NCBI RefSeq assembly: GCF_022968135.1
Contig: NZ_JALJRA010000003.1
Coordinates: 1-64,000 of the forward strand
Source: Pseudorhizobium tarimense
GTDB taxonomy: Bacteria; Pseudomonadota; Alphaproteobacteria; Rhizobiales; Rhizobiaceae
DNA length: 64,000 nt
Direction of reading: 5' to 3'
Part shown: positions 1-64,000 of the stretch, piece by piece
How the letters are laid out: each line of letters starts with the position of its first letter
How positions within the stretch are numbered: position 1 is the stretch's first letter
Notes under the pieces: generated by a model
Databases searched by the model: none
What the model was told of the DNA's origin: nothing
What the model saw: only the letters and a program-made list of their open reading frames with translations
Translations under genes and position numbers: made by a program

Positions 1-152
1 AAGATGGCTTCCCCACGGCAGTTCATCAGGGCTAAATCAAACTAGCCGACATGTCCGGCGAAACGGGGTGCACTCCATTTGCACCAAAAGTGGCCTTTGT
101 CACCTTCGTCGGTGGGATATGGTTGTGCCGCATCTCAGCAAAGGGGAACGTC

Positions 153-611
153 ATGAAATTTGCTGCTGCATCTGCTATAAGCTTCGCGATTGCTGGCATC
201 TTTGCTGGTCAAACCATCGCGGCCTCGCTCCCGAAGGGAGCGTCAGAACTACCGTCCGACGAAGTTAAGGCGATGTATGCGGGCAAGTCCGCCGATTGGA
301 AGAGTGTCCGTGTCTATTTCGATCCGGAGGGGACGGCGAAGCTCGTTCGAAAAGACAAGAAGGCTTATGGCGAAGGGCAATGGACCGTCAGCGGAAATCA
401 GATGTGCATGACTATCAATCCGATTGATGTCGCCAAAGGCAAGAGGAAGGCAATCAAGGATTGCTACTCCTGGTACCAGTCGGGTGGCCGGTATTTCATG
501 CGTTGGTCAGGCGACGATGGCAAGGATGATGCCTATCGAGACGATGAACCGTCACGACTCTCCGAGGGGGATAATGTGTCCAAGGACTTCGCCGCTCTTG
601 AAGGGAGTTGA
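153..611 (+). CDS. Exported DUF995-like protein
   Basis: A 152-residue protein with a clear Sec signal peptide: MKFAAASAISF followed by a hydrophobic stretch, with probable cleavage after residue 24 (TIAA). The mature part is a small soluble domain with QWTVSGNQMCMTINP and a second Cys in IKDCYSW, so a disulfide is possible. It resembles the DUF995 proteins common in rhizobia, whose function is unknown. An upstream in-frame ATG at 51 exists, but the ATG at 153 is preceded by AAGGGG at good spacing and starts exactly at the signal peptide, so it is preferred. No operon partner is visible. The family assignment is from pattern memory and is moderate. Confidence 0.7.
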   Translation: MKFAAASAISFAIAGIFAGQTIAASLPKGASELPSDEVKAMYAGKSADWKSVRVYFDPEGTAKLVRKDKKAYGEGQWTVSGNQMCMTINPIDVAKGKRKAIKDCYSWYQSGGRYFMRWSGDDGKDDAYRDDEPSRLSEGDNVSKDFAALEGS

Positions 612-732
612 GGCATTACCTCTGCACGCGCTCCGAGCTTACGAGAGCCGTCCCGTGCGGGTTCCAGGTGGACAACTGCGTTCGCGAGGCAGGTAGGGCG
701 AGTATCGCCGCCACCTACTGGTTCACCTGATG

Positions 733-1092
733 TCAGCGGCGCTCAGGAACCCAGACCCGGCGACCGTCACGGATGATCCATCGGCCGTCACGGACGTTCT
801 CGTACCGGGAGCGACGATCGCGATTCCGGTCACCATCCCAGTGCCGCCGGCCGTCCCTGTCGCGCCAGCCGTCGCGTCGATCATCACCACTTCGGCGGTC
901 ATCGTAATCTCGAACTCGATATCGGTCGCGGCGACCTCGATCGTGGCGGTCACGGTCCCAGTCGCTGCGGTCCATGCGGTCATAGCGAGGGCCTGAATCG
1001 TAGGCTACATAAGATCCTCCTTAGCTGACGCAGCCAGCTGTCGTGAGGCAGACGAGGGTGAGGGCGGATAACGTGATGGTCTTCTTTGTCAT
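733..1092 (-). pseudogene. Arg/Asp-rich lipoprotein gene interrupted by an in-frame stop
   Basis: On the minus strand an ATG at 1090-1092 follows a strong Shine-Dalgarno (AAGGAGGT). It encodes a lipoprotein signal, MTKKTITLSALTLVCLTTAGC, with a TAGC lipobox. Three codons past the lipobox Gly a TAA (1021-1023) stops it at 23 residues. The same frame then continues without a stop to 733 as a tail very rich in Arg and Asp that ends in RDGRRVWVPERR. The lipoprotein start and the tail share one frame, so this reads as one gene with a nonsense mutation. A sequencing error at the TAA, or a very small peptide followed by an unrelated frame, cannot be excluded. Confidence 0.55.
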
Positions 1093-1887
1093 GCAGCACC
1101 TCCTTGCAGCCCACGGACATGGACTTCAACGCCAGATGGCAACCGCTGGCGGTAACCGATCGCGGCGAACTCAGGGGGGTGAATCAGATGGGATGTTGAA
1201 GACGGATCGATCGAACGCGGGTGTGGCAGATCCGATGTGTCGGTAGAGGAGGTTTGCTGGCGCCGCGGTCTGTCGCCCTAAAGCAAAGAAGCCGAACCAC
1301 TCTATAGCGAGGTTCGGCTTCCCTGATGAAGAAGTGTCCGCGAAAAACAATCGACGCCGTGTGGTTCTGCTGGTTAAGCGACACGAAGGGCCCTTCTTTT
1401 TCCGCATCGGATGAAGTCATGACAGCTACCTCCCTCAGTTGCTGAAACAGTAGCATACGCGAGGCGAAGGGGCTGCTGAGAAGATCGCTAAAAGGGGGAA
1501 GGGGAAACGCAAAGACGGTCTGATCGAGGGGCGGGGGACCGGGCGGGGGGCCAAGCGGGGGATCGTCTCTGCGTTTCCGGTCGTAGAACTCTCCTAATGT
1601 ACGACTGTTCCAGGCAATGCTGAAAAAACAGTCAGAGACCGACATGGCGCACTGACTGAATCGCGTGCCTAAAGATCGGCTTCATCCTGGTATCGGTTCA
1701 ACCTCTCCGCAACCAGTCGTCCAGCGTTGAATGGATTGACGTAAGTGCCAAGGAAGACGCCGAGCTTTCATCCGCCGGCGGATATAGGTCGGGGGATAGA
1801 GCCGATCTGGCGCCAAGAAGGTGAGGGCGGGATCTAAAATTTGATAAGGAATCAATCCGCACAAATTCCCCCACACCTTAGGCTTCG
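1093..1887. other. Long stretch with no supported gene
   Basis: About 800 bases without a convincing gene. It holds a 10-bp hairpin (1289-1320) and a G-run tract (1528-1561). One weak minus-strand candidate, 1184-1420 (78 codons beginning MTSSDAEKEGPF), has a good Shine-Dalgarno (GGGAGGT) but no recognisable domain, and the hairpin lies inside it. I do not call it as a gene. Confidence 0.4.
1289..1320 (-). terminator. Hairpin with T-rich flank, possible minus-strand terminator
   Basis: A perfect 10-bp inverted repeat (AAGCCGAACC / GGTTCGGCTT) surrounds a 12-nt loop. Read on the minus strand, it is followed by the pyrimidine-rich CTTTGCTTT. This would suit a Rho-independent terminator for a small minus-strand transcript starting near 1420. 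No confirmed gene precedes it. Confidence 0.4.
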
Positions 1888-2327
1888 GTGCCGGCCGTCG
1901 GTCAGACCGCACCAGTGGGTGCAGGCATGGGACTGGGGTCTTTTGCCGATCAGAGCGTCGCAGGTGCCGTCGGTGATGCAGGGTCGAATGGCGTGAGCGG
2001 CGAAAGCAGCGAAGGCGGCGACAACCGCTCAAGAGAAGCTGGTGGTCAGCCTGGTAACAGCAACGGCAATGGCAATGGCGCCGCCGGAAGCGAACACGCC
2101 AACGGCAACGGTTCGGGCAGCAACGCCGATCGCGGCAACGGTGGAGGTAGAGGAAGGTTGGCAGCAATGGCCAAGGAAAGGGCTTAGCAGATGAGCACGG
2201 GCGCGGCCCGGGACATGAGCACGGCCTTGGAAACGGCAATGGACACGGTCCCGGACACGGAAATGGGCACGGACCTGGACATGGGCGTGGCCCCGGACCT
2301 GGACATGGTCACGGCCGATGGAAGTGA
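1888..2327 (+). pseudogene. Gly/Asn/His-rich low-complexity protein, split over two frames
   Basis: From a GTG at 1888 one frame encodes a Gly/Asn/Ser-rich sequence (GNSNGNGNGAAGSEHANGN) that ends at a TAG at 2184-2190. Another frame, open from 2151 to a TGA at 2325-2327, encodes a Gly/His/Pro repeat (GHGPGHGNGHGPGHGRG) ending HGRWK. Both halves share the GNGNG bias and overlap around 2151-2187, so one frameshift near there would join them. No domain is recognised. Low-complexity DNA can look coding in several frames, so this is tentative. Confidence 0.3.
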
Positions 2328-2442
2328 TGCGGCCCTGACTTGGTACATACGCAGCTTCGCTGGTCAGAAAGCGCGGCCTTTCAGTCTCAACACCGACATC
2401 CGCATCAACACGAAAACAGCCGAGTAAATTCGAGGAAACACT

Positions 2443-2547
2443 ATGAACAGACTCGTCATCATCCTGATTCTCGCCACCCTTGCCGGATGCTCCACTACGG
2501 ACAAGTCTCAGTATGAACCGCCGACGACGCTGCCGAGCTACAACTGA
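2443..2547 (+). CDS. Small lipoprotein (34 aa)
   Basis: MNRLVIILILATLAGCSTTD begins a 34-residue protein. It has a short charged start, a hydrophobic core and a perfect LAGC lipobox with Cys at residue 16. The mature peptide of about 19 residues is Ser/Thr/Pro-rich and ends PSYN. The ATG is preceded by GAGGAA at normal spacing. It should be a lipid-anchored envelope peptide; the function is unknown. It lies just downstream of the Gly-rich frames and could be co-transcribed with them. Confidence 0.7.
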   Translation: MNRLVIILILATLAGCSTTDKSQYEPPTTLPSYN

Positions 2548-2778
2548 GGCATCGTGAGATCGTCAGCGGCATTGAGCAGCATCCGCCAGCGGACCGAAAG
2601 AGGATGCGACCGCTGCGGCAAGCAACAGTGTCGCCGAGATTAGTTGGAGCGCGCCATCGGCAACACTCGCCTGGCAGTCGTCGGGCAGCTCTCAAGGGTC
2701 AAGAATTCCGTGACGGTGCCAAGGAATATTTCATGTGCCGAATCGTCTTCCATACGAACAGCGTGAGGAACTGTAAGT

Positions 2779-3133
2779 ATGGACTACCAGCGGAGCACAT
2801 GGGACAGCATGCGGGCGCAAAGAAGCCGAGGAGGGCAGTCCGAAGCCGACGCGCGCGGCGGTGCTCGTGGCCTATATGGGTACGGATACAGGCGGCGTGA
2901 TCCGGGATCTGTCTCCCAGGGGCGCTGCAGTCGATCCGCAGGGTTACTTTCATGGGATCGTTGGCAGAACCGTCACTCTGAGATGTGACGGCTTGTGCAC
3001 CGTTGAGGTTAAGTTCCGCTGGTTTCGGAATTGCCGGATTGGCGTGGAGTTCGACGGCTGCTCCAACACGGCGGCTAAGGTGCATGCCTATTCCAAGTAT
3101 TTTCACAGGGAAGCAATTCTTCAGCCGGCGTGA
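2779..3133 (+). pseudogene. PilZ-domain protein, probably frameshifted near its start
   Basis: The frame from 2861 (GTG) to 3133 encodes a PilZ-type domain. It has the DLSPRG motif (the DxSxxG element of c-di-GMP-binding PilZ domains) and the typical strand VKFRWFRNCRIGVEF. That frame extends upstream through RKEAEEGSPKPTRAAVLVAYM to a stop at 2774 without an ATG. An ATG with a good Shine-Dalgarno (GAGGAA) at 2779 lies in another frame and reads MDYQRSTWDSMRAQR. Joining the two near 2810-2820 gives a normal PilZ protein of about 115 residues. Alternatively the gene is intact and starts at the GTG 2861, lacking the usual Arg-rich N-terminal switch. Confidence 0.5.
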
Positions 3134-3179
3134 GGAAGGCGCTCGAGCACCTCGCGTGCGTGCTATGGAATGCCGCACT

Positions 3180-4361
3180 TTATGTCGTGAGAGCGCAGCG
3201 TTCGAAGTGCCGGAATGTCATGGCCAAGATAACACCGAGAAGTCCGGTCGCGGCAACGTAGGCGGGAGCAGTGGTCCATCCGAAGCGGGAGACGATCGTC
3301 GCCAGGAGCAGCGGGCCGAGGAACTGACCGATGTTCGTCCCTTGCATGACGAAGCCGCTGATCGTGCTGACCAGGTCTCGGCGCGCCGCGTAATCCGGCA
3401 AAGCGCTCATGATCGCTGCCGGCAGGAGCCCGCCTGCGGCCGCGTAGAGAATGGCTGCAGGATAACGCAGGAGAAGCGGCAGTACCGGGCTGAAGACGAC
3501 GAAGGCGCAAAGCGTCAGCAGCGAGAAGGCGGCGACGATCAGGCACCATCGCGGCGTCCCTCGGCGGATCAGGACGCCGCCGAGAAGGTTGCCGGGGACG
3601 TTTGCGATTACAGCGAAGGCTGTCAGCAGCGAGGCTCTCGCGAGTGTAAGCCCCATGTCTTCGATCAGCATGGTCGGCAGAAAGCCGAACACGGACATGA
3701 AGCTTGCGCTGTAGAGCAGGAACATTCCAGCCAGTAGCCAGGAGGTCGGCAGTCGAGCGGTCAGCGTGGCGCCCTCGACGATTGTTGCGGATGCAGTGCC
3801 ACCGCTGCGGCCATCGGAAGACGCCGCCAGCAGTGCGACCAGGGGCACAGACGTGGCAAGTGCTGCGGCTATCCAGGCGGCGCGCCAGCCGAAGGTCGGA
3901 AGGAGGAGGGGCGAGGCCAGCATCATGGCGCCGACACCCACCGGCAACCAGCCAGCCCAGGCGGCGAATGCGAGCCCCCGATCATTGGGTGCAGTGGCTG
4001 AGGTGATAAGAGCAGGCGCGGCTACGACCGTCAGGATAAGGCCGAAACTTTCGACGATGCGGCTCGCAAACAGCTGCCAAGGCCCGACCGAAGAGGCACC
4101 CAGGGCGCTGCCCACGAACAGCAGTGACAGGGCGAGCAGCATGGCGCAGCGATGGGTCAGCTGATCGGCCATGCGCCCGACCACAAGGCCGAGCAGACTG
4201 CCCATGAGGCTCACCAGCCCCATCAGCCAGCCGGCTGAGACGAGATCCAGCCCCAGTTCCTCGTGCAGCAGCGGCAGGGCAGGCGGGACCTTCCCGACGT
4301 GAAGGGCCGCGGCGGCACCGCCCATGACGGCAATTAGCACCCTGCTCCAGCATGTTTCCAT
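3180..4361 (-). CDS. MFS transporter
   Basis: A 393-residue integral membrane protein with about twelve hydrophobic helices and the MFS loop 2-3 signature GLVVGRMADQLTHR at roughly residues 58-71. The overall pattern is like the CynX/NimT branch of small-anion and organic-acid carriers. GGAG lies six bases before the ATG. It is transcribed divergently from a GntR/FCD regulator 199 bp away. The shared region holds a TGTATACA element also found before the LigM-like gene, so transporter and demethylase are probably controlled together. Import of the methoxylated substrate is a reasonable inference, but no substrate is shown by the sequence. Confidence 0.75.
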   Translation of the reverse strand: METCWSRVLIAVMGGAAAALHVGKVPPALPLLHEELGLDLVSAGWLMGLVSLMGSLLGLVVGRMADQLTHRCAMLLALSLLFVGSALGASSVGPWQLFASRIVESFGLILTVVAAPALITSATAPNDRGLAFAAWAGWLPVGVGAMMLASPLLLPTFGWRAAWIAAALATSVPLVALLAASSDGRSGGTASATIVEGATLTARLPTSWLLAGMFLLYSASFMSVFGFLPTMLIEDMGLTLARASLLTAFAVIANVPGNLLGGVLIRRGTPRWCLIVAAFSLLTLCAFVVFSPVLPLLLRYPAAILYAAAGGLLPAAIMSALPDYAARRDLVSTISGFVMQGTNIGQFLGPLLLATIVSRFGWTTAPAYVAATGLLGVILAMTFRHFERCALTT

Positions 4362-4472
4362 TATCAGCTCCCATGGCCTTTATCGCGCCGCTTGAGAGAC
4401 ACGTGTCCCACTCGTACGGCGCTCCGATTGGTACGTCGGCCAAGCCACGAGGCCAAGGGCATTGACGTCGAA

Positions 4473-4480
4473 TGTATACA
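4473..4480. promoter_or_regulatory. Putative GntR operator TGTATACA (site 1)
   Basis: A palindromic TGTATACA lies between the divergent MFS and GntR genes. FCD-type GntR regulators commonly bind TNGTNNNACNA-like palindromes, often with a TGTATACA core. The same core is at 5391-5398, before the LigM-like gene. Confidence 0.55.
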
Positions 4481-4560
4481 CTCCTCGTGTATTTTGCTTG
4501 CCGAAAAACGAGCGGCCAGGCTAGGCTCGGTAAAAAGACAAAGGGTGAGGAGGACAGGCA

Positions 4561-5295
4561 GTGGAGGAGACCGGCAGAACAACGCACACGCTGGCGGCGC
4601 TTATGGAGTTGCGCAAGCGCATCCTGAACGGAGATTTTCCAGGGGGCACGCGGCTCTTCGAGGTGGCGCTTGCCGAAACGCTGCAGATCTCCCGCACGCC
4701 AATCCGTGAAGCGATGTCGCGCCTGGCGGAAGAGGGGCTACTCGACCGGCTGGCAAACGGTGGGTTCGTCGTTCGCAGCTTCACCTTCGCCGATGTGCTC
4801 GATGCGATCGAACTGCGGGGCGTGCTCGAAGGCACGGCCGTGCGGCTGGCCGCGGAACGTGGAGCCCCAGCGGACGCGCTCCAGGAGGTTCAGGACGTTC
4901 TTGCCCAGCTCGACGCATGCTTCGGAAGCGCACCGAGGGATGTGGATTTCGAAGCCTATTCGGATCTAAACGCCCAATTTCACACGCTTCTTACCGCCCT
5001 TTCCGGCAGTGCAGTCCTGCAGCGGGAGATCGAGCGGGCGACGCGGCTTCCGTTCGCCTCACCCTCAGCCTTCCTGTCGGGCCGCACGAACATCGACGTC
5101 TTCCGCCAGTCCCTGCAGGTCGCACAGGAGCAGCATCGGGCGCTGGTAGCGGCTATCTCGTCGCGCGAAGGGACGCGGGCCGAGTTCATCGCGCGGGAGC
5201 ACGCGCGCATTGCCAGGCGCAACCTCGAATATGTGATCCTGGAGAACCCGGATCTGATCGAGCAGGTGCCGGGGCTCGCCCTCCTCAACAGCTGA
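4561..5295 (+). CDS. GntR-family (FCD) transcriptional regulator
   Basis: A 244-residue regulator. The N-terminal winged helix-turn-helix covers about residues 10-75 (RLFEVALAETLQISRTPIREAMSRL is the classic GntR recognition region). An all-helical FCD effector domain follows, with metal-ligand candidates in DLNAQFH. The GTG start is well supported by GAGGAGG about seven bases upstream. It is divergent from the MFS gene and lies 132 bp before the O-demethylase. TGTATACA palindromes in both promoter regions make it the likely local repressor, released by a pathway compound, probably an aromatic or carboxylic acid. Confidence 0.85.
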   Translation: MEETGRTTHTLAALMELRKRILNGDFPGGTRLFEVALAETLQISRTPIREAMSRLAEEGLLDRLANGGFVVRSFTFADVLDAIELRGVLEGTAVRLAAERGAPADALQEVQDVLAQLDACFGSAPRDVDFEAYSDLNAQFHTLLTALSGSAVLQREIERATRLPFASPSAFLSGRTNIDVFRQSLQVAQEQHRALVAAISSREGTRAEFIAREHARIARRNLEYVILENPDLIEQVPGLALLNS

Positions 5296-5385
5296 GGCGT
5301 CGGGGGTGACCTCGTTGCGTACACGGAGGCAGCGGGCGTCCGGTCGGACAGGTGGAATCTCCTCTTGAAGTTTCCTCCCAAGTGC

Positions 5386-5403
5386 GTTGATGTATACATC
5401 GAC
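5386..5403. promoter_or_regulatory. Putative GntR operator (site 2) before the O-demethylase
   Basis: GTTGATGTATACATCGAC is an 18-bp dyad with one mismatched pair, centred on TGTATACA. It ends 24 bp before the GTG start at 5428, a position suited to repression. It shares its core with the site at 4473-4480. Confidence 0.6.
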
Positions 5404-5427
5404 ACATTATCTCAGGGAGGAGAGACC

Positions 5428-6840
5428 GTGACGAAATCCAGCTTGTCTGACGCCATCAACGCGAGCGGCAACGTCGTCGAGATGCTGCGCAACTCCAAGA
5501 TCGGCATGTATGTCTATCCGGTGGTCGCGCCGGAATTCACCAACTGGCGCGACGAGCAGCGCGCCTGGCGCGAGTCGGCGGTTCTGTTCGACCAGTCGCA
5601 CCACATGGACGAAGTGATCGTCGAAGGTCCACAGGCCGCTGAGTTCCTCGAGCATGTCGGCATCAACAGCTTTGCGAACTTCGATCTCAACCGCGCCAAG
5701 CACTATGTCCCGGTGATGCCTGCGGGTCATGTCATCGGCGACATGATCATCTTCCGGGAGCGCGAGGACAAGTTCATCCTTGTCGGGCGCGCGCCCATGG
5801 CAAACTGGGTGCAGTTCCAGCAGGCGATCGGCAAGTGGAACGTGCGCATCCACCGTGATCCGCGTTCGCCCTCGCGTCCGGATGGCAAGGCCGTCTACCG
5901 CACCCATTACCGCTTCCAGATCCAGGGGCCGGACGCCCCGAAGATCTTCGAGAAGATGAACGGCGCGCCGGTGCCGGACATCAAGTTCTTCCATGTCGAC
6001 TGGATCAATGTCGGTTCCAAGCGCGTTCAGGCGCTGCGCCACGGCATGGCCGGTGCTCCGGGGCTGGAGATCTGGGGGCCGTATGCGGATCTCGAATACG
6101 TCCGCGGCGTCATCCTGCAGTCTGCCAGGGACGCCGGCGTCGATCTTCATCAGGTCGGTAGCCGCGCCTATTCCACGAACACCCTGGAATCCGGCTGGAT
6201 CCCGTCGCCGCTGCCAGGTATCTACACCGGCGACGGCATGATGAAAGACTACCGTGACTGGCTCGGCGCCGACAGCTACGAGGCGACGGGTGCGATCGGC
6301 GGCAGCTTCGTTTCCAGCAACATCGAAGACTATTACGTCAATCCGTTTGAGCTCGGCTACGGCTTCTATATCGGCTGGAAGTCCGACTTCATCGGCAAGT
6401 CTGCGCTGGAGAAGATGAAGGACGGCAGGAACCGCAAGAAGGTCACCTTCGAGTGGAATGCCGAGGATGTGGTGAAGGTGGTCGCCTCTGCGTTCCAGCC
6501 GGGCGAGGACCACTACAAGTGGATCGACTTCCCGCAGCCGAACTATGCGTCCACGAGCGCCGACATGGTGATACATGACGGCAAGATGGTCGGCATGTCG
6601 ATGTTCAACGGCTACAGCTACAACGAGCGCTGCATGCTGTCGCTGGGCGTAGTCGATGCCGATGTGCAGGAAGGCGACGTGTTGACGATGATCTGGGGTG
6701 AGCCGAACGGCGGCACCGGCAAGACGTCGACGGAGCGTCACAAGCAGGCGGAGATCCGCGTTCGCGTGTCACCGACGCCTTACGCTCGTGAGGCTCGCGA
6801 GAATTACGCGGAAAGCTGGCGCACGAAGCGGGCGAGCTAA
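5428..6840 (+). CDS. THF-dependent aryl O-demethylase, LigM/DesA-like (GcvT fold)
   Basis: A 470-residue protein of the aminomethyltransferase (GcvT) family, with the folate-binding barrel and a C-terminal GcvT_C domain. It closely resembles LigM (vanillate/3-O-methylgallate O-demethylase) in length and in segments such as RNSKIGMYVYPVVAPEF, ALRHGMAGAPGLEIWGPY, NTLESGWIPSPLPGIYTGD and GGSFVSSNIEDYYVNP. LigM enzymes move a methyl group from a methoxyl onto tetrahydrofolate, giving 5-methyl-THF, without cobalamin. GTG at 5428 is chosen because GGGAGG lies seven bases upstream; an ATG at 5365 would place the operator inside the gene. A metF gene follows at once, as expected for recycling methyl-THF. 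The exact methoxy substrate is unknown. Confidence 0.8.
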   Translation: MTKSSLSDAINASGNVVEMLRNSKIGMYVYPVVAPEFTNWRDEQRAWRESAVLFDQSHHMDEVIVEGPQAAEFLEHVGINSFANFDLNRAKHYVPVMPAGHVIGDMIIFREREDKFILVGRAPMANWVQFQQAIGKWNVRIHRDPRSPSRPDGKAVYRTHYRFQIQGPDAPKIFEKMNGAPVPDIKFFHVDWINVGSKRVQALRHGMAGAPGLEIWGPYADLEYVRGVILQSARDAGVDLHQVGSRAYSTNTLESGWIPSPLPGIYTGDGMMKDYRDWLGADSYEATGAIGGSFVSSNIEDYYVNPFELGYGFYIGWKSDFIGKSALEKMKDGRNRKKVTFEWNAEDVVKVVASAFQPGEDHYKWIDFPQPNYASTSADMVIHDGKMVGMSMFNGYSYNERCMLSLGVVDADVQEGDVLTMIWGEPNGGTGKTSTERHKQAEIRVRVSPTPYAREARENYAESWRTKRAS

Positions 6841-6937
6841 GCCAATTTTCCGGCGGACGCGGCAACACGTCCGCCACTCCCATCGTTGACGAGGCAAAGG
6901 AGGCGGCGGCTCAGGTCGATTCGCTAAGGGTGAGGCC

Positions 6938-7855
6938 ATGGGAATGACAGGCTTTCCGCGCAAGGACGACGTTTCCGCCGAACCGTCGACGGCAAATGCA
7001 TTGTTGGCGTGTGGTTCGATCGAGGTGATGCCGCGAACGGCGGCCAAGATCGGCGATTTCCGTGGCCTGTTGCGCCCGGGCACGCGGGTCTATATCGCCC
7101 ACATCAACGGGACTCTGATCGACGACATGGTGGCGGCAGCCAGGCGGCTGACGGATGAGGGCTTTGCCCCCATGCCGCACCTGCCGGCCCGCATCATTCC
7201 CGATCGCGACACATTGGAGAGTTGGGTTCGTCGATACCGTGAAGAGGCGGGGGTCACACAGGCCCTGCTGCTCGGTGGCGGCGTGGCGCAGCCGTCGGGA
7301 GAGCTCGACAGCTCCATGGCGATGCTGGAGACGGGGATCTTCGACCGGCTTGGCTTCACGCGGTTGCATGTGGCCGGGCATCCTGAAGGCAATAAGGACA
7401 TCGACATTGAGGGCGGAACGCTGCGCGTGGACGATGCGCTGCAGTGGAAGCAGAGATTTTCCGAACGCACGGATGCGCAGATGGCGATCGTGACCCAGTT
7501 TGCCTTCGATGCAGTACCCGTGATCACCTGGGCGGAGCGGTTGGAAGCCGTTGGGATCCGGTTGCCGATCCATGTAGGGGTTGCGGGTCCGACGAAGCTC
7601 CAGACGCTCATCAAGTTTGCTGTGGCGTGCGGGGTCGGGCCCTCGCTCAGCGTGTTGCAGAAGCGGGCGCTCGATTTCCGCAAGCTGCTGGTGCCCTATG
7701 AGCCGACGGATTTCCTGGCCGATATCGCGGCCTACAAGGCAAAGCGTCCCGAGAGCTTGATCGAGCAGATCCACGTCTTCCCGCTCGGCGGCATCCAGGC
7801 AAGTGCCCAGTGGCTTTCCCGACTGCCGGACGAGGCACGGTGCGATCAGCGATAG
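6938..7855 (+). CDS. metF: Methylenetetrahydrofolate reductase-like protein
   Basis: A 305-residue TIM-barrel protein of the MTHFR family. Recognisable segments include SIEVMPRTAAKI near residue 28, AHINGTLIDDMVAAARRL, LLLGGG, TQFAFDA (the family's folate/FAD-site region) and PIHVGVAGPTKLQTLIKFA. Partnered with an O-demethylase it probably runs in the oxidative direction, turning 5-methyl-THF into methylene-THF. A Shine-Dalgarno (GGTGAGG) precedes the ATG, and the gene starts 97 bp after the demethylase. It is clearly distinct from the second MetF at 25.4-26.5 kb, which belongs to the corrinoid cluster. Confidence 0.75.
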   Translation: MGMTGFPRKDDVSAEPSTANALLACGSIEVMPRTAAKIGDFRGLLRPGTRVYIAHINGTLIDDMVAAARRLTDEGFAPMPHLPARIIPDRDTLESWVRRYREEAGVTQALLLGGGVAQPSGELDSSMAMLETGIFDRLGFTRLHVAGHPEGNKDIDIEGGTLRVDDALQWKQRFSERTDAQMAIVTQFAFDAVPVITWAERLEAVGIRLPIHVGVAGPTKLQTLIKFAVACGVGPSLSVLQKRALDFRKLLVPYEPTDFLADIAAYKAKRPESLIEQIHVFPLGGIQASAQWLSRLPDEARCDQR

Positions 7856-7902
7856 CTTTGACTGCGTACTGGTTGCCGTCTCGCCACCGAACCGATAATC
7901 GA

Positions 7903-8601
7903 ATGCGGTCACATCATGCGATCGGAGCCGCCTTGTCCTCCTCACATCCCGATTTTACCCGGAGCTATTCGGGTTTCCTGTTCGATATGGACGGGACCAT
8001 CCTCAATTCCATGGCAGCCGCAGAGCGGGTCTGGGGGCGCTGGGCCACGCGTCACGGACTGGACCTGGAGACCTTCCTCCCGACCATGCACGGCAAGCGC
8101 GGCATTGACACGATCACCGGGCTCAACCTGCCGGGGATCGATCCGGCGGCGGAAGCCGAAGAAATCCTGCGCGGTGAGATCGAGGATGTGGAAGGCGTGG
8201 TCGCGCTGGACGGCGCAGCGGATTTCCTGGCCTCCCTGCCTTGTGAGCAGTGGGCGATCGTTACCTCCTCGCCCATCGAACTGGCACGGGCACGGTTGCA
8301 GGCGGCAGGGCTGCCGCAGCCGCGCCTGATGGTCACGGCCGAGGACGTGAAGGTCGGCAAACCGGATCCGCAATGCTACCTGCTCGGCGCCGAACGGGTC
8401 GGCGTTCGCCCGTCTGAGGCTCTTGTTTTTGAAGACGTCATGGCAGGAGTCACGGCCGGAGAGGTCGCGGGGTCGGACGTTGTCGTGATCACGGCGACGC
8501 ATCGGCACCTGATGGAAACCCGGCACCCCCGCATCCGCGACTATGCCGACGTCACGGTCAAGGTCGGTCAGGACCGCCGGCTCTCGATCGTGCCGCGCTA
8601 G
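7903..8601 (+). CDS. HAD-superfamily hydrolase (subfamily IA)
   Basis: A phosphatase-like protein of about 232 residues. It has HAD motif I FLFDMDGTILNS (nucleophile and acid/base Asp), motif II IVTSSP, motif III Lys in VKVGKPDP and motif IV VFEDVMAG. The pattern is like sugar- or polyol-phosphatases (GPP/beta-phosphoglucomutase type). The start is uncertain: ATG 7903 has a weak ribosome site, whereas TTG 7933 is preceded by CGGAG. It is 47 bp downstream of metF and likely in the same operon; its role in demethylation is unclear. Its stop overlaps the convergent permease by 4 bp (CTAG). Confidence 0.7.
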   Translation: MRSHHAIGAALSSSHPDFTRSYSGFLFDMDGTILNSMAAAERVWGRWATRHGLDLETFLPTMHGKRGIDTITGLNLPGIDPAAEAEEILRGEIEDVEGVVALDGAADFLASLPCEQWAIVTSSPIELARARLQAAGLPQPRLMVTAEDVKVGKPDPQCYLLGAERVGVRPSEALVFEDVMAGVTAGEVAGSDVVVITATHRHLMETRHPRIRDYADVTVKVGQDRRLSIVPR

Positions 8602-9983
8602 TCCGTTTCCGTTGGCGATTGGGCGGCTTCCTTGCCCGAGCGCTTCATGAACGTCACCGTCGCCAACCAGAGGACTACCCCCAACCCGATCAGGCTGGCG
8701 CCAATCGCGTACTGGATCGGATCGCGTCCCGTCCACGGCCCGGCGAGAAAGGCACAGCAAATTGCGCCGAGGACGGGCAGGGGGGTCGGCGTGCGGAAGT
8801 GCTTATGCGACACCTGGTCTCGACGCAAAACAAGGACGGCGATGTTGACGACCGTGAAGACGCACAGCAGCAGGAGCGACGTCGTGCCGCCCAACTCGGG
8901 TACGCCGCCAGCGAACAGGATCAGTGCCACGGCGAGGATGGTAGTGAAGATGATGGCGACGTCGGGCGTCCGCCGCTCCCCATGCACATGGCCGAAGATC
9001 GACGGCAGCACAGTCTCGCGGCTCATACCGTAGATCAGGCGGCTTGCCATCAGCATGTTGATCAACGCGGAGTTTGCGACAGCGAACATGGTGATGATGC
9101 CGAAGATGCTGACCGGGAAAGCCGGTGCGCCCGCCTGCACGACCTTCAGCAGCGGCGTTTCGCCTTCGCCGAGTTCGGCGGCCGGTACCAGCGTGATGGC
9201 CGAGATGGAGACGAGGACGTAGATCGCCCCGGTGATGCCGAGGCCGGTCAGCAGTACCTTTGGAAACATCCGTGAGGGATCCTTCGTCTCCTCGGCCATG
9301 TTGACCGAGTCTTCAAAACCGACCATCGCAAAGAAGGCAAGCGTGGTAGCGGCGATCACGCCCCATACCATGCCGCGCTCGCCAGGTGCCTCAAAACTCC
9401 AGGCGCGCGACACGTCTCCCTGGCCACGCGCGATCGCCCATGCGCCGATCGCGATGATGATCAGCAGGCCCGAAAGCTCGACCAACGTCAGCACGACGTT
9501 CATCTTCACGCTCTCGCTCACGCCGCGAAGGTTCACGAGGGCGACCAGCGCGATGAAGAGCGAAGCGATCAGCGGCACGCCCCAGGCGCCGCTCTCGAAG
9601 CCGAAGGAGGTGGCGAAGTTCGCGGCGAAGGCGCGTGAGGCCGTGGCTGCCGATGTTATGCCCGACGACATCACGGCGAAGGCGACGAGGAAGGTCACGA
9701 AGTGGATGCCGAAGGCCTTGTGCGTGTAGAGCGCGGCACCGGCGGCCTTCGGGTATTTCGTGACCAGCTCCAGATAGCTACAAGCGGTGAGGATGGCGAC
9801 GACGAAGGCGATCAGAAACGGCAGCCAGACAACGCCGCCGACCTCAGCGGCGACCTCGCCTGTCAGGGCATAGATGCCGGTCCCCAGCACGTCACCGATT
9901 ATGAACAGCAGCAGGAGGCCCGGACCCATGACCCTCTTCAGCTGCGTTTTGTTCTTGCTGTCTTCCTGCTGGGCGATCGCCAT
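8598..9983 (-). CDS. APC-family amino acid permease
   Basis: A 461-residue membrane protein with about twelve helices. The APC signature GPGLLLLFIIGDVLGTGIYALTG is at residues 20-42 and the conserved TLAFFAMVGFEDSVNMAEETKDP segment near residue 230. It belongs to the amino acid-polyamine-organocation superfamily and probably imports an amino acid or amine. It is convergent with the HAD gene and in the same orientation as the cupin gene upstream, 98 bp away, so the two may be linked. The substrate cannot be read from the sequence. Confidence 0.8.
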   Translation of the reverse strand: MAIAQQEDSKNKTQLKRVMGPGLLLLFIIGDVLGTGIYALTGEVAAEVGGVVWLPFLIAFVVAILTACSYLELVTKYPKAAGAALYTHKAFGIHFVTFLVAFAVMSSGITSAATASRAFAANFATSFGFESGAWGVPLIASLFIALVALVNLRGVSESVKMNVVLTLVELSGLLIIIAIGAWAIARGQGDVSRAWSFEAPGERGMVWGVIAATTLAFFAMVGFEDSVNMAEETKDPSRMFPKVLLTGLGITGAIYVLVSISAITLVPAAELGEGETPLLKVVQAGAPAFPVSIFGIITMFAVANSALINMLMASRLIYGMSRETVLPSIFGHVHGERRTPDVAIIFTTILAVALILFAGGVPELGGTTSLLLLCVFTVVNIAVLVLRRDQVSHKHFRTPTPLPVLGAICCAFLAGPWTGRDPIQYAIGASLIGLGVVLWLATVTFMKRSGKEAAQSPTETD

Positions 9984-10081
9984 TGCTGCTTGTCTCCAGC
10001 TGCTTCTTCTTTATCAGCTAGAGCAGGTCCCGACTAAGAGAAGGGATTTCCATTCAGGCAGTTGCGGGGGCGATATTCTGG

Positions 10082-10558
10082 TCATTGATGGATCGGATCC
10101 GTCCAAGGCACATCCTCGGGCTTCTCGACAGGTTCGATATCAAGATTGACGACGACCGGCTCCTGGCCGGAACGGAACAGAACGCATTCCAGGGTCTCCT
10201 CGCGGCTGGCATTAATCTCCTGGTGCGGCACGAACGGTGGGACGTAGATGAAGTCGCCGGGGCCGGCCTCGGCGACATATTCCAGCTTGTCGCCCCAGCG
10301 CATCCGCGCCTGGCCCTTCAGCACATAGATAATGCTTTCAAGTTCGCCGTGATGGTGCGCACCGGTCTTTGCATTGGCGTGGATCGTGACGGTGCCTGCC
10401 CAGATCTTTTCCGCACCTGCGCGCGCCTTGTTGATGGCGGTGGCGCGATTCATGCCGGTCGTCTGGGCCGTGTTGGGGTCAAAGGAGTTGCCAGGGATCA
10501 CCTTCACGCCATGCTCGCGCCAGTGGTTCGCGTCATGTCCATGGTCGTGATCCGTCAT
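10082..10558 (-). CDS. Cupin-domain protein
   Basis: A 158-residue single-domain cupin. It starts with a His-rich MTDHDHGHDANHW segment. Metal-binding cupin motif 1 is GAHHHGELESIIYVLKG (HxH and Glu), and motif 2 is PGDFIYVPPFVPHQEIN (His). Such proteins bind Fe or Mn and act as dioxygenases, isomerases or sensors. The ATG at 10556-10558 is preceded by AGGAGGAGG, which favours it over an upstream start. It may be co-transcribed with the downstream permease. No specific substrate can be inferred. Confidence 0.7.
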   Translation of the reverse strand: MTDHDHGHDANHWREHGVKVIPGNSFDPNTAQTTGMNRATAINKARAGAEKIWAGTVTIHANAKTGAHHHGELESIIYVLKGQARMRWGDKLEYVAEAGPGDFIYVPPFVPHQEINASREETLECVLFRSGQEPVVVNLDIEPVEKPEDVPWTDPIHQ

Positions 10559-10771
10559 GGCCTCCTCCTCATATCGATGTCGGGGCTCACTAGCTCTTAG
10601 CGAGCAGTGGGTCCGCGAGCCCCTGACCGGCAAGACCGGCTGAGCGAGCTAATGCACACTCCTAGAGGAGTTCAACATCGACCGGGACGAAAAGCAAGCA
10701 GTGGTAAGCGAGAGCTTTGCGGATGTACCAATTCGACGCTGCGCCGCTCGTAGACATGTCTGATACAGAGA

Positions 10772-10799
10772 AGCCCGCCGCGGCAGAACCGGGCGGGCT
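10772..10799 (-). terminator. Hairpin just downstream of the TerC-family gene
   Basis: The inverted repeat AGCCCGCC / GGCGGGCT encloses a 12-nt loop, 25 bp beyond the stop codon of the minus-strand TerC gene. The minus-strand flank (TCTCTGTATC) is only partly T-rich, so termination is likely but not certain. Confidence 0.45.
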
Positions 10800-10824
10800 G
10801 CAAGGGCAGGGTCGCTTTTTCCGG

Positions 10825-11463
10825 TCAGCCGTTAATCCAGGCCTGAACATAGGGCAAGACTTCGTGGCCGCCTTCGTAGAGCATGCGAACAGCAACGTAG
10901 ACGATGACGGCGAGGCCGACATAGGCGATCCAGCGGTGCCGGTGCAGAAGCTTGGCGACGAAGTTGGCCGCAAGACCCATGAGCGCAATCGAGAGCACCA
11001 GCCCGACGATCAGGACCGTCGTGTGCTCCTGCGCTGCACCCGCCACGGCCAGTACGTTATCGAGCGACATGGAAACGTCGGCGATTACGATCTGAATGGC
11101 CGCCTGTGCAAAGGTCTTCTGACGGACGTTCAGTTCTTCGGCCTGCTCTTGCGTCGTTGCATTTTCTGCCGCGTGTTCGGCCGAGCGTAGTTCGGTCCAC
11201 ATCTTCCAGCAGACCCAGGACAGCAGGAGCCCGCCCAGCAACTGCAGGCCGACGATCCCGAGGAGGTAGGCGGTCGCGGTCGCGAAGCCGATACGAAGAA
11301 CGGTTGCGGCGATGATGCCGACGAGAATCGCCTTGTTGCGCTGCTGAGCCGGCAGGCCTGCTGCCGCGAGGCCGATGACGATTGCATTGTCACCGGCAAG
11401 CACAAGATCGATAGCAACGACCTGCAAAAGTGCAGCCAGCCCGGCCGCCGTGAAAATTTCCAT
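10825..11463 (-). CDS. TerC/YjbE-family integral membrane protein
   Basis: A 212-residue protein with about seven helices. It carries the TerC-family acidic membrane motifs: VVAIDLVLAGDNAIVIG in the first helix and IVIADVSMSLDNVLAVAG in the second half. These Asp/Asn pairs are thought to bind metal, and relatives include manganese exporters. The ATG at 11461-11463 (MEIFTAAGL) fits the start of the fold; a longer in-frame extension upstream is basic and unlike the family. A hairpin lies downstream. A manganese or tellurium-related role is inferred from the family only. Confidence 0.75.
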   Translation of the reverse strand: MEIFTAAGLAALLQVVAIDLVLAGDNAIVIGLAAAGLPAQQRNKAILVGIIAATVLRIGFATATAYLLGIVGLQLLGGLLLSWVCWKMWTELRSAEHAAENATTQEQAEELNVRQKTFAQAAIQIVIADVSMSLDNVLAVAGAAQEHTTVLIVGLVLSIALMGLAANFVAKLLHRHRWIAYVGLAVIVYVAVRMLYEGGHEVLPYVQAWING

Positions 11464-11713
11464 GATTGAGCTGTGACCTCGCGGAATCGCAGGTTGTCTG
11501 ACAAATGCGAGCCTCAGAAAGGCATTTCCATTGACATGGCAAGCGAAAACTTCAGCAGCAGCAACATGGTTCCGGTGATCGTGCTGAACGCTTGAGGCTG
11601 GCGAAGTTCGCCGCCGTCGCCTATATGCCGCGCCAATGTGTTGCCGAAGCAACGTCCCTGGCCTCCAGGACTTCCGGACGTTCCTGCAGCATCGGCAGAT
11701 CATGGAGTTTGAC

Positions 11714-12082
11714 ATGTCAGTTCAGAAGGCTGTTGTCCTCATTGTCGAGGATGAGCCGATTATACGCTTCACGACCTTGGATGCCCTGGAAGAGGTAGGG
11801 CATGTGGTGTTGGAGGCCGCCAATGCAGACGAGGCCATGGTTCTTCTGCGCAACCGCTCCGATGTCAACGTCGTCTTCACCGACGTGAATATGGCGGGCT
11901 CCATGGACGGCATTCAACTGGCGCAGCGCGTGCGGGCCCTGAGGCCACACATTGGCATCATCATCACTTCCGGTGTCGTTCGTCTCGACCCGATGCTGCT
12001 CCCGGCAAGAACTCACTTCCTGCCGAAGCCCTACCAGCACGACATGGTACTCTCGGCAATCCACTCTCTGCTGCAGGCATAA
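11714..12082 (+). CDS. Stand-alone receiver-domain response regulator
   Basis: A 122-residue protein that is a single REC domain. It has the acidic pair (VEDE), phospho-acceptor Asp in VVFTDVNM near residue 58, the switch Thr/Ser in IITSG and the Lys in LPKPY. There is no output domain, so it should work like CheY or as a phosphate shuttle. ATG 11714 is preceded by GGAG six bases away; an in-frame ATG lies 12 bp earlier. No histidine kinase is adjacent. Confidence 0.8.
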   Translation: MSVQKAVVLIVEDEPIIRFTTLDALEEVGHVVLEAANADEAMVLLRNRSDVNVVFTDVNMAGSMDGIQLAQRVRALRPHIGIIITSGVVRLDPMLLPARTHFLPKPYQHDMVLSAIHSLLQA

Positions 12083-12160
12083 GCAACCGACCGCGCTCGT
12101 GGCGCCTTTACTTCTGGCTCCTCCTGGTCATGAATGCTGCCGCAGATGAGAGGAGCTAGC

Positions 12161-12652
12161 ATGACTATCGAACAAGACCTGGCGCGGATTTCACAGCAGG
12201 AGCAGACGCTTCGCTTCGATGAGTTCGATCCGGCGACAGCCTGGGAGCTCGGCGCCGTGCTTCGCGAGATGGCGATCGGGCGCCAGGCATCCGTCGTTGT
12301 CGATGTTCATTTGCATGCGATGCCCGCCTTCTATTGCGCGCTGCCGGGGACGACCGCCGACAACGCGGCCTGGGTTCGGCGCAAGCGCGCCGTGACGCTG
12401 AGGTTCTTCCAGGCAAGCTACGGCATGGGCCTAAAGCTTTCGCAGCAGAACACCACCATGGAGGAGAAGTTCGGCCTGCCGCACGCCGACTTCGCCACCC
12501 ATGGCGGCAGCTTCCCGATCTTCGTGACGGGCACGGGGTGCATTGGTGCGGTGACGGTGTCCGGTCTGCCGCAGCGGGAGGACCACAACATGGTGGTCGA
12601 GGCGCTCTGCCGCATGCTGGGCAAGGATCACGACAGCCTGAAGCTCAGCTGA
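12161..12652 (+). CDS. UPF0303/DUF336 haem-degrading-domain family protein
   Basis: A 163-residue protein of the HbpS/DUF336-like UPF0303 family. Recognisable parts are FDEFDPATAWELGAVLR near the start, then NAAWVRRKRAVTLRF and HGGSFPIFVTGTGCIGAVTVSGLPQREDH. The family comprises small oligomeric proteins, some linked to haem or cobalamin binding. ATG 12161 has GAGAGGAG upstream. The DUF924 gene follows after 11 bp, so the two are probably co-transcribed. Confidence 0.7.
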   Translation: MTIEQDLARISQQEQTLRFDEFDPATAWELGAVLREMAIGRQASVVVDVHLHAMPAFYCALPGTTADNAAWVRRKRAVTLRFFQASYGMGLKLSQQNTTMEEKFGLPHADFATHGGSFPIFVTGTGCIGAVTVSGLPQREDHNMVVEALCRMLGKDHDSLKLS

Positions 12653-12663
12653 GGAGGGATGGA

Positions 12664-13212
12664 ATGGCAATCGAGACGTGGCAGGAAATTCTGGATTTCT
12701 GGTTTGGCCGCTTGAGCCGCAAGCAGTGGTTCGAGAAATCGGATGAGGTGGACGCGGAGATCGATCGTCGATTTCGCGAGACGCATCTTGCCCTGGCGCG
12801 GGGCGGCGTAGAGGAATGGCGGGAGACGCCGGATGGCCGCCTTGCTGCCATCATTGTGCTCGACCAGTTTCCCCGGAACATCTACCGGGGCACGCCGCTT
12901 GCGTTTGCGACCGACTGGATGGCCCTGCGGGAGGCGCGGCTTGCTATCGAGGCTGGCGCTGACGAGGGCGTGGCGGTTGACCATCGAGCCTTCATCTATT
13001 TGCCGTATGAGCACTCCGAAGATCTTCGCGACCAGCAGCGGTGCGTGGAACTGTTCAAGCGGTTGGGCGACAGCGAGTACCTCGATTACGCAGAGCGGCA
13101 CCTGGCGGTTATCCAGGAATTTGGCCGCTTCCCTCACCGAAATGCACTTCTCGGTCGCCAATCGACTGACGCCGAACTCGACTATCTGTCGAAGCCCGGC
13201 GCCGGTTTCTGA
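12664..13212 (+). CDS. DUF924-family protein
   Basis: A 182-residue, mostly helical protein of the DUF924 family (TPR-like fold). It has the hallmark start EILDFWFG, then RLAAIIVLDQFPRNIYRGTPLAFATD, FIYLPYEHSEDLRDQ and EFGRFPHRNALLGRQST. The family is widespread in bacteria and eukaryotes and its biochemical role is not established. The start is supported by GAGGAGGG just upstream, at the end of the preceding gene. Confidence 0.75.
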   Translation: MAIETWQEILDFWFGRLSRKQWFEKSDEVDAEIDRRFRETHLALARGGVEEWRETPDGRLAAIIVLDQFPRNIYRGTPLAFATDWMALREARLAIEAGADEGVAVDHRAFIYLPYEHSEDLRDQQRCVELFKRLGDSEYLDYAERHLAVIQEFGRFPHRNALLGRQSTDAELDYLSKPGAGF

Positions 13213-13228
13213 TCCAGTCTGTTCTTGA

Positions 13229-13480
13229 TCAGCGTCTGATCATTCGGCCGATCGCAATGAGAATGCAGGCGCCAATAAAGCCTGCGATCAGGTAGCCGAT
13301 CCAGCCGCCGAGGCTGATGCCGATCAGGCCCAGCAACGCGTTGGCGATGATGGCGCCAACAATGCCGAGCAGGATGTTCATGAGGATGCCCATGTTGCTC
13401 TTCATGAACTGCTCGGCGAGCCAGCCGGCGATACCGCCGATGATGATGGCTGCGATCCAGCCGATACCTGCGTCTTCCAT
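13229..13480 (-). CDS. GlsB/YeaQ/YmgE-type small membrane protein
   Basis: An 83-residue protein made of three Gly-rich hydrophobic helices, with IAAIIIGGIAGWLAEQFM near the start and GIVGAIIANALLGLIG in the middle. This is the transglycosylase-associated (GlsB/YeaQ/YmgE) family of stress-induced inner-membrane proteins of unknown mechanism. It is convergent with the DUF924 gene (16 bp between stops) and divergent from the MscS gene. Confidence 0.8.
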   Translation of the reverse strand: MEDAGIGWIAAIIIGGIAGWLAEQFMKSNMGILMNILLGIVGAIIANALLGLIGISLGGWIGYLIAGFIGACILIAIGRMIRR

Positions 13481-13618
13481 GCCTTACCCTCCTGTGGTGG
13501 TTGCGCATGGTAACGCCGCAGAATGTTCCAAGTTCCACGCGCGTCGCGTTGCTTCATCTTCCTTTCGTCTCGAACTGGAACTAGCGTCTGCTGCGATTCT
13601 TCTGAAACGGGATCCGGA

Positions 13619-16096
13619 ATGGCCGCCTCTTCTTTGCTTCAATCTCTCCTGATGCGTACGCTCTTGTTGCTTTTCCTGCTTGCGGGAGGGGCTGCTGCCG
13701 ACTGGACGTCTTCGCTCATCCCTCAAGCGGCTGCACAGGATGCCGGCGGTGACGTCACGTTGGATTCGATCAACACCGAGATGCGCCAGAAGCTCGACTC
13801 CATCCGCGAGGAACTGGACCGTTTTGGCCAGGCGATACAGCAGGACATGCGCGACGATGCGCGCCTGGCGGAGCTTCGGGTTTCGGCGGAAGAGATCATC
13901 GGCGAGATGCGGGCGGCATCGGACGCGCTTGGGACGCGCGTCCAGCAGATCCAGGGTCGCCTGGATGTGCTTGGCGAGCCGCCGCAGAACGGGCAACCGC
14001 CGGAGCCGGCCCTTGTCAGCGAAGAGCGCAACCGGCTCCTGAATGAGCGGGCGGAGATCAATGCGATCGTCGAGGATGCGCAGACGTTGTCCGGTGCTGC
14101 GGACCGTGTTGCAAACCACATCACCACCATCCGCCGCGATCTGTTTGCCCAGACGCTGTTCCGACATACGGAGCTCTCGCTCAATCTCTTCGCCGAGGCA
14201 GGTGATGCGGTTATCGTCGAGGTGCAAAGGCTCGGCAATGCCATTGGCAGCTGGCTGAGTTTTGCACTCCGCTTCAAGGCGCCCTCGCTGTTCGGCGCGA
14301 TCGCGCTGTCGCTAGTGGCCGGCCTCGTCATCCTGTCTGCAGGCTACCGCGTTTTTGGTCGCTTCATACGCCGGAACAACGACGAGGGCCGGCCTTCCTA
14401 TCTCAAGCGCCTGACGGTTGCCTTCTGGTCGACGGTCGTCAGCACGATGTCGCTTGCGGCCTTCCTGTTCGCGTCCCACCTGTTTCTCGATGGCTTCAGC
14501 GTCCTGCGCCCCGACGTGGCGCCTATCATGGCTTCCCTGTTCGGTTTCATCTGGTTCGTCTATTTCGTCTCGCGGCTGACGCATGCGGTTCTGGCGCCTG
14601 ACGAGCCAGACTGGCGTCTGGTAAGACTGACCGACCGTGGCGCGCGCCTGATCGGCTGGGCCGTTATCCTTATGGCGGTGGTGAACGGTCTCGACTACTT
14701 CCTTGGAACGATCAGCGAAACGCTGAACTCGCCGCTCGTCCTGACGATCACCAAGAGCGTCATCGCCTCGACGATCATCGGCCTTATCCTTCTCGCGCTG
14801 TCCTTCATGCGCCCGGTCATGCCGACCGATGGCGATCCGACGGAGCCTGGCAAGCCTTGGCCGCGTTTCCTGCCGCTTCTGCTGCGACTGATGGGCGGCC
14901 TGCTGATCTTCGCCGTCATCGCCGGCTATGTCGGGTTTGCCCGCTTCGTTGCGACCCAGATCGTGCTGACGGGTGCAGTGCTGGTGACCATCTATGTCGG
15001 CCTGCTCACGGGCAAGGCCGTTTCGCGGCAAGGAGTGTTCGGCCGAACGGTGCTTGGACAACGGCTCGGTGAGCGCAGAGGCTGGGGCGAGGTGACGCTC
15101 GACCAGATCGGTCTCGTAGCCGGGCTTGCGATCTACGCATTCGCTTTGATGATCGGGGTGCCGCTGATCCTGCTCACCTGGGGCTTCCAGATCGCCGATA
15201 TCGAGTCGTGGTTCTATCGCTTCTTCACCGAGATCACGATCGGCAACATCACCATCTCCCTGGTCGGCATCGTCGGCGGAATCCTGCTGTTTGCTGCAGG
15301 CTATGTCGTCACACGCTGGGTCCAGAAATGGGTTGACGGCAATGTGATGGCGCGCAGCCAGGTGGATGCCGGCGTTCGCAACTCAGTGAAGACCGGCATC
15401 GGCTATCTCGGCATTGGCCTGGCGGTGATCGTCGGCGTATCCGCGGCAGGCATCGATCTTTCAAGCCTCGCCCTGGTCGCCTCCGCGCTCTCGGTTGGGA
15501 TCGGTTTCGGCCTGCAGAATATCGTTTCCAACTTCGTGTCCGGATTGATCCTGCTGGTCGAGCGACCGTTCAAGGTTGGCGACCACGTGGTTACCGGTAC
15601 CACAGAAGGCATCGTCAAGCGGATCTCCGTGCGCGCAACCGAGATCGAGACGTTCCGCAAGCAGTCGATCGTCGTGCCGAACTCCGACCTCATCAACGCG
15701 CCGGTCGGCAACTGGACCCACCGCAACAAGGTGCAGCGGTCAGAGATTCCCGTATCTGTCGCCTACGGCACGGACCCGGAAAAGGTGATTGCGATCCTGC
15801 TGGAGATTGCCAATGCGCGACCGGAAGCGCTGCGCAATCCGGAGCCGCACGTGGACTTCCTCGCCTTCGGCGCATCCTCGCTCGATTTCGAACTGCGCTT
15901 CTGCCTGGCGGACTATTCCGACGGCATCCGCATCCGCGCCGAGGTGCGCATCGAGATCCTCAAGCGCTTCGAGCATGAAGGGATCGAGATCCCCTATGCT
16001 CGCCAGGACATCATGATCCTGCCGCGACCGGGCCGCGAGGAGAAAAAGCAGGCACCCGAGCCGGCGGATGTCGTTGAGGAGGGCGGCGACGTCTGA
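13619..16096 (+). CDS. Large mechanosensitive channel (DUF3772-MscS)
   Basis: About 825 residues. A signal peptide (LLLLFLLAGGAAA) precedes a periplasmic DUF3772 coiled region at about residues 40-180, seen as MRQKLDSIREELDRFGQAIQ. Several transmembrane helices follow, then a canonical MscS core: the pore helix LALVASALSVGIGFGLQNIVSNFVSGLILLVERPFKVGDHV and the beta-domain IVPNSDLINAPVGNWTH. The C-terminal tail is acidic. The protein should open under hypo-osmotic shock and release solutes. Starts at 13619 (ATG after GGGATCCGGA) or 13652 are both possible; both keep the signal peptide. Confidence 0.85.
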   Translation: MAASSLLQSLLMRTLLLLFLLAGGAAADWTSSLIPQAAAQDAGGDVTLDSINTEMRQKLDSIREELDRFGQAIQQDMRDDARLAELRVSAEEIIGEMRAASDALGTRVQQIQGRLDVLGEPPQNGQPPEPALVSEERNRLLNERAEINAIVEDAQTLSGAADRVANHITTIRRDLFAQTLFRHTELSLNLFAEAGDAVIVEVQRLGNAIGSWLSFALRFKAPSLFGAIALSLVAGLVILSAGYRVFGRFIRRNNDEGRPSYLKRLTVAFWSTVVSTMSLAAFLFASHLFLDGFSVLRPDVAPIMASLFGFIWFVYFVSRLTHAVLAPDEPDWRLVRLTDRGARLIGWAVILMAVVNGLDYFLGTISETLNSPLVLTITKSVIASTIIGLILLALSFMRPVMPTDGDPTEPGKPWPRFLPLLLRLMGGLLIFAVIAGYVGFARFVATQIVLTGAVLVTIYVGLLTGKAVSRQGVFGRTVLGQRLGERRGWGEVTLDQIGLVAGLAIYAFALMIGVPLILLTWGFQIADIESWFYRFFTEITIGNITISLVGIVGGILLFAAGYVVTRWVQKWVDGNVMARSQVDAGVRNSVKTGIGYLGIGLAVIVGVSAAGIDLSSLALVASALSVGIGFGLQNIVSNFVSGLILLVERPFKVGDHVVTGTTEGIVKRISVRATEIETFRKQSIVVPNSDLINAPVGNWTHRNKVQRSEIPVSVAYGTDPEKVIAILLEIANARPEALRNPEPHVDFLAFGASSLDFELRFCLADYSDGIRIRAEVRIEILKRFEHEGIEIPYARQDIMILPRPGREEKKQAPEPADVVEEGGDV

Positions 16097-16230
16097 CCAT
16101 ACGAGAGCCGTCGCGGCCAAGCTTTTCACATGTCGTAATCAGGCGTTTGGTCCTGTGACCGGACCTGCATAGTCCGGGTTCGAGATCAGCGCCGTCTTGA
16201 TTGCGCGGCCAATGCGAGGGGTTCCTTTCG

Positions 16231-18744
16231 ATGAAGACAGATGCGCGAGCCGTGGTGATCGGGGGCGGCGTGGTGGGCGTTTCGACGCTCTATCATCTGG
16301 CCAGGAAGGGCTGGAGCGACAGTGTTCTCATCGAGCGCAAGGAACTGACGTCAGGCTCCACCTGGCACGCAGCCGGGCTCTTGCCGCTCTTCAACCTGTC
16401 CTATTCGGTTGGCCAGCTGCACAAGTATTCCGTCCGTTTCTACGAGGAACTGCAGCAGGAGACCGGCATGAATGTCGGCTTCTCCAAGGTCTCCAACATC
16501 CGGCTCGCCCGCACGAAGGACCGCTGGGACGAGTACATGTATTACGCCGGCATTGCCGAAACGATCGGCGTGAAGGTGAACGTCCTGACGCCGGAGCAGG
16601 TGAAGGAAGTCTGGCCGCTTTGCGACACCGAAGGACTGCTCGGCGCCATCCAGCATCCGGACGATGGGTATATCCAGCCGGCGGACCTGACCCAGGCATT
16701 GGCCAAGGGGGCGCGCGACCGCGGCGCCACCATCTACCGCAACACCACGGTCACCGCGATCGCGCAACAGGCGGACGGGCTGTGGAAGATCACCACAGAC
16801 AAGGGCGAGATCACCGCGGAGCACGTCATCTCCTGCACCGGCAACTTCGCCCGCAAGACCGGCCAGATGGTCGGCATAAACGTTCCGGTCATCCCCGTCG
16901 AGCACCAGTACATCGTGACCGAGGCCCATCCCGCCATCCAGGAGCGCCGCAGGCAAGGGCTGCCGGAGATGGGGGTCTTACGCGAGTCCGACAGCGCCTG
17001 GTACATGCGCGAGGAGGCAGGCGGCCTGATCCTTGGCCCGTATGAGGTGGGCGCACCTGTTTGCTACGTCGACGGTCCGTCGGACGACAGCGAATACGAG
17101 CTCTTCCAGGAGGATCTCGACCGGCTGATGCCGCATATCGAGGCAGCAATTGTCCGTGTTCCGGCCTTTGGCGAGGTCGGTATCAAGAAGGTCTACAATG
17201 GCGCCATCGCCTATACGCCGGACGGCAATCCAATCGTGGGACCGGCGCCGGGCCTGAAGAACTTCTGGCTGAACGAGGGGCATTCGTTCGGCATCACTGC
17301 CGCTGGCGGCGCCGGATGGCAGCTTGCCGAATGGGTCGTCGATGGCGAGCCGACGGTCGACCTGATGGGCGTCGACCCGCGCCGCTTCGGCCCCTATGCG
17401 ACGGAAGGCTACCTCATCGCCAAAAACGAGGAGGCCTATGCCAATGTCTTTACCATGCATTATCCGGACGAGGAGCGCGCGGCTGCACGCCCGCTGAAGA
17501 CGACGCCCATCTATGACCGCCTGAAGAAGCTCGGCGGTGTCTTCGGCGCCGTCTATGGCTGGGAGCGGGCCAACTGGTTCGCGCCGGCCGGCTACGAGCT
17601 GCCGGAGAGCGAGAAGGGCGTCGGCGCCGACGTCATCACAAACCACAACTATGCAGCACCCCTTGAAGATGGCCGCGTGGTGGAGAAGTGGTCCTTCCGC
17701 CGCTCCAACTACTGGGAGCATGTCGGCAACGAGGTCAAGAACGTCCACGAGAATGTTGGCGTGCTCGACATGTCGCCGTTCGCCAAGATGGAGGTGTCCG
17801 GACCCGGCGCACGCGAGTGGCTTGACTCAATCTTCGCCAATGCCATCCCAAAGAAGCGCGGCCGCATCGCGCTGGCCCATATTCTGACGCCCGCCGGCGG
17901 CGTGCGGGCGGAATTCACCATATACGAGTGGGCGCAGGGCCGGTTCTACATGGTCTCTGCCGGTGGCCTCGAGGCGCACGATCACGACCTACTCTGGCGG
18001 CTCGCGCCGAAGGATGGTTCCGTCGTCCTGCAGCCGATCACTCAGAAGTATGGCGTGCTGGTGCTCGCGGGTCCAAAGTCGCGCGACGTGCTGAAGAAAT
18101 TGACCCGCACCAGCCTGGAGAACAAGGACTTTCCCTGGCTCACGGCCAAGCAGATCTCGGTCGGGCTCGCAACCGCGCATGCGCTGCGCGTCAACTTCGT
18201 GGGCGAGCTCGGCTGGGAGTTGCACCATCCGATCGAGATGCAGGCCTATATCTTCGACCGGTTGATGGAAGCCGGCGCCGAGCTCGGCATCAAGCCATTC
18301 GGCATTCGCGCAATGGGCGCAATGTCGGTCGAGAAGTCCTACCGCAACATGGGTCGCGAACTCTCGATCGAATACAATGCCTACGAGTCCGCTCTCGACC
18401 GCTTCATCCGGCCTGAGAAGCAGTTCGTCGGCCACGATGCCTTGCTCGCATACAAGGACCGGGGCCTGAAATGGAATTTCGTGACGTTGATCGTCGAAGG
18501 CAATGAGGATGTGGATGCCCGCGGGTCCGAAGCGATCTATAACGGAGCGGGCGAGCTTGTCGGTCGGGCGACGAGCGGCGGCTATGGGTGGCGGATCGGC
18601 CAATCCGTGGCGCTTGCCATGGTGAAGCCGGATCACGCGGCTGTCGGCACCCGGCTGAAGATCAAGATCCTCGGCAAGCTCTTTTCTGCAACGGTGGTGC
18701 CGGAGAGCCCCTTCGACCCTGACAATGCGGTGCTTCGGGCGTAA
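16231..18744 (+). CDS. Dimethylglycine/sarcosine dehydrogenase-like flavoprotein
   Basis: A protein of 837 residues in four parts. An N-terminal DAO domain has the FAD motif VVIGGGVVGVSTLYHLARKG and GSTWHAAG (the His-containing covalent-FAD region of DMGDH/SDH). A linker domain (FAO_M-like), a GcvT folate-binding domain (VLDMSPFAKMEVSGPGA) and a GcvT_C barrel follow. This is the architecture of dimethylglycine and sarcosine dehydrogenases, which oxidise an N-methyl group and pass it to tetrahydrofolate as methylene-THF. GAGGGG precedes ATG 16231. Close to the MttB/corrinoid cluster it would be the next step after betaine demethylation. The exact substrate (dimethylglycine, sarcosine or another N-methyl amine) is not fixed by the sequence. 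Confidence 0.75.
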   Translation: MKTDARAVVIGGGVVGVSTLYHLARKGWSDSVLIERKELTSGSTWHAAGLLPLFNLSYSVGQLHKYSVRFYEELQQETGMNVGFSKVSNIRLARTKDRWDEYMYYAGIAETIGVKVNVLTPEQVKEVWPLCDTEGLLGAIQHPDDGYIQPADLTQALAKGARDRGATIYRNTTVTAIAQQADGLWKITTDKGEITAEHVISCTGNFARKTGQMVGINVPVIPVEHQYIVTEAHPAIQERRRQGLPEMGVLRESDSAWYMREEAGGLILGPYEVGAPVCYVDGPSDDSEYELFQEDLDRLMPHIEAAIVRVPAFGEVGIKKVYNGAIAYTPDGNPIVGPAPGLKNFWLNEGHSFGITAAGGAGWQLAEWVVDGEPTVDLMGVDPRRFGPYATEGYLIAKNEEAYANVFTMHYPDEERAAARPLKTTPIYDRLKKLGGVFGAVYGWERANWFAPAGYELPESEKGVGADVITNHNYAAPLEDGRVVEKWSFRRSNYWEHVGNEVKNVHENVGVLDMSPFAKMEVSGPGAREWLDSIFANAIPKKRGRIALAHILTPAGGVRAEFTIYEWAQGRFYMVSAGGLEAHDHDLLWRLAPKDGSVVLQPITQKYGVLVLAGPKSRDVLKKLTRTSLENKDFPWLTAKQISVGLATAHALRVNFVGELGWELHHPIEMQAYIFDRLMEAGAELGIKPFGIRAMGAMSVEKSYRNMGRELSIEYNAYESALDRFIRPEKQFVGHDALLAYKDRGLKWNFVTLIVEGNEDVDARGSEAIYNGAGELVGRATSGGYGWRIGQSVALAMVKPDHAAVGTRLKIKILGKLFSATVVPESPFDPDNAVLRA

Positions 18745-18895
18745 CCCTCCAGGGTAACTAGACGTTTACTGCGAAGGCGGCTTTCCGGGCGCCTTTGTCT
18801 TAATTGCGAATGAGTTAGAGGCTCGATTAACGCTTCTGCAAATCTCGGTCTGCTAGTTGTGCCAGCGGGGGACAGCAACCGACCGAAGGGGTATC

Positions 18896-19732
18896 ATGAC
18901 TTTCCTTGGCATTTCCGGAATGCAGTATTCCGGGCAATCGCTCGCCGACGCACGCATTCTGCTGGCCGAGGATTCCAACGTCTTCACCTCAATGATCGGA
19001 GCACGCCTGAAGGAGCTGTTCGGCATCGAGGTTGAGATCTGCCGCAACTTCGAGGAGCTGCAGCTTGCCTACGACCGTTCAGCGGAACCGGTGACGCTCG
19101 CCATTTCCAATATCAACTTGCCGGGAGCCGAGAACGGCGAGGCGCTAGAGTACCTGATCGATCTCAGCATTCCGACAATAGTCTTCACCGGCACCTTCCA
19201 TGAAGGCATCCGCGACCAGCTCCTGGCCAAGGATATCGTCGACTACATCCTGAAGGACAACGTCTTTGCGGTCGACATGCTGGCCGAATCCGTCGCTCGC
19301 TTCCTCACCAACCATCGTCACCATGTGCTGATCGTCGACGATAGCCCGACGGCGCGCGCGCTTCTGACGAGCCGCCTGAAGCGCTTCAACTTCCGCGTCA
19401 GTGCCGCCGAAAGCGGTGCAAAGGCGCTTGAGATTCTGAAGAAGAACCCGGACCTCGGCCTGGTGGTCACCGACTACAACATGCCTGACATCGACGGTTT
19501 CGAACTGACGCGCCGCATCCGCTCCGTGCGCGGATCACATGAGCTGCGCATCATCGGCGTTTCATCGTCGTCCAACCGCCTTCTGTCGGCGCGCTTCCTG
19601 AAGGCCGGCGGAAACGACTTCATGCTGCGCCCGTTCATCGACGAGGAGTTCTACTGCCGCGTCAACCAGAACCTCGACACCCTCATCCAGATCCGGTCGA
19701 TGCAAGGGGATCGCAAGCCGGCTGCAGCGTGA
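18896..19732 (+). CDS. Two-receiver response regulator with degenerate receivers
   Basis: A 278-residue protein made of two REC domains without an output domain. REC1 (about 20-130) keeps the acidic pair (AEDSN) and a Lys at 120, but the phospho-acceptor position reads ISNINLPG, with Asn72 instead of Asp. REC2 (about 143-265) has VDDS and the acceptor Asp193 (VVTDYNMPDIDGF), but the conserved Lys is Arg245 (DFMLRPF). Only REC2 can be phosphorylated. AAGGGG supports ATG 18896. It is isolated between the DMGDH-like gene and a convergent AraC gene; no kinase is nearby. Confidence 0.75.
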   Translation: MTFLGISGMQYSGQSLADARILLAEDSNVFTSMIGARLKELFGIEVEICRNFEELQLAYDRSAEPVTLAISNINLPGAENGEALEYLIDLSIPTIVFTGTFHEGIRDQLLAKDIVDYILKDNVFAVDMLAESVARFLTNHRHHVLIVDDSPTARALLTSRLKRFNFRVSAAESGAKALEILKKNPDLGLVVTDYNMPDIDGFELTRRIRSVRGSHELRIIGVSSSSNRLLSARFLKAGGNDFMLRPFIDEEFYCRVNQNLDTLIQIRSMQGDRKPAAA

Positions 19733-19751
19733 GCTTGCAGGGCGTCGCGCT

Positions 19752-20780
19752 TTAGGCTGCGATAGCCATTTTCGAGCTTGCAACGGTGAGCTTCCGTTCG
19801 GCGCGCTCCTGCTGCGGCGAGCGGTTGTATACTTCGCGGTAACACTTGGAGAAGTGCGAGGCCGAGACGAAGCCGCAGGCGACGGCCACCTCGACCACCG
19901 GCATCGACGACTGCACCAAAAGATGGCGCGCGCGGTCAAGCCGGATTTCAAGATAATAGCGGGCTGGGGAGCGCCCCATTTCCTGCCGGAAGAGCCGCTC
20001 GATCTGCCGTCTTGACAGCCCGGCATCCTCGGCAATCTCAACGAGGGAGAGCGGCTCGGAGAGATTGTTCTCCATGAGCTCGATGATCGACAACACCTTG
20101 CCGTTCTGCACGCCGAGGCGCGCCCTCAGCGGCAAACGCTGGCGATCATGCGGACTGCGCACGCGATCCGTCAGTTGTTGCTCGCAGACCCGGTTGACGA
20201 GGTTTTCGCCGAAATCCTGTCCGATCAGGTTGAGCATCATGTCAAGCGATGCGGTACCCCCGGCGCAGGTATAGATGTTGCCGTCCACCTCGTAGAGATC
20301 CGCATAGACCTCCGCCTGGGGATATGCCTCCGAGAAGCCAGGCAGGTTTTCCCAATGGATGGCGCAGCGCTTGCCGTTTAAGAGTCCGGCTTGGGCAAGG
20401 ACGTGGGCGCCGGTACAAAGGCTGCCGACCGCGACATTGCGGTTATAGGTCTCGCGCAGCCAGGCGTTGACCGTCTTGTTGCTGTACTGATCGACGGCGA
20501 TCCCTGAACAGACGAGCACCATGTTGGGCCGGTTCTCGCCGCCGAGGTTCTTGCGCTCATCTGCGACCGAGGTATCGACCTCCACCGAAATTCCGGCGGA
20601 GGATGCGACCTTCTGTCCGTCGGAGGAACAGAGCCGCCAGTCATAGGCCCGGTAGCCCAGCATCCGATTGGCGATCCTCAAAGTTTCCACCGCTGCCGTG
20701 AAGGGCAGCATGGTGAATTCCGGCACAAGAAAGAAGACGAGGGTCCGTTTAACCGGCTGGTGCGTGCTGCTCACATTCAT
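19752..20780 (-). CDS. GlxA/GbdR-like AraC-family transcriptional regulator
   Basis: A 342-residue regulator with an N-terminal DJ-1/PfpI-like (class I amidotransferase) domain, including VGSLCTGAHVLAQAGLLNGKRCAIHWEN. Its C-terminal AraC domain holds two helix-turn-helices (SLVEIAEDAGLSRRQIERLFRQEMGRSPARYY and VVEVAVACGFVSASHFSKCYREVYNRSP). GbdR, the glycine betaine/dimethylglycine sensor of Pseudomonas, and carnitine regulators have this layout. Together with the DMGDH-like gene and the MttB cluster, a betaine-responsive activator is a good inference. ATG 20780 (MNVSST) is chosen because a GAGGAG lies upstream; an ATG 15 bp earlier is less well placed. Confidence 0.8.
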   Translation of the reverse strand: MNVSSTHQPVKRTLVFFLVPEFTMLPFTAAVETLRIANRMLGYRAYDWRLCSSDGQKVASSAGISVEVDTSVADERKNLGGENRPNMVLVCSGIAVDQYSNKTVNAWLRETYNRNVAVGSLCTGAHVLAQAGLLNGKRCAIHWENLPGFSEAYPQAEVYADLYEVDGNIYTCAGGTASLDMMLNLIGQDFGENLVNRVCEQQLTDRVRSPHDRQRLPLRARLGVQNGKVLSIIELMENNLSEPLSLVEIAEDAGLSRRQIERLFRQEMGRSPARYYLEIRLDRARHLLVQSSMPVVEVAVACGFVSASHFSKCYREVYNRSPQQERAERKLTVASSKMAIAA

Positions 20781-20973
20781 GCCTCGGCTCCTCAACTCTC
20801 GCCATGGCCAACCCCTTTATTTGCGACACTGACATGAAATTTCGCAGCGGAGAAGGGGGCCCAAAGGGTGCGAAGAACTATTTTTGCGACAAACAGATGA
20901 CGATGGATCCGTAGCCGAGGAGCATTTCTGAACAGCTCCGTCCGCACCGTGGCGGCGCGCACGGAGCTTGACC

Positions 20974-21183
20974 TCAGTGAAGAGGATTGTCTTGGGACCG
21001 AGGGGTGTCTGCAGCCGGCCAGCCGATATCCTTGCGGATTTCCGCCGGTAGCGATTCCAGCATTCTTTCGGTCCGACGATGACGCCATTCCGCCTGCACG
21101 TGCAGGGCAAAGCGTGTCAGGGGGCGCGTCAGGCCGCGGATGCGAGAGCCTGTAAGCCGTGCTGTTGTTGAGGACAATGCCAT
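20974..21183 (-). CDS. DUF1127 small protein
   Basis: A 69-residue basic protein with a C-terminal DUF1127 (YjiS-like) motif, EWRHRRTERMLESLPAEIRKDIGWPAAD. DUF1127 proteins are small and Arg-rich; in alphaproteobacteria some bind RNA and affect phosphate or stress responses. AAGGAG at good spacing precedes the ATG. It is divergent from the LysR gene, with 197 bp between the starts. The roughly 190 bp between it and the AraC gene hold no further gene that I can support. Confidence 0.75.
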   Translation of the reverse strand: MALSSTTARLTGSRIRGLTRPLTRFALHVQAEWRHRRTERMLESLPAEIRKDIGWPAADTPRSQDNPLH

Positions 21184-21317
21184 GGTGTTTCTCCTTCATT
21201 TTCAATGGAGAGTGACACGGGTTACGCATCAAACAACATGATGAAGATGATGCTTCTCATGACTTTTTGTGGCGCATCATCTCGGGTGCCGCTTCCATGG
21301 TTGCATTCTCTCCCTGG

Positions 21318-21330
21318 ATTGACGTTCAAT
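21318..21330. promoter_or_regulatory. Possible LysR-type operator
   Basis: ATTGACGTTCAAT is a perfect 5-3-5 dyad fitting the T-N11-A LysR box. It lies 51 bp before the LysR start, in the region divergent to the DUF1127 gene. A second, wider repeat pair (CAATCAA 21327-21333, TTGATTG 21366-21372) overlaps it. Autoregulation is the usual arrangement; binding is inferred. Confidence 0.4.
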
Positions 21331-21380
21331 CAAACGAAATGATATGGTGTTTAATATCAGATTTATTGATTGAGGTGGCC

Positions 21381-22277
21381 ATGCCTACACCATTTCGCCC
21401 GCCGCTGCCGTTGTTGGACAACGACGTCCTGCGCACGTTCGTCGCCATTGCGGAGACCGGGAATTTTTCCAACGCCGCCGAGGTCGTCCTGCGTACGCCA
21501 TCGGCTGTCTCGATGCAGATCAAGAAGCTGGAAGAGCAGCTGAAGACGACACTTTTCCTGCGCGACGCCCGGTCGGTGAGTCTGACACAGCATGGCGAGA
21601 TGCTGCTTTCCTATGCGCGGCGGATGATTGCGCTATCCAATGAGGCTGTCTCTCGCTTTGTCATGCCCGACCTTGCCGGGATCGTCCGGTTGGGTGCGCC
21701 CGACGACATCGCCGAACGCCTTCTTCCGCGCATCCTGAAAGACTTTGCGGAGACCTTCCCGAGCATCATGGTCGACGTCACCGTCGACATGAGCTCGGCC
21801 TTGCGCAAGCGAATTGAGGAGCAGCGCCTCGACCTCGCGCTGTTCAATTGCAATCCGCGCTCCTTTCCCAATTTCGGCGAGGTGATCCACACGGAAAAGC
21901 TGGTCTGGGCGGGCGCGAAGTGCGGCAATGCCCATCTGCGGGATCCGCTGCCGATCTCCGTCTGGGAGGAGGGCTGCGTCTGGCGTCAGGATGCCATCAG
22001 CCAGCTGGAAAAGCAGAAGCGACCCTACCGCGTCGCCTATGCCAGTGCTCATTCCATGGCACAGCGGGCAGCGGTGCTGTCCGATCTGGCCATTGCGCCA
22101 TTCCCGCGCTCCTATGTGACCGACGAGATGGTTGTCCTTGGCCCGCAGGAGAACCTGCCAGAGCTCTTCAGCTTCGATGTACGGCTGCTGACGACGCCGC
22201 AGCTTTCGGTCCCGGGCAAGGCGGTTGCCGACAGCATCCGCGATTTCTATGGTCAAATGACGCGCGCAGCCGCCTGA
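21381..22277 (+). CDS. LysR-family transcriptional regulator
   Basis: A 298-residue LysR regulator. Its N-terminal winged helix-turn-helix (LRTFVAIAETGNFSNAAEVVLRTPSAVSMQIKKLEEQL, about residues 15-50) precedes a periplasmic-binding-like effector domain with VRLGAPDDIAERLLPRILKDF. GAGGTGG supports ATG 21381. Its stop codon directly abuts the stop of the convergent corrinoid activator gene, with no base between. It borders the corrinoid cluster and might control it together with the AraC regulator, but this is only positional evidence. Confidence 0.8.
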   Translation: MPTPFRPPLPLLDNDVLRTFVAIAETGNFSNAAEVVLRTPSAVSMQIKKLEEQLKTTLFLRDARSVSLTQHGEMLLSYARRMIALSNEAVSRFVMPDLAGIVRLGAPDDIAERLLPRILKDFAETFPSIMVDVTVDMSSALRKRIEEQRLDLALFNCNPRSFPNFGEVIHTEKLVWAGAKCGNAHLRDPLPISVWEEGCVWRQDAISQLEKQKRPYRVAYASAHSMAQRAAVLSDLAIAPFPRSYVTDEMVVLGPQENLPELFSFDVRLLTTPQLSVPGKAVADSIRDFYGQMTRAAA

Positions 22278-24314
22278 TCAGCCGCGGGAGCGGCGGCGCC
22301 TTCGCCCGCCGGCCTCACCGGCCTCGTCAAGCACCTTGCGGTCCGGCAGCGTGACCACAGATGCTAGGTTCGGGAAGCTGTCGACCTTGTTTGGAAGCGC
22401 CATCGCGTGCACGAAGAGCTCCTGAAATCTTGGTTCAAGCGCCGTCTCTATCTTCTCGATCTTTCTCACCGTTTGCTCGATCTCGCGGCGATAGTCGCGG
22501 TTCAGCAATGCCATCAACCCGCCGGTTCCCGCAGCATTGCCGACCGCCTTCACCTCCGCCAGGTCACAATCCGGGATGAGCCCCAGGACCATAGCGTACT
22601 TGGGATCGATGAAAGAGCCGAAGGCGCCGGCGAAGCGGATGCTGTCGACGGTGTCGATCCCCTGCTTCTCCATCAGCAGCTTGACCCCGGCATAAAGTGC
22701 TGCCTTCGCGAGCTGGATCGCCCGGACGTCGTTCTGCGTCACCGTGATCCGCTGCGCCCCGTCATGCAGCAGATAGGAGAAGGTACGGCCATTCTCGAGG
22801 ATACGCTCGCTTCGCGCAGCCATCGCACCATCCACGACGCCGTCTTCCGAAATGATCCCGCAGAGATACATTTCCGCGACCACCTCGATGATGGCGGAGC
22901 CGCAGATGCCGGTGATGCCGACCTTTTCGGCCTGTTCGGCAAATCCGTCCTCGTCGGACCACTTGTCGACACCGATGACGCGAAACTTCGGCTCCAGCGT
23001 CTGCGGGTCGATCCGCACACGCTCGATCGCGCCGGGGGCCGCGCGCTGACCGGACGAGATCTCGGCGCCCTCGAAGGCGGGACCAGTCGGCGACGACGCG
23101 GCCACCACGCGATCCTTGTTGCCGAGGATGATCTCGGCATTGGTTCCGACGTCGACCAGCAACATCATCCGGTCCTGCCGGTGCGGACCTTCCGAAAGGG
23201 TCGCGCCGGCCGCGTCGGCACCGACATGCCCGGCAATGCAGGGGAGGAGGTAGACGCGGGCGCCGCGGTTGATCGCAAGGGCGATCTCGCGCGACCAGGT
23301 GTGGACGGCGCCGGAGACCGCGAGCGCAAACGGTGCCTGTCCAAGCTCTGTCGGATCGATCCCGAGGAAGAGGTGGTGCATGATCGGATTGGCGACGAAG
23401 ACGGCGTCGAGGATGTTGTTCGGGTCAACGTTGGCCTCGGCGCAGACCTTCACCGTCAGCTCGTTGATCGCCTGGCGTACCGCCTTCGTCATCGCCTCGC
23501 GGCCGTCCGGGTTCATCATCACGTAGGACACCCGGCTCATCAGGTCCTCGCCGAAGCGGATCTGGGGGTTCGATGTGCCGGAGGATGCGATGACGCGTCC
23601 GGAAAGCAGCGACACGAGATGCATGGCGATCGTTGTCGAACCGATATCGCAGGCGATCCCGTAGGCCTCGTTGTGGAGGCCGGGCCAGAGCGCGATCAGG
23701 TTGGGGCGGGCGCCTTCCAGATCGCGATGGATTGCGGCGGTAACGCCCCAGTTGCCCCTGCGCAGGGTCTGCTGGACGTCCGGCATCAGATGCTGGGCGA
23801 CCAGAATGTCGGTCCAGCCCCAGTCCTTCTCCAACATCAGGTTCAGCCGATCGAGGTCGCCGAGCGGCTTGTGCATGTCCGGCTCGTCCACTTCTACATA
23901 GCAGAGCTGGATTGCGGGGTTGCGATCGAACAGCCGGTCAGTCGCGGCCTTGCGGATCACCTGCGCGTTGACGACCGTGTCCTGCGGCACGTCGATGACG
24001 AGGTCGCCGAGGATCTGTGCCGAGCAGGAGAGCCGACGGCCTTCGGGGATCGTCCGGACCTCGGCGTACCGCTGCTCCTTGGGACCAACCGGAGAGATGT
24101 GGTTGAGCGACGAGGTGATTTTGTGCTTGGCGAAGTTGCCCTGCTGCACCTCGATCTGGCAGCGTCCGCAGGTCGCGCGCCCGCCGCAGACGCTTTCGAC
24201 GTAGACGCCGAGAGAGCGTGCGGCCTCCAGCACGCTGGTGCCGACTGCAAAGCGTCCCCGTTTACCGGACGGCATGAAGAGGACGAGGGCGTCCCTTTCG
24301 GACATTTCGGTCAT
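22278..24314 (-). CDS. Corrinoid-protein reductive activator (2Fe-2S/ASKHA, RACo-like)
   Basis: A 678-residue protein. The N-terminal 2Fe-2S ferredoxin domain has Cys43, Cys49 and Cys52 (CGGRATCGRC) and Cys97. A linker and the C-terminal ASKHA ATPase domain follow (ACDIGSTTIAMHL, LLVDVGTNAEIILG). This layout (RACo/DUF4445 type) belongs to enzymes that use ATP to reduce inactive Co(II) corrinoid to Co(I). In an aerobe frequent Co(I) oxidation makes such repair essential. The C-terminus is a basic tail, GGRRRRRSRG, like tails on other proteins of this cluster. The next gene upstream ends 11 bp before its start, so it is the last gene of a minus-strand operon. Confidence 0.8.
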   Translation of the reverse strand: MTEMSERDALVLFMPSGKRGRFAVGTSVLEAARSLGVYVESVCGGRATCGRCQIEVQQGNFAKHKITSSLNHISPVGPKEQRYAEVRTIPEGRRLSCSAQILGDLVIDVPQDTVVNAQVIRKAATDRLFDRNPAIQLCYVEVDEPDMHKPLGDLDRLNLMLEKDWGWTDILVAQHLMPDVQQTLRRGNWGVTAAIHRDLEGARPNLIALWPGLHNEAYGIACDIGSTTIAMHLVSLLSGRVIASSGTSNPQIRFGEDLMSRVSYVMMNPDGREAMTKAVRQAINELTVKVCAEANVDPNNILDAVFVANPIMHHLFLGIDPTELGQAPFALAVSGAVHTWSREIALAINRGARVYLLPCIAGHVGADAAGATLSEGPHRQDRMMLLVDVGTNAEIILGNKDRVVAASSPTGPAFEGAEISSGQRAAPGAIERVRIDPQTLEPKFRVIGVDKWSDEDGFAEQAEKVGITGICGSAIIEVVAEMYLCGIISEDGVVDGAMAARSERILENGRTFSYLLHDGAQRITVTQNDVRAIQLAKAALYAGVKLLMEKQGIDTVDSIRFAGAFGSFIDPKYAMVLGLIPDCDLAEVKAVGNAAGTGGLMALLNRDYRREIEQTVRKIEKIETALEPRFQELFVHAMALPNKVDSFPNLASVVTLPDRKVLDEAGEAGGRRRRRSRG

Positions 24315-24325
24315 GATGCCTCAAT

Positions 24326-25294
24326 TCACTCCGTCACCGCACCTGCACCGACGCGTGCCGCACGGCCGCCGCGGCGTCCACCGCCGGCTGCCGCTGCAGC
24401 TGGGGCAGGGGCTCCAGCAGCGCCGCCCTCGGCAGGCTTGTAGTCGCGGTAGGTCTTGATCCAGTTGTAGCAGTTCTCGTCGGTGCCGTTCAGCACGTTA
24501 GCCGCGCGCACGGCCTCCATCTCCTGCGGGCGGCAGGGGTTCATGATCGCGCTCGTCATGCCAGCGCCAATCACCATTGGGATGAAGCCGGCATTGATGC
24601 CATGGCGATGCGGCAGGCCGAAGGAGATGTTGGAAAGGCCGCAGGTCGTGTTGACCTTCAACTCCTCGCGCAGCCGCCGCAGGAGCGCAAAAACCTGCAG
24701 CCCGGCCGTACCCATGGCGCCGATCGGCATCACCAGCGGGTCGACCACGATGTCGTGCGGCTTGATTCCGTAGTCGGCGGCACGCTCCACGATCTTCTTT
24801 GCCACGGCGAAGCGCACGTCCGGATCCTGACTGATGCCTGTCTCGTCGTTGGAGATTGCGACAACCGGCACATCGTACTTCTTGCAAAGTGGCAAGATGG
24901 CCTCGAGCTTTTCCTCTTCGCCCGTCACGGAGTTCACCAGCGGACGACCCTTAGCAACCTTCAGGGCCGCTTCGATGGCGGCCGTTACCGAGCTGTCGAT
25001 CGACAAAGGAACGTCGACCAGACCCTGGACGATTTCCAGCGTCTGAACGAGGAGCGGCGGCTCGGTCTCGTTAGGGTTGACGGCGGTGACCCCGGCATTG
25101 ACGTCAAGCATCGTGGCGCCCGCTGCCACCTGTTCCAGCGCATCCTTGATCACGGTGTCGAAATTGCCCTCGATCATCTCTGCCGCGAGCTTCTTGCGTC
25201 CGGTCGGATTGATGCGCTCGCCGATGACGCAGAAGGGCTGATCGAAGCCGATCACGACTTCGCGGGTGGCGGATGCGACGATGGTGCGGGTCAT
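24326..25294 (-). CDS. Methyltetrahydrofolate:corrinoid methyltransferase (AcsE/MtgA-like)
   Basis: A 322-residue pterin-binding TIM barrel. It has GERINPTGR near residue 25, the strand MLDVNAG, SIDSS, and the Asn/Asp pterin contacts in VVAISND and IVVDPLVMP. The family moves the methyl group between a corrinoid protein and tetrahydrofolate. Here it should take the methyl from the corrinoid protein loaded by the MttB-like enzyme and make methyl-THF. After the barrel there is a tail of about 35 residues rich in Ala, Gly and Arg (AAGGGRRGGRAARVGAG), absent from the core family. A 68-bp gap separates it from metF upstream. Confidence 0.8.
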   Translation of the reverse strand: MTRTIVASATREVVIGFDQPFCVIGERINPTGRKKLAAEMIEGNFDTVIKDALEQVAAGATMLDVNAGVTAVNPNETEPPLLVQTLEIVQGLVDVPLSIDSSVTAAIEAALKVAKGRPLVNSVTGEEEKLEAILPLCKKYDVPVVAISNDETGISQDPDVRFAVAKKIVERAADYGIKPHDIVVDPLVMPIGAMGTAGLQVFALLRRLREELKVNTTCGLSNISFGLPHRHGINAGFIPMVIGAGMTSAIMNPCRPQEMEAVRAANVLNGTDENCYNWIKTYRDYKPAEGGAAGAPAPAAAAAGGGRRGGRAARVGAGAVTE

Positions 25295-25362
25295 GCGGTT
25301 CTCCAGTGCCTTGCTCGGCGGTGCTATGTCATGCAGCTCTGGCGCTGGCCAAAGAGCGGGTG

Positions 25363-26454
25363 TCAGTGCGGCTTGCTTGCCGCGATGTCGGCCATGTCCT
25401 GCTGGTTTTCCTCCTTGCCCTGGCGGATCTCCTCCAGCCGCTCCGAAACCGTCGCGTCCGTGGGATTGGGTTCATGCTTCCACGGCTTGCGACCCTTCAG
25501 CACGCCCGATTCGTGGACGATCTCGGCAACATATTCTTCCTGCCGATAGGCCATCACATGAATGCCGGAGACGCCCTGGATCTCCTTCACCTCGTTGATG
25601 ACGTCGATGCAGAGCTGCTTGCCTTCGCGCTTCTGGTCCTGCGCGCCTTCCAGCCGCGCAATGATGCTGTCGGGGATGTGGATGCCAGGCACGTTGGAGC
25701 GGATCCAGCGGGCGGTCTTTGCAGAGGCGAGGGGGCCGACGCCGACGAGGATGAAGCATTTTTCGTGCAGGCCGAGATCACGGACCTTTGCCATATAGTC
25801 GCGAAACATCGGTACGTCGAAGCAGTACTGGCTCTGGACGAATTGTGCGCCGGCGGCGATCTTCTTCGCCAGGCGATAGGGGCGGAAGTCATAGGGTGGC
25901 GCAAACGGGTTGATGGCGGCGCCGAGGAAGACATTGGGCGGCGAGGTGAGTTTGCGGCCCGACAGGAACTTTGCCTCGTCGCGCATGGTACGGACCGTTT
26001 CCAGCAGCGACATGCTGTCGAGGTCGAAAACAGGCTTGGCGCCCGGCTGGTCGCCCGCCTGCACGCCGTCTCCGGTCAGGCAAAGGATGTTCTGAACGCC
26101 CATGGCGGAGGCGCCGAGGACGTCGCCTTGGATCGCGATGCGGTTCTTGTCGCGGCAGGCGATCTGCATGATCGGCGCATATCCCATGCGCGTTAGCAAA
26201 GCACAGATGCCGACGGAGGACATGTGGCAATTGGCGCCGGACGCGTCGACCGCATTGATGCCGTCCACCCAGCCATCGAAGACTGCTGCGCGGTCGTAGA
26301 CGTCCTGGGGGTTGGCACTGTCCGGCGGATTGAGCTCCGCGGTGACGGCGAACTCGCCGCGGCGCAGCACCCGTTCCAGCCGTCCTCGCGAGGCATGGCC
26401 GGGCAGGGGTTCAAGGGGAGCGCCGAGATCCGTCGGATGAATGTCGGGGCTCAT
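25363..26454 (-). CDS. metF: Methylenetetrahydrofolate reductase of the corrinoid cluster
   Basis: A 363-residue MTHFR TIM barrel: FAVTAELNPPDSANP (the catalytic-Glu strand), NILCLTGDG, GAAINPFAPP, QFVQSQYCFDV and GIHIPDSIIARLEGA. ATG 26454 overlaps the stop of the MetV-like gene (ATGA), showing translational coupling. In acetogens a MetF-MetV pair forms the methylene-THF reductase; here, with a demethylase upstream, it likely oxidises methyl-THF. It differs strongly from the metF at 6.9 kb and is not its duplicate. Confidence 0.85.
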   Translation of the reverse strand: MSPDIHPTDLGAPLEPLPGHASRGRLERVLRRGEFAVTAELNPPDSANPQDVYDRAAVFDGWVDGINAVDASGANCHMSSVGICALLTRMGYAPIMQIACRDKNRIAIQGDVLGASAMGVQNILCLTGDGVQAGDQPGAKPVFDLDSMSLLETVRTMRDEAKFLSGRKLTSPPNVFLGAAINPFAPPYDFRPYRLAKKIAAGAQFVQSQYCFDVPMFRDYMAKVRDLGLHEKCFILVGVGPLASAKTARWIRSNVPGIHIPDSIIARLEGAQDQKREGKQLCIDVINEVKEIQGVSGIHVMAYRQEEYVAEIVHESGVLKGRKPWKHEPNPTDATVSERLEEIRQGKEENQQDMADIAASKPH

Positions 26455-27056
26455 GGGGCGGCACCCTCGGATGCTTGCCGGCGCGCGGCGGCCTCCGCCG
26501 TCACCCGCAGCCAAGACGAGGTTTCCCGAAGCGACTGGTTGACCGGTCGCTGGACGTTGAGGATCGCGTCACCTTTGACCATGTTGCGCGACCCTTCCCA
26601 CGCCTTCACCCAGACGCACGGCATGTCCGGCTCGACCTCGCAGTTTCCATCGGCGCGCACGCCGCCGCAGGGGCCGTTGCGCAGCTGCTTGGGACAGTTC
26701 ATCGGGCACGACATGCCGGTCGAGGACAGGATGCACTGGCCGCACATGCGGCAGTCGAACAGCATGCCCTTCACCCGTCTCTCGACGAAGGTGACGGGGG
26801 CTTCGACCCGGCTGTAGCCGATAGCGTTCCAGAGCGGGTGCAGCAGCAGGAACGCCTGGGCGAACCGGGCATAGAACCACTCCAGCAGACGCGAATGGCG
26901 GATGGACCATAACCGGATGGAATAGCGGCGCTGGACGCGGCGGTTGGGCGAGACATCACCGGGCACATACGCGCCGGTGGCTGCCTTCTTGGCCGCGCCG
27001 GCATTGCCGATCTTGGGCTTGTCTCCGGCAGGGCTTGGCGCGTAGATTTCAGGCAT
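26451..27056 (-). CDS. metV: MetV-like MTHFR C-terminal (zinc/Fe-S Cys-rich) protein
   Basis: A 201-residue protein with the Cys-rich MTHFR_C domain: CRMCGQCILSSTGMSCPMNCPKQLRNGPCGG at about residues 100-132, plus NCEV and PCVWVKAW. In acetogens MetV is the zinc-binding partner of MetF. The protein overlaps metF downstream by 4 bp and the small gene upstream by 8 bp, so all three are coupled. The first 60 residues are basic and of low complexity. The symbol is by similarity of domain and context. Confidence 0.8.
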   Translation of the reverse strand: MPEIYAPSPAGDKPKIGNAGAAKKAATGAYVPGDVSPNRRVQRRYSIRLWSIRHSRLLEWFYARFAQAFLLLHPLWNAIGYSRVEAPVTFVERRVKGMLFDCRMCGQCILSSTGMSCPMNCPKQLRNGPCGGVRADGNCEVEPDMPCVWVKAWEGSRNMVKGDAILNVQRPVNQSLRETSSWLRVTAEAAARRQASEGAAP

Positions 27057-27351
27057 GCTCGCGACCTCCGGCCTTCACGAGGTCGACAAGGCGCTGCTTG
27101 TCATAGGCTGCTTCAAGCTCGGTGGCGGCCTTGTCGGCCTCGGCTTCCAGATCGTCCGAAACCGCAACCGGATCTCCTTTCCGCCATTCGGCCAGATAGT
27201 CGCCCGTTTCGGCCGCGCCGCTTCGCATGGCGCACATGTCGATCGCCTCAGTAAAACGGAGCGAAAGCTCCCGCTTGGCAGCCTTGCGTCCCTGCTTGAT
27301 GATCACCTGCGCCGGAATGTCCCGCCAGTAGACGACGATACGGTCGGCCAT
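27049..27351 (-). CDS. Small 'virulence factor' domain protein coupled to MetV
   Basis: A 100-residue protein, MADRIVVYWRDIPAQVIIKQGRK..., matching the short conserved domain annotated only as virulence factor (PF13769-like). It includes AKRELSLRFTEAIDMCAMR and DYLAEWRKGDP. The function is unknown. It overlaps the MetV gene by 8 bp and so is part of the methyl-THF module; an accessory or structural role with MetF/MetV is plausible but unproven. ATG 27351 is preferred over an upstream ATG 27 bp away because the family begins with this motif. Confidence 0.7.
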   Translation of the reverse strand: MADRIVVYWRDIPAQVIIKQGRKAAKRELSLRFTEAIDMCAMRSGAAETGDYLAEWRKGDPVAVSDDLEAEADKAATELEAAYDKQRLVDLVKAGGREHA

Positions 27352-27472
27352 GCACTGCTCCCTGTTTTTCAGCAGCATGCACGGGGGGCGGGGCAGGGAC
27401 TGCGCTTGCCACGACGTCGCACAGAGCGAAAAGCGACGCGCCTGGGTTCGGCGATGGGAATCATGCTTCCGT

Positions 27473-28114
27473 CTACAGTGACCGCAGGGACCGGGTCAGG
27501 TCGCCATAGCCGGTAAAGCGATACTCGTACTCGAGCCCAAGATAGTCGGCTGCAGCCTTGGCCTTTGCCTGCAGTGACTCGTCGGCCTCCTGGCTCAGGT
27601 AGACGAGCTTGCGGTAATTGCCGAAATAGATGTCCTTGAGCTGCGGATAGCGGTCGAGTCCCAGAGGCTCGATAACGAAGGCATCGAACTGCCGCGCCAG
27701 AAAGTCGGTCAGGAAGAAGCTTAGCAGATCCTCGTCTGTCTTGGCCTTGAAGACGTCGTTGCCGGAGAAAAAGGAGTAGCAATGGGGGCCGGCGATACGG
27801 GCAATTCCCTCTCGCTCACAGAGCCGATCGAGATCCCCACCGGTGCCGCAGTCGGCATAGGCAAAAAAGATTCTCTCGAAGCCCCGCGCACGGGCACTCC
27901 GGAGGGCATCTTCCAATCCCGGCACGATCTTTTGCGGATATGCGTGCCAGATCGCCGGCAGGCACTGGAGGTCGATGTGGTGGAGGCCGTGCTGGTCGCT
28001 AATCGCCAAAATCTCACGCGCAATCGCGCCGCACGCAATGACGTGAACCTTTTCGTGATTGAGGCGTTCCTGTGACGGAAGGCGATGTTCCGCCTTTTTT
28101 TGATCGACAACCAT
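27473..28114 (-). CDS. DUF1638 protein
   Basis: A 213-residue protein of the DUF1638 family: VHVIACGAIAREILAI near the start, then CLPAIWHAYPQKIVPGLE, IFFAYADCGTGGDLD, GPHCYSFF and EPLGLDRYPQL. It has several conserved Cys and His residues. DUF1638 genes recur next to corrinoid methyltransferase genes and their role is not known; metal or corrinoid handling has been guessed. It has no strong Shine-Dalgarno at ATG 28114, so the true start could lie nearer residue 20. Its 5' end is 14 bp from the divergent entericidin gene. Confidence 0.75.
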   Translation of the reverse strand: MVVDQKKAEHRLPSQERLNHEKVHVIACGAIAREILAISDQHGLHHIDLQCLPAIWHAYPQKIVPGLEDALRSARARGFERIFFAYADCGTGGDLDRLCEREGIARIAGPHCYSFFSGNDVFKAKTDEDLLSFFLTDFLARQFDAFVIEPLGLDRYPQLKDIYFGNYRKLVYLSQEADESLQAKAKAAADYLGLEYEYRFTGYGDLTRSLRSL

Positions 28115-28128
28115 TGGAGTACTTTATC

Positions 28129-28287
28129 ATGACGTCCAAGACAGTCACGGTCATCGCCGCTCTGTTCGTAACGGCCGCCGCTCTCAGCTCGTGCGGCAAC
28201 ACCATTCGCGGCGTCGGTCAGGATACGGCCAATGCCGTTGACGCGACGCAGGCTGCCGGCAGCAACGTCGCTAACGCTGCAGAATAA
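28129..28287 (+). CDS. Entericidin-type small lipoprotein
   Basis: A 52-residue peptide: hydrophobic signal with lipobox LSSC (Cys near residue 22), then the typical entericidin tail NTIRGVGQDTANAVDATQAAG. Entericidins are small cell-envelope lipoproteins; their role in rhizobia is unclear. ATG 28129 follows GGAG. It sits on the opposite strand, wedged between DUF1638 and the corrinoid protein gene, and is followed directly by a strong terminator. Confidence 0.8.
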   Translation: MTSKTVTVIAALFVTAAALSSCGNTIRGVGQDTANAVDATQAAGSNVANAAE

Positions 28288-28295
28288 TTTGAAGT

Positions 28296-28325
28296 GGCCT
28301 CCGCTTTGCGGAGGCCATCGTTTTC
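28296..28325 (+). terminator. Terminator between entericidin and the corrinoid protein gene
   Basis: A perfect 9-bp stem GGCCTCCGC / GCGGAGGCC with a TTT loop, followed by ATCGTTTTCT, is a good Rho-independent terminator on the plus strand. It lies between two convergent genes and may also slow minus-strand transcription out of the corrinoid gene into DUF1638. Confidence 0.7.
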
Positions 28326-29023
28326 TATCGCCCGCCAAGCGAGTTGTGCTTGCGGCGAACGAAGTCCTTTGCCGTTTCCACGGCAACCGCCGCATCGCGG
28401 CAGTAGGCGTCCGCACCGACGGCTTTGCCAAACTCTTCGTTGAGCGGCGCACCACCGACCAGCACCACGTAGTCGTCCCGAATGCCCTTTTCCTTCATCG
28501 TGTCGATGACGACCTTCATATAGGGCATGGTCGTCGTCAGTAGCGCCGACATGCCAAGGATGTCCGGCTTTTCGCGCTCGAGTGCTTCCAGATAGTTTTC
28601 GACGGGATTGTTGATGCCGAGGTCGATGACGTCGAAGCCTGCCCCTTCCATCATCATGCCGACGAGGTTCTTGCCGATGTCGTGGATATCGCCCTTCACC
28701 GTGCCGATCACCATCTTGCCCTGCTTGGGCGCGCCGGTAGCGGCCAGCAGCGGACGCAAGATGTTCATGCCCGCCTTCATGGCGTTGGCGGAGAGCAGAA
28801 CTTCCGGAACAAAGAGAATGCCGTCGCGGAAGTCGACCCCGACGATGCGCATACCTTCGACCAGCGCCTGGGTCAGGACGTCGTAGGGCGCCCAGCCGCG
28901 GTCTAGCAGGATCTGGGTGGCTTCCTCGATCTCCTCCTTCAGCCCGTCGTAGAGGTCGTCGTGCATCTGCTGCACGAGCTCCTCGTCGGAGAGTTCAGAC
29001 AGAATGATGTCGTCTTCAGACAT
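28325..29023 (-). CDS. Cobalamin-binding corrinoid protein (MttC-like)
   Basis: A 232-residue methyltransferase-associated corrinoid protein. An N-terminal four-helix cap domain (about 10-95) is followed by a B12-binding Rossmann domain with the base-off cobalt ligand motif GDIHDIGKN (His114), then ALLTTTMPYMK and VGGAPLNEEF. It should carry the methyl group from the MttB-like enzyme to the folate methyltransferase. ATG 29023 (MSEDD) is chosen; an earlier ATG (MEALMSED) is possible. It is divergent from the MttB-like gene, so the 250-bp region between them likely holds the key promoters. Confidence 0.85.
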   Translation of the reverse strand: MSEDDIILSELSDEELVQQMHDDLYDGLKEEIEEATQILLDRGWAPYDVLTQALVEGMRIVGVDFRDGILFVPEVLLSANAMKAGMNILRPLLAATGAPKQGKMVIGTVKGDIHDIGKNLVGMMMEGAGFDVIDLGINNPVENYLEALEREKPDILGMSALLTTTMPYMKVVIDTMKEKGIRDDYVVLVGGAPLNEEFGKAVGADAYCRDAAVAVETAKDFVRRKHNSLGGR

Positions 29024-29272
29024 GAGCGCTTCCATTGACCGGGCCACGACATCGTGCCGGGACCACCAACATGATGAAACGCAAAAGCTTTCCCAACTTC
29101 CTTGAAAACGACTCCCGCTTGTTGAAAAAGCGACGGCGCCCTACTTGATCGATGTCATGTCTGTTCTGCGCAACCGCGTGGCGCAGAAAGGCAGGGTTTG
29201 CCTGTCCCGCCGTCCTAGCATGGGAAAAACAGCGATGGCATGCGCTGCAACGGCGCGATGGTGAGGACGAGC

Positions 29273-30844
29273 ATGGACGATCTCAATCAACCAACGGAAG
29301 CAGCGGTCGGTGGACGCCGTTCACGTGGCGAGCGCGGGGCTGCCGGCCGTCGTGCATCACGCGGCGGGGCAGGGCCCGGGCCGTCTCTGCCGCACATCAC
29401 GCGCAAGATCCGCGTCTATGCGGTCCTCGATGAAGAAGGCCTGCAGCTCATCGAGCGCAATTCCGACACGATCCTCGAGGAAATTGGCATCGAGTTCCGG
29501 GATGATGCGGAAGCGCTGGAACTCTGGGCGAAGGCCGGTGCGGATGTCCGAGGCCAGCGGGTGCATTTCCCCAAGGGCCTGTGTCGCGAGTTGCTGAAGA
29601 CCGCACCGAGCGAGTTTACCTGGCATGCGCGCAATCCGGAACGCAGCGTCCATATCGGCGGGAAGGCGACGGTGTTTGCACCCGTCTACGGACCTCCCTT
29701 CGTTCGCGACCTTGACGGTGAACGTCGCTATGCGACGATCGAGGACTTCCGCAACTTCGTGAAGCTCGCCTACATGGCGCCGTCGATGCACTCGTCGGGC
29801 GGGACGGTGTGCGAGCCGGTAGACGTGCCGGTGAACAAGCGCCATCTCGACATGATCTATAGCCACATTAAGTATTCCGACAAACCCTTCATGGGGTCGG
29901 TCACCGCGCCTGAGCGGGCGGAAGACACGATTGCCATGGCGAAGATGGTGTTCGGCGACGAGTTCGTCGAGAACAATTGCGTCACGCTCAACCTGATCAA
30001 TGCCAACTCGCCGATGGTGTTTGACGAGACGATGCTGGGCGCACTCAAGGTCTACGCCCGTCACAACCAGGCCTGCGTCGTGTCTCCTTTCATCCTTTCC
30101 GGCGCCATGAGTCCGGTGACGGTTGCGGGAACGCTGACGCAGATTCTTGCCGAAGTTCTGGCGGGTGCGGCGCTGACGCAGCTCGTGCGTCCCGGCGCGC
30201 CGGTTCTCTTCGGCACCTTCGCAGCGTCGATCTCGATGCAGTCAGGGGCGCCGACCTTCGGAACGCCGGAGCCGTCGCTCGTCTCCTATGGCGCAGCGCA
30301 ACTTGCCCGTCGCCTTGGGCTGCCCTTCCGTACGGGCGGATCGCTTTGCGCCTCGAAGGTGCCCGATGCGCAGGCGGCGCACGAATCGTCGAACACGCTG
30401 AACACGACCCTTCTTGCCGGCACGAACTTCGTACTGCATGCCGCCGGCTGGCTCGAAGGTGGGCTCGTTTCGTCCTACGAGAAGTTCATGATCGATCAGG
30501 ATCAACTCGGCATGATGCAGAAGCTCGCCGAGGGTGTCGATCTGTCGGAGGCCGGGCAGGCGCTCGATGCCATTCGCGAGGTCGGTCCGGGCAGCCACTA
30601 TCTCGGCTGCGCCCATACGCAAGCGCATTTCCAGACCGCCTTTTATCGCTCGGCATTGGCCGATAACAATTCTTTCGAGCAGTGGGAGATCGAAGGCCAG
30701 AAGCGGATCGAAGAGCGGGCCAATGCCCTCTGCCGTTCCTGGCTCGACGCCTATGAGGCACCGCCGCTCGACCCGGCGATTGACGAGGCGCTGCTTACCT
30801 TCATCGCCAGCCGCAAGGAGTCTATGCCGGACGCCTTCACCTGA
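29273..30844 (+). CDS. MttB-superfamily corrinoid methyltransferase (non-pyrrolysine)
   Basis: A 523-residue MttB-family TIM barrel with IRVYAVLDEEGLQLIERNSDTILEEIGIEF near the start, PVYGPPFVRDLDGERRYATIEDF, and SPFILSGAMSPVTVAGTL. The frame has no in-frame amber codon, so it belongs to the non-pyrrolysine branch that includes the glycine betaine methyltransferase MtgB and relatives acting on other quaternary amines. It would demethylate such an amine onto the corrinoid protein encoded divergently. The first 45 residues are an unusual Gly/Arg-rich leader (GGRRSRGERGAAGRR). GAGG lies before ATG 29273. The exact amine cannot be told from sequence; ProX/ProV and DMGDH neighbours favour a betaine. 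Confidence 0.8.
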   Translation: MDDLNQPTEAAVGGRRSRGERGAAGRRASRGGAGPGPSLPHITRKIRVYAVLDEEGLQLIERNSDTILEEIGIEFRDDAEALELWAKAGADVRGQRVHFPKGLCRELLKTAPSEFTWHARNPERSVHIGGKATVFAPVYGPPFVRDLDGERRYATIEDFRNFVKLAYMAPSMHSSGGTVCEPVDVPVNKRHLDMIYSHIKYSDKPFMGSVTAPERAEDTIAMAKMVFGDEFVENNCVTLNLINANSPMVFDETMLGALKVYARHNQACVVSPFILSGAMSPVTVAGTLTQILAEVLAGAALTQLVRPGAPVLFGTFAASISMQSGAPTFGTPEPSLVSYGAAQLARRLGLPFRTGGSLCASKVPDAQAAHESSNTLNTTLLAGTNFVLHAAGWLEGGLVSSYEKFMIDQDQLGMMQKLAEGVDLSEAGQALDAIREVGPGSHYLGCAHTQAHFQTAFYRSALADNNSFEQWEIEGQKRIEERANALCRSWLDAYEAPPLDPAIDEALLTFIASRKESMPDAFT

Positions 30845-30943
30845 AAGGGTCCCGAGGCCGCCAGGGAGCAAGGCGGCGCCGCCGCCGTCGCCGACTTCAT
30901 CCAAGCGGAGGTCTGGCGGCCGCACTACAAGCTGAGATGAGAC

Positions 30944-31618
30944 ATGGTGAGCGGGTCATCGGTCCTGTCCGAAATCGCTGCGGTGCTCGAGCCGCAGGGG
31001 ATTTTCGTGCGCGGCGTCGTTAGCTTCCACGATGGGAACGGGCCGTCGCTTTCGTACGGCAGTTGCGCCCGAACCGTGGTTCTGCTCGGCAATATCGGCG
31101 GATCGATCTGGAGGAGCTTCGACCATTGGCGTACGAGCGATCAGGGCCCGGATCCGCTCGATACTTGGTCGCGTGTGGCGATCGATCGGGTCGCAGGCGC
31201 ATTGGGCGCAACTGCCCTCTACCCCTCGGATCAACCCTGGCAGCCGTTTCAGCGATGGGCGACGCAGGCCGAGGGGCTGGCGCCTTCGCCGCTCGGGATC
31301 CTCATTCATCCACGCTTCGGCCTATGGCATGGCTATCGGGGTGCCCTGGCTTTTGCGGAAGACCTAGGTGCGGCGCCGGTTGAGAGCACTGGTCATCCCT
31401 GCACGCATTGTATAGAGAAGCCGTGCCTTGCCACCTGTCCGGCAGGAGCCCTTGCGCCAACGGGTTTCGCGGTAAACCCGTGCCGATCTTACCTGGACTC
31501 GGATGGGGGCAGGGCCACTTGCATGGCCAACGGCTGCGCCGCCCGCAACGCCTGTCCTGTCGGCGCCGATTTTCGCTATTCGGCGGAGCAGCTGCGCTTC
31601 CACATGGCGGCCCTGTAG
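30944..31618 (+). CDS. 4Fe-4S protein with a QueG/CblC-like region
   Basis: A 224-residue protein. The C-terminal half has two ferredoxin-type clusters: CTHCIEKPCLATCPAGAL near residue 152, and a second set of Cys ending CMANGCAARNACPVGADF. The arrangement, with NPCRSYL between, recalls the epoxyqueuosine reductase QueG. The N-terminal 140 residues (GNIGGSIWRSFDHW, DPLDTWSRVAIDRVA) resemble the cobalamin-binding fold shared by QueG and CblC, but weakly. It lies 99 bp after the MttB-like gene. A role as redox partner or second reactivation factor for the corrinoid is plausible; it is unlikely to be QueG itself, being far shorter. Confidence 0.6.
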   Translation: MVSGSSVLSEIAAVLEPQGIFVRGVVSFHDGNGPSLSYGSCARTVVLLGNIGGSIWRSFDHWRTSDQGPDPLDTWSRVAIDRVAGALGATALYPSDQPWQPFQRWATQAEGLAPSPLGILIHPRFGLWHGYRGALAFAEDLGAAPVESTGHPCTHCIEKPCLATCPAGALAPTGFAVNPCRSYLDSDGGRATCMANGCAARNACPVGADFRYSAEQLRFHMAAL

Positions 31619-31625
31619 GTCGGGT

Positions 31626-31976
31626 CTAGATGTTTGCCTTGGGATAGGCGCGCTCCAGGCCGCCGGATGCAACGAGGCCTTCGCGGAAGGCGGCGTGGGC
31701 GGCGTGCTGGCTTGCCTTTGCGGCTTCCATCAGGCGCATCTGCAGGCGGGCCGGCGCCTCGTTCCCCAGCCATTCGCCGCACTTCTGCAGCTTCAGCGTA
31801 TTGAGTAAGCGCGCTTCCGCCTGCCGGTCGAGATAAAGATGCAAGCCATCGAGCAGCGTATCGTCGGAGGCGGGGTTGTCCATCAAGAGCTTCAGCCAGG
31901 AGCGGTTTTCGTCGCTCATGCCGGACAGGCTGTCGGCAACCATGTCGCGATTCGCGATCGGGGCGATATTCGTCAT
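31626..31976 (-). CDS. Hypothetical helical protein coupled to the homocysteine methyltransferase
   Basis: A 116-residue soluble, helix-rich protein, MTNIAPIANRDMVADSLSG..., without a domain I recognise. Later it has LLDGLHLYLDRQAEARLLNTLKL and ends ERAYPKANI. The ATG lies two bases after the stop of the upstream homocysteine methyltransferase gene, with AGGA inside that gene's end, so it is translationally coupled. It has one Cys and no signal peptide. Its tight coupling suggests a dedicated subunit or chaperone of the methyltransferase; this is inference. Confidence 0.6.
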   Translation of the reverse strand: MTNIAPIANRDMVADSLSGMSDENRSWLKLLMDNPASDDTLLDGLHLYLDRQAEARLLNTLKLQKCGEWLGNEAPARLQMRLMEAAKASQHAAHAAFREGLVASGGLERAYPKANI

Positions 31977-31978
31977 GC

Positions 31979-32992
31979 TCAGGTCCTTCGCCGGCGGCGT
32001 TCGCGCGTGCTCTCGCCACCGGATTCGATTGCGGTCTTGTTGCGCAGGGGTCCGATCCGTTCGACGATCGTTCCGAGCGTCGGGCGAGGGCCGGGGGTGT
32101 AGTCGTCGAGGGCCTGGCGCATGGCAGCCAGGTGCTCGCATGAGGTGCCGCAGCAGCCGCCGATGATCTTGGCTCCCGCATCGCGGGCAAGTCTCGCGTA
32201 GTCGGCCATCAGCGGCGGCGTGCCGGAATAGTAGATCTCGGCGCCGCGAAATTCGGGGATGCCGCAATTGCCCTTGACGATGGTGATGGCGGCCGGATCT
32301 GCAGCGGTCATGTCGAGAAGACTGGAGAGAATGTCGGACGCGCCGACGCCACAATTTGCGCCAACGGCGGCCGGACCGCCACCGATGTCACCCGCGACCC
32401 CATGGATGTCCTTCGGGTCGAGGCCCATCATCGTCTTGCCGGCAGTGTCGAAGGAACCGGTGAAGGTGAAGGGAAGGCCGACCTTGCTGGCGGCCTCGGC
32501 GGCAGCGCGGATCTCTTCCGGGGAGGACATCGTTTCGATCCAGGCGACGTCGACGCCTCCGGCTTTCAGGCCCTCGAGCTGCTCGACGAAAGCCGCGACG
32601 GCGTCCTCGTAAGACATCGCGCCAAGGGGTTGCAGGAGCTCGCCCGTCGGGCCGACCGAACCAGCCACAATCACCTTGCGCAGCGCGCGATCGGCCACAG
32701 CCCGGGCGATCTCTGCTGCGCGCTTGTTGAGCGCGAAGACGCGATCCTGCGCCTGGTGCAGTTTCAGCCGGTGGCGGGTACCGCCGAAGGAGTTGGTGAG
32801 GATAATGTCGGCGCCGGCATCAACGAAATCCCGGTGCAGCTTGTCGATGCGCTCCGGATGACTTTCGTTCCACAGTTCTGGCGCCTCACCAGCCTCCAGC
32901 CCCATTGCGAAAAGGTTGGTGCCGGTGGCGCCATCGGCCAGCAGGACACCCTTTTCAGCCAGAAGGTCGGTGAGGGGATTTGCAGCAGTCAT
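31979..32992 (-). CDS. Betaine-homocysteine-type S-methyltransferase
   Basis: A 337-residue homocysteine S-methyltransferase barrel. It has LLADGATGTNLFAMGL near residue 18, ILTNSFGGTRHRL, and the three zinc Cys of the family: one in GANCGVG and two in GGCCGTS. It resembles BHMT and bacterial betaine:homocysteine methyltransferases, which make methionine from homocysteine using a betaine or other methyl donor. ATG 32992 is preferred; an upstream in-frame ATG gives an unlikely extension. Its C-terminus ends in a basic tail, RERRRRRT. It is followed by a coupled hypothetical gene and preceded after 60 bp by the ProV-like gene. Confidence 0.8.
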   Translation of the reverse strand: MTAANPLTDLLAEKGVLLADGATGTNLFAMGLEAGEAPELWNESHPERIDKLHRDFVDAGADIILTNSFGGTRHRLKLHQAQDRVFALNKRAAEIARAVADRALRKVIVAGSVGPTGELLQPLGAMSYEDAVAAFVEQLEGLKAGGVDVAWIETMSSPEEIRAAAEAASKVGLPFTFTGSFDTAGKTMMGLDPKDIHGVAGDIGGGPAAVGANCGVGASDILSSLLDMTAADPAAITIVKGNCGIPEFRGAEIYYSGTPPLMADYARLARDAGAKIIGGCCGTSCEHLAAMRQALDDYTPGPRPTLGTIVERIGPLRNKTAIESGGESTRERRRRRT

Positions 32993-33052
32993 GGAGGACG
33001 CTCCTTCGTATGCGCTGGCTATAGGCGCTGAGGCGGCAGATTTCAATTGCGG

Positions 33053-34105
33053 TCAAGGGTGGGATACCGCGACATCGACTTCTCCTGCTGGCGTCACCAT
33101 GGCCGTCATGATGGTGTTGAGATCGAGCACGCCGATCTCCATTCCGTCCTGGTCCACGACGATGGCATCGCGCCGATCGGCACGCGTCAGTCGCTGCGCG
33201 ACGAACTCCAGCGTCTCATCGGCGGAGACCTTCACGCCCTCGATCGCACCGATCGCGGGCTTCATCACGGTCCGCGCCTGGATGACGCGGCCGCGGTTCA
33301 CTTCCTTGACGAAGGCGGCAATGTAGTCGTCTGCCGGTGAAAGCACGATCTCCTGGCCGCTGCCCTGCTGGATCATCTCGCCGTCGCGCAGGATGGCGAT
33401 CTTGTTGCCCAGCCGCAGCGCCTCGTCGAGATCGTGGGTGATGAAGACGACCGTCTTCTTCAGTTCGGCCTGGATGTCGAGGAGCACCGACTGCATGTCT
33501 ACGCGGATCAACGGGTCAAGCGCTGAATAGGCTTCATCCATCAGGAGGATGTCCGCATCGTTTGCCAGCGCGCGCGCCAGCCCGACGCGCTGCTGCATGC
33601 CGCCCGACAGCTGGTTCGGGTAATGGTTCTCGAAACCAGCGAGGCCAACGCGCTCGATCCAGTGTTGCGCCCGCTCTTGACTGGTGGCGCGCGGAATGCC
33701 CTGGATGTCCAGCCCGTAGAGCGTGTTCTCCATGACCGTGCGATGCGGCAAGAGGGCAAACTTCTGGAAGACCATCGCCGTCTTGTGACGCCGGAATTCG
33801 CGAAGGTCGCGCTGGTTCATGCGACAGATGTCGACGCCATCATAGATCACTTCGCCTATGGTCGGTTCGATCAACCGGTTGATGTGCCGGATCAGCGTGG
33901 ACTTCCCGGATCCCGACAATCCCATCACCACCGTGATGCCGCCGGCAGGCATGGAGAGGTTGATGTCGCGCAAGCCCAGAACGTGGCCGTGTCTTTCGTT
34001 CAGCTCGCTCTTGGACAGGCCGCGCCGGACCTGCTCGACATAGTCCTGGGCCCTCGGCCCGAAGATCTTGTAAAGGCTTCTGATCTCTATGCCGTGGCTG
34101 GCCAT
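33053..34105 (-). CDS. proV: Glycine betaine/proline ABC transporter ATPase (ProV-like)
   Basis: A 350-residue ABC ATPase of the quaternary-amine uptake family. It has Walker A GLSGSGKST near residue 62, Q-loop MVFQKFALLPHRTV, signature LSGGMQQRV, Walker B ILLMDEAYSALDP and the His switch FITHD. A C-terminal CBS-like pair follows (TVMKPAIGAIEGVKVSADETLEF, DAIVVDQDGMEIGVLD). These CBS segments sense ionic strength in OpuA. The gene lies downstream of the ProX-like gene on the same strand, but no permease gene lies between or beside them. Confidence 0.85.
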   Translation of the reverse strand: MASHGIEIRSLYKIFGPRAQDYVEQVRRGLSKSELNERHGHVLGLRDINLSMPAGGITVVMGLSGSGKSTLIRHINRLIEPTIGEVIYDGVDICRMNQRDLREFRRHKTAMVFQKFALLPHRTVMENTLYGLDIQGIPRATSQERAQHWIERVGLAGFENHYPNQLSGGMQQRVGLARALANDADILLMDEAYSALDPLIRVDMQSVLLDIQAELKKTVVFITHDLDEALRLGNKIAILRDGEMIQQGSGQEIVLSPADDYIAAFVKEVNRGRVIQARTVMKPAIGAIEGVKVSADETLEFVAQRLTRADRRDAIVVDQDGMEIGVLDLNTIMTAMVTPAGEVDVAVSHP

Positions 34106-34244
34106 GCGCGTCCCGTCTCGTGCACCCCTGACATGTCCGCCGCCGTTCAGGCCTCGGGCCGGGCAGGTGTAGGTCCCCGTCAGTTACAGCATCGATGGCT
34201 GGCGAGATGCGCGATTTGCGACGTCGAAGCGACAAGCGCGGGCG

Positions 34245-35240
34245 CTACGGCCTCCTCTTCACCTTCCCGGCAACGGCAGGCGCCACCCACGCGGACCAGA
34301 CGTCCTCATACTGCTCGATGAAGTGCTCCGCGGTCTCCGCGTTCGACGCCTTGTTCTCCAGCTGCCAGGCGAGAACGCTGCTGATCGTGGCGTTCGACCA
34401 TTGGCGTTTGTTCACGTAATCCATGGCAGGCGCCGCCTTTTCCGTGAACGCCTCGGTCATCAGGGTGAAGGCCTGGGAGGTAGGGTAGGCGTTGCGCTCC
34501 GGGCTCGGGCAGTCGGGAACGGTGGTGCACTCATCCCACTGAGCCTTCTGGTGGGCGACGCCGAAAGAAAGCCTCACCATCTCGTACTTGCCGAGAATTG
34601 CGGTCGGCGCCCAGTAGTAACCCAGCCAGCCGGTCTCGTTCTCGAAGGCCTCGACAATCGATGCTTCCAGTTCTGCGGCCGTCGCAGGCTGAATCAGGGC
34701 AAAGCCCTTCTCCGCGGCCTCGAAAGCGCGGAAGAGGTTGGCGGTGGTGACGTGACAGGCCCAGTCATCGGGGCAGCCGTGAACGGCACCGTCATCCGAT
34801 GTGCCAGGAGCCGGGAAGAGTTCCGGGCGGGCGATGGCGTCGTCGACCGTGCGAATGTCTGGATTTGCCTCGACGACGTATTTCGGAACCCACCATCCTT
34901 CAACCGCGCCGTCCGCAAGTATTTCTGCGCCGATCACCAATCTGTTTGCCGCCGTCGCCTGGGTCAGTTCTCCGCGGACCGCATTGATCCAGAATTCCGG
35001 TGCCATATCTGGAGTGGCCGAGAGGTTCATCGCGTTGAAGGTCGGCACCGTGTCGCCGGGGACGAGCGTGACAGAACAGTCGTAGCCGCGCTCCAGGATG
35101 ATCTTGTCGATATGCGCCGCGATCGCCGCAGACCCCCAGTTCATCTCGGCGACGGAGACCTCGCCGCACGCTGCCTCGGCGCCGGCAGGGCGCAGCCACA
35201 GACTGACGAAAATTGCGGTTGCGGCAACGGCATATCGCAT
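34245..35240 (-). CDS. proX: Betaine-type ABC substrate-binding protein (ProX-like)
   Basis: A 331-residue exported solute-binding protein. Its signal peptide (ATAIFVSLWLRPAGAEA) ends near residue 22, and the mature protein has the OpuAC fold: SVAEMNWGSAAIAAHIDKIIL, LVPGDTVPTFNAM, WINAVRGE, GAVEGWWVPKYVVE. Many Trp and Tyr residues could form the aromatic cage that binds quaternary ammonium groups, as in ProX. Six or more Cys (CHVTTAN, ECTTVPDC) may form disulfides. It is the first gene of a minus-strand run with proV and the methyltransferase. The 139 bp between it and proV hold no gene. Confidence 0.8.
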   Translation of the reverse strand: MRYAVAATAIFVSLWLRPAGAEAACGEVSVAEMNWGSAAIAAHIDKIILERGYDCSVTLVPGDTVPTFNAMNLSATPDMAPEFWINAVRGELTQATAANRLVIGAEILADGAVEGWWVPKYVVEANPDIRTVDDAIARPELFPAPGTSDDGAVHGCPDDWACHVTTANLFRAFEAAEKGFALIQPATAAELEASIVEAFENETGWLGYYWAPTAILGKYEMVRLSFGVAHQKAQWDECTTVPDCPSPERNAYPTSQAFTLMTEAFTEKAAPAMDYVNKRQWSNATISSVLAWQLENKASNAETAEHFIEQYEDVWSAWVAPAVAGKVKRRP

Positions 35241-35726
35241 GAAGGTCGTCCCTGTTGCGGCGGAAAAACGGCGCTTCTGCCTTTAAGGTTCGGCCACCCC
35301 GGTAGGCGGCGGCAAGAGGATAGAGGTGACAGGAAGACTAGGGTATTGCGCTGCGAAATCAACTGCTTTGCTCCCGCCTCACGCACTTGCGATGCCGCCG
35401 CGGCAACGAAGTTTGCAAAAATGCGAGATGCCGTGCGCGCCACTAACCTTCCGGTAACGATGTCCCGCTAATCATCCTCTCGCAGACGGTCATTCCGTCC
35501 GGCGGTTCGGGTTCAGGTATTGCGTACCCGCCGCGCATGTTTCCGGTGTTCCAGATGGCGGCTTGACATACAGCCAGTCGACGCCCACCTTCAGAGTGCG
35601 GCAGCGCAAACTGATGAACCAAGGCGGACGCCTCATGCATCTACGAATCGTCCGTTCTTTCAGAATTCACGCTGCCGCTTCCAAATTCTCCCTTCGACAT
35701 CTTATTCACTCGCTCTTGGGTGACCG
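35241..35726. other. Intergenic region between proX and cobU
   Basis: About 490 bases without a supported gene, between divergent proX and cobU, so it should contain both promoters. I looked for a cobalamin riboswitch, as expected before cob genes, but did not find the conserved CCCGCAACTGT-like core or a convincing B12 box. Confidence 0.5.
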
Positions 35727-36248
35727 ATGAGCGTCTACGTACGAACTACATTCGTTCTTGGTGGCGCACGGTCCGGCAAGTCGGTCTTCGCTGAACAGCT
35801 TGCGCATGCGTCTGGGCTCGAACGTCACTATGTGGCGACGGGCCAGGCCTATGATGACGAGATGCGCCAGCGGATTGCGCGGCATCAGGAGGATCGCGGC
35901 GAAGGGTGGTACACTCACGAGGTGCCCGTCGACCTTCCCCTCCACCTCCGGCAGTTGCAGGCGTCCGACCGCGTGGTGCTTGTCGACTGCCTGACGCTGT
36001 GGCTCACGAACCTGATGATGGCAGAGGCCGACATCGAATCGGCCGGCACGGACCTGCTAAAAGGCCTCTCCACCTGGGAGGGCAGGTTCGTGATCGTCTC
36101 AAACGAGGTTGGTCTCGGTATCGTGCCCGACAACAAGATGGCCCGCGAGTTCCGCGACCATGCCGGTCGGCTGCACCAGCGGATCGCCATGGTCGCCGAC
36201 GAGGTTTTTTTCATCGCGGCCGGCTTGCCGTTGAAGATGAAGGGCTAA
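35727..36248 (+). CDS. cobU: Adenosylcobinamide kinase / guanylyltransferase
   Basis: A 173-residue CobU/CobP enzyme. It phosphorylates adenosylcobinamide and then transfers GMP to it, in late cobalamin assembly and salvage. The P-loop GGARSGKS is at residues 12-19; [27 protein letters not shown] contains the guanylylated His region; [12 protein letters not shown] and [11 protein letters not shown] are family signatures. The length is typical. No other cob gene is in the window, but its place beside a corrinoid methyltransferase cluster fits a demand for cobalamin. Confidence 0.9.
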
Positions 36249-36258
36249 GCCTGGCGCC

Positions 36259-37116
36259 TCACAGGCCGAGCCAGAGCCTGAGCGGATGCGTCGGGTCGGA
36301 GATCAGCTTGAGCGCCAGCGCCAGGCATGAGATCACCAGCAGCGGCTTGATGATTTTGGCGCCGCCGCGCATGGCCATGCGAGATCCGACCTGGGCGCCT
36401 AGCACTTGCCCCGCTCCCATGATCAGCCCCACCTTCCAGAGGATCGAACCCGTTAGCGCGAAAACGAGGAAGGAGCCGAAGTTGGAGCCGAGATTGAGAA
36501 GCTTCGTATGCGCGGTCGCCTTCAGCATGCCGAACCCGGCAAGAAGTACAAAGGCGAGCATGTAAAAGGAGCCGGCGCCTGGACCAAAAACGCCGTCATA
36601 GAGCCCGATCAGCGGCACTGCCGTCAGCCCGAAAACGAAGGACGTCACCCGCTGGTGACTGTCGAGATCGCTGAGGTTCGGCTTCAGCGCGAAGAACAGC
36701 GCGATGCCGATCAGCAGGAAGGGGATGGCTGCGGCCAGTGTATCGGCTGCGACAATGGACGCGAGGAACGCACCCAGCACGCCCCCGAGGGTTGCCATCA
36801 GCGCCATCGGCATCTGCTTCTTCAGGTCGACATGGCCCCGTCGGGCATAGGCGATGGTTGCGGAGGCAACCCCGAACTGTCCCTGCAGCTTGTTGGTGGC
36901 GATCGCTTCGAGCGGCGGAATGCCTGCAAGCAGCATCACCGGGATCGTGATCAGCCCGCCACCTCCGGCGATGGAATCAACGAAGCCGGCGATGAAGGCG
37001 GCCGCAAACAGCAGCGCCAGCAGGTTTATAGCGAGATCGTGCACGGGAATGACCGGGAGGGGTGTAACGGGAGGAAGTGCTGACGGGTCTCTGCCACCGA
37101 ACGGGGTCCATGGCAA
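36259..37116 (-). CDS. TSUP-family (TauE/SafE) membrane transporter
   Basis: A 285-residue protein with about eight helices and the two family repeats: GFVDSIAGGGGLITIPVMLLAGIPPLEAIATNKLQG near residue 45, and GLYDGVFGPGAGSFYML with FGMLKATAHTKLLNLGSNFG in the second half. TSUP proteins export or import sulfite, sulfoacetate and related organosulfur anions. The start is uncertain: the first 25 residues (Pro-rich) may not be translated. It is convergent with cobU, 10 bp apart, and divergent from the nucleoside hydrolase gene. Confidence 0.8.
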   Translation of the reverse strand: MPWTPFGGRDPSALPPVTPLPVIPVHDLAINLLALLFAAAFIAGFVDSIAGGGGLITIPVMLLAGIPPLEAIATNKLQGQFGVASATIAYARRGHVDLKKQMPMALMATLGGVLGAFLASIVAADTLAAAIPFLLIGIALFFALKPNLSDLDSHQRVTSFVFGLTAVPLIGLYDGVFGPGAGSFYMLAFVLLAGFGMLKATAHTKLLNLGSNFGSFLVFALTGSILWKVGLIMGAGQVLGAQVGSRMAMRGGAKIIKPLLVISCLALALKLISDPTHPLRLWLGL

Positions 37117-37213
37117 CTGATCTTGCAGGACTCCCAGACTTGTGCGGCCTGGAAAGGCTTATATGGTGCCGCCAACCCAATCTCGACTCCATCGCAATCT
37201 ATCGAGCGTAAAC

Positions 37214-38173
37214 ATGCACAAGATCATTTTTGACACGGATCCCGGCATCGACGATGCCATGGCACTACTATTCCTGCACCGGCACCCGCAGATCGACCTG
37301 ATCGGCGTGACCACCGTCTTCGGCAATGCGCCCATCGATCTCACCACCCGAAATGCGCTCTTCCTGAAGCAGGAATGGGGGATCGCAGCGCCGGTGGCAC
37401 AGGGAGCGGGCGTGACGTTCGATCAGTCGCGGCCGGAAGGCCATTGGCCGACCTTCATTCACGGCGAGAACGGCCTCGGCGACATCCACATCCCGGAACG
37501 GATCGATGCGCAGGCGGATGCACGCCCCGCGTGGCAGTTCATCATCGATACGGTGCGGGCGCAGCCGGGCAAGGTGACGCTGGTCGCCGTCGGCCGGATG
37601 ACCAACCTGGCGCTGGCGCTCAAGGCAGACCCGGATTTCGCCGCCCTCGTAAAGGAGGTCGTCGTCATGGGTGGCGCCTTCGGCCTCAACGGCAATGTCA
37701 GCCCAGCGGCGGAAGCGAACATTCATGGAGATCCGGAAGCCGCAGACCTCGTCTTCACAGCACCCTGGCGGGTAACGGTCGTCGGGCTCGATGTGACGCT
37801 GAAGACGGTAATGACGAGCGGTTTCCTCGCCGAGATGGCGGCAGCCGGTGGCGCTGCCGTGCAGCTTCTCTCCCATATCTCGCAATTCTATATCGACTTC
37901 TATCGCCGCCGCGTGGGCGACGGCATGGTGGTGCATGACAGCTGCGCCTGCGTCTATGTCGTGGCGCCGGAACTGTTTGCCACGCGCAGCGGCCCCGTTC
38001 GCGTCGTCTGCGGCGGCATTGCCGATGGGCAGACGATCCAGAAGCCGGACGGTCGTGTCTTTCCTCCAGGGCATTGGGATGGGCATCCAAGCCAGTCCGT
38101 CTGTGTCGATGTCCAGGCGGAGCGTGTGCTGGAAGTCATCAGGGCGGCTATCGTCGAGGGCAGGGCCGCTTAA
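37214..38173 (+). CDS. Inosine-uridine-type nucleoside hydrolase
   Basis: A 319-residue nucleoside hydrolase. The calcium-binding signature is at the very N-terminus (IIFDTDPGIDDAMALLF, residues 4-20), followed by GVTTVFGNAP, VVVMGGAFGLNGNVSPAAEANIHGDPEAADLVF and the catalytic His region MVVHDSCACVYV. It splits the N-glycosidic bond of ribonucleosides for purine/pyrimidine salvage. The protein is full length. Only nine bases after its stop, homology to a hemN lacking its front begins, so a deletion end lies just downstream. Confidence 0.85.
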   Translation: MHKIIFDTDPGIDDAMALLFLHRHPQIDLIGVTTVFGNAPIDLTTRNALFLKQEWGIAAPVAQGAGVTFDQSRPEGHWPTFIHGENGLGDIHIPERIDAQADARPAWQFIIDTVRAQPGKVTLVAVGRMTNLALALKADPDFAALVKEVVVMGGAFGLNGNVSPAAEANIHGDPEAADLVFTAPWRVTVVGLDVTLKTVMTSGFLAEMAAAGGAAVQLLSHISQFYIDFYRRRVGDGMVVHDSCACVYVVAPELFATRSGPVRVVCGGIADGQTIQKPDGRVFPPGHWDGHPSQSVCVDVQAERVLEVIRAAIVEGRAA

Positions 38174-38182
38174 GCCAATTGC

Positions 38183-39211
38183 GGCTCGCCCACGATGCTG
38201 AAGCCGCCGGACATGATTGACCTGATGGACTGTCTGCGCCGGGCCTTCAACGTCAGCGCGGATGCCGAGATCAGCGTAGAGATGGATCCGAACGACCTGG
38301 ATGAAGCCCGCTATGACGGGCTTGCTGCGATCGGGCTCACTCGCGCCAGCCTCGGCGTCCAGGATTTCAATCCGGTGGTGCAGAAGGCGATCAACCGTAT
38401 CCAGACGTTTGAGCAGACCCGGTCCGTGGTCGAGGCCGTGCGGGCGCGGGGCGTGCAGTCGGTCAATTGCGACGTGCTCTACGGTCTTCCGCATCAGACC
38501 CTTGCATCGTTGGAGCGAACGATGACCGACATCATCTCGCTCGACCCGGACCGGATCGCGCTGTTCGGTTATGCCCATGTGCCGTGGATGAAGAAGCACC
38601 AGACCATGATTTCCGATGCGGCGTTGCCCGGTGTTAGCGAGCGCTACGCGCAGATGGCGAAGGCGGCCGACATGCTAATCGCTGCCGGCTACGAGCCGAT
38701 CGGGATCGATCACTTTGCAAAGCCGGGAGATGCGCTGGCGGTGGCGGCACGTAACGGCACCCTTCGGCGCAACTTCCAGGGGTACACCAACGACGCGGCC
38801 GACGCGCTGATCGGCATGGGCGCGTCTTCGATCGGGCAGCTGCCGCAGGGCTATGTGCAGAACATGCCGGCGACCGGGGAATACCAGCGGATGGTCGATG
38901 GGGAGAGGCTCGCCGCCTTGCGCGGCATCGCACTTTCGGACGACGACCGACTGCGGGCACGTGTGATCGAACGGATTATGTGTGAATTCGGCTTCGACTT
39001 CGAGCTGCTGCGGCGCGCATTTGGGGAGATCGCCGAGACGGTCATCGGCGAGGCTCGTCAATACGCCCGCCTCAACACGGACGGCATCTGTGGCTGTGAC
39101 GTACATGGCTTTTGGCTCACGGACAGCGGCAAGCCGTTTGCTCGCAGCGTTGCGGCTGTTTTCTACCGTTACCTGCAAAGCGGCGTCGGTCGCCATTCGA
39201 TTGCTGTTTGA
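38183..39211 (+). pseudogene. hemN: hemN remnant lacking the radical-SAM N-terminus
   Basis: The frame reads GSPTMLKPPDMIDLMDCLRRAF and then continues as oxygen-independent coproporphyrinogen III oxidase to its natural end: ISVEMDPNDLDEARYDGL, LTRASLGVQDFNPVVQKAINR, DVLYGLPHQT, FGYAHVPWMKKHQ, GIDHFAKPGDALAVA, RRNFQGYTNDAAD. HemN is about 450 residues; here about 115 are missing at the front, including the CxxxCxxC cluster motif and first barrel strands. Homology starts at about 38183, directly after the nucleoside hydrolase. The remaining frame is clean. Without the Fe-S motif it cannot work as HemN. HemN serves haem synthesis without oxygen. Confidence 0.8.
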
Positions 39212-39315
39212 GCAACAGTCCATAGGCATTTGATCCCCGCGGGAACACGGGGATTGGCATCGCGCAATGTTTTCCCTATGTGGAACGCTGAATCGATACT
39301 TCAGAGGACATGGGC

Positions 39316-39594
39316 GTGACTGCTACATTCGACAAAGTTGCCGACATCATTGCGGAAACCAGCGAGATCGATCGCGAGACGATCACGCCGGAGAGCCATA
39401 CGATCGACGATCTCGGCATCGACAGCCTCGACTTTCTCGACATCGTTTTTGCGATCGACAAGGAATTCGGCATCAAGATTCCGCTTGAGCAGTGGACGCA
39501 GGAAGTCAACGAAGGCAAGGTTTCCACCGAGGAGTATTTCGTCCTCAAGAACCTCTGCGCCAAGATCGACGAACTGAGGGCGGCGAAGGGCTGA
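39316..39594 (+). CDS. acpXL: Acyl carrier protein for lipid A very-long-chain fatty acid
   Basis: A 92-residue acyl carrier protein of the AcpXL type, with phosphopantetheine site Ser in [23 protein letters not shown]. AcpXL carries the 27-hydroxyoctacosanoate chain for transfer to rhizobial lipid A. GTG 39316 is chosen over ATG 39310: AGAGGA ends seven bases before the GTG but only one before the ATG, and the GTG gives the usual AcpXL length and start ([13 protein letters not shown]). First gene of a six-gene plus-strand cluster ending with lpxXL. Confidence 0.9.
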
Positions 39595-39616
39595 GAAGCC
39601 ATTCCCCAAGCGTCGC

Positions 39617-40090
39617 ATGCTGCTTGAATACTTCCAGATGATCGACCGGGTGGAGAGCGTGGACCTCTCCGCCAACGTCTTGAAAGCAAGGTCGATCGTT
39701 CCGGCGAAAAGCCCGGTTTTTGAAGGTCACTTCCCGGGCATGCCGCTCGTTCCCGGCGTTCTCCTGATCGAAACCATGGCGCAGGCTTCCGGCATGCTGG
39801 TGCTCGCCGCTACGGATTTTGCCGCCATGCCGTTCCTGATGTCGGTCGATGGTGCCAAGATGCGCTCCTTCGTCGAGCCGGAGGCCGTACTCGACATCGA
39901 GGCGTTTCTGGAGCATGAGGGTTCCGGCTACGCCGTCACGAAGGCGAAGATTTCTTCGGGCGGCAAGAAGGTATGCGATGCGCAATTGAAGCTTCGCACG
40001 ATGCCATTCAGTGAAGTGCCGCTTGGCGACACTGTCCGCAAGCGTGCGAGTGAAGTCGGGCTCATGGGCGCGCTTCAAGCTGGCGCGTGA
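39617..40090 (+). CDS. fabZXL: FabZ-like 3-hydroxyacyl-ACP dehydratase (XL)
   Basis: A 157-residue hot-dog dehydratase with the FabZ signature FEGHFPGMPLVPGVLLIETMAQASGML, catalytic His in GHFPG and Glu in LIETMAQ. In rhizobia this gene follows acpXL and supplies elongation of the C28 acyl chain. The gap to acpXL is 22 bp. ATG 39617 and an in-frame ATG at 39638 are both possible starts, and neither has a strong ribosome site, so translation may be coupled to acpXL. Confidence 0.85.
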   Translation: MLLEYFQMIDRVESVDLSANVLKARSIVPAKSPVFEGHFPGMPLVPGVLLIETMAQASGMLVLAATDFAAMPFLMSVDGAKMRSFVEPEAVLDIEAFLEHEGSGYAVTKAKISSGGKKVCDAQLKLRTMPFSEVPLGDTVRKRASEVGLMGALQAGA

Positions 40091-40111
40091 CCGCCAGGCA
40101 ATGAGGACAGG

Positions 40112-41317
40112 ATGAGCAAGTCTGACAATGATGTTGTGATCACCGGTGTCGGGATCGTCACCTGTTACGGCGTCGGCAAGGAGCCGCATGTTGCGCTCTT
40201 GTCGGCCGCTGAGGTGGAGCCGCCGAGGGTCGAGACGGAGCGCTTTAAGCCTTATCCTGTCCATCCGATGCCCGAGATCGATTGGTCGCAGCAGATCGCC
40301 AAGCGCGGCGACCAGCGGCAGATGGAGAACTGGCAGCGGCTCGGCGTCTTCGCCGCGGGTCTGGCGCTCGACGATGCCGGACTGAAAGACAATGCCGAAG
40401 CGTGCGCGACGATGGATATGATCGTCGCCGCAGGCGGTGGCGAGCGTGACATCAAGGTGGATTCGCTGATCGTCGACGAGGCGCTGAAGCGCAATGACCG
40501 CGACGTGCTGCTCAACGAGAAGCTGACGACCGAGCTGCGCCCGACGCTGTTCCTCGCACAGCTTTCCAACCTGCTTGCCGGCAATATCTCGATCGTCCAC
40601 AAGGTCACCGGCTCCTCCCGCACCTTCATGGGCGAGGAAGCGGCCGGCATCTCCGCAGTAGAGACCGCCTATCACCGCATCAAGTCAGGCCAGTCGACGC
40701 ACTCGCTGGTGGGTGGCGCCTTTGTTGCGGAGCGGGCCGACATACTCCTGCTCGTGGAAGGCATTCGCGCTCATGCAACCGGCGCTTGGCACCCGCTATG
40801 GCAGCGCTCCGCCGACAATGGCGGCGGCATGATCATCGGCTCGGTCGGTGCTTTCCTCGTGCTGGAATCGCGTGCCAACGCCGAAGCGCGTGGCGCACAC
40901 ATCTATGCCGCGATCGACGCAGTCGAAGGCGACCGAGGAAGCCGGGACGACGGTAAGCTCGAAAAGCGCCTCGAGCGGCTGGCGAACCTCGCGGGGGATG
41001 CCGATACGTCAGAGACGCTGCTCTTTTCCGGCGCAAGCGGACTGGTTGATCCGACGGCGCGCGAACGCGACGTCATCCAGAAAACCTTCCCCGGCGCCAC
41101 GCTGCGCGGATATGGCGGGGTGACAGGCCACGCCATGGAGGCGCAGTTCCCGCTTGGTCTCGCGCTCGCCGCGCTTGCGCTCGACGGCGGCCTTCGCGTC
41201 CCTTCCTTCGATTCGAGCCATGAACAGCCGATGCCGGCGCCGGCGAACCGCGCCGTGGTGACGACGGTCGGCTATACGCGCGGCGAGGGCCTTGCAGTGC
41301 TGTCGCCGAACGCGTGA
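40112..41317 (+). CDS. fabF2XL: FabF2XL, ketosynthase-like protein lacking the catalytic Cys
   Basis: A 401-residue beta-ketoacyl synthase-fold protein. The usual nucleophile motif (TACASG) is absent; the aligned stretch near residue 180 appears to read GEEAAGIS, so the catalytic Cys is missing. This resembles chain-length-factor subunits of type II polyketide synthases. It likely pairs with the active FabF1XL encoded next to it to set the very long chain. GAGGAC precedes the ATG. It overlaps the upstream region of FabF1XL, with start and stop 12 bp apart. Confidence 0.8.
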   Translation: MSKSDNDVVITGVGIVTCYGVGKEPHVALLSAAEVEPPRVETERFKPYPVHPMPEIDWSQQIAKRGDQRQMENWQRLGVFAAGLALDDAGLKDNAEACATMDMIVAAGGGERDIKVDSLIVDEALKRNDRDVLLNEKLTTELRPTLFLAQLSNLLAGNISIVHKVTGSSRTFMGEEAAGISAVETAYHRIKSGQSTHSLVGGAFVAERADILLLVEGIRAHATGAWHPLWQRSADNGGGMIIGSVGAFLVLESRANAEARGAHIYAAIDAVEGDRGSRDDGKLEKRLERLANLAGDADTSETLLFSGASGLVDPTARERDVIQKTFPGATLRGYGGVTGHAMEAQFPLGLALAALALDGGLRVPSFDSSHEQPMPAPANRAVVTTVGYTRGEGLAVLSPNA

Positions 41318-41328
41318 GGAGAACGACC

Positions 41329-42615
41329 ATGAGCGACAACCGCTTCACTGATCATCTCGGTCGCCCGATCATCGCCGTCACCGGCATGGGCGTCATCACC
41401 TCGCTGGGGCAGGGGCTGCAGGACAACTGGGCCACACTCACCTCCGGTACGTCGGGCATTCATAGGATCACACGCTTCCCGACCGAAGGCTTGTCCACGC
41501 GGATCAGCGGCACTGTCGACTTCATCGACGTCCCGGCAGACAATGCCGTCGAACGCTCCTATGCCTTCGCGCGGGAAACCACCGCGGAAGCACTGGCGCA
41601 GGCTGGGCTGTCCGGGGACTTCGAAGGCCCGCTTTTTCTGGCAGCACCACCGGTCGAGCCGGAATGGTCGGCCCGCTTCGCGCTTGCGGATCGGGCACCG
41701 CCGTCGCAGGCAGAAGGCGACGCCTATGACCGTTTTCTGACCGCCATGCGCGAGCGTCCGGATCCGGCCTTCCTGGAGGCCGTCCAGTTCGGCTCGATCT
41801 CCGAACGGCTCTCCGATAAGTTCGGTACCCGCGGCCTTCCGGTCACCCTCTCGACCGCTTGCGCGTCCGGGGCAACCGCGATCCAGCTTGGCGTCGAGGC
41901 GATCCGCCACGGCCGCACCGACCGCTCCCTGGTCGTCGCCACCGACGGCTCGGTCAGTGCCGAAGCGCTGATCCGCTTCTCGCTGCTGTCAGCTCTTTCC
42001 ACGCAGAACGAGCCGCCGGAAAAGGCATCGAAGCCGTTCAGCAAGGACCGCGATGGTTTCGTGATTGCCGAGGGTGCGGCAACGCTGGTGTTGGAATCAC
42101 TGGAATCTGCCATTGCGCGCGGCGCTAAGGTGCTCGGGATCCTCAAGGGTTGCGGCGAGAAGGCGGATCACTTCCATCGAACGCGCTCCTCGCCGGACGG
42201 CGGCCCGGCGATCGCCACCATTCGTGCGGCGCTGGAAGATGCCGGCATGGACGAGGCGGCCATCGGCTATATCAACGCCCATGGCACTTCGACCCCGGAA
42301 AACGACAAGATGGAGTATGGCTCCATGCGCGCGGTCTTCGGTGATCGTCTGAAGGACATTCCGGTCTCGTCGAATAAGTCGATGATCGGCCACACGCTGA
42401 CGGCCGCCGGCGCCGTCGAGGCCGTGTTCTCGATCCAGACGATGCTGACGGGCACGCTCCCGCCGACGATCAACTACGTCAATCCGGATCCGACCATCGT
42501 CCTCGATGTAGTGCCGAACCAGAAGCGGGATCAGCGGGTCAGGGCCGTGCTGTCCAACTCCTTCGGCTTTGGCGGCCAGAATGCCAGCCTTGTCATGACG
42601 CTGGAACCGGCTTAG
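41329..42615 (+). CDS. fabF1XL: FabF1XL, active beta-ketoacyl-ACP synthase
   Basis: A 428-residue condensing enzyme with an intact triad: Cys178 in STACASGATAI, first His in YINAHGTSTPENDKME and second His in SNKSMIGHTLTAAGAVE; FGFGGQNASL closes the fold. It elongates acyl chains on AcpXL. ATG 41329 has GAGGAG at normal spacing, favouring it over an earlier in-frame start. Its neighbour FabF2XL lacks the Cys, suggesting a KS-CLF-like heterodimer. Confidence 0.85.
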   Translation: MSDNRFTDHLGRPIIAVTGMGVITSLGQGLQDNWATLTSGTSGIHRITRFPTEGLSTRISGTVDFIDVPADNAVERSYAFARETTAEALAQAGLSGDFEGPLFLAAPPVEPEWSARFALADRAPPSQAEGDAYDRFLTAMRERPDPAFLEAVQFGSISERLSDKFGTRGLPVTLSTACASGATAIQLGVEAIRHGRTDRSLVVATDGSVSAEALIRFSLLSALSTQNEPPEKASKPFSKDRDGFVIAEGAATLVLESLESAIARGAKVLGILKGCGEKADHFHRTRSSPDGGPAIATIRAALEDAGMDEAAIGYINAHGTSTPENDKMEYGSMRAVFGDRLKDIPVSSNKSMIGHTLTAAGAVEAVFSIQTMLTGTLPPTINYVNPDPTIVLDVVPNQKRDQRVRAVLSNSFGFGGQNASLVMTLEPA

Positions 42616-42673
42616 AGACCGTCGCCAATCCCTTCTGACGATCTGGAACGCCTTCGGGCGAGGAAGACCTGTT

Positions 42674-43702
42674 ATGCGCGCTCTGCAACTGATCGACGAC
42701 CGCAAGCTCGAGGCTGTGGACATACCCGAGCCTGAAGCACCCGGTCCGGGTGAGGTGACGCTCCGCGTCAAGGCCGTGGCGCTCAACCACATCGACGTCT
42801 GGGGCTGGCGCGGAATGGCGTTTGCTAAGCGCAAGATGCCGCTCACGATTGGGGCGGAAGCCTCAGGTGTGGTCGAGGCGATCGGTCCAGGAGTTCCCAA
42901 CGTCCTGCCCGGCCAGCTCGTCTCGATCTACGGCGCGCGCACTTGCGGTCTCTGCAAGCCGTGCCGGGACAAGCGCGACAATCTTTGCGAAAACGTCTCC
43001 GGCGTCCACGGCTTCCATCTCGATGGCTTCGCGCAGGAAAAGACGAATCTGCCGGCCCGCCTGCTCGTTCCGGCACCTCCCGGTGTCGATGCCGTCGGTG
43101 CAGCGCTTGCTCCCGTCACCTTCGGCACGGTGGAGCATATGCTGTTCGACAACGCGAAGCTTGAGCCCGGTGAGACGATCCTCGTCCATGCCGGTGGATC
43201 CGGCATCGGTACGGCTGCGATCCAGCTCGCCAAGAAGACCGGCTGCACGGTGATCACCACGGTTGGTTCGGACGACAAGATCGAGCGCGCCAAGGCACTC
43301 GGCGCCGACTACGTCATCAACTACCGCATCGATCGCTTCGAGGGCGTCGTGCGCAAGCTCACCAAGAAGAAGGGCGTCGACGTCGTGTTCGAGCATGTCG
43401 GCGCCGATACCTGGGCCGGCTCAATGCTGTCGCTGAAGCGGGGAGGGCGGCTTGTCACCTGCGGCTCGACCTCCGGGGTGTCAACCAGCATGAACCTGAT
43501 GATGCTCTTCCAGCAGCAGCTGAAACTGCTCGGCTCCTTCGGTTGCCGCATGGAGAACATGGCTGATGCCATGCAGAAGATGGCGCGCGGCATCGTCCAT
43601 CCGGTGATCGATACGGAGGTCACCTTCGACGACATCGACCGGGCGCTGGAGCGGATGGAAACGCGCCAGGTGTTCGGCAAGATCGTGTTGCGGATGGATT
43701 GA
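42674..43702 (+). CDS. Zinc-type alcohol dehydrogenase-like protein of the XL cluster
   Basis: A 342-residue medium-chain dehydrogenase/reductase. N-terminal GroES-like domain with the structural-zinc Cys set (CGLCKPCRDKRDNLCEN, about residues 94-110), and a Rossmann domain with VHAGGSGIGTAAIQLAKKTG. Genes like this are a fixed member of rhizobial acpXL-lpxXL clusters and may act as enoyl-ACP reductase in chain elongation. GAGGAAG precedes the ATG. The catalytic-zinc positions are not clearly conserved, as is common in the quinone-reductase/enoyl-reductase branch. Confidence 0.8.
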   Translation: MRALQLIDDRKLEAVDIPEPEAPGPGEVTLRVKAVALNHIDVWGWRGMAFAKRKMPLTIGAEASGVVEAIGPGVPNVLPGQLVSIYGARTCGLCKPCRDKRDNLCENVSGVHGFHLDGFAQEKTNLPARLLVPAPPGVDAVGAALAPVTFGTVEHMLFDNAKLEPGETILVHAGGSGIGTAAIQLAKKTGCTVITTVGSDDKIERAKALGADYVINYRIDRFEGVVRKLTKKKGVDVVFEHVGADTWAGSMLSLKRGGRLVTCGSTSGVSTSMNLMMLFQQQLKLLGSFGCRMENMADAMQKMARGIVHPVIDTEVTFDDIDRALERMETRQVFGKIVLRMD

Positions 43703-43706
43703 TCCG

Positions 43707-44642
43707 TTGAAGATGTTTCTGACGAGGATGGTGCTGGCTACCCGGCGCTTCCAGCAGTGGCTGGTGGCGCAGGGGACATTTGCCATCCTCAACCTCCTGA
43801 AGCTCTTCCCGGCCGACCCGGCTATGAACTTCGCGGACAGCGTAGCGCGTTGGGTGGGACCGAAGTTCTTCCGCCACCGCCTGATGCTGACCAACCTGCG
43901 CAACGCCTATCCAGAAAAGAGCGACGCTGAGATCCAGCAGATCGCCGTTGCCAGCTGGGGGCATATGGGGCGGCTTGCCGCGGAATACGTTTTTCTCGAC
44001 CGGCTTTTCGACTACGATCCCGAACGGGATGAACCAGGTCGCGTTGAAGTGTCCGGCGTTCCGATCTTCCTTGATCTGCGCGACAACCCGCGACCTTTTA
44101 TCGTGTTCACCGGGCATACCGGCAATTTCGAGCTGCTTCCGGTCGCCGGCAAGAGCTTCGGCCTGGACGTGATGGTTCTCTTCCGTCCGCCAAACAACCC
44201 GTACATCGCCGAGAAGGTGTTCGGCTTCCGAAGCTCGCGCATGGGGCAGCTCGTGCCCTCGCACGCCGGGAGCTCATTCGCGCTTGCGCGTCGACTCGAG
44301 GCCGGCGGCGGGGTGGGAGTCCTTGTCGACCAAAAATTCAAGAAGGGTCTGACCACGACCTTCTTCGGCCGCCCCGTTCGGACAAATCCGCTGCTGGCCA
44401 AGCTCGTGCGGCAGTTCGATGCCGAGGTCTATCCGGCACGCTGCATTCGACTTCCTGGCAACCGTTACCGACTGGAAATCGAGCCGAAGGTAGCCATCCC
44501 CCGCGACGCGAGCGGCAATGTTGATGTGCAGGCGACAGCGCAGCTTTTGAATGACAAGGTAGAGAGCTGGGTTCGGGAATATCCGGAGCAATGGCTCTGG
44601 TATCACGACCGCTGGCAGATCAAGAAGTCGCTGAAGGACTAG
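43707..44642 (+). CDS. lpxXL: Lipid A very-long-chain acyltransferase
   Basis: A 311-residue LpxL/HtrB-type acyltransferase. It has one N-terminal hydrophobic helix, the catalytic HTGNFE motif (HX4D/E) near residue 137, then VLVDQKFKKGLTTTFFGRPVRTNPLLAKL. It moves the C28 chain from AcpXL to lipid A. Four bases separate it from the dehydrogenase stop, so it is the last gene of the operon. The length is that of rhizobial LpxXL. Confidence 0.9.
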   Translation: MKMFLTRMVLATRRFQQWLVAQGTFAILNLLKLFPADPAMNFADSVARWVGPKFFRHRLMLTNLRNAYPEKSDAEIQQIAVASWGHMGRLAAEYVFLDRLFDYDPERDEPGRVEVSGVPIFLDLRDNPRPFIVFTGHTGNFELLPVAGKSFGLDVMVLFRPPNNPYIAEKVFGFRSSRMGQLVPSHAGSSFALARRLEAGGGVGVLVDQKFKKGLTTTFFGRPVRTNPLLAKLVRQFDAEVYPARCIRLPGNRYRLEIEPKVAIPRDASGNVDVQATAQLLNDKVESWVREYPEQWLWYHDRWQIKKSLKD

Positions 44643-44767
44643 TTGGCAATTTTGACTCAGAATAAAGTTCGCGCAAGCTTGATCTGACAACATATTAGCT
44701 GTTTCCGTTAAGCGAAAGGACTGCAGGCTGCAGCGGCGGAAGGTTTCCGCGGGTCTGGGAGGTGGGG

Positions 44768-45493
44768 ATGGAAGCACTGATCGGTCTATTCTGGGCCAAG
44801 TACAATGATCTGCGTCGGGCAGTCGATTGCGACGATCCGACTGCGGTGCAGAGGCTCGACCAGGAACTGGATCCACTCCTGCAGGCAATCGTCCAGCACC
44901 AGGTCTCCGATCTAGCGAGCATCCAGGCGCAGTTCCGGTTTGCCCTCGATCTTCTGCAGGAAGAGGCCGATGATCGCGGCTGCGTCAATCGCAATGGGCA
45001 TCTCTTGCAGATGCTGGTCGAGCGTTATCTCGCGCCGCAGATCGGGCGGGCCGCGACTGCCCGTGTTGCAGGAAACGAGGGGGAGGTTGTCACCGTCTTT
45101 GAAACCGAGGACGGCGCGGTGCTCGACCCGGTCCTGTTCGATCGTATTCCCGAGCGGATCATGGTCGTCGCTCCCGGCTATCGTGTCTTCTATTCCAACG
45201 AGCCGAATGCGGAGCGCCTCGGCCAGCCGAAGGAAAAGCTCCTGGGCCGGCATTTCGCCGATCTGGTCGGCATCTACCATTTCCAGCGCGACCTGCGTGA
45301 GCCGATCGACCGCTGCCTTGCCGGCGAATGCCTCTCGCACACCTATGCGGAGCAGAGGGACGGCGCGACGGTCGTCGTCCAGTGCCGGCTGTCTCCCTGT
45401 TTCTCGGATGCAACGACGCAGGTCGGTGCGTTGGTGATCATGCAGGAAATGGCGGACCGACGACGCCCCCGCGCGGCCGTCACACCGGACTAA
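44768..45493 (+). CDS. PAS-domain protein
   Basis: A 241-residue cytoplasmic protein. The N-terminal half is helical (FWAKYNDLRRAVDCDDPTAVQRLDQELDPLLQ). The C-terminal half is a PAS-like domain at about residues 122-230 (RIPERIMVVAPGYRVFYSNEPNAERLGQPKEKLLGRHFADLVG). No output or kinase domain is seen. GGGAGGTGGGG precedes ATG 44768. Its stop overlaps that of the convergent broken hemerythrin gene. A sensor or partner role is inferred from PAS only. Confidence 0.65.
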   Translation: MEALIGLFWAKYNDLRRAVDCDDPTAVQRLDQELDPLLQAIVQHQVSDLASIQAQFRFALDLLQEEADDRGCVNRNGHLLQMLVERYLAPQIGRAATARVAGNEGEVVTVFETEDGAVLDPVLFDRIPERIMVVAPGYRVFYSNEPNAERLGQPKEKLLGRHFADLVGIYHFQRDLREPIDRCLAGECLSHTYAEQRDGATVVVQCRLSPCFSDATTQVGALVIMQEMADRRRPRAAVTPD

Positions 45494-45981
45494 TGGTCGA
45501 GACTGACCGCTGACAAGCTCTTCAGCAGGTGCTGGCGCTCGAAGGCGATATGCCGGCGCATGCCTTCGATGAAGCCTCGCAGCATGTAGCCGCCGGCCTC
45601 AACATCGACGGCGTCGTCCGAGCCCAGCTTGAACAACGCTCCGTTAGTTCCTCCGCATGGCCCTCGTCCTCCAGGTGCTCGTATTTCAGGCGGACCAGCG
45701 TTTCGTCATCGGTCGAACAGGAGGCCGTGTTGCGGATCCGTGGGAAGAGGATCGTCTCCTCATATTGATGCAGCTTGCGGATCATCGGGGCCGAGCGCCT
45801 TCGCCGCGTAGATGCATTTCTGCCGGTTGACCTTTGCGGGCAGCGAGTCGGCGATCTCCTCCAGTTCGTCGCACAACGCCAACTGCTCCAGATGATCCCT
45901 GTGCAGACATGCGGGCATTTCGGCATCGGCAACCGCTCGTTCGTGGAATGTCGGCCCGAGATCGTTGTGTATCTGTCGCAT
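45490..45981 (-). pseudogene. Hemerythrin-like protein gene with two frameshifts
   Basis: Three consecutive minus-strand frames add up to one hemerythrin (HHE) protein of about 163 residues. Part 1 (from 45981) reads [17 protein letters not shown]... with [21 protein letters not shown]. Part 2 reads MIRKLHQYEETILFPR and LKYEHLEDEGHAEELTE. Part 3 reads LFKLGSDDAVDVEAGGYM and MRRHIAFERQHLLKSLS, to TAG at 45490. The first shift fits an extra base in a run of four C/G at 45787-45790; the second fits a lost G near 45638-45642. A FixK/FNR box lies 69 bp upstream. These proteins bind oxygen or nitric oxide through a di-iron site. Confidence 0.7.
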
Positions 45982-46049
45982 GAAACCTCCCGAGGCGACC
46001 TGCCTCGCCGCGCTTGTCGAGAGACTCGTGGAGCGGTCGGGAGGCTGCC

Positions 46050-46063
46050 TTGATCCAAATCAA
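46050..46063. promoter_or_regulatory. FixK/FNR box upstream of hemerythrin and ccoN
   Basis: TTGATCCAAATCAA is a perfect TTGAT-N4-ATCAA palindrome, the standard FixK/FnrN/FNR site in rhizobia. It sits between the hemerythrin gene (minus) and the ccoN remnant (plus) and marks both as low-oxygen regulated. Confidence 0.85.
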
Positions 46064-46108
46064 GGCCCGCTAGGCAGGGTGGTGCCAATTGTCCCCCGAT
46101 CGCGCCCC

Positions 46109-47155
46109 TATCTCATCGTCTTCCTGGGCACGATCCTGAACCGCAAGGAACCGCATATCTATGTGGCCAACTGGTTCTATCTCGCCTTCATCGTCACCAT
46201 CGCAATGCTGCACGTGGTCAACAACCTGGCGGTGCCGGTCTCCGTTCTCGGGGTCAAGAGCTACTCGGCCTTCTCGGGCGTGCAGGATGCCCTGACGCAG
46301 TGGTGGTACGGCCATAACGCGGTCGGCTTTTTCCTGACCGCCGGCTTCCTCGGCATGATGTACTATTTCATTCCGAAGCAGGTGAACCGTCCGGTCTATT
46401 CCTACCGGCTGTCGATCATCCACTTCTGGGCCCTGATCTTCATGTACATCTGGGCAGGTCCCCACCACCTGCACTACACGGCTCTGCCGGACTGGGCGCA
46501 GACGCTCGGCATGGTGTTCTCGGTGATGCTGTGGATGCCCTCCTGGGGCGGCATGATCAACGGCCTGATGACGCTCTCGGGCGCCTGGGACCGGATCCGC
46601 ACCGACCCCATCGTACGCATGATGGTCATCGCCGTCGCCTTCTACGGCATGGCGACCTTCGAAGGCCCGATGATGTCGGTCAAGGCGGTCAACTCGCTCA
46701 GCCACTACACGGACTGGACGATCGGCCACGTCCACTCGGGTGCCCTCGGCTGGAATGGCATGATCACCTTCGGCGCGGTCTATTTCCTCGTGCCGCGGCT
46801 CTGGAACCGCAACCAGCTCTACAGCCTTGCGCTGGTCAATTGGCACTTCTGGCTCGCCACCCTCGGCATCGTTGTCTACGCCGCCGTCATGTGGGTCGCC
46901 GGCGTCCAGCAGGGCCTGATGTGGCGCGAATACGACGATCACGGTTTCCTCGTCTATTCCTTCGCGGAAACGGTATCGGCGATGTTCCCCTACTACGTGC
47001 TGCGGGCGATCGGCGGCGGGATGTTCCTGCTCGGTGCGCTGATCATGGCCTTCAACGTCACCATGACAATCCTCGGCTACGAGCGGCGTGAAAACGTCCC
47101 CTATGCGGCTGCACCTGCGGCGGCGCTTCAGCCGGCCAAATACGGAGCGAGCTGA
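46109..47155 (+). pseudogene. ccoN: ccoN (fixN) remnant lacking about 190 N-terminal residues
   Basis: From about 46109 the frame matches CcoN, the catalytic subunit of cbb3 oxidase: [40 protein letters not shown] (CuB His), [12 protein letters not shown] (two CuB His) and [19 protein letters not shown] (haem b3 and b His). It ends naturally. CcoN is about 540 residues; only about 348 remain, so the first helices and the first low-spin haem ligand are gone. Upstream, the frame meets the FixK/FNR promoter with no room for the missing part. It overlaps ccoO start by one base. Confidence 0.8.
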
Positions 47156-47884
47156 TGGCTCTTCTGGACAAACACCAATTTATTGAACGAAATGCAACGA
47201 TGTTGCTGGTCGGATCGCTGCTGGTGGTGGCGGTCGGCGGGATCGTCGAGATCGTGCCGCTCTTCTACCTGGAGAACACGATCGAGAAGGTTGAGGGGAT
47301 GCGTCCTTACTCACCGCTCCAACTTGCGGGACGCAACATCTACATCCGCGAAGGCTGCTACGCCTGCCACAGCCAGATGATCCGGCCCTTCCGGGATGAG
47401 GTGGAGCGCTATGGCCATTACAGCCTCGCAGCGGAATCCATGTACGACCATCCTTTCCAATGGGGATCGAAGCGTACGGGACCAGATCTGGCGCGTTGGC
47501 GATCGCTACTCAAACGAGTGGCACGTCCAGCACCTGATCGAGCCGCGCTCGGTCGTGCCGGAATCGGTCATGCCGGGTTACGCCTTCCTGAAGGACACGC
47601 CGCTCAACGTCACGGACGTGACGATGGAGTTGAAGGCCAACCTCGCCGTCGGCGTTCCTTACGCCGAGCAGATGCTTGAGAACGCGAAGGCAGATCTGAT
47701 GACACAGGCGGATCCGAACGCCGACGCATCCGGCGTGGAGGAGCGCTATCCGAAGGCCAAGATCGGCGACTTCGACGGCAATCCGACGGTCGTCACCGAA
47801 ATGGACGCCCTTGTCGCCTATCTGCAGATGCTCGGTACGCTGGTCGACTTCTCGACCTATGACGACGCCGCCGGCTACCGCTGA
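47155..47884 (+). pseudogene. ccoO: ccoO (fixO) with one frameshift
   Basis: Codons 1-114 read as Cco[21 protein letters not shown] (membrane anchor), the haem c site GCYACHSQ near residue 67, and [18 protein letters not shown]. After GPDLAR at 47496 the frame is lost. It resumes one frame over as [30 protein letters not shown] and runs to the end. The two parts total about 243 residues, the normal CcoO length, if two bases (a GT in a GTGT repeat) were lost at 47494-47498. CcoO is the monohaem cytochrome c subunit of cbb3 oxidase. Confidence 0.8.
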
Positions 47885-47894
47885 GGAGGATGAA

Positions 47895-48047
47895 ATGGAA
47901 GTTTATACCGCACTTCGCCATTTCGCCGACAGCTGGGGTTTGCTTGGCATGACCCTCTTCTTCCTCGGCGTCGTCATGTTCACCCTGCGCCCTGGTGCGA
48001 AGTCTCATGCCAATGAGGCCGCCCAGATTCCTCTGAAGGAGGATTGA
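47895..48047 (+). CDS. ccoQ: cbb3 oxidase small subunit CcoQ
   Basis: A 50-residue single-helix membrane protein, MEVYTALRHFADSWGLLGM..., with hydrophobic GMTLFFLGVVMFTLRPG and a polar tail: a typical CcoQ/FixQ. It lies between ccoO and ccoP with GAGGA upstream of the ATG; its end overlaps the ribosome site of ccoP. It appears intact. Confidence 0.85.
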   Translation: MEVYTALRHFADSWGLLGMTLFFLGVVMFTLRPGAKSHANEAAQIPLKED

Positions 48048-48049
48048 AG

Positions 48050-48913
48050 ATGGCGGATAAACACATTGATGAAATCAGCGGCGTCGAGACCACCGGGCAC
48101 GAGTGGGACGGCATCCGCGAACTGAACAACCCGATGCCGCGCTGGTGGGTCTGGACGTTCTACGCAACGATCATCTGGGCAATCGGCTACACCGTCCTCT
48201 TCCCGGCCTGGCCGTTGGTGAACGAAGCCACCAGAGGCGTCCTGAACTACTCCAGCCGTGGGGATTTGGCGGGCGAGATGGAGGGTGCACGATCGGCACA
48301 AGGCGAGATCTTGGAGAAAATCTCCAAGGTCTCGCTCGAGGAGATCCTTTCAGATCCGCAGCTTGCGCAGTTCGCCACCGCCGGCGGCGCGTCGGCCTTC
48401 CGCGTCAACTGCGTCCAGTGCCATGGCACGGGTGCGACGGGCGGGCAGGGCTATCCGAACCTGAACGACGACGAATGGCTGTGGGGTGGCGACGTCAACG
48501 CGATCTATGCGACGATTGCTTACGGCGTCCGTGACCGCGTCGATCCCGACACGCGCTACTCGGAGATGCCCGCCTTCGGCGATATCCTCCAGCCGGAGGA
48601 GGTCCGTCAGGTTGCCGCCTATGTCGTCAGCTTGAGTGGTACGCCGCGCGATCCTTCTATGGTCGGGCCCGGCCAGCAGGTTTTCGCCGACAACTGCGCC
48701 TCGTGCCATGGGGAGAACGCCGAGGGCAACCGCGACGTCGGCGCGCCAAACCTCGCCGACGCCATCTGGCTGAAGGTCAGCGCAGAGAACCAGATCGTTC
48801 AGCAGATCCAGTCGCCACGCCACGGCGTGATGCCCGCCTGGAGCGCACGACTCAGCAACGAAATTGTCAAGCAGCTGGCCGTCTACGTCCACTCGCTCGG
48901 CGGCGGCGACTAG
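48050..48913 (+). CDS. ccoP: cbb3 oxidase dihaem cytochrome c subunit
   Basis: A 287-residue CcoP/FixP: cytoplasmic start, one N-terminal helix (WWVWTFYATIIWAIGYTVLFPAWP, about residues 32-55) and two cytochrome c domains with CVQCH (Cys121, Cys124, His125) and CASCH near residue 218. It passes electrons to CcoO/CcoN. It is intact although ccoN and ccoO before it are damaged. AAGGAGG supports ATG 48050. A hairpin follows 18 bp after the stop. Confidence 0.9.
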   Translation: MADKHIDEISGVETTGHEWDGIRELNNPMPRWWVWTFYATIIWAIGYTVLFPAWPLVNEATRGVLNYSSRGDLAGEMEGARSAQGEILEKISKVSLEEILSDPQLAQFATAGGASAFRVNCVQCHGTGATGGQGYPNLNDDEWLWGGDVNAIYATIAYGVRDRVDPDTRYSEMPAFGDILQPEEVRQVAAYVVSLSGTPRDPSMVGPGQQVFADNCASCHGENAEGNRDVGAPNLADAIWLKVSAENQIVQQIQSPRHGVMPAWSARLSNEIVKQLAVYVHSLGGGD

Positions 48914-48922
48914 CCTCTTCAG

Positions 48923-49315
48923 TCACGAAGTAGAAGGCCGCGCTCCGAGTGCGGCCTTCTCACGTGTCCGACCAGATCCAAGCTCGTATCCGTCGGGATC
49001 AACGAAATGAAACCGCCGGCCGCCCGGGAAGTCGAAGATCGGCCGTGAGACCTGTCCGCCTGCCTTCTCGACGCGTGCCTGCGCCGCCTCCAGGTCGGAA
49101 GCATAGACGATCACCAGTGCTCCACCCTTTGGCGTGACGCTATCAGCCTTGGCAAATCCGCCGGTCAGCCGGCCGTCGCCAAACCCACAATAATCTGGTC
49201 CGTAGTCGGTGAAGTTCCAGCCGAAGACGTTGCCGTAGAACTGCTTTGCCCGCTCTATATCCTTCACATCGAACTCGATGTAGTCGATTTTCTGGTCGGC
49301 TCCTTCGGCAGCCAT
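48923..49315 (-). CDS. VOC/glyoxalase-superfamily protein
   Basis: A 130-residue single-domain protein of the vicinal oxygen chelate fold: IDYIEFDVKDIERAKQFYGNVFGWNFTDYG at the start, then GGALVIVYASDLEAAQARVEKAGGQV and RRFHFVDPDGYELG near the end. The His/Glu metal ligands are partly kept. Its substrate is unknown. It is convergent with ccoP and its end overlaps the ccoP terminator hairpin. Confidence 0.75.
   Translation of the reverse strand: MAAEGADQKIDYIEFDVKDIERAKQFYGNVFGWNFTDYGPDYCGFGDGRLTGGFAKADSVTPKGGALVIVYASDLEAAQARVEKAGGQVSRPIFDFPGGRRFHFVDPDGYELGSGRTREKAALGARPSTS
48932..48960 (+). terminator. Terminator of the cco operon
   Basis: A perfect 10-bp stem AGAAGGCCGC / GCGGCCTTCT with a 9-nt loop lies just after ccoP. 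It falls within the 3' end of the convergent VOC gene. The plus-strand flank is not strongly T-rich, but the stem half itself ends CCTTCT. Confidence 0.6.
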
Positions 49316-49341
49316 GGGTTTTCTCTTGGGTGGATTTGCTG

Positions 49342-50760
49342 TCAGTCCCGGGTCCAGATCGTCTTGTCGATCTTGCCTGCAAGCTCTGGATAATCTGCCG
49401 CGTGGAAGACCGGGGTATCCCCCGCCTTCCTTTGAGCGAAATAGTCCTTGGTCAGCTTGGCAACCGTCCCAGATAGCAGAAGGATCGCGATCAGGTTGAT
49501 CGTCGCCATCAGGCCCATGGATGCGTCGGCCGCATTGAATACCGTCGCGACGCTTTGGTAGGCGCCCCAGATGACCATCAGCAGCACCGCACTGCGCAGG
49601 ATCAGGATGCCGAGCCCGGTGCCGGCGCCGAGGAAGGTCATCGCGTTTTCCGCGTAGGAATAGTTGCCGATAATCGAGGTGAAGGCGAAGAAGAAGATGG
49701 CGATCGCGATGAAGTAGGCGCCGAAGTTGCCGAGGTGCTCGCCCAGCGCCGCCTGCGTCAACTGTGCCCCCGTTACCCCGCTTTCGGGAACAAGGGCGCT
49801 GGAGAGTAGGATCATGATGGCGGTCGCGGTGCAGACGAGGATCGTGTCGATAAAGACGCCGAGCGCTTGGACAAAACCCTGCGACGACGGGTGGTGCGGC
49901 TCGGGCGTCGCAACGGCCGCGATATTGGGTGCAGAGCCCATGCCGGCCTCATTGGAGAAGAGCCCGCGTTTGACGCCGTTCATCAGCGCTGCCATGACAC
50001 CTCCCGTGGCGCCGCCGGCCGCCTCCTGCCAGCCGAAGGCGCTTGCGAAGATGCTGCCAACGACGCCCGGAACCTCAGACCAGTTGACGATCAGCACGTA
50101 GATCGCCGTCAGAAGATAGGCGCCCGCCATGAAGGGCACGACGAACTCGGCAACGCGCGCAATCTGGCGGATCCCGCCGAAAATCACGATGCCGGCCAGG
50201 ATCGCAATGAAGATGCCGACGCCGATCTTCGGCAGGCCGAACGCGCCTTCCATCGCATCCGCCACGGAGTTCGCCTGGACAGCGTTGAACACCAGACCGA
50301 AGGACAGGATCAGGCACACCGAGAAGATCGCGCCGGCCCAAGGTGCGCGCAGTCCTCTCGCCAGATAGAAGGCCGGCCCACCCCGGTACATGCCTTCAGC
50401 ATTCTTGACCTTGTAGAGCTGCGCCAGCGCGCTTTCCGAATAGGCGGTTGCCATGCCGACCAGCGCCACCATCCACATCCAGAAGATCGCGCCCGGCCCA
50501 CCGAGATAGAGGGCAACGGCGACGCCCGCGATATTGCCGGTGCCGACGCGTGAAGCCAGGCTGATCGTCAGCGCCTGAAACGGGCTGATGCCTGCCTTGT
50601 CTTCCGTAGCGCTGCCCCGAAGGACGCGGAACAATTCGCCGAAGTGCAGGAACTGCAAGAGTCGCAGCCGGACGGTGAAGAAAATCCCGACGGCGAGCAG
50701 TCCGTAGACCAGCACATACTCCCAGAGAATGAGGTTCAGGAAATCGATCACTGCAGACAT
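49342..50760 (-). CDS. Alanine/glycine:cation symporter (AGCS)
   Basis: A 472-residue membrane protein of the AGCS (AlsT/DagA) family, sodium- or proton-coupled alanine and glycine carriers. Signature parts are SLASRVGTGNIAGVAVALYLGGPGAIFWMWMVALVGMATAY near residue 70, GPAFYLARGL, and NGVKRGLFSNEAGMGSAPNIAAVA near residue 270. It lies 26 bp upstream of the VOC gene on the same strand and could be co-transcribed. It is intact. Confidence 0.85.
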   Translation of the reverse strand: MSAVIDFLNLILWEYVLVYGLLAVGIFFTVRLRLLQFLHFGELFRVLRGSATEDKAGISPFQALTISLASRVGTGNIAGVAVALYLGGPGAIFWMWMVALVGMATAYSESALAQLYKVKNAEGMYRGGPAFYLARGLRAPWAGAIFSVCLILSFGLVFNAVQANSVADAMEGAFGLPKIGVGIFIAILAGIVIFGGIRQIARVAEFVVPFMAGAYLLTAIYVLIVNWSEVPGVVGSIFASAFGWQEAAGGATGGVMAALMNGVKRGLFSNEAGMGSAPNIAAVATPEPHHPSSQGFVQALGVFIDTILVCTATAIMILLSSALVPESGVTGAQLTQAALGEHLGNFGAYFIAIAIFFFAFTSIIGNYSYAENAMTFLGAGTGLGILILRSAVLLMVIWGAYQSVATVFNAADASMGLMATINLIAILLLSGTVAKLTKDYFAQRKAGDTPVFHAADYPELAGKIDKTIWTRD

Positions 50761-50833
50761 ACGCCACTCCGCACCACTTGGATGAGCTTATGGTAGGGCG
50801 GCAGTCAGTTTAGGAAAGCGCGATGTGTGCGCC

Positions 50834-51238
50834 TTACGTCCGCTCGAGCAGCGCCTTCAGCGCCTGCAGGTCGCGCGCGATCGCTGCCGCGTCCGCCTCG
50901 AAGGCCGCATCATCCATGTCGGGCTCGCGGATAAGGGTGAACATCACCTCGGCACCGCCATCGTTCGGAACCACGCGCAGCGCATTGTGCACGGGGACGC
51001 CGTTGGGCAGAGCCACGACATGATCGATGACGCCATATTCGTTGGGCGGTGAGAAGCGGATCTGGATCTCGCCCAGAGGACCGCCATCGCCGATCCAGTC
51101 ACTGCCGTCTTGCCGCAGCCCCGCCGCCAGACCTGCCGCCCAGGCCGACATATTCTCAGGCTGCGACGCGAAACCGTAGACCGCCTGCCAGGGCCTGTCG
51201 ATGCTGACGTGAATGATTCGGGCCTCTGACGTCGGCAT
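50834..51238 (-). CDS. SRPBCC-family protein
   Basis: A 134-residue protein with the START/SRPBCC (Bet v 1-like) fold: RIIHVSIDRPWQAVYGFASQPENMSAWAAGL at the start, then GVIDHVVALPNGVPVHNALRVVPNDGGAEVMFTLIR. The fold binds hydrophobic ligands; the role is unknown. ATG 51238 follows GGAGGT. It is divergent from ccoG and shares a 120-bp region with the FixK/FNR box at 51295-51308, so it might be low-oxygen induced as well. Confidence 0.7.
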   Translation of the reverse strand: MPTSEARIIHVSIDRPWQAVYGFASQPENMSAWAAGLAAGLRQDGSDWIGDGGPLGEIQIRFSPPNEYGVIDHVVALPNGVPVHNALRVVPNDGGAEVMFTLIREPDMDDAAFEADAAAIARDLQALKALLERT

Positions 51239-51294
51239 TGTCTGACCTCCCAATCGCTCCTGCGACAATCGGCGCGAAGCACGCGCAGGTGAAC

Positions 51295-51308
51295 TTGACT
51301 TAAGTCAA
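51295..51308. promoter_or_regulatory. FixK/FNR box upstream of ccoGHIS
   Basis: TTGACTTAAGTCAA is a perfect 14-bp palindrome of FixK/FNR type (TTGAC-N4-GTCAA), 54 bp before the ccoG start. This spacing suits activation of the ccoGHIS operon. Confidence 0.8.
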
Positions 51309-51361
51309 AGATCCTTATCACGCGAGGTGGGAAAAGGCAGCCACAGAAGTGGAACTGCGCC

Positions 51362-52939
51362 ATGAACCTCTACACCGCTCCCAATATCCCTGCGACCGGA
51401 GACGATCGAGGCGGTACAGGCAGTGACGGGGGAGCCGCGCAGGCCCCGCTCTACGAAGCCCGAAAGAAGATCTTCCCGAAGCGGGCCGAAGGTCGTTTCC
51501 GGTGCTTCAAGTGGCTGGTGATGCTGATCACGCTCGTGATCTACTATCTCACCCCATGGATTCGATGGGACCGCGGTCCCTATGCGCCGGACCAGGCGGT
51601 TCTGATCGACCTGGCGAACCGGCGCTTCTATTTCTTCTTCATCGAGATCTGGCCTCAGGAGTTCTTCTTCGTCGCGGGCCTGCTGGTGATGGCGGGCTTC
51701 GGTCTCTTCCTGGTGACATCCGCGGTCGGTCGCGCTTGGTGCGGGTATACCTGTCCGCAGACCGTCTGGGTCGACCTCTTCCTGGTCGTCGAGCGCTGGA
51801 TCGAGGGCGACCGCAACGCCCGCATGAAGCTCGATGCCGCGCCCTGGAGCTTCGACAAGATCCGCAAGCGGATAAGCAAGCACGCCATCTGGCTGATGAT
51901 CGCCGTTGCGACCGGCGGCGCCTGGATCTTCTACTTCTCCGACGCGCCGACGCTTGCCTACAACTTCGTCACGGGCAATGCCGCCTTCATCGCCTATTCG
52001 ACCGTCGGTGTCCTGACCGCTACGACCTATGTCTTCGGTGGGCTGATGCGAGAGCAGGTATGCATCTACATGTGCCCCTGGCCGCGCGTTCAGGCCGCCA
52101 TGCTCGACGATTCGTCGCTCGTGGTGACCTACAACGACTGGCGCGGCGAGCCGCGGACGAAGCATGCGAAAAAGGCGGCCGCTGCGGGTGGGGCTGTCGG
52201 CGACTGCGTCGATTGCAATGCCTGCTTGGCCGTCTGTCCTATGGGCATCGACATCCGCGACGGTCAGCAGCTGGCCTGCATCACGTGCGCGCTCTGCATC
52301 GACGCTTGCGATGGCGTGATGGACAAGATCGGCAAGCCGCGCGGGCTAATCGCCTATGCCACGCTGAACGAGTACGAAGCGAACATGGCGCTGGCGACGG
52401 ACGATGGCTCGACGCCGATCAACCCCGACCGCGTCCGCAACGCTAACGGCGGGTTTGTCGATCAGGTCCGGCACTTCGACTGGCGGATCATCGTCCGGCC
52501 GCGCACGCTGCTTTATTCCGGCGTCTGGACGGCCGTTGGCATCGGCCTGCTGGTTGCGCTGCTCAGCCGCGACCGACTGGAGGTCAACGTCATCCATGAC
52601 CGCAACCCGCAATATGTGCTGGAATCGGATGGCTCGATCCGCAACGGCTACACGATCCGGCTTCTGAACATGATCCCCGAGCCAAGAACGATCCTTCTGT
52701 CGCTCGACGGGCTGCCGGAGGCGACGATGAAAATCAACGGGCTGACCAGCGATAGTGACCGCATGTTCCCGGTTTCGGTAGAGCCCGACAAGGCGACGGC
52801 GCTCAAGGTTTTCGTCACCATCCCACCCGGCGCCATCGGCGAAGCGCATGAGAGCTTCAGCTTCATCGCCGAAGACCGGTCAAGTCATGAACGCGACCGC
52901 TACACCGCCACCTTCAACGCTCCGGAGACAGGCAAATGA
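51362..52939 (+). CDS. ccoG: cbb3 oxidase assembly Fe-S membrane protein
   Basis: A 525-residue CcoG/FixG/RdxA with several helices. It carries an N-terminal Cys motif (WCGYTCPQTVW), CIYMCPWPR in a later helix, and two ferredoxin-type clusters (CVDCNACLAVCPMGID and CITCALCIDACDGVMDKIG, about residues 285-325). A periplasmic immunoglobulin-like domain is at the end. CcoG reduces copper for insertion into the oxidase. The gene overlaps ccoH (ATGA) and is intact. Confidence 0.9.
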   Translation: MNLYTAPNIPATGDDRGGTGSDGGAAQAPLYEARKKIFPKRAEGRFRCFKWLVMLITLVIYYLTPWIRWDRGPYAPDQAVLIDLANRRFYFFFIEIWPQEFFFVAGLLVMAGFGLFLVTSAVGRAWCGYTCPQTVWVDLFLVVERWIEGDRNARMKLDAAPWSFDKIRKRISKHAIWLMIAVATGGAWIFYFSDAPTLAYNFVTGNAAFIAYSTVGVLTATTYVFGGLMREQVCIYMCPWPRVQAAMLDDSSLVVTYNDWRGEPRTKHAKKAAAAGGAVGDCVDCNACLAVCPMGIDIRDGQQLACITCALCIDACDGVMDKIGKPRGLIAYATLNEYEANMALATDDGSTPINPDRVRNANGGFVDQVRHFDWRIIVRPRTLLYSGVWTAVGIGLLVALLSRDRLEVNVIHDRNPQYVLESDGSIRNGYTIRLLNMIPEPRTILLSLDGLPEATMKINGLTSDSDRMFPVSVEPDKATALKVFVTIPPGAIGEAHESFSFIAEDRSSHERDRYTATFNAPETGK

Positions 52940-53430
52940 ACTCGACACAAGAGAAGTCCTTCGTCTTTACCGGCTGGCACATGGTCGGCGTCATGGTGCT
53001 GTTCTTCGGCACGATCATCTCGGCGAACTTCTACATGGCCTGGCAGGCGACCCACAGCTGGAGCGGCCTCGTCGTCCAGAACACCTGCATTGCCAGCCAG
53101 GAGTTCAACGGGAAGGTGGCCGAGGCAAAGGCGCTGGCCGCCACCGGCCTGAGTGGCGAAGTCTCGATCGAAGGTGACCAGATCCGCTACCGCATCAAGC
53201 ATCCGCAGGGCCTGAAGGTCGAGGCGGACGCCCTGACGCTCAACTTCAAGCGCCCCGTCGGCGAGTATCAGGATTTCACGCTCCAGCTTCAGCGGGTGGG
53301 CGGAGGTGTTTTCGAAGCGCGCCATGCAGTGCTTCCGGGCGCCTGGATCGTGGAGGCAAATGCGACTGAGGGTGGCAAGCGGATCCTCCATCACACGGAA
53401 CGGGTTTCGGTCGACGGAGGGCAGAGATGA
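52936..53430 (+). CDS. ccoH: cbb3 oxidase assembly protein CcoH
   Basis: A 164-residue FixH/CcoH: one N-terminal helix (TGWHMVGVMVLFFGTIISANFYMAWQATHSWSGLVV) followed by a periplasmic domain ending RVSVDGGQR. It takes part in assembly of cbb3 oxidase. Start and stop overlap the neighbours by 4 bp (ATGA), showing strict translational coupling in ccoGHIS. It is intact. Confidence 0.9.
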   Translation: MNSTQEKSFVFTGWHMVGVMVLFFGTIISANFYMAWQATHSWSGLVVQNTCIASQEFNGKVAEAKALAATGLSGEVSIEGDQIRYRIKHPQGLKVEADALTLNFKRPVGEYQDFTLQLQRVGGGVFEARHAVLPGAWIVEANATEGGKRILHHTERVSVDGGQR

Positions 53431-55723
53431 CCACCTGCTGTGCGCCCGGTACCGATGGTGCCGTGGAACTGGAGCGTCTCGGCCGAGCCGCGCCCTCCTC
53501 AGAGGAGCTTTTGCTTTCCAGCCGGCTGCTGGAGCCGGGGCTGCGGCAGACGGATCTGAGTGTTCCGGGGGTTCATTGCGGCACCTGCATCACCAGCATT
53601 GAAAAGGCGCTGAAGGCTCTGCCGGAAGTCGCGCGGGCGCGGGTCAACCTTTCGACCAAGCGCGTTTCGATCACCTGGAAGGAGAGTGTTGCCGGCACCG
53701 CAACCAATCCGGCAAGGCTGGTGCAGACCATCATCTATGCGACCGGTTACGACGCGCACCTCTTCGCCGATGGCGAAGAGGAGGGGGAGCGGCTGCAGCG
53801 CTCCCTGATCCTCGCTGTAGCCGTCTCTGGCTTTGCAGCGGCCAACATCATGCTGCTTTCGGTCTCCGTCTGGTCAGGCGCGGAAGCCTCGACCCGCGAT
53901 CTCTTCCACTGGATCTCGGCAATGATCGCCGCGCCGGCGCTCGTTTATGCCGGCCGGTTCTTCTATCGATACGCCTGGATGGCGTTGCGCCGCGGACGCA
54001 CCAACATGGATGTGCCGGTCGCACTTGCCATCACGCTCTCCTATGCCGTGTCCCTGTGGGAGACGATGCATCACGGGGAACACGCATGGTTGATGCGACC
54101 GTCTCGCTGCTCTTCTTCCTGCTGATCGGCCGGACGCTGGATCACATCATGCGTGGCCGTGCCCGATCTGCGATCAGCGGTTTGGCCAGACTCTCACCGC
54201 GCGGTGCCATGGTGCTGACGGAGGATGGTGCGCGCCACTACCGGCCGGTGGAAGAGCTTGGTCCCGGAGACCGTCTGCTGATCGCGGCAGGCGAGCGCAT
54301 CCCTCTCGACGGCATCGTCGAAACGGGAGCAAGCGATCTCGACCTTTCCATCGTCAATGGCGAAAGCGCGCCGGCGGGCATCGGACCGGGCGATACGGTG
54401 CAAGGAGGAACGCTCAATCTCACCGGTCCGCTGGTGGTGCGCGCAACGGCTGCGGTAAAGGATTCCTTCCTCGCGGAAGTGATCGCGTTGATGGAAGCGG
54501 CGGAAGGGGGCAGGGCACGTTATCGACGCATCGCCGATCGTGCCGCGCAACTCTATTCGCCTGCCGTCCATCTCCTGGCGCTTGTCGCATTCCTCGGATG
54601 GGGATTCATCGGTGGCGACTGGAAGCAGGCGATGCTGATTTCGATCGCCGTGCTGATCATTACCTGCCCCTGCGCGCTGGGTCTTGCCGTGCCGCTTGTT
54701 CAGGTCGTTGCCGCGGGTTGGTTGTTCAAGAACGGCATCATGGTCAAGGACGGTTCGGCCATGGAGCGTCTGGCGGAGATCGACGCCGCCGTCTTCGACA
54801 AGACGGGCACGCTGACGCTCGGGCGGCCGCGGCTCACGAACCTCTCGGACATCGGCCCAGCGCATCTATCGACCGCTGCCGGCCTCGCCATGCATTCCCG
54901 CCATCCCCTATCAAAGGCAATCTATCACAGCGCTCGTGACGCTGCGCCAATCACTGACGTGGAAGAACTGCCGGGGCAGGGGCTGCAGGCGCAGACCAAG
55001 GAAGGGCTCTACCGGCTGGGAAGCCGCCGTTTCGCCTGCGGTATAGCAGCCTGCGATGGCGCCACGTCGGAAGTCGTGCTGACGCTGGATGGCACGGAAA
55101 TCGCCGTCTTCCGCTTCGAGGATGCGCTTCGGCCGGATGCGCCTGCCGCCATGGCCTCTCTCGTTAAGGGCGGCATTCGCACCGGCATCCTTTCGGGTGA
55201 CCGGGCGCCCGTGGTGGAAGCGCTTGCCACCAGGCTTGGGGTGGCCTTCTGGCGGGCTGAGCTTGCTCCGAAGGAGAAGGTGGAAGCCCTTGTCGAACTC
55301 ACCGAACAAGGCGCCCGGGTGCTGATGGTCGGCGACGGCATCAACGACGCTCCGGCACTTGCCGCCGCGCATGTCTCCATTGCGCCGGCAACGGCTGCCG
55401 ATGTCGGTCGTCAGGCCGCCGATTTCGTCTTCATGCACGACAGCCTGAACGCCATCCCGATCGCGCTCGACGTGTCGCGGCAGGCGGGCCGCCTGATCCG
55501 GCAGAACTTCGCGCTCGCCATCGGCTACAATGTGATCGCCGTGCCGATCGCGCTGGCCGGCTATGCCACGCCCCTGATCGCAGCCGTCGCCATGTCGACC
55601 TCTTCCATCATCGTCGTGGCGAACGCCCTGCGGCTCAATCGCATGGCCCGTGCTGAGAAGGTAGCTCTCCCCGCGCCCCCCGTTCGCCGCAGCCCCACGG
55701 CAGGAGAGGCAAGCCTCGCATGA
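53427..55723 (+). pseudogene. ccoI: ccoI (fixI) copper P-type ATPase with one frameshift
   Basis: From 53427 the frame encodes an HMA domain (VPGVHCGTCITSIEKAL) and the first helices to HHGEHAW, ending at 54089. It is lost after that and resumes at 54092 as DATVSLLFFLLIGRTLDH. It goes on with NGESAP, ITCPCALG (copper site), DKTGTLTLGR (phosphorylation Asp) and GDGINDAP. One base missing from a T run at 54090-54091 (two Ts where TTT or TTC for Phe is expected) explains it. The joined protein is about 765 residues, normal for CcoI, which loads copper for cbb3 oxidase. It could be a base-call error. Confidence 0.8.
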
Positions 55724-55875
55724 ACATGCTCGTCTACCTCATACCGATCGCTCTCTTCCTCGGTGCGATCGGGCTTCTGGCCTTCCTCTGGTCGCTGAGG
55801 AGCGGCCAATACCAGGATCTCGATGGTGCGGCATGGCGGGCCATCGAGGAAGACGACGATCATCCAGCTGTCTGA
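55720..55875 (+). CDS. ccoS: cbb3 oxidase maturation protein CcoS
   Basis: A 51-residue protein, MNMLVYLIPIALFLGAIGLL..., with one transmembrane helix, then AFLWSLRSGQYQDLDGAAWRAIEEDDD, the hallmark of CcoS/FixS. The ATG overlaps the ccoI stop (ATGA). It closes the ccoGHIS operon. Confidence 0.9.
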   Translation: MNMLVYLIPIALFLGAIGLLAFLWSLRSGQYQDLDGAAWRAIEEDDDHPAV

Positions 55876-55963
55876 CAAGCTGATGTCTTTTGCCCGTTTC
55901 TGCCTTGCCGTTTGACGTTCTGGGTGCCAAAACAGCGGCCGGAATCCAAATGGAGGCATATCC

Positions 55964-57397
55964 GTGGAACAGGCAGAAATTGGCCTCATCGGGCTCGGCG
56001 TCATGGGCTCGAACCTCTCGCTCAACATCGCCGAAAAAGGCAACCGCATCGCGGTCTTCAACCGCACGCCGGAAGCGACGCGGAAATTCTACGCCGAGGC
56101 CGGCGATCTGCAGGGGCAGATCATCCCGTGCGAGACGCTTGAAGAGTTCGTTGCCGCTATCCGCCCGCCGCGGCCGATCATCATCATGATCAAGGCAGGC
56201 GATCCGGTGGACCAGCAGATGGAACTGCTGAAGCCCTATCTTTCCAATGGCGACATCATGATCGATGCCGGCAATGCCAACTTCCGCGATACGATGCGCC
56301 GCTTCGACAATCTGAAGGACAGCGGGCTCACCTTCATCGGCATGGGCGTTTCTGGCGGTGAGGAAGGTGCGCGCCACGGTCCGTCGATCATGGTCGGCGG
56401 CACGGAAGAAAGCTGGAAGCGCGTCGAGCCGGTGCTGACCTCCATCTCCGCCAAGTTCAACGGAGAGCCTTGTGTCGCCTGGCTCGGCGAAAACGGCGCA
56501 GGCCACTTCGTCAAGACCATCCACAACGGCATCGAGTATGCCGACATGCAGATGATCGCCGAGATCTACGGGATCCTTCGCGATGGGCTTGGCATGAGCG
56601 CATCGGAAATCGGCGAAGTGTTCGGCAAGTGGGATGCCGGCCGCCTCAACTCCTACCTTATCGAGATCTCCGAAACCGTGCTGAAGGCGACCGACCCGAT
56701 TTCGGGCAAGCCGATGGTGGACATGATCGTCGATCGCGCCGGCCAGAAGGGCACCGGCAAGTGGTCGGTGATCGAGGCGCAGAACATGGGCGTGGCCGCC
56801 ACCGCCATCGAGGCAGCCGTTGCCGGCCGTATCCTGTCGTCACAGAAGAGCGAGCGCGAGGAAGCGGAGAAGATCTTCGGCCTGCCGAAGGTTGGCGACC
56901 TGCCGTCCGATCGTGCTGCCTTCGTCGTCGATCTGGAGAATGCGCTGCTGGCCGCCAAGATCGGCGCCTATGCGCAAGGCTTTGCGGTGATGTCGGCGGC
57001 CTCCGACGAATATGGCTGGAACCTGCCGATGCCGACGATCGCTAAGATCTGGCGTGCCGGCTGCATCATCCGTTCCGCTTTTCTCGACGAGATCACCTCG
57101 GCCTTCACCAAGGATCCGGATGTTGCGAACCTGATCGTGACGCCGGCCTTCTCGCAGATGGTCAAGGACACCGATGGTGCGCTTCGCCGCGTCGTCTCCT
57201 TCGCCGTCAACTCCGGCCTGCCGGTGCCGGCACTCGGTTCGGCGCTCTCCTACTTCGACGCCTACCGTCGCGGCCGCGGTACTGCCAACCTCATCCAGGC
57301 GCAGCGCGATTTCTTTGGCGCCCACGGTTTCGATCGGGTGGATGGTGCCGACAAACATCACGGCCCCTGGGGCAGCGGATTGGCTGACTTCGCCTGA
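55964..57397 (+). CDS. gnd: 6-phosphogluconate dehydrogenase, decarboxylating
   Basis: A 477-residue enzyme of the pentose phosphate pathway. It converts 6-phosphogluconate to ribulose 5-phosphate, CO2 and NADPH. It has the NADP motif IGLIGLGVMGSNLSLNIAEKG at residues 6-26, MVGGTEESW, catalytic Lys and His region ENGAGHFVKTIHNGIEYADMQ near residue 180, and ALRRVVSFAVNSGLPVPALGSALSYFDAYR near the end. Start at GTG 55964 gives the full family length. A strong hairpin terminator follows. Confidence 0.9.
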   Translation: MEQAEIGLIGLGVMGSNLSLNIAEKGNRIAVFNRTPEATRKFYAEAGDLQGQIIPCETLEEFVAAIRPPRPIIIMIKAGDPVDQQMELLKPYLSNGDIMIDAGNANFRDTMRRFDNLKDSGLTFIGMGVSGGEEGARHGPSIMVGGTEESWKRVEPVLTSISAKFNGEPCVAWLGENGAGHFVKTIHNGIEYADMQMIAEIYGILRDGLGMSASEIGEVFGKWDAGRLNSYLIEISETVLKATDPISGKPMVDMIVDRAGQKGTGKWSVIEAQNMGVAATAIEAAVAGRILSSQKSEREEAEKIFGLPKVGDLPSDRAAFVVDLENALLAAKIGAYAQGFAVMSAASDEYGWNLPMPTIAKIWRAGCIIRSAFLDEITSAFTKDPDVANLIVTPAFSQMVKDTDGALRRVVSFAVNSGLPVPALGSALSYFDAYRRGRGTANLIQAQRDFFGAHGFDRVDGADKHHGPWGSGLADFA

Positions 57398-57412
57398 TTA
57401 TCGAACAAATAG

Positions 57413-57440
57413 AAAAACCCGCTCATTGAGGCGGGTTTTT
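57413..57440 (+). terminator. Bidirectional Rho-independent terminator
   Basis: AAAAACCCGC / GCGGGTTTTT forms a perfect 10-bp stem with an 8-nt loop. It has the A/T run on both sides, so it can stop both gnd and the convergent LacI gene. Confidence 0.85.
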
Positions 57441-57480
57441 CATGTTTTGCTTAAACGGGATTTCCTTGTCCCGTTGGTGT

Positions 57481-58530
57481 TCAGTCGCGCGGTCCCATCG
57501 GAGACCATGCCGGCTTGCGGATGCTCTGCAGCAGCTCCGGCGCAACCCCGTCGATGCGGGCAATTACCGCCTTGGCAAGCTCTCGCCCGGAATGTCGGAC
57601 GTCCTCGTTCACCGTGTAGATCTCCGGACGTATCCAGTTCAGGAAATCCGCCGACTGTTTGGAGACGAGGTCGAGGTCCTGTCCGAGCCTCTTTCCGGCA
57701 GCTTCGATGCCGGCGACCAACGCGATGGTGGAGCTGCCGCTGGTGGAGATGATGCCGTCCGGCGCCTTGGCGGAGCACATCATCGCTTCCGAATGGCTGC
57801 GGAGGTCGCTCAAGGGCATTTCGGTCGTGATCCTGCCGATCGCGACCTCGGTCGCGCCGAAGTCGGCCAGGCCGCGCTCGAAGCCGATCCGGCTGTGCAG
57901 GTAGAACGACAGCGCGCTCGGCGGCGGGAGAAGCGCGATCCGCCTTCGGCCACGCGACACCAGCTTTTCGACCGCCTGATAGACATAGGCCTCGTTATCG
58001 TAGTCGTGAAAGGGGTGGGTAATCCCCATGTCCGTGCGCCCATGGGTGGCAAACGGCATGTTGCGCTCCGTCATCAGGCGCACGCGCGGATCGTCCGGAG
58101 CAATCCGTGAGATGATGACGCCGTCCGCGGAGCCCGTATCGAGGATGTAGCGCACTGGTAGCATCGGGTCCTTCTGGTGCGAGTGCGGGGTCAGCACCAG
58201 GTGATATTGCGTGCCTGCCAAGACTTCAGAGATGCCGAAGACCATCTGGCTCGTGAAGCCCATAAGCTCTTCCTCGATGCTCAGCACGAGTGCGATGACG
58301 TTGGTCTTGCCGGTCCGCAACCGCACGCCGGCGCGGTTCGGCTGGTAGCCCAGCTGATTGGCAACGAGCCGGACGCGCTCCTTGGTTTCCGCGCCGATAT
58401 CGGGCGCATCCTTTAGTGCCCTGGAGACGGTGGTGATCCCGAGCCCGGTCATATAGGCAATCGTCTTCAGTGTCGGGCGCTCACGCCCGGCCATGACCGC
58501 CTTGGCCATTCCTTTGATGCTGTCGTCCAT
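57481..58530 (-). CDS. LacI-family transcriptional regulator
   Basis: A 349-residue LacI regulator. The helix-turn-helix is at about residues 20-45 ([27 protein letters not shown]), followed by the hinge [17 protein letters not shown] and a sugar-binding periplasmic-type domain ([26 protein letters not shown]-like, [18 protein letters not shown]). It is divergent from the sugar ABC transporter genes and probably represses them. Two operator-like repeats lie between them. Confidence 0.85.
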
Positions 58531-58629
58531 TCCCTGCCGCCACCCGATTCAGCCGCGCCAGCTATAGAAGTTTATGGCGCCTCTGAAAACGGATGCCTCC
58601 TCCACTGATCGGCATCGCGAGCGTACAAA

Positions 58630-58644
58630 CTGAAACGATACAGG
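58630..58644 (+). promoter_or_regulatory. Putative LacI operator, distal copy
   Basis: CTGAAACGATACAGG, an imperfect dyad around a central CG as in many LacI-family sites. It is matched in inverse orientation with one difference at 58905-58919. Confidence 0.6.
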
Positions 58645-58904
58645 GGAAATGTCGAGCAGAATTTTCGGGGGCAGGGGCCGACTGCGCTTCTTCTGGTTGT
58701 AGGACGCAGGTGCGGGAGAATTTTTTGCGCGTGCGAAATAAATGACGAACTTGCCAAAGAAAACATCGGCAAACCCGGCATTTTTCGCGCGTTGGCTTCC
58801 AGTGCAATTGCTTGTCCTCGCAAATTCGAAGTTGTATTTGCCAGTATCACAAAGTTTTTGCGCCTGTCCCTGTTGCCTAGCAGAAATCTTTGCCATAGCT
58901 TTTT

Positions 58905-58919
58905 CCTGCATCGTTTCAG
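58905..58919 (-). promoter_or_regulatory. Putative LacI operator, proximal copy
   Basis: On the minus strand it reads CTGAAACGATGCAGG, identical to the distal site except at one base. It lies immediately before the Shine-Dalgarno (GAGGGAGGAG) of the binding-protein gene, so bound repressor would block transcription elongation or initiation. The 275-bp spacing to the distal copy could allow looping. Confidence 0.65.
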
Positions 58920-58934
58920 TGAGGGAGGAGACTC

Positions 58935-60170
58935 ATGAATATTCGTGCACTGACAGCCGCATTGGCGGCTACGATCGTGTTGCCTATGGGTGTTGCCAAG
59001 GCGACTGATCTCGAAGTGACGCATTGGTGGACGTCCGGTGGCGAGGCTGCGGCCGTTGCCGAGCTTGCCAAGGCATTCAACGCAAGCGGTAACAACTGGG
59101 TCGACGGCGCCATCGCCGGTTCGGGCAGCACTGCACGCCCGATCATGATCAGCCGCATTACCGGCGGCGACCCGATGGGCGCAACCCAGTTCAACCATGG
59201 CCGCCAGGCGCAGGAACTGGTCGAAGCCGGCCTGATGCGCGACCTCACCGAGGTGGCGGAGAAGGGCAACTGGAAGGAAGTGATCAAGCCGGCCAGCCTG
59301 CTGGATAGCTGCACGATCGACGGCAAAATCTACTGCGCGCCGATCAACATCCACTCCTGGCAGTGGCTGTGGCTTTCCAATGCCGCCTTTGAGCAGGCCG
59401 GCGTTCCGGTGCCGAAGGACTGGCATGAATTCGTCGCTGCGGCGCCGAAGCTGCGCGAAGCCGGCATCCAGCCGCTGGCGCTCGGTGGTCAGGCCTGGCA
59501 GTCCGGTGGCCTCTTCGACACGCTCGTTCTCGCCCTCGGGGGCAAGGAGGTCTACGAGTCCGTCTACGTAGACAAGGACGCCGACGTCGCAGCTGGGCCG
59601 GAAATGGCGAAGGTCTTCGAAGCCGCCGCCCAGGCACGCGAAATGGCTGCCGGCAGTAATGTGCAGGACTGGAACCAGGCGACCAACCTCGTGATCACCG
59701 GCAAGGCCGGCGGTCAGGTAATGGGTGACTGGGCGCAAGGCGAGTTCCAGATCGCCGGTCAGGTTGCCGGCGAGGACTACAGCTGCCTGCCCGGCCTCGG
59801 CATCAGCCCCTATATCGCTACCGGCGGTGACGCGTTCTACTTCCCCGTCCTCGACGACGAGGAGAAGTCGAAGGCACAGGACGTGCTGGCAGAGACCATG
59901 CTCGATCCGAAGACGCAGGTCGCGTTCAACCTGAAGAAGGGTTCGCTCCCGGTTCGCGGTGACGTCGATCTGGCGTCGGTCAACGACTGCATGAAGAAGG
60001 GCCTCGACATCGTCGCCAAGGGCAACGCGCTGACCAGCACCGACCAGGCGCTCTCGGCCGACAGCCAGAAGCAGAAGGAGGATCTCATGACCGAGTTCTT
60101 CTCCAGCACCTCGCTGAGCCCGGAAGACGCTCAGAAGCGCTTCGCCGACATCATTTCCTCGGCTGACTGA
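58935..60170 (+). CDS. Sugar ABC transporter substrate-binding protein (CUT1)
   Basis: A 411-residue periplasmic solute-binding protein. Its signal peptide ends near residue 23 (GVAKA), and the mature start TDLEVTHWWTSGGEAAAVAELAKAF is typical of CUT1 carbohydrate-binding proteins. Many Trp residues (NIHSWQWLWLSN, GQAWQSGG) suit sugar stacking. GAGGGAGGAG is a strong ribosome site. It is the first gene of an operon with two permeases, an ATPase and a beta-mannosidase, so a beta-mannoside or manno-oligosaccharide is the likely ligand. Confidence 0.85.
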   Translation: MNIRALTAALAATIVLPMGVAKATDLEVTHWWTSGGEAAAVAELAKAFNASGNNWVDGAIAGSGSTARPIMISRITGGDPMGATQFNHGRQAQELVEAGLMRDLTEVAEKGNWKEVIKPASLLDSCTIDGKIYCAPINIHSWQWLWLSNAAFEQAGVPVPKDWHEFVAAAPKLREAGIQPLALGGQAWQSGGLFDTLVLALGGKEVYESVYVDKDADVAAGPEMAKVFEAAAQAREMAAGSNVQDWNQATNLVITGKAGGQVMGDWAQGEFQIAGQVAGEDYSCLPGLGISPYIATGGDAFYFPVLDDEEKSKAQDVLAETMLDPKTQVAFNLKKGSLPVRGDVDLASVNDCMKKGLDIVAKGNALTSTDQALSADSQKQKEDLMTEFFSSTSLSPEDAQKRFADIISSAD

Positions 60171-60188
60171 TCCCAAGCGGCCGCAGAT

Positions 60189-60218
60189 CGGCCGGCACCG
60201 CGTCCAAGGTGCCGGCCG
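60189..60218 (+). other. Intercistronic hairpin between binding protein and permease genes
   Basis: A perfect 11-bp stem, CGGCCGGCACC / GGTGCCGGCCG, with an 8-nt loop and no T run after it. It sits 18 bp after the binding-protein stop. Such REP-like hairpins protect the upstream mRNA and raise the ratio of binding protein to membrane parts. Confidence 0.65.
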
Positions 60219-60312
60219 ATGGACCGCACGCTTGTTCAGTGATCGCGCCGGCACCGCTTCTTGAAGCTCGTGCCTGCGCCCCTGCAATGTCGTGCTCGAG
60301 GAGGAACCGACA

Positions 60313-61215
60313 ATGACAGGTCATGCGCCTGCCAAACGCCCAAACCAATTATTCCGCAATCTGAATTCTAAGATTGCCTCCATCCCGATGATCCTGATTG
60401 CTATGGGCATCTTCCTCGGAGGCTCGCTCTGGACCATCCTCTACTCCTTCACCAACTCCAAGCTCCTGCCGCGCCTGTCCTTCGTCGGGCTCGACCAGTA
60501 TGAGCGGCTGTGGAATACGTCCCGCTGGATCGTTTCGATCCAGAATCTCGCGATCTACGGCATCCTGTCGCTGATCTTCAGCCTCGTTATCGGCTTCCTG
60601 CTGGCGGCGCTGATGGACCAGAAGATCCGCTTCGAGAATGCGTTCCGAACGATCTTCCTTTACCCCTTCGCGCTCTCCTTCATCGTTACCGGCCTAGTCT
60701 GGCAGTGGATCCTCAACCCGGAATTCGGCATCCAAGGGATCGTGCGCTCGCTCGGCTTCGAAAACTTCACCTTCGACCCGCTCTACAACCCCGACATCGT
60801 CATCTACGGCATCCTGATCGCCGGCCTGTGGCAGGGCACGGGGCTCGTGATGTGCCTGATGCTGGCCGGCCTTAGAGGCATCGACGAGGACATCTGGAAG
60901 GCCGCACGCGTCGACGGCATTCCGATGTGGCGGACCTATCTCTTCGTCGTCATCCCGATGATGCGGCCGGTTTTCATAACCACGCTGGTGATTATCGCGA
61001 GCGGCATCGTCAAAGTCTACGACCTCGTCGTCGCCCAGACGAGCGGCGGCCCCGGCAACGCCTCAGAAGTGCCGGCAAAATACGTCTACGACTACATGTT
61101 CCAGGCCCAGAACCTCGGCCAGGGTTTCGCCGCCTCCACGATGATGCTGCTCACCGTCGCGATCATCATTATCCCGTGGGCCTATCTCGAGTTCGGAGGG
61201 AAGAAGCGTGGCTAA
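60313..61215 (+). CDS. Sugar ABC transporter permease 1
   Basis: A 300-residue MalF-type permease with six helices and the inner-membrane EAA loop (AARVDGIPMWRTYLFVVIPMMRPVF, about residues 197-221). ATG 60313 with GAGGAA upstream is chosen over an earlier in-frame GTG. It overlaps the second permease gene by 8 bp. It forms the channel with the second permease. Confidence 0.85.
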   Translation: MTGHAPAKRPNQLFRNLNSKIASIPMILIAMGIFLGGSLWTILYSFTNSKLLPRLSFVGLDQYERLWNTSRWIVSIQNLAIYGILSLIFSLVIGFLLAALMDQKIRFENAFRTIFLYPFALSFIVTGLVWQWILNPEFGIQGIVRSLGFENFTFDPLYNPDIVIYGILIAGLWQGTGLVMCLMLAGLRGIDEDIWKAARVDGIPMWRTYLFVVIPMMRPVFITTLVIIASGIVKVYDLVVAQTSGGPGNASEVPAKYVYDYMFQAQNLGQGFAASTMMLLTVAIIIIPWAYLEFGGKKRG

Positions 61216-62149
61216 CATCTCGACACTTAACACCACCGGGGCCGGCTTCGATACGGTTGCCGCCGATGTCTCCGGCCCTCGTGGTCGCCGGCCGAAGCGG
61301 GTACTGTCGCGCCGCAACATCATCCTCTACGGCGTTCTGTCGGTGGCAGCACTTTACTACCTGCTGCCGCTTTACGTGATGGTTGTGACCTCGCTGAAGG
61401 GCATGCCGGAAATCCGCATGGGCAACATCTTCTCGCCGCCGATGGAGATCACCTTTGAGCCCTGGGTGAAGGCCTGGGCGGAGGCCTGCACCGGGTTGAA
61501 CTGCGACGGACTTTCGCGTGGCTTCTGGAACTCCGTGCAGATCCTCGTCCCGTCCGTGGTGGTCTCGATCTTCGTCGCCTCGGTCAGCGGCTATTCGCTC
61601 GCCAACTGGCGCTTCAAGGGCTCGGAACTGTTCTTCTCGATCCTGATCATTGGTGCCTTCATCCCTTATCAGGTGATGATCTATCCGGTGGTGATCGCGC
61701 TGCGCGAGCTCGGCGTCTACGGCACGCTGACCGGCCTCGTCATCGTCCATACCATCTTTGGCATGCCGATCCTGACGCTGCTCTTCCGCAACTACTTCGC
61801 GTCGCTGCCGGTTGAGCTGTTCAAGGCTGCCCGGATCGACGGTGCCGGCTTCTGGCAGATCTATCTGCGGATCATGCTGCCGATGTCGCTGCCGATCTTC
61901 GTGGTCGCGATGATCCTGCAGGTCACGGGCATCTGGAACGACTTCCTGTTCGGCGTCGTCTTCACCCGGCCCGACACCTATCCGATGACCGTCCAGCTCA
62001 ACAATATCGTCAACTCCGTCCAGGGCGTGAAGGAGTACAATGTCAACATGGCCGCGACGCTTCTCACGGGCGCCGTTCCCCTGATCGTCTATTTCGTTTC
62101 CGGCCGGCTTTTCGTCCGCGGCATCGCCGCAGGCGCTGTGAAGGGGTAA
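61208..62149 (+). CDS. Sugar ABC transporter permease 2
   Basis: A 313-residue MalG-type permease. A polar N-terminal stretch of about 40 residues comes before six helices and the EAA loop (AARIDGAGFWQIYLRIMLPMSLPIF). The GTG start overlaps the end of permease 1, so they are translated together. The ATPase gene follows after 3 bp. Confidence 0.85.
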   Translation: MANISTLNTTGAGFDTVAADVSGPRGRRPKRVLSRRNIILYGVLSVAALYYLLPLYVMVVTSLKGMPEIRMGNIFSPPMEITFEPWVKAWAEACTGLNCDGLSRGFWNSVQILVPSVVVSIFVASVSGYSLANWRFKGSELFFSILIIGAFIPYQVMIYPVVIALRELGVYGTLTGLVIVHTIFGMPILTLLFRNYFASLPVELFKAARIDGAGFWQIYLRIMLPMSLPIFVVAMILQVTGIWNDFLFGVVFTRPDTYPMTVQLNNIVNSVQGVKEYNVNMAATLLTGAVPLIVYFVSGRLFVRGIAAGAVKG

Positions 62150-62152
62150 TCC

Positions 62153-63241
62153 ATGACCAATAGCGTTTCCATCCGTGACCTTTCGCTTTCGTTCGGCGCC
62201 GTCAACGTGCTGCGCAATCTCGATCTCGAAGTGCGCAATGGCGAGTTTCTCGTGCTGCTCGGCTCCTCCGGCTGCGGCAAGTCGACCTTGCTGAACTGCA
62301 TTGCCGGCCTGCTGGAGCCGACGGACGGGCAGATCTTCATCAAGGGCAAGAACGTCACCTGGGAGGAACCCAAGGATCGCGGCATCGGCATGGTGTTCCA
62401 GTCCTATGCGCTTTACCCGCAGATGACGGTGGAAAAGAACCTGTCCTTCGGCCTGCGCGTCGCAGGCGTGCCGAAGGACGATATCGACCGGCGCATTGCG
62501 CGCGCCTCGGAGATCCTGCAGATCGAGCCGCTCCTGAAGCGCAAGCCGGCGGAGCTTTCAGGCGGCCAGCGTCAGCGCGTCGCGATCGGCCGGGCGCTGG
62601 TGCGTGACGTCGACGTCTTCCTGTTCGACGAGCCGCTTTCCAACCTCGACGCCAAGCTGCGGTCTGAGCTGCGCGTCGAGATCAAGCGCCTCCATCATTC
62701 GCTAAAGAACACGATGATCTACGTCACCCACGACCAGATCGAGGCGCTGACGCTGGCGGACCGGATCGCAATCATGAAGAGCGGCGTCATACAGCAGCTC
62801 GACGATCCGATGACGATCTACAACCGACCGGTGAACCTGTTCGTTGCCGGCTTCATCGGCTCCCCGTCGATGAACTTCCTGCACGGCGAACTGGTCGAGG
62901 AGGGTGGCAAGACGGTCTTCAAGGCCCATGACGTCTCCTTCCCGCTCGATGGCTACGAGGCGGCCAATCCGCCCGTCGCCGGCCGAAAGGTGGTGCTGGG
63001 CCTGCGCCCCGAACACATCCACGTCGACAGCGACCTTCCCGGGATCGAGAAACATGAGGCGGTGGTCGATCTCGAAGAGCCGATGGGCGCCGACAACCTG
63101 TTGTGGCTGAAACATGCCGGCCACACGATGTCGGTGCGGATCGGCGGTGCAAAGCGTTATGCACCAGGCACCCAACTGCAGCTGTCGTTCGACATGGAGC
63201 TCGCGTCCCTCTTCGACGCCGAAACCGAAGAGCGGATCTGA
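62153..63241 (+). CDS. Sugar ABC transporter ATPase (MalK/UgpC type)
   Basis: A 362-residue CUT1 ATPase: Walker A GSSGCGKST near residue 38, Q-loop MVFQSYALYPQMTV, signature LSGGQRQRVAIGRALVR, Walker B VFLFDEPLSNLDAKLR and His switch YVTHDQIEALTLADRI. A C-terminal OB-like TOBE domain holds LGLRPEHIHVD. It drives uptake by the two permeases. Some MalK-type ATPases also serve several transporters. Confidence 0.9.
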   Translation: MTNSVSIRDLSLSFGAVNVLRNLDLEVRNGEFLVLLGSSGCGKSTLLNCIAGLLEPTDGQIFIKGKNVTWEEPKDRGIGMVFQSYALYPQMTVEKNLSFGLRVAGVPKDDIDRRIARASEILQIEPLLKRKPAELSGGQRQRVAIGRALVRDVDVFLFDEPLSNLDAKLRSELRVEIKRLHHSLKNTMIYVTHDQIEALTLADRIAIMKSGVIQQLDDPMTIYNRPVNLFVAGFIGSPSMNFLHGELVEEGGKTVFKAHDVSFPLDGYEAANPPVAGRKVVLGLRPEHIHVDSDLPGIEKHEAVVDLEEPMGADNLLWLKHAGHTMSVRIGGAKRYAPGTQLQLSFDMELASLFDAETEERI

Positions 63242-63249
63242 GCGCAGTC

Positions 63250-64000
63250 ATGACGATGTCGAAGCTCGATCTCTCCAGCACCTGGCGACTGTTGTCGGCG
63301 GAGGGTGCACACGTCGCCGGGATCGCGATACCCGGTGATGTCCATACGGCACTGAAAAGGGCCGGGATCATCTCGGATCCGTATGTCGGCCGCAACGAGG
63401 ATCAGGTCCAGTGGGTTGCGGAACAGGAGTGGGTGATCGAGCGGCAGTTCGTCATCGATGACCCGGACGGCAGCTGGTATCTCGACATCACCTATCTCGA
63501 CACGGTGGCCATGGTCTTCATCAACGACGTTTCGGTCCTCTCTGCGGACAACTGCTTCCGCCGCTACCGGCCGGATGTTTCGGCCGCACTGCAGGCGGGC
63601 GACAACACGATCCGCATCCACTTCCACTCCAGCATTGCGGCGGGGGAGGAGCGGCAGGCACGCCAGCCCTTCTACATCCCCTACCATCCCGGCAATTCGC
63701 CGATCCCGAACGGCAACATGCTGCGCAAGCCGCAGTGCCATTTCGGCTGGGACTGGAATATCGCCATTGCGCCGCTTGGCCTATACGGCGAGATCTCGCT
63801 CCGGCGTCTGGAGACCGCGCGGATCGAGCATGTCGTCACCAGTCAGAGACATGAGGGCGGCAAGGTCGAACTTCAGGTGGCGATGACGCTCTTTGCCGAA
63901 GACCCGGGCATAGTTCCGGTGCATTTGGATCTCGACGGCGAGCGTGTGCGCCTGGATTGCGGCATTGCCGCCGGCGAGACAACCATTCACCATGTCTTCG
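63250..64000 (+). CDS. GH2 beta-mannosidase, N-terminal part (runs off the window)
   Basis: From ATG 63250 an open frame without stops reaches the window end (250 codons). It shows the glycoside hydrolase family 2 sugar-binding jelly roll: TWRLLSAEGAHVAGIAIPGDVHTALKRAGIISDPYVGRNED, EWVIERQFVIDD, TVAMVFINDVSVLSADNCFRRY, and QCHFGWDWNIAIAPLGLYGEI near residue 165. The CHFGWDW element is characteristic of beta-mannosidases. The catalytic barrel lies beyond the end. The enzyme looks cytoplasmic (no signal peptide) and would split imported beta-mannosides. The start is 8 bp after the ATPase stop. Confidence 0.8.
   Translation, partial: MTMSKLDLSSTWRLLSAEGAHVAGIAIPGDVHTALKRAGIISDPYVGRNEDQVQWVAEQEWVIERQFVIDDPDGSWYLDITYLDTVAMVFINDVSVLSADNCFRRYRPDVSAALQAGDNTIRIHFHSSIAAGEERQARQPFYIPYHPGNSPIPNGNMLRKPQCHFGWDWNIAIAPLGLYGEISLRRLETARIEHVVTSQRHEGGKVELQVAMTLFAEDPGIVPVHLDLDGERVRLDCGIAAGETTIHHVF

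Follow-up and report, generated by a model that had tools for sequence, protein, structure and literature searches.

The closest described relatives of the system reported here are found in Ruegeria pomeroyi and Phaeobacter inhibens and comprise the subunit families MtgB, MtgC, MtgD and MtgE together with RamA (DUF4445) and DUF1638, with MetF2 encoded beside MtgD (PMC12478193, PMC5764234). The system is presented in PMC12478193 as a major ocean route of betaine demethylation and as the methionine synthase of some bacteria, with an aerobic-type MtgC distinct from anaerobic MtgC, while PMC5764234 reports a fitness link for DUF1638 in Phaeobacter and the reactivation of E. coli MetH by its own C-terminal domain. 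The main texts of both papers, searched by term, yielded no description of the terminal arginine-rich tails considered below. The HcyMT, pterin-binding and B12 modules of the locus analyzed here match regions 3-322, 326-595 and 636-840 of fused MetH, with the difference that in MetH they are covalently linked and that none of eight copies (0/8) carries a basic C-terminal tail. Anaerobic corrinoid methyltransferase systems, represented by RACo (3zyy), MeTr (1f6y), MtgB (9yce and 2qne) and the Methanosarcina MttB-MttC pair (7xcl and 7xcn), share the enzyme families and the reaction logic. The chains of 3zyy and 1f6y end at most 3 residues from the matched core and that of 9yce starts 4 residues before it, hence these enzymes have no tail; 2qne and 7xcl possess 22 and 28 unmatched N-terminal residues, known by length alone.

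The window analyzed here is a stretch of 64,000 nucleotides from Pseudorhizobium tarimense (contig NZ_JALJRA010000003.1). Judged by family and gene content, established from profile matches, the locus is a MtgBCDE split B12-dependent methionine synthase / glycine-betaine demethylase accompanied by RamA, DUF1638 and MetF2, and, compared by description, it contains the same subunit families as the Ruegeria and Phaeobacter system. On the minus strand, it encodes a RamA / RACo-like corrinoid reductive activase with 2Fe-2S and ASKHA domains (22281-24314; DUF4445/PF14574 at 294 bits, PF17651, PF17650 and PF00111), followed by a stand-alone, pterin-binding MtgD-type methyltetrahydrofolate:corrinoid methyltransferase (24329-25294; NF005719 at 402 bits, above cutoff) beside a MetF2-type methylenetetrahydrofolate reductase (25366-26457; PF02219). 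Next are a protein of the MTHFR C-terminal domain family (DUF5981; 26454-27056; PF12225), a 100-residue PF13769 (“Virulence_fact”) protein whose C-terminal half is acidic (27052-27351; 86.5 bits) and the B12-reactivation partner DUF1638 (27476-28114; PF07796), which together with RamA means that both reactivation-protein families are present. The corrinoid (B12-binding) hub protein (28328-29023, minus strand) is a stand-alone protein of the MtgC type, matching PF02310 and PF02607, and scores 212.7 bits against the MtgC profile NF047996, under its cutoff of 370. The MtgB-type MttB-family methyltransferase lies on the plus strand (29273-30841; PF06253 at 777.7 bits), is the sole PF06253 match in the genome and likelier starts at the ATG at 29273, an invariant Met column in alignment A3. 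MtgE, a subunit of the betaine/homocysteine methyltransferase type, is again on the minus strand (31982-32992; NF005718 at 561 bits, cutoff 338), with a profile that spans its tail. Unlike the described Ruegeria and Phaeobacter system, the genome also encodes a fused MetH; no match to MetE was found in it.

Four of these proteins end or begin with an arginine-rich tail, and all four tails, as well as the acidic N-terminal end of MtgC, were found in the window at the ends given by a sequence-only reading. RamA ends with GGRRRRRSRG (22281-22310, minus strand) and MtgE with RERRRRRT (31982-32005, minus strand), while MtgD carries a C-terminal Arg/Gly tail beyond an Ala/Gly linker (GGGRRGGRAARVGAGAVTE; 24329-24385, minus strand) and MtgB an N-terminal Arg-rich segment (GGRRSRGERGAAGRRASRGG; 29309-29368, plus strand). 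The acidic N-terminal extension of MtgC is encoded at 28970-29023 on the minus strand, and MetF2, the MTHFR C-terminal domain protein and DUF1638 are untailed in the window. The same reading placed the tails on different folds and at different ends; the ends and the families do differ, but TIM-barrel families account for three of the four tailed proteins, hence these are different families and not four unrelated folds. Charged disordered tails that cluster enzymes are a general principle, in which pathway partners bear short, low-complexity charged ends, and none is known to us to have been described among corrinoid methyltransferases. No description of the tails was found in a literature search that covered few subscription papers and preprints, which makes this a limited absence. 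The tails are the new element, the MtgBCDE and RamA system itself being already known, and they bear on the question of how several separate partners can share a single corrinoid protein.

That such tails are normally missing from these families is true of distant relatives only; orthologues are nearly always tailed. In our own frame search (identity of at least 44%), at least four Arg/Lys in the last 30 residues were found in 147/149 RamA, 132/133 MtgD and 45/45 MtgE (43 distinct sequences), and at least four Arg/Lys within the 45 residues preceding the core in 94/95 MtgB. Loci L001-L031 and L202-L213 were excluded from these counts, as most of them recur in larger sets; identical proteins in two loci account for two pairs of MtgD, four of MtgB and two of MtgE, and none of RamA. 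The exceptions are two RamA proteins, from L043, which continues for more than 30 residues past the Arg cluster, and L160, where MtgD is tailed, one MtgD (L161) and one MtgB (L185, where the locus is cut). The MtgE tail was also present in 30/30 sequences of another locus set that overlaps the 45. A stricter test was passed by 114/121 RamA, 99/112 MtgD and 13/15 MtgE-family matches, one of which (L095) is a fused MetH, and in all the RamA and MtgD rows listed as failing it, the Arg cluster was visible by eye. The window's own MtgD scores negative in the strict counts because its tail consists only of RRGGRAAR. Tailed systems span many families of Alphaproteobacteria, were found in 12/12 genomes of another class with a RamA of at least 44% identity, and also occur in the betaproteobacterium Azoarcus. 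Thus, in this survey of orthologous clusters, the tails are kept in close relatives, where their absence had been named as an argument against a role.

Measured as a terminal stretch of 15 residues with a net charge of at least +4, C-terminal tails were counted in 86/118 RamA, 104/105 MtgD and 8/12 MtgE, and N-terminal tails in 53/64 MtgB, against a background of 22/1156 C-termini and 51/1156 N-termini among the other genes of 121 loci, called by a simple codon-score script and including some spurious genes. In the genome of the window, of which the window itself and sixteen stretches of 20 kb were sampled, a liberal C-terminal test was passed by 12 of the 296 called genes, RamA and MtgE being two of the 12. 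Within the clusters, the tails are largely confined to the clients of MtgC: the tail test was passed by 0/68 MetF2, 0/87 MtgC, 1/90 DUF1638 and 4/64 MTHFR C-terminal domain proteins. Two-part MetH, in which the homocysteine domain is separate, was untailed in both parts in 8/8 genomes, so that the tails are not a general feature of split B12-dependent methionine synthases. Similarly, tails are generally absent from distant RamA-type corrinoid systems and are hence not a mark of all corrinoid systems in these bacteria. RamA is also present in 14 of the 16 genomes with fused or two-part MetH.

The N-terminal segment of MtgB is shared by a larger family. All 47 scored MttB loci (50 fetched, with L244, L274 and L275 dropped) have an N-terminal Arg segment, with a net charge of at least +4 in 42/47, and an Arg-rich N-terminus was found in 17/17 scored MttB paralogues of at most 30% identity, with GGRxAR recognizable by eye in 12 of the 17. 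A single genome can hold up to fifteen MttB-family matches, fragments among them. The sequence of the solved chain 4yyc includes the same N-terminal Arg segment as MtgB; our literature search found no publication on 4YYC. A Tat-type export signal was considered for the twin arginines of MtgB and excluded upon sequence inspection, as no hydrophobic stretch follows. A structure prediction for MttB (pLDDT 34, from a 17-sequence alignment) was set aside.

Because the tails are found on the four MtgC-client enzymes, are conserved, and are mostly absent outside this set, they probably help to hold the loose parts of the system together. MtgC would be visited in turn by RamA, which would reduce its Co(II) to Co(I), by MtgB and its paralogues, which would transfer methyl groups from betaine-type substrates onto the cobalt, by MtgD, which would exchange the methyl group to or from tetrahydrofolate, and by MtgE, which would pass it to homocysteine. 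Fused MetH holds comparable modules with covalent linkers; here, each client would rely on a flexible linker and an Arg cluster. These clusters could all bind, weakly and reversibly, to the same acidic surface, for which the N-terminal region of MtgC, itself acidic and adjoining the B12 cap, is the likeliest candidate, so that docking would raise the local concentration of the clients and lock none of them in place. We give close to an even chance to this reading, in which the tails are selected docking tags that gather the clients on the B12 hub MtgC, and for which we infer the binding, MtgC as the partner and the kinetic benefit from sequence patterns.

In the orthologous loci, the tails are common to the four partners of MtgC and co-occur with its acidic extension, whose net charge ranges from -4 to -10 with a mean of -7.3 (108 orthologous sequences). 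Seven corrinoid proteins of other systems (+1, -2, -3, -3, -3, -4 and -6) are shifted from MtgC but overlap with it, given tailed cases of low charge (-4 in Paracoccus, L065 and L048) and tail-less outgroups that are also acidic (-4 in Gemmatirosa and -6 in the haloarchaeal Halomicrococcus). Between tail charge and extension charge, the correlation is absent in RamA (rho -0.05, n 99) and weak in MtgD (rho -0.29, p 0.003, uncorrected for relatedness; n 98, L161 omitted). The tails of RamA and MtgD are slightly more similar within a genome (4.60) than between genomes (4.37; p 0.013, n 67), while neither RamA and MtgE (p 0.19, n 9) nor MtgD and MtgE (p 0.99, n 8) showed such an excess. The acidic extension of MtgC points to a candidate partner by correlation. 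Because its charges overlap those of the outgroups, less weight falls on MtgC as the hub and on the tag code considered below, and more on another partner or on a role in catalysis.

The tails could instead cluster the enzymes on a partner other than MtgC, such as the PF13769 protein, DUF1638, RNA or ribosomes, polyphosphate or an anionic membrane, an explanation that we hold to be a distinct minority possibility. The weak covariation with the MtgC extension is consistent with it, as is the preference for Arg over Lys, which also fits phosphate binding, and Arg clusters like these can bind RNA and membranes as well. Furthermore, a PF13769 gene was found in 96/100 MtgC-holding loci longer than 9 kb, versus 0/10 control loci (nine without tails, and L161), and the C-terminal half of its product bears on average -6.6 charges (115 loci), which makes it a candidate further component of the system on the basis of gene neighborhood and composition. 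No publication on the PF13769 protein was found in our literature search. However, the gene is missing near MtgC in four long loci (L062, L145, L163 and L223), three of which are tailed (L062, L163 and L223), and a general anionic binder would not account for the lack of tails in MetF2, fused MetH and two-part MetH.

It is unlikely that the tails act on catalysis and not on assembly, by opening or stabilizing a cap pose of MtgC for each client or by steering the order of exchange. The cofactor to be reached is the same for every client, and the extension takes in the start of the first predicted cap helix in a model of moderate quality (pLDDT 66), used for helix placement only. This overlap means that the acidity of MtgC may have another cause than tail binding. 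In the RamA of G789, the end of the core is altered and the tail retained, which a catalytic role could accommodate. However, the structural model that would support such a role is weak, and linker lengths and sequences vary widely between orthologues, which suits loose tethering more than the action of a precise lever.

As judged from codon use and composition, the tails are under protein-level selection. RamA columns 673 and 674 are invariant Arg in 58 sequences and use six and five codons, respectively. In MtgD, R307, R308, G309, G310, R311 and R314 are invariant in 57 sequences (at least 85% identity), the four Arg of the window's tail among them. The invariant tail Arg columns are encoded by four to six codons, AGA and AGG included. 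In orthologues, Arg makes up 0.80-0.92 of the basic residues in the tails versus 0.39-0.65 in the cores, and the tails stay Arg-rich in genomes of 32-33% GC. In a RamA of only 44% identity, the linker is gone and QRNRRRRRER is kept. It is therefore very improbable that the tails have no role here, being a habit of high-GC genomes related to solubility or to the end of translation, or low-complexity drift: the genomes are mostly GC-rich, as are the codons of Arg, Gly and Ala, but chance and GC drift are excluded by the background counts, the low-GC genomes and the codon turnover, and the tails are missing from most proteins that these clusters encode besides the clients.

Docking on MtgC could extend to a private arginine tag code, in which a terminal Arg tag on distinct families, including the many MttB-family proteins of a single genome, would admit them to a shared B12 carrier, interchangeable electrostatic docking would take the place of covalent linkers, and new demethylases would be recruited by tagging; we regard this as conceivable but somewhat doubtful. 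If the tails are docking tags, the tag may make new demethylases recognizable and could be used to attach further clients to the hub. In G107, a homocysteine-methyltransferase-like protein (L303) encoded next to two-part MetH has the terminus VRRRKRK, hence ends of this kind are not entirely exclusive to the MtgC system. Genome G287 encodes two systems about 47 kb apart. The second, diverged one no longer has a tail on MtgD, and its corrinoid proteins carry charges of -3 and -3, while the orthologous one has kept its tails and has a corrinoid protein of -5.

The window holds a minus-strand gene cluster (22281-29023), from which the MtgB gene diverges (29273-30841, +), with the MtgE gene lying beyond it (31982-32992, -). 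Family searches of the window recognised RamA/RACo, MtgD, MetF2, an MTHFR C-terminal protein, DUF1638, MtgC, MtgB and MtgE. Judged from sequence, the cluster is the split B12-dependent methionine synthase for which the first genetic demonstration came from Phaeobacter inhibens (PMC5764234). PMC12478193 presents the same system of Ruegeria pomeroyi as acting jointly as methionine synthase and glycine betaine demethylase. The closest named relative of the window RamA is the Rhizobium rhizophilum activator (88% identity). The window's own genome also encodes a fused MetH, and no match to MetE was found in it. A Cys-rich, ferredoxin-like protein (30944-31615, +) and a small protein (31629-31976, -) lie between MtgB and MtgE, neither matching a Pfam family; in S. 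meliloti, a homologue of the former adjoins MtgB.

The sequence-only reading had described arginine-rich tails on the activator RamA, the folate methyltransferase MtgD, the homocysteine methyltransferase MtgE and the MttB-like enzyme MtgB, and all four were confirmed as quoted. They share a common layout, a hydrophobe-poor linker followed by an arginine cluster, which RamA, MtgD and MtgE carry C-terminally and MtgB N-terminally. The recurrent forms, defined by eye, are GGRRRRRxR in RamA, RERRRRR or RRGGRAAR in MtgD, RxRRRRR in MtgE and GRRxRG...AARRAxR in MtgB. The enzymes of the system are already known; term searches in PMC12478193, PMC5764234 and PMC12366255 (main texts) and the listings of wider literature searches turned up no description of the conserved tag. 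The curated profile NF005718 already covers the MtgE tail, and the annotators' models therefore contain it.

Of the 289 genomes sampled from the class, 58 gave RamA matches (E <= 1e-50); the match in G081 is a distant paralogue. A survey of orthologous clusters, drawn from genome draws, 80 named contigs and follow-up fetches, extended the tails well beyond the window: at identities of at least 44%, four or more Arg/Lys in the last 30 residues (for MtgB, in the 45 residues before the core) were present in RamA 147/149, MtgD 132/133, MtgB 94/95 and MtgE 45/45. In another class of the same phylum, RamA matches occurred in 15 of 229 genomes, of which 12 at 44% identity or more are tailed and three at 28-33% are untailed. 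L146, a MAG whose name places it in the gammaproteobacteria, is tailed as well, as are Azoarcus sp. KH32C, Paracoccus methylovorus and Sinorhizobium meliloti Ak57. The N-terminal MtgB segment recurs in the sequence of 4yyc, a solved S. meliloti chain of the MttB family (525 residues). In L160 the RamA tail has been lost, and the frames just past its stop contain no tail-like arginine run.

A stricter measure, requiring near the end a 15-residue stretch with a net charge of at least +4 and at most one hydrophobic residue, was passed by RamA 86/118, MtgD 104/105, MtgE 8/12 and MtgB (N-terminus) 53/64, against a background of 22/1156 C-terminal and 51/1156 N-terminal passes among other genes of the same loci. 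Arginines are invariant at RamA 673 and 674 and MtgD 307, 308, 311 and 314 (57-58 close orthologues), and MtgB (46 sequences) has five Arg columns without any substitution in the sequences that cover them. At each of these columns in the three proteins, four to six different Arg codons are used, the Arg share of basic residues is 0.80-0.92 in tails versus 0.39-0.65 in cores, and three proteins of a genome at 32-33% GC keep tails reading SRQNRRRRS, GRQRARRRG and NRRTRRRR. Because the arginines are invariant, their codons varied, their share high and the low-GC tails kept, they are maintained at the protein level, and these features, together with the background counts, rule out a by-product of base composition.

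The tails are nearly restricted to the clients of the corrinoid protein MtgC. Among the other proteins of the system, MetF2 (0/68), the MTHFR C-terminal protein (4/64), DUF1638 (1/90) and MtgC itself (0/87) seldom or never pass the tail test. A basic tail is missing from fused MetH in 8/8 cases and likewise, in 8/8, from both proteins of another, two-part MetH, with RamA co-present in 14 of the 16 genomes carrying these enzymes. The two-part form, a separate homocysteine domain plus a folate-B12-activation protein, constitutes a second, untailed kind of split methionine synthase (alphaproteobacteria G015, G148, G159, G107, G196, G279, G012 and G009; L300-L307). RamA, and the folate enzyme where matched, are likewise untailed in distant corrinoid systems (L153, L154, L224-L226) and in those of Halomicrococcus, Acetoanaerobium, Gemmatirosa and Thiodictyon. 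PF06253 proteins were found in 17/17 chosen RamA-positive genomes versus 1/20 chosen RamA-negative ones, in the latter as fragments. These genomes yielded 50 MttB loci, and in every one of the 47 scorable loci the 40-residue segment preceding the core contains six or more Arg/Lys. The 17 MttB proteins at 30% identity or less are no exception, and GGRxAR can be read by eye in 12 of them. The tag thus tracks the role of client of this MtgC, not the protein family. One protein is at odds with a tag exclusive to the Mtg system: a homocysteine-methyltransferase-like frame adjoining a two-part MetH (L303 of G107, 4322-5338, -; 339 residues; 35% identity over about 116 residues) ends in VRRRKRK. Demethylase-type proteins are unusually expanded in the 2.8 Mb genome G034, which has fifteen PF06253 matches, some of them fragmentary.

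MtgC of tailed systems carries an acidic N-terminal extension, in the window SEDDIILSELSDEELVQQ, with a mean net charge of -7.3 (range -4 to -10; 108 readable sequences). A moderate MtgC model (pLDDT 66 overall) has a helix at residues 13-26. The same region has charges of +1 (L154), -2 (L224), -3 (L153) and -3 and -3 (L161 pair) in corrinoid proteins of other systems, and of -4 in Gemmatirosa and -6 in the haloarchaeon Halomicrococcus among the outgroups; haloarchaeal proteins tend to be acidic. The charges of tailed systems are shifted yet overlapping, a tailed Paracoccus being at -4. Genome G287 contains two mtg-like systems separated by about 47 kb: the orthologous one (L162) has full tails and an extension of -5, and the other (L161) has two diverged corrinoid proteins at -3, has lost its MtgD tail and keeps a RamA tail in degenerate form, which hints, from a single case with a small charge difference, that tail and hub go together. 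On a Halomicrococcus gelatinilyticus plasmid (L295, 6164-10870), a corrinoid protein, a RamA-like activator, DUF1638 and an MtrH-like protein form a cluster that links DUF1638 to corrinoid activation outside bacteria.

Most likely, each tail would act as a weak, reversible tether keeping its client near MtgC, such tethers standing in for the linkers that hold MetH together; the tails would bind a partner, presumably MtgC, and alter the kinetics. The part of the acidic extension in this mechanism is correlative. Over the loci other than L161, extension charge shows no relation to the charge of RamA tails (rho -0.05, n 99) and a weak one to that of MtgD tails, relatedness being ignored (rho -0.29, p 0.003, n 98). 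RamA and MtgD tails are slightly more similar within than between genomes (4.60 vs 4.37, p 0.013, n 67), an effect absent from the pairings of either with MtgE (p 0.19, n 9; p 0.99, n 8). A saturating electrostatic tether could leave no charge correlation, yet covariation offers nothing that positively favours MtgC as the tail partner. A rival partner is the small PF13769 protein (27052-27351, -; 100 aa), an almost invariable neighbour of the system: it occurs in 96 of the 100 MtgC loci longer than 9 kb versus none of ten controls (L161 and nine tail-less loci), and its C-terminal half has a mean charge of -6.6 (115 loci). Its Pfam family is named 'Virulence_fact', and records of S. meliloti and Azoarcus call it 'virulence factor', a name that is probably misleading.
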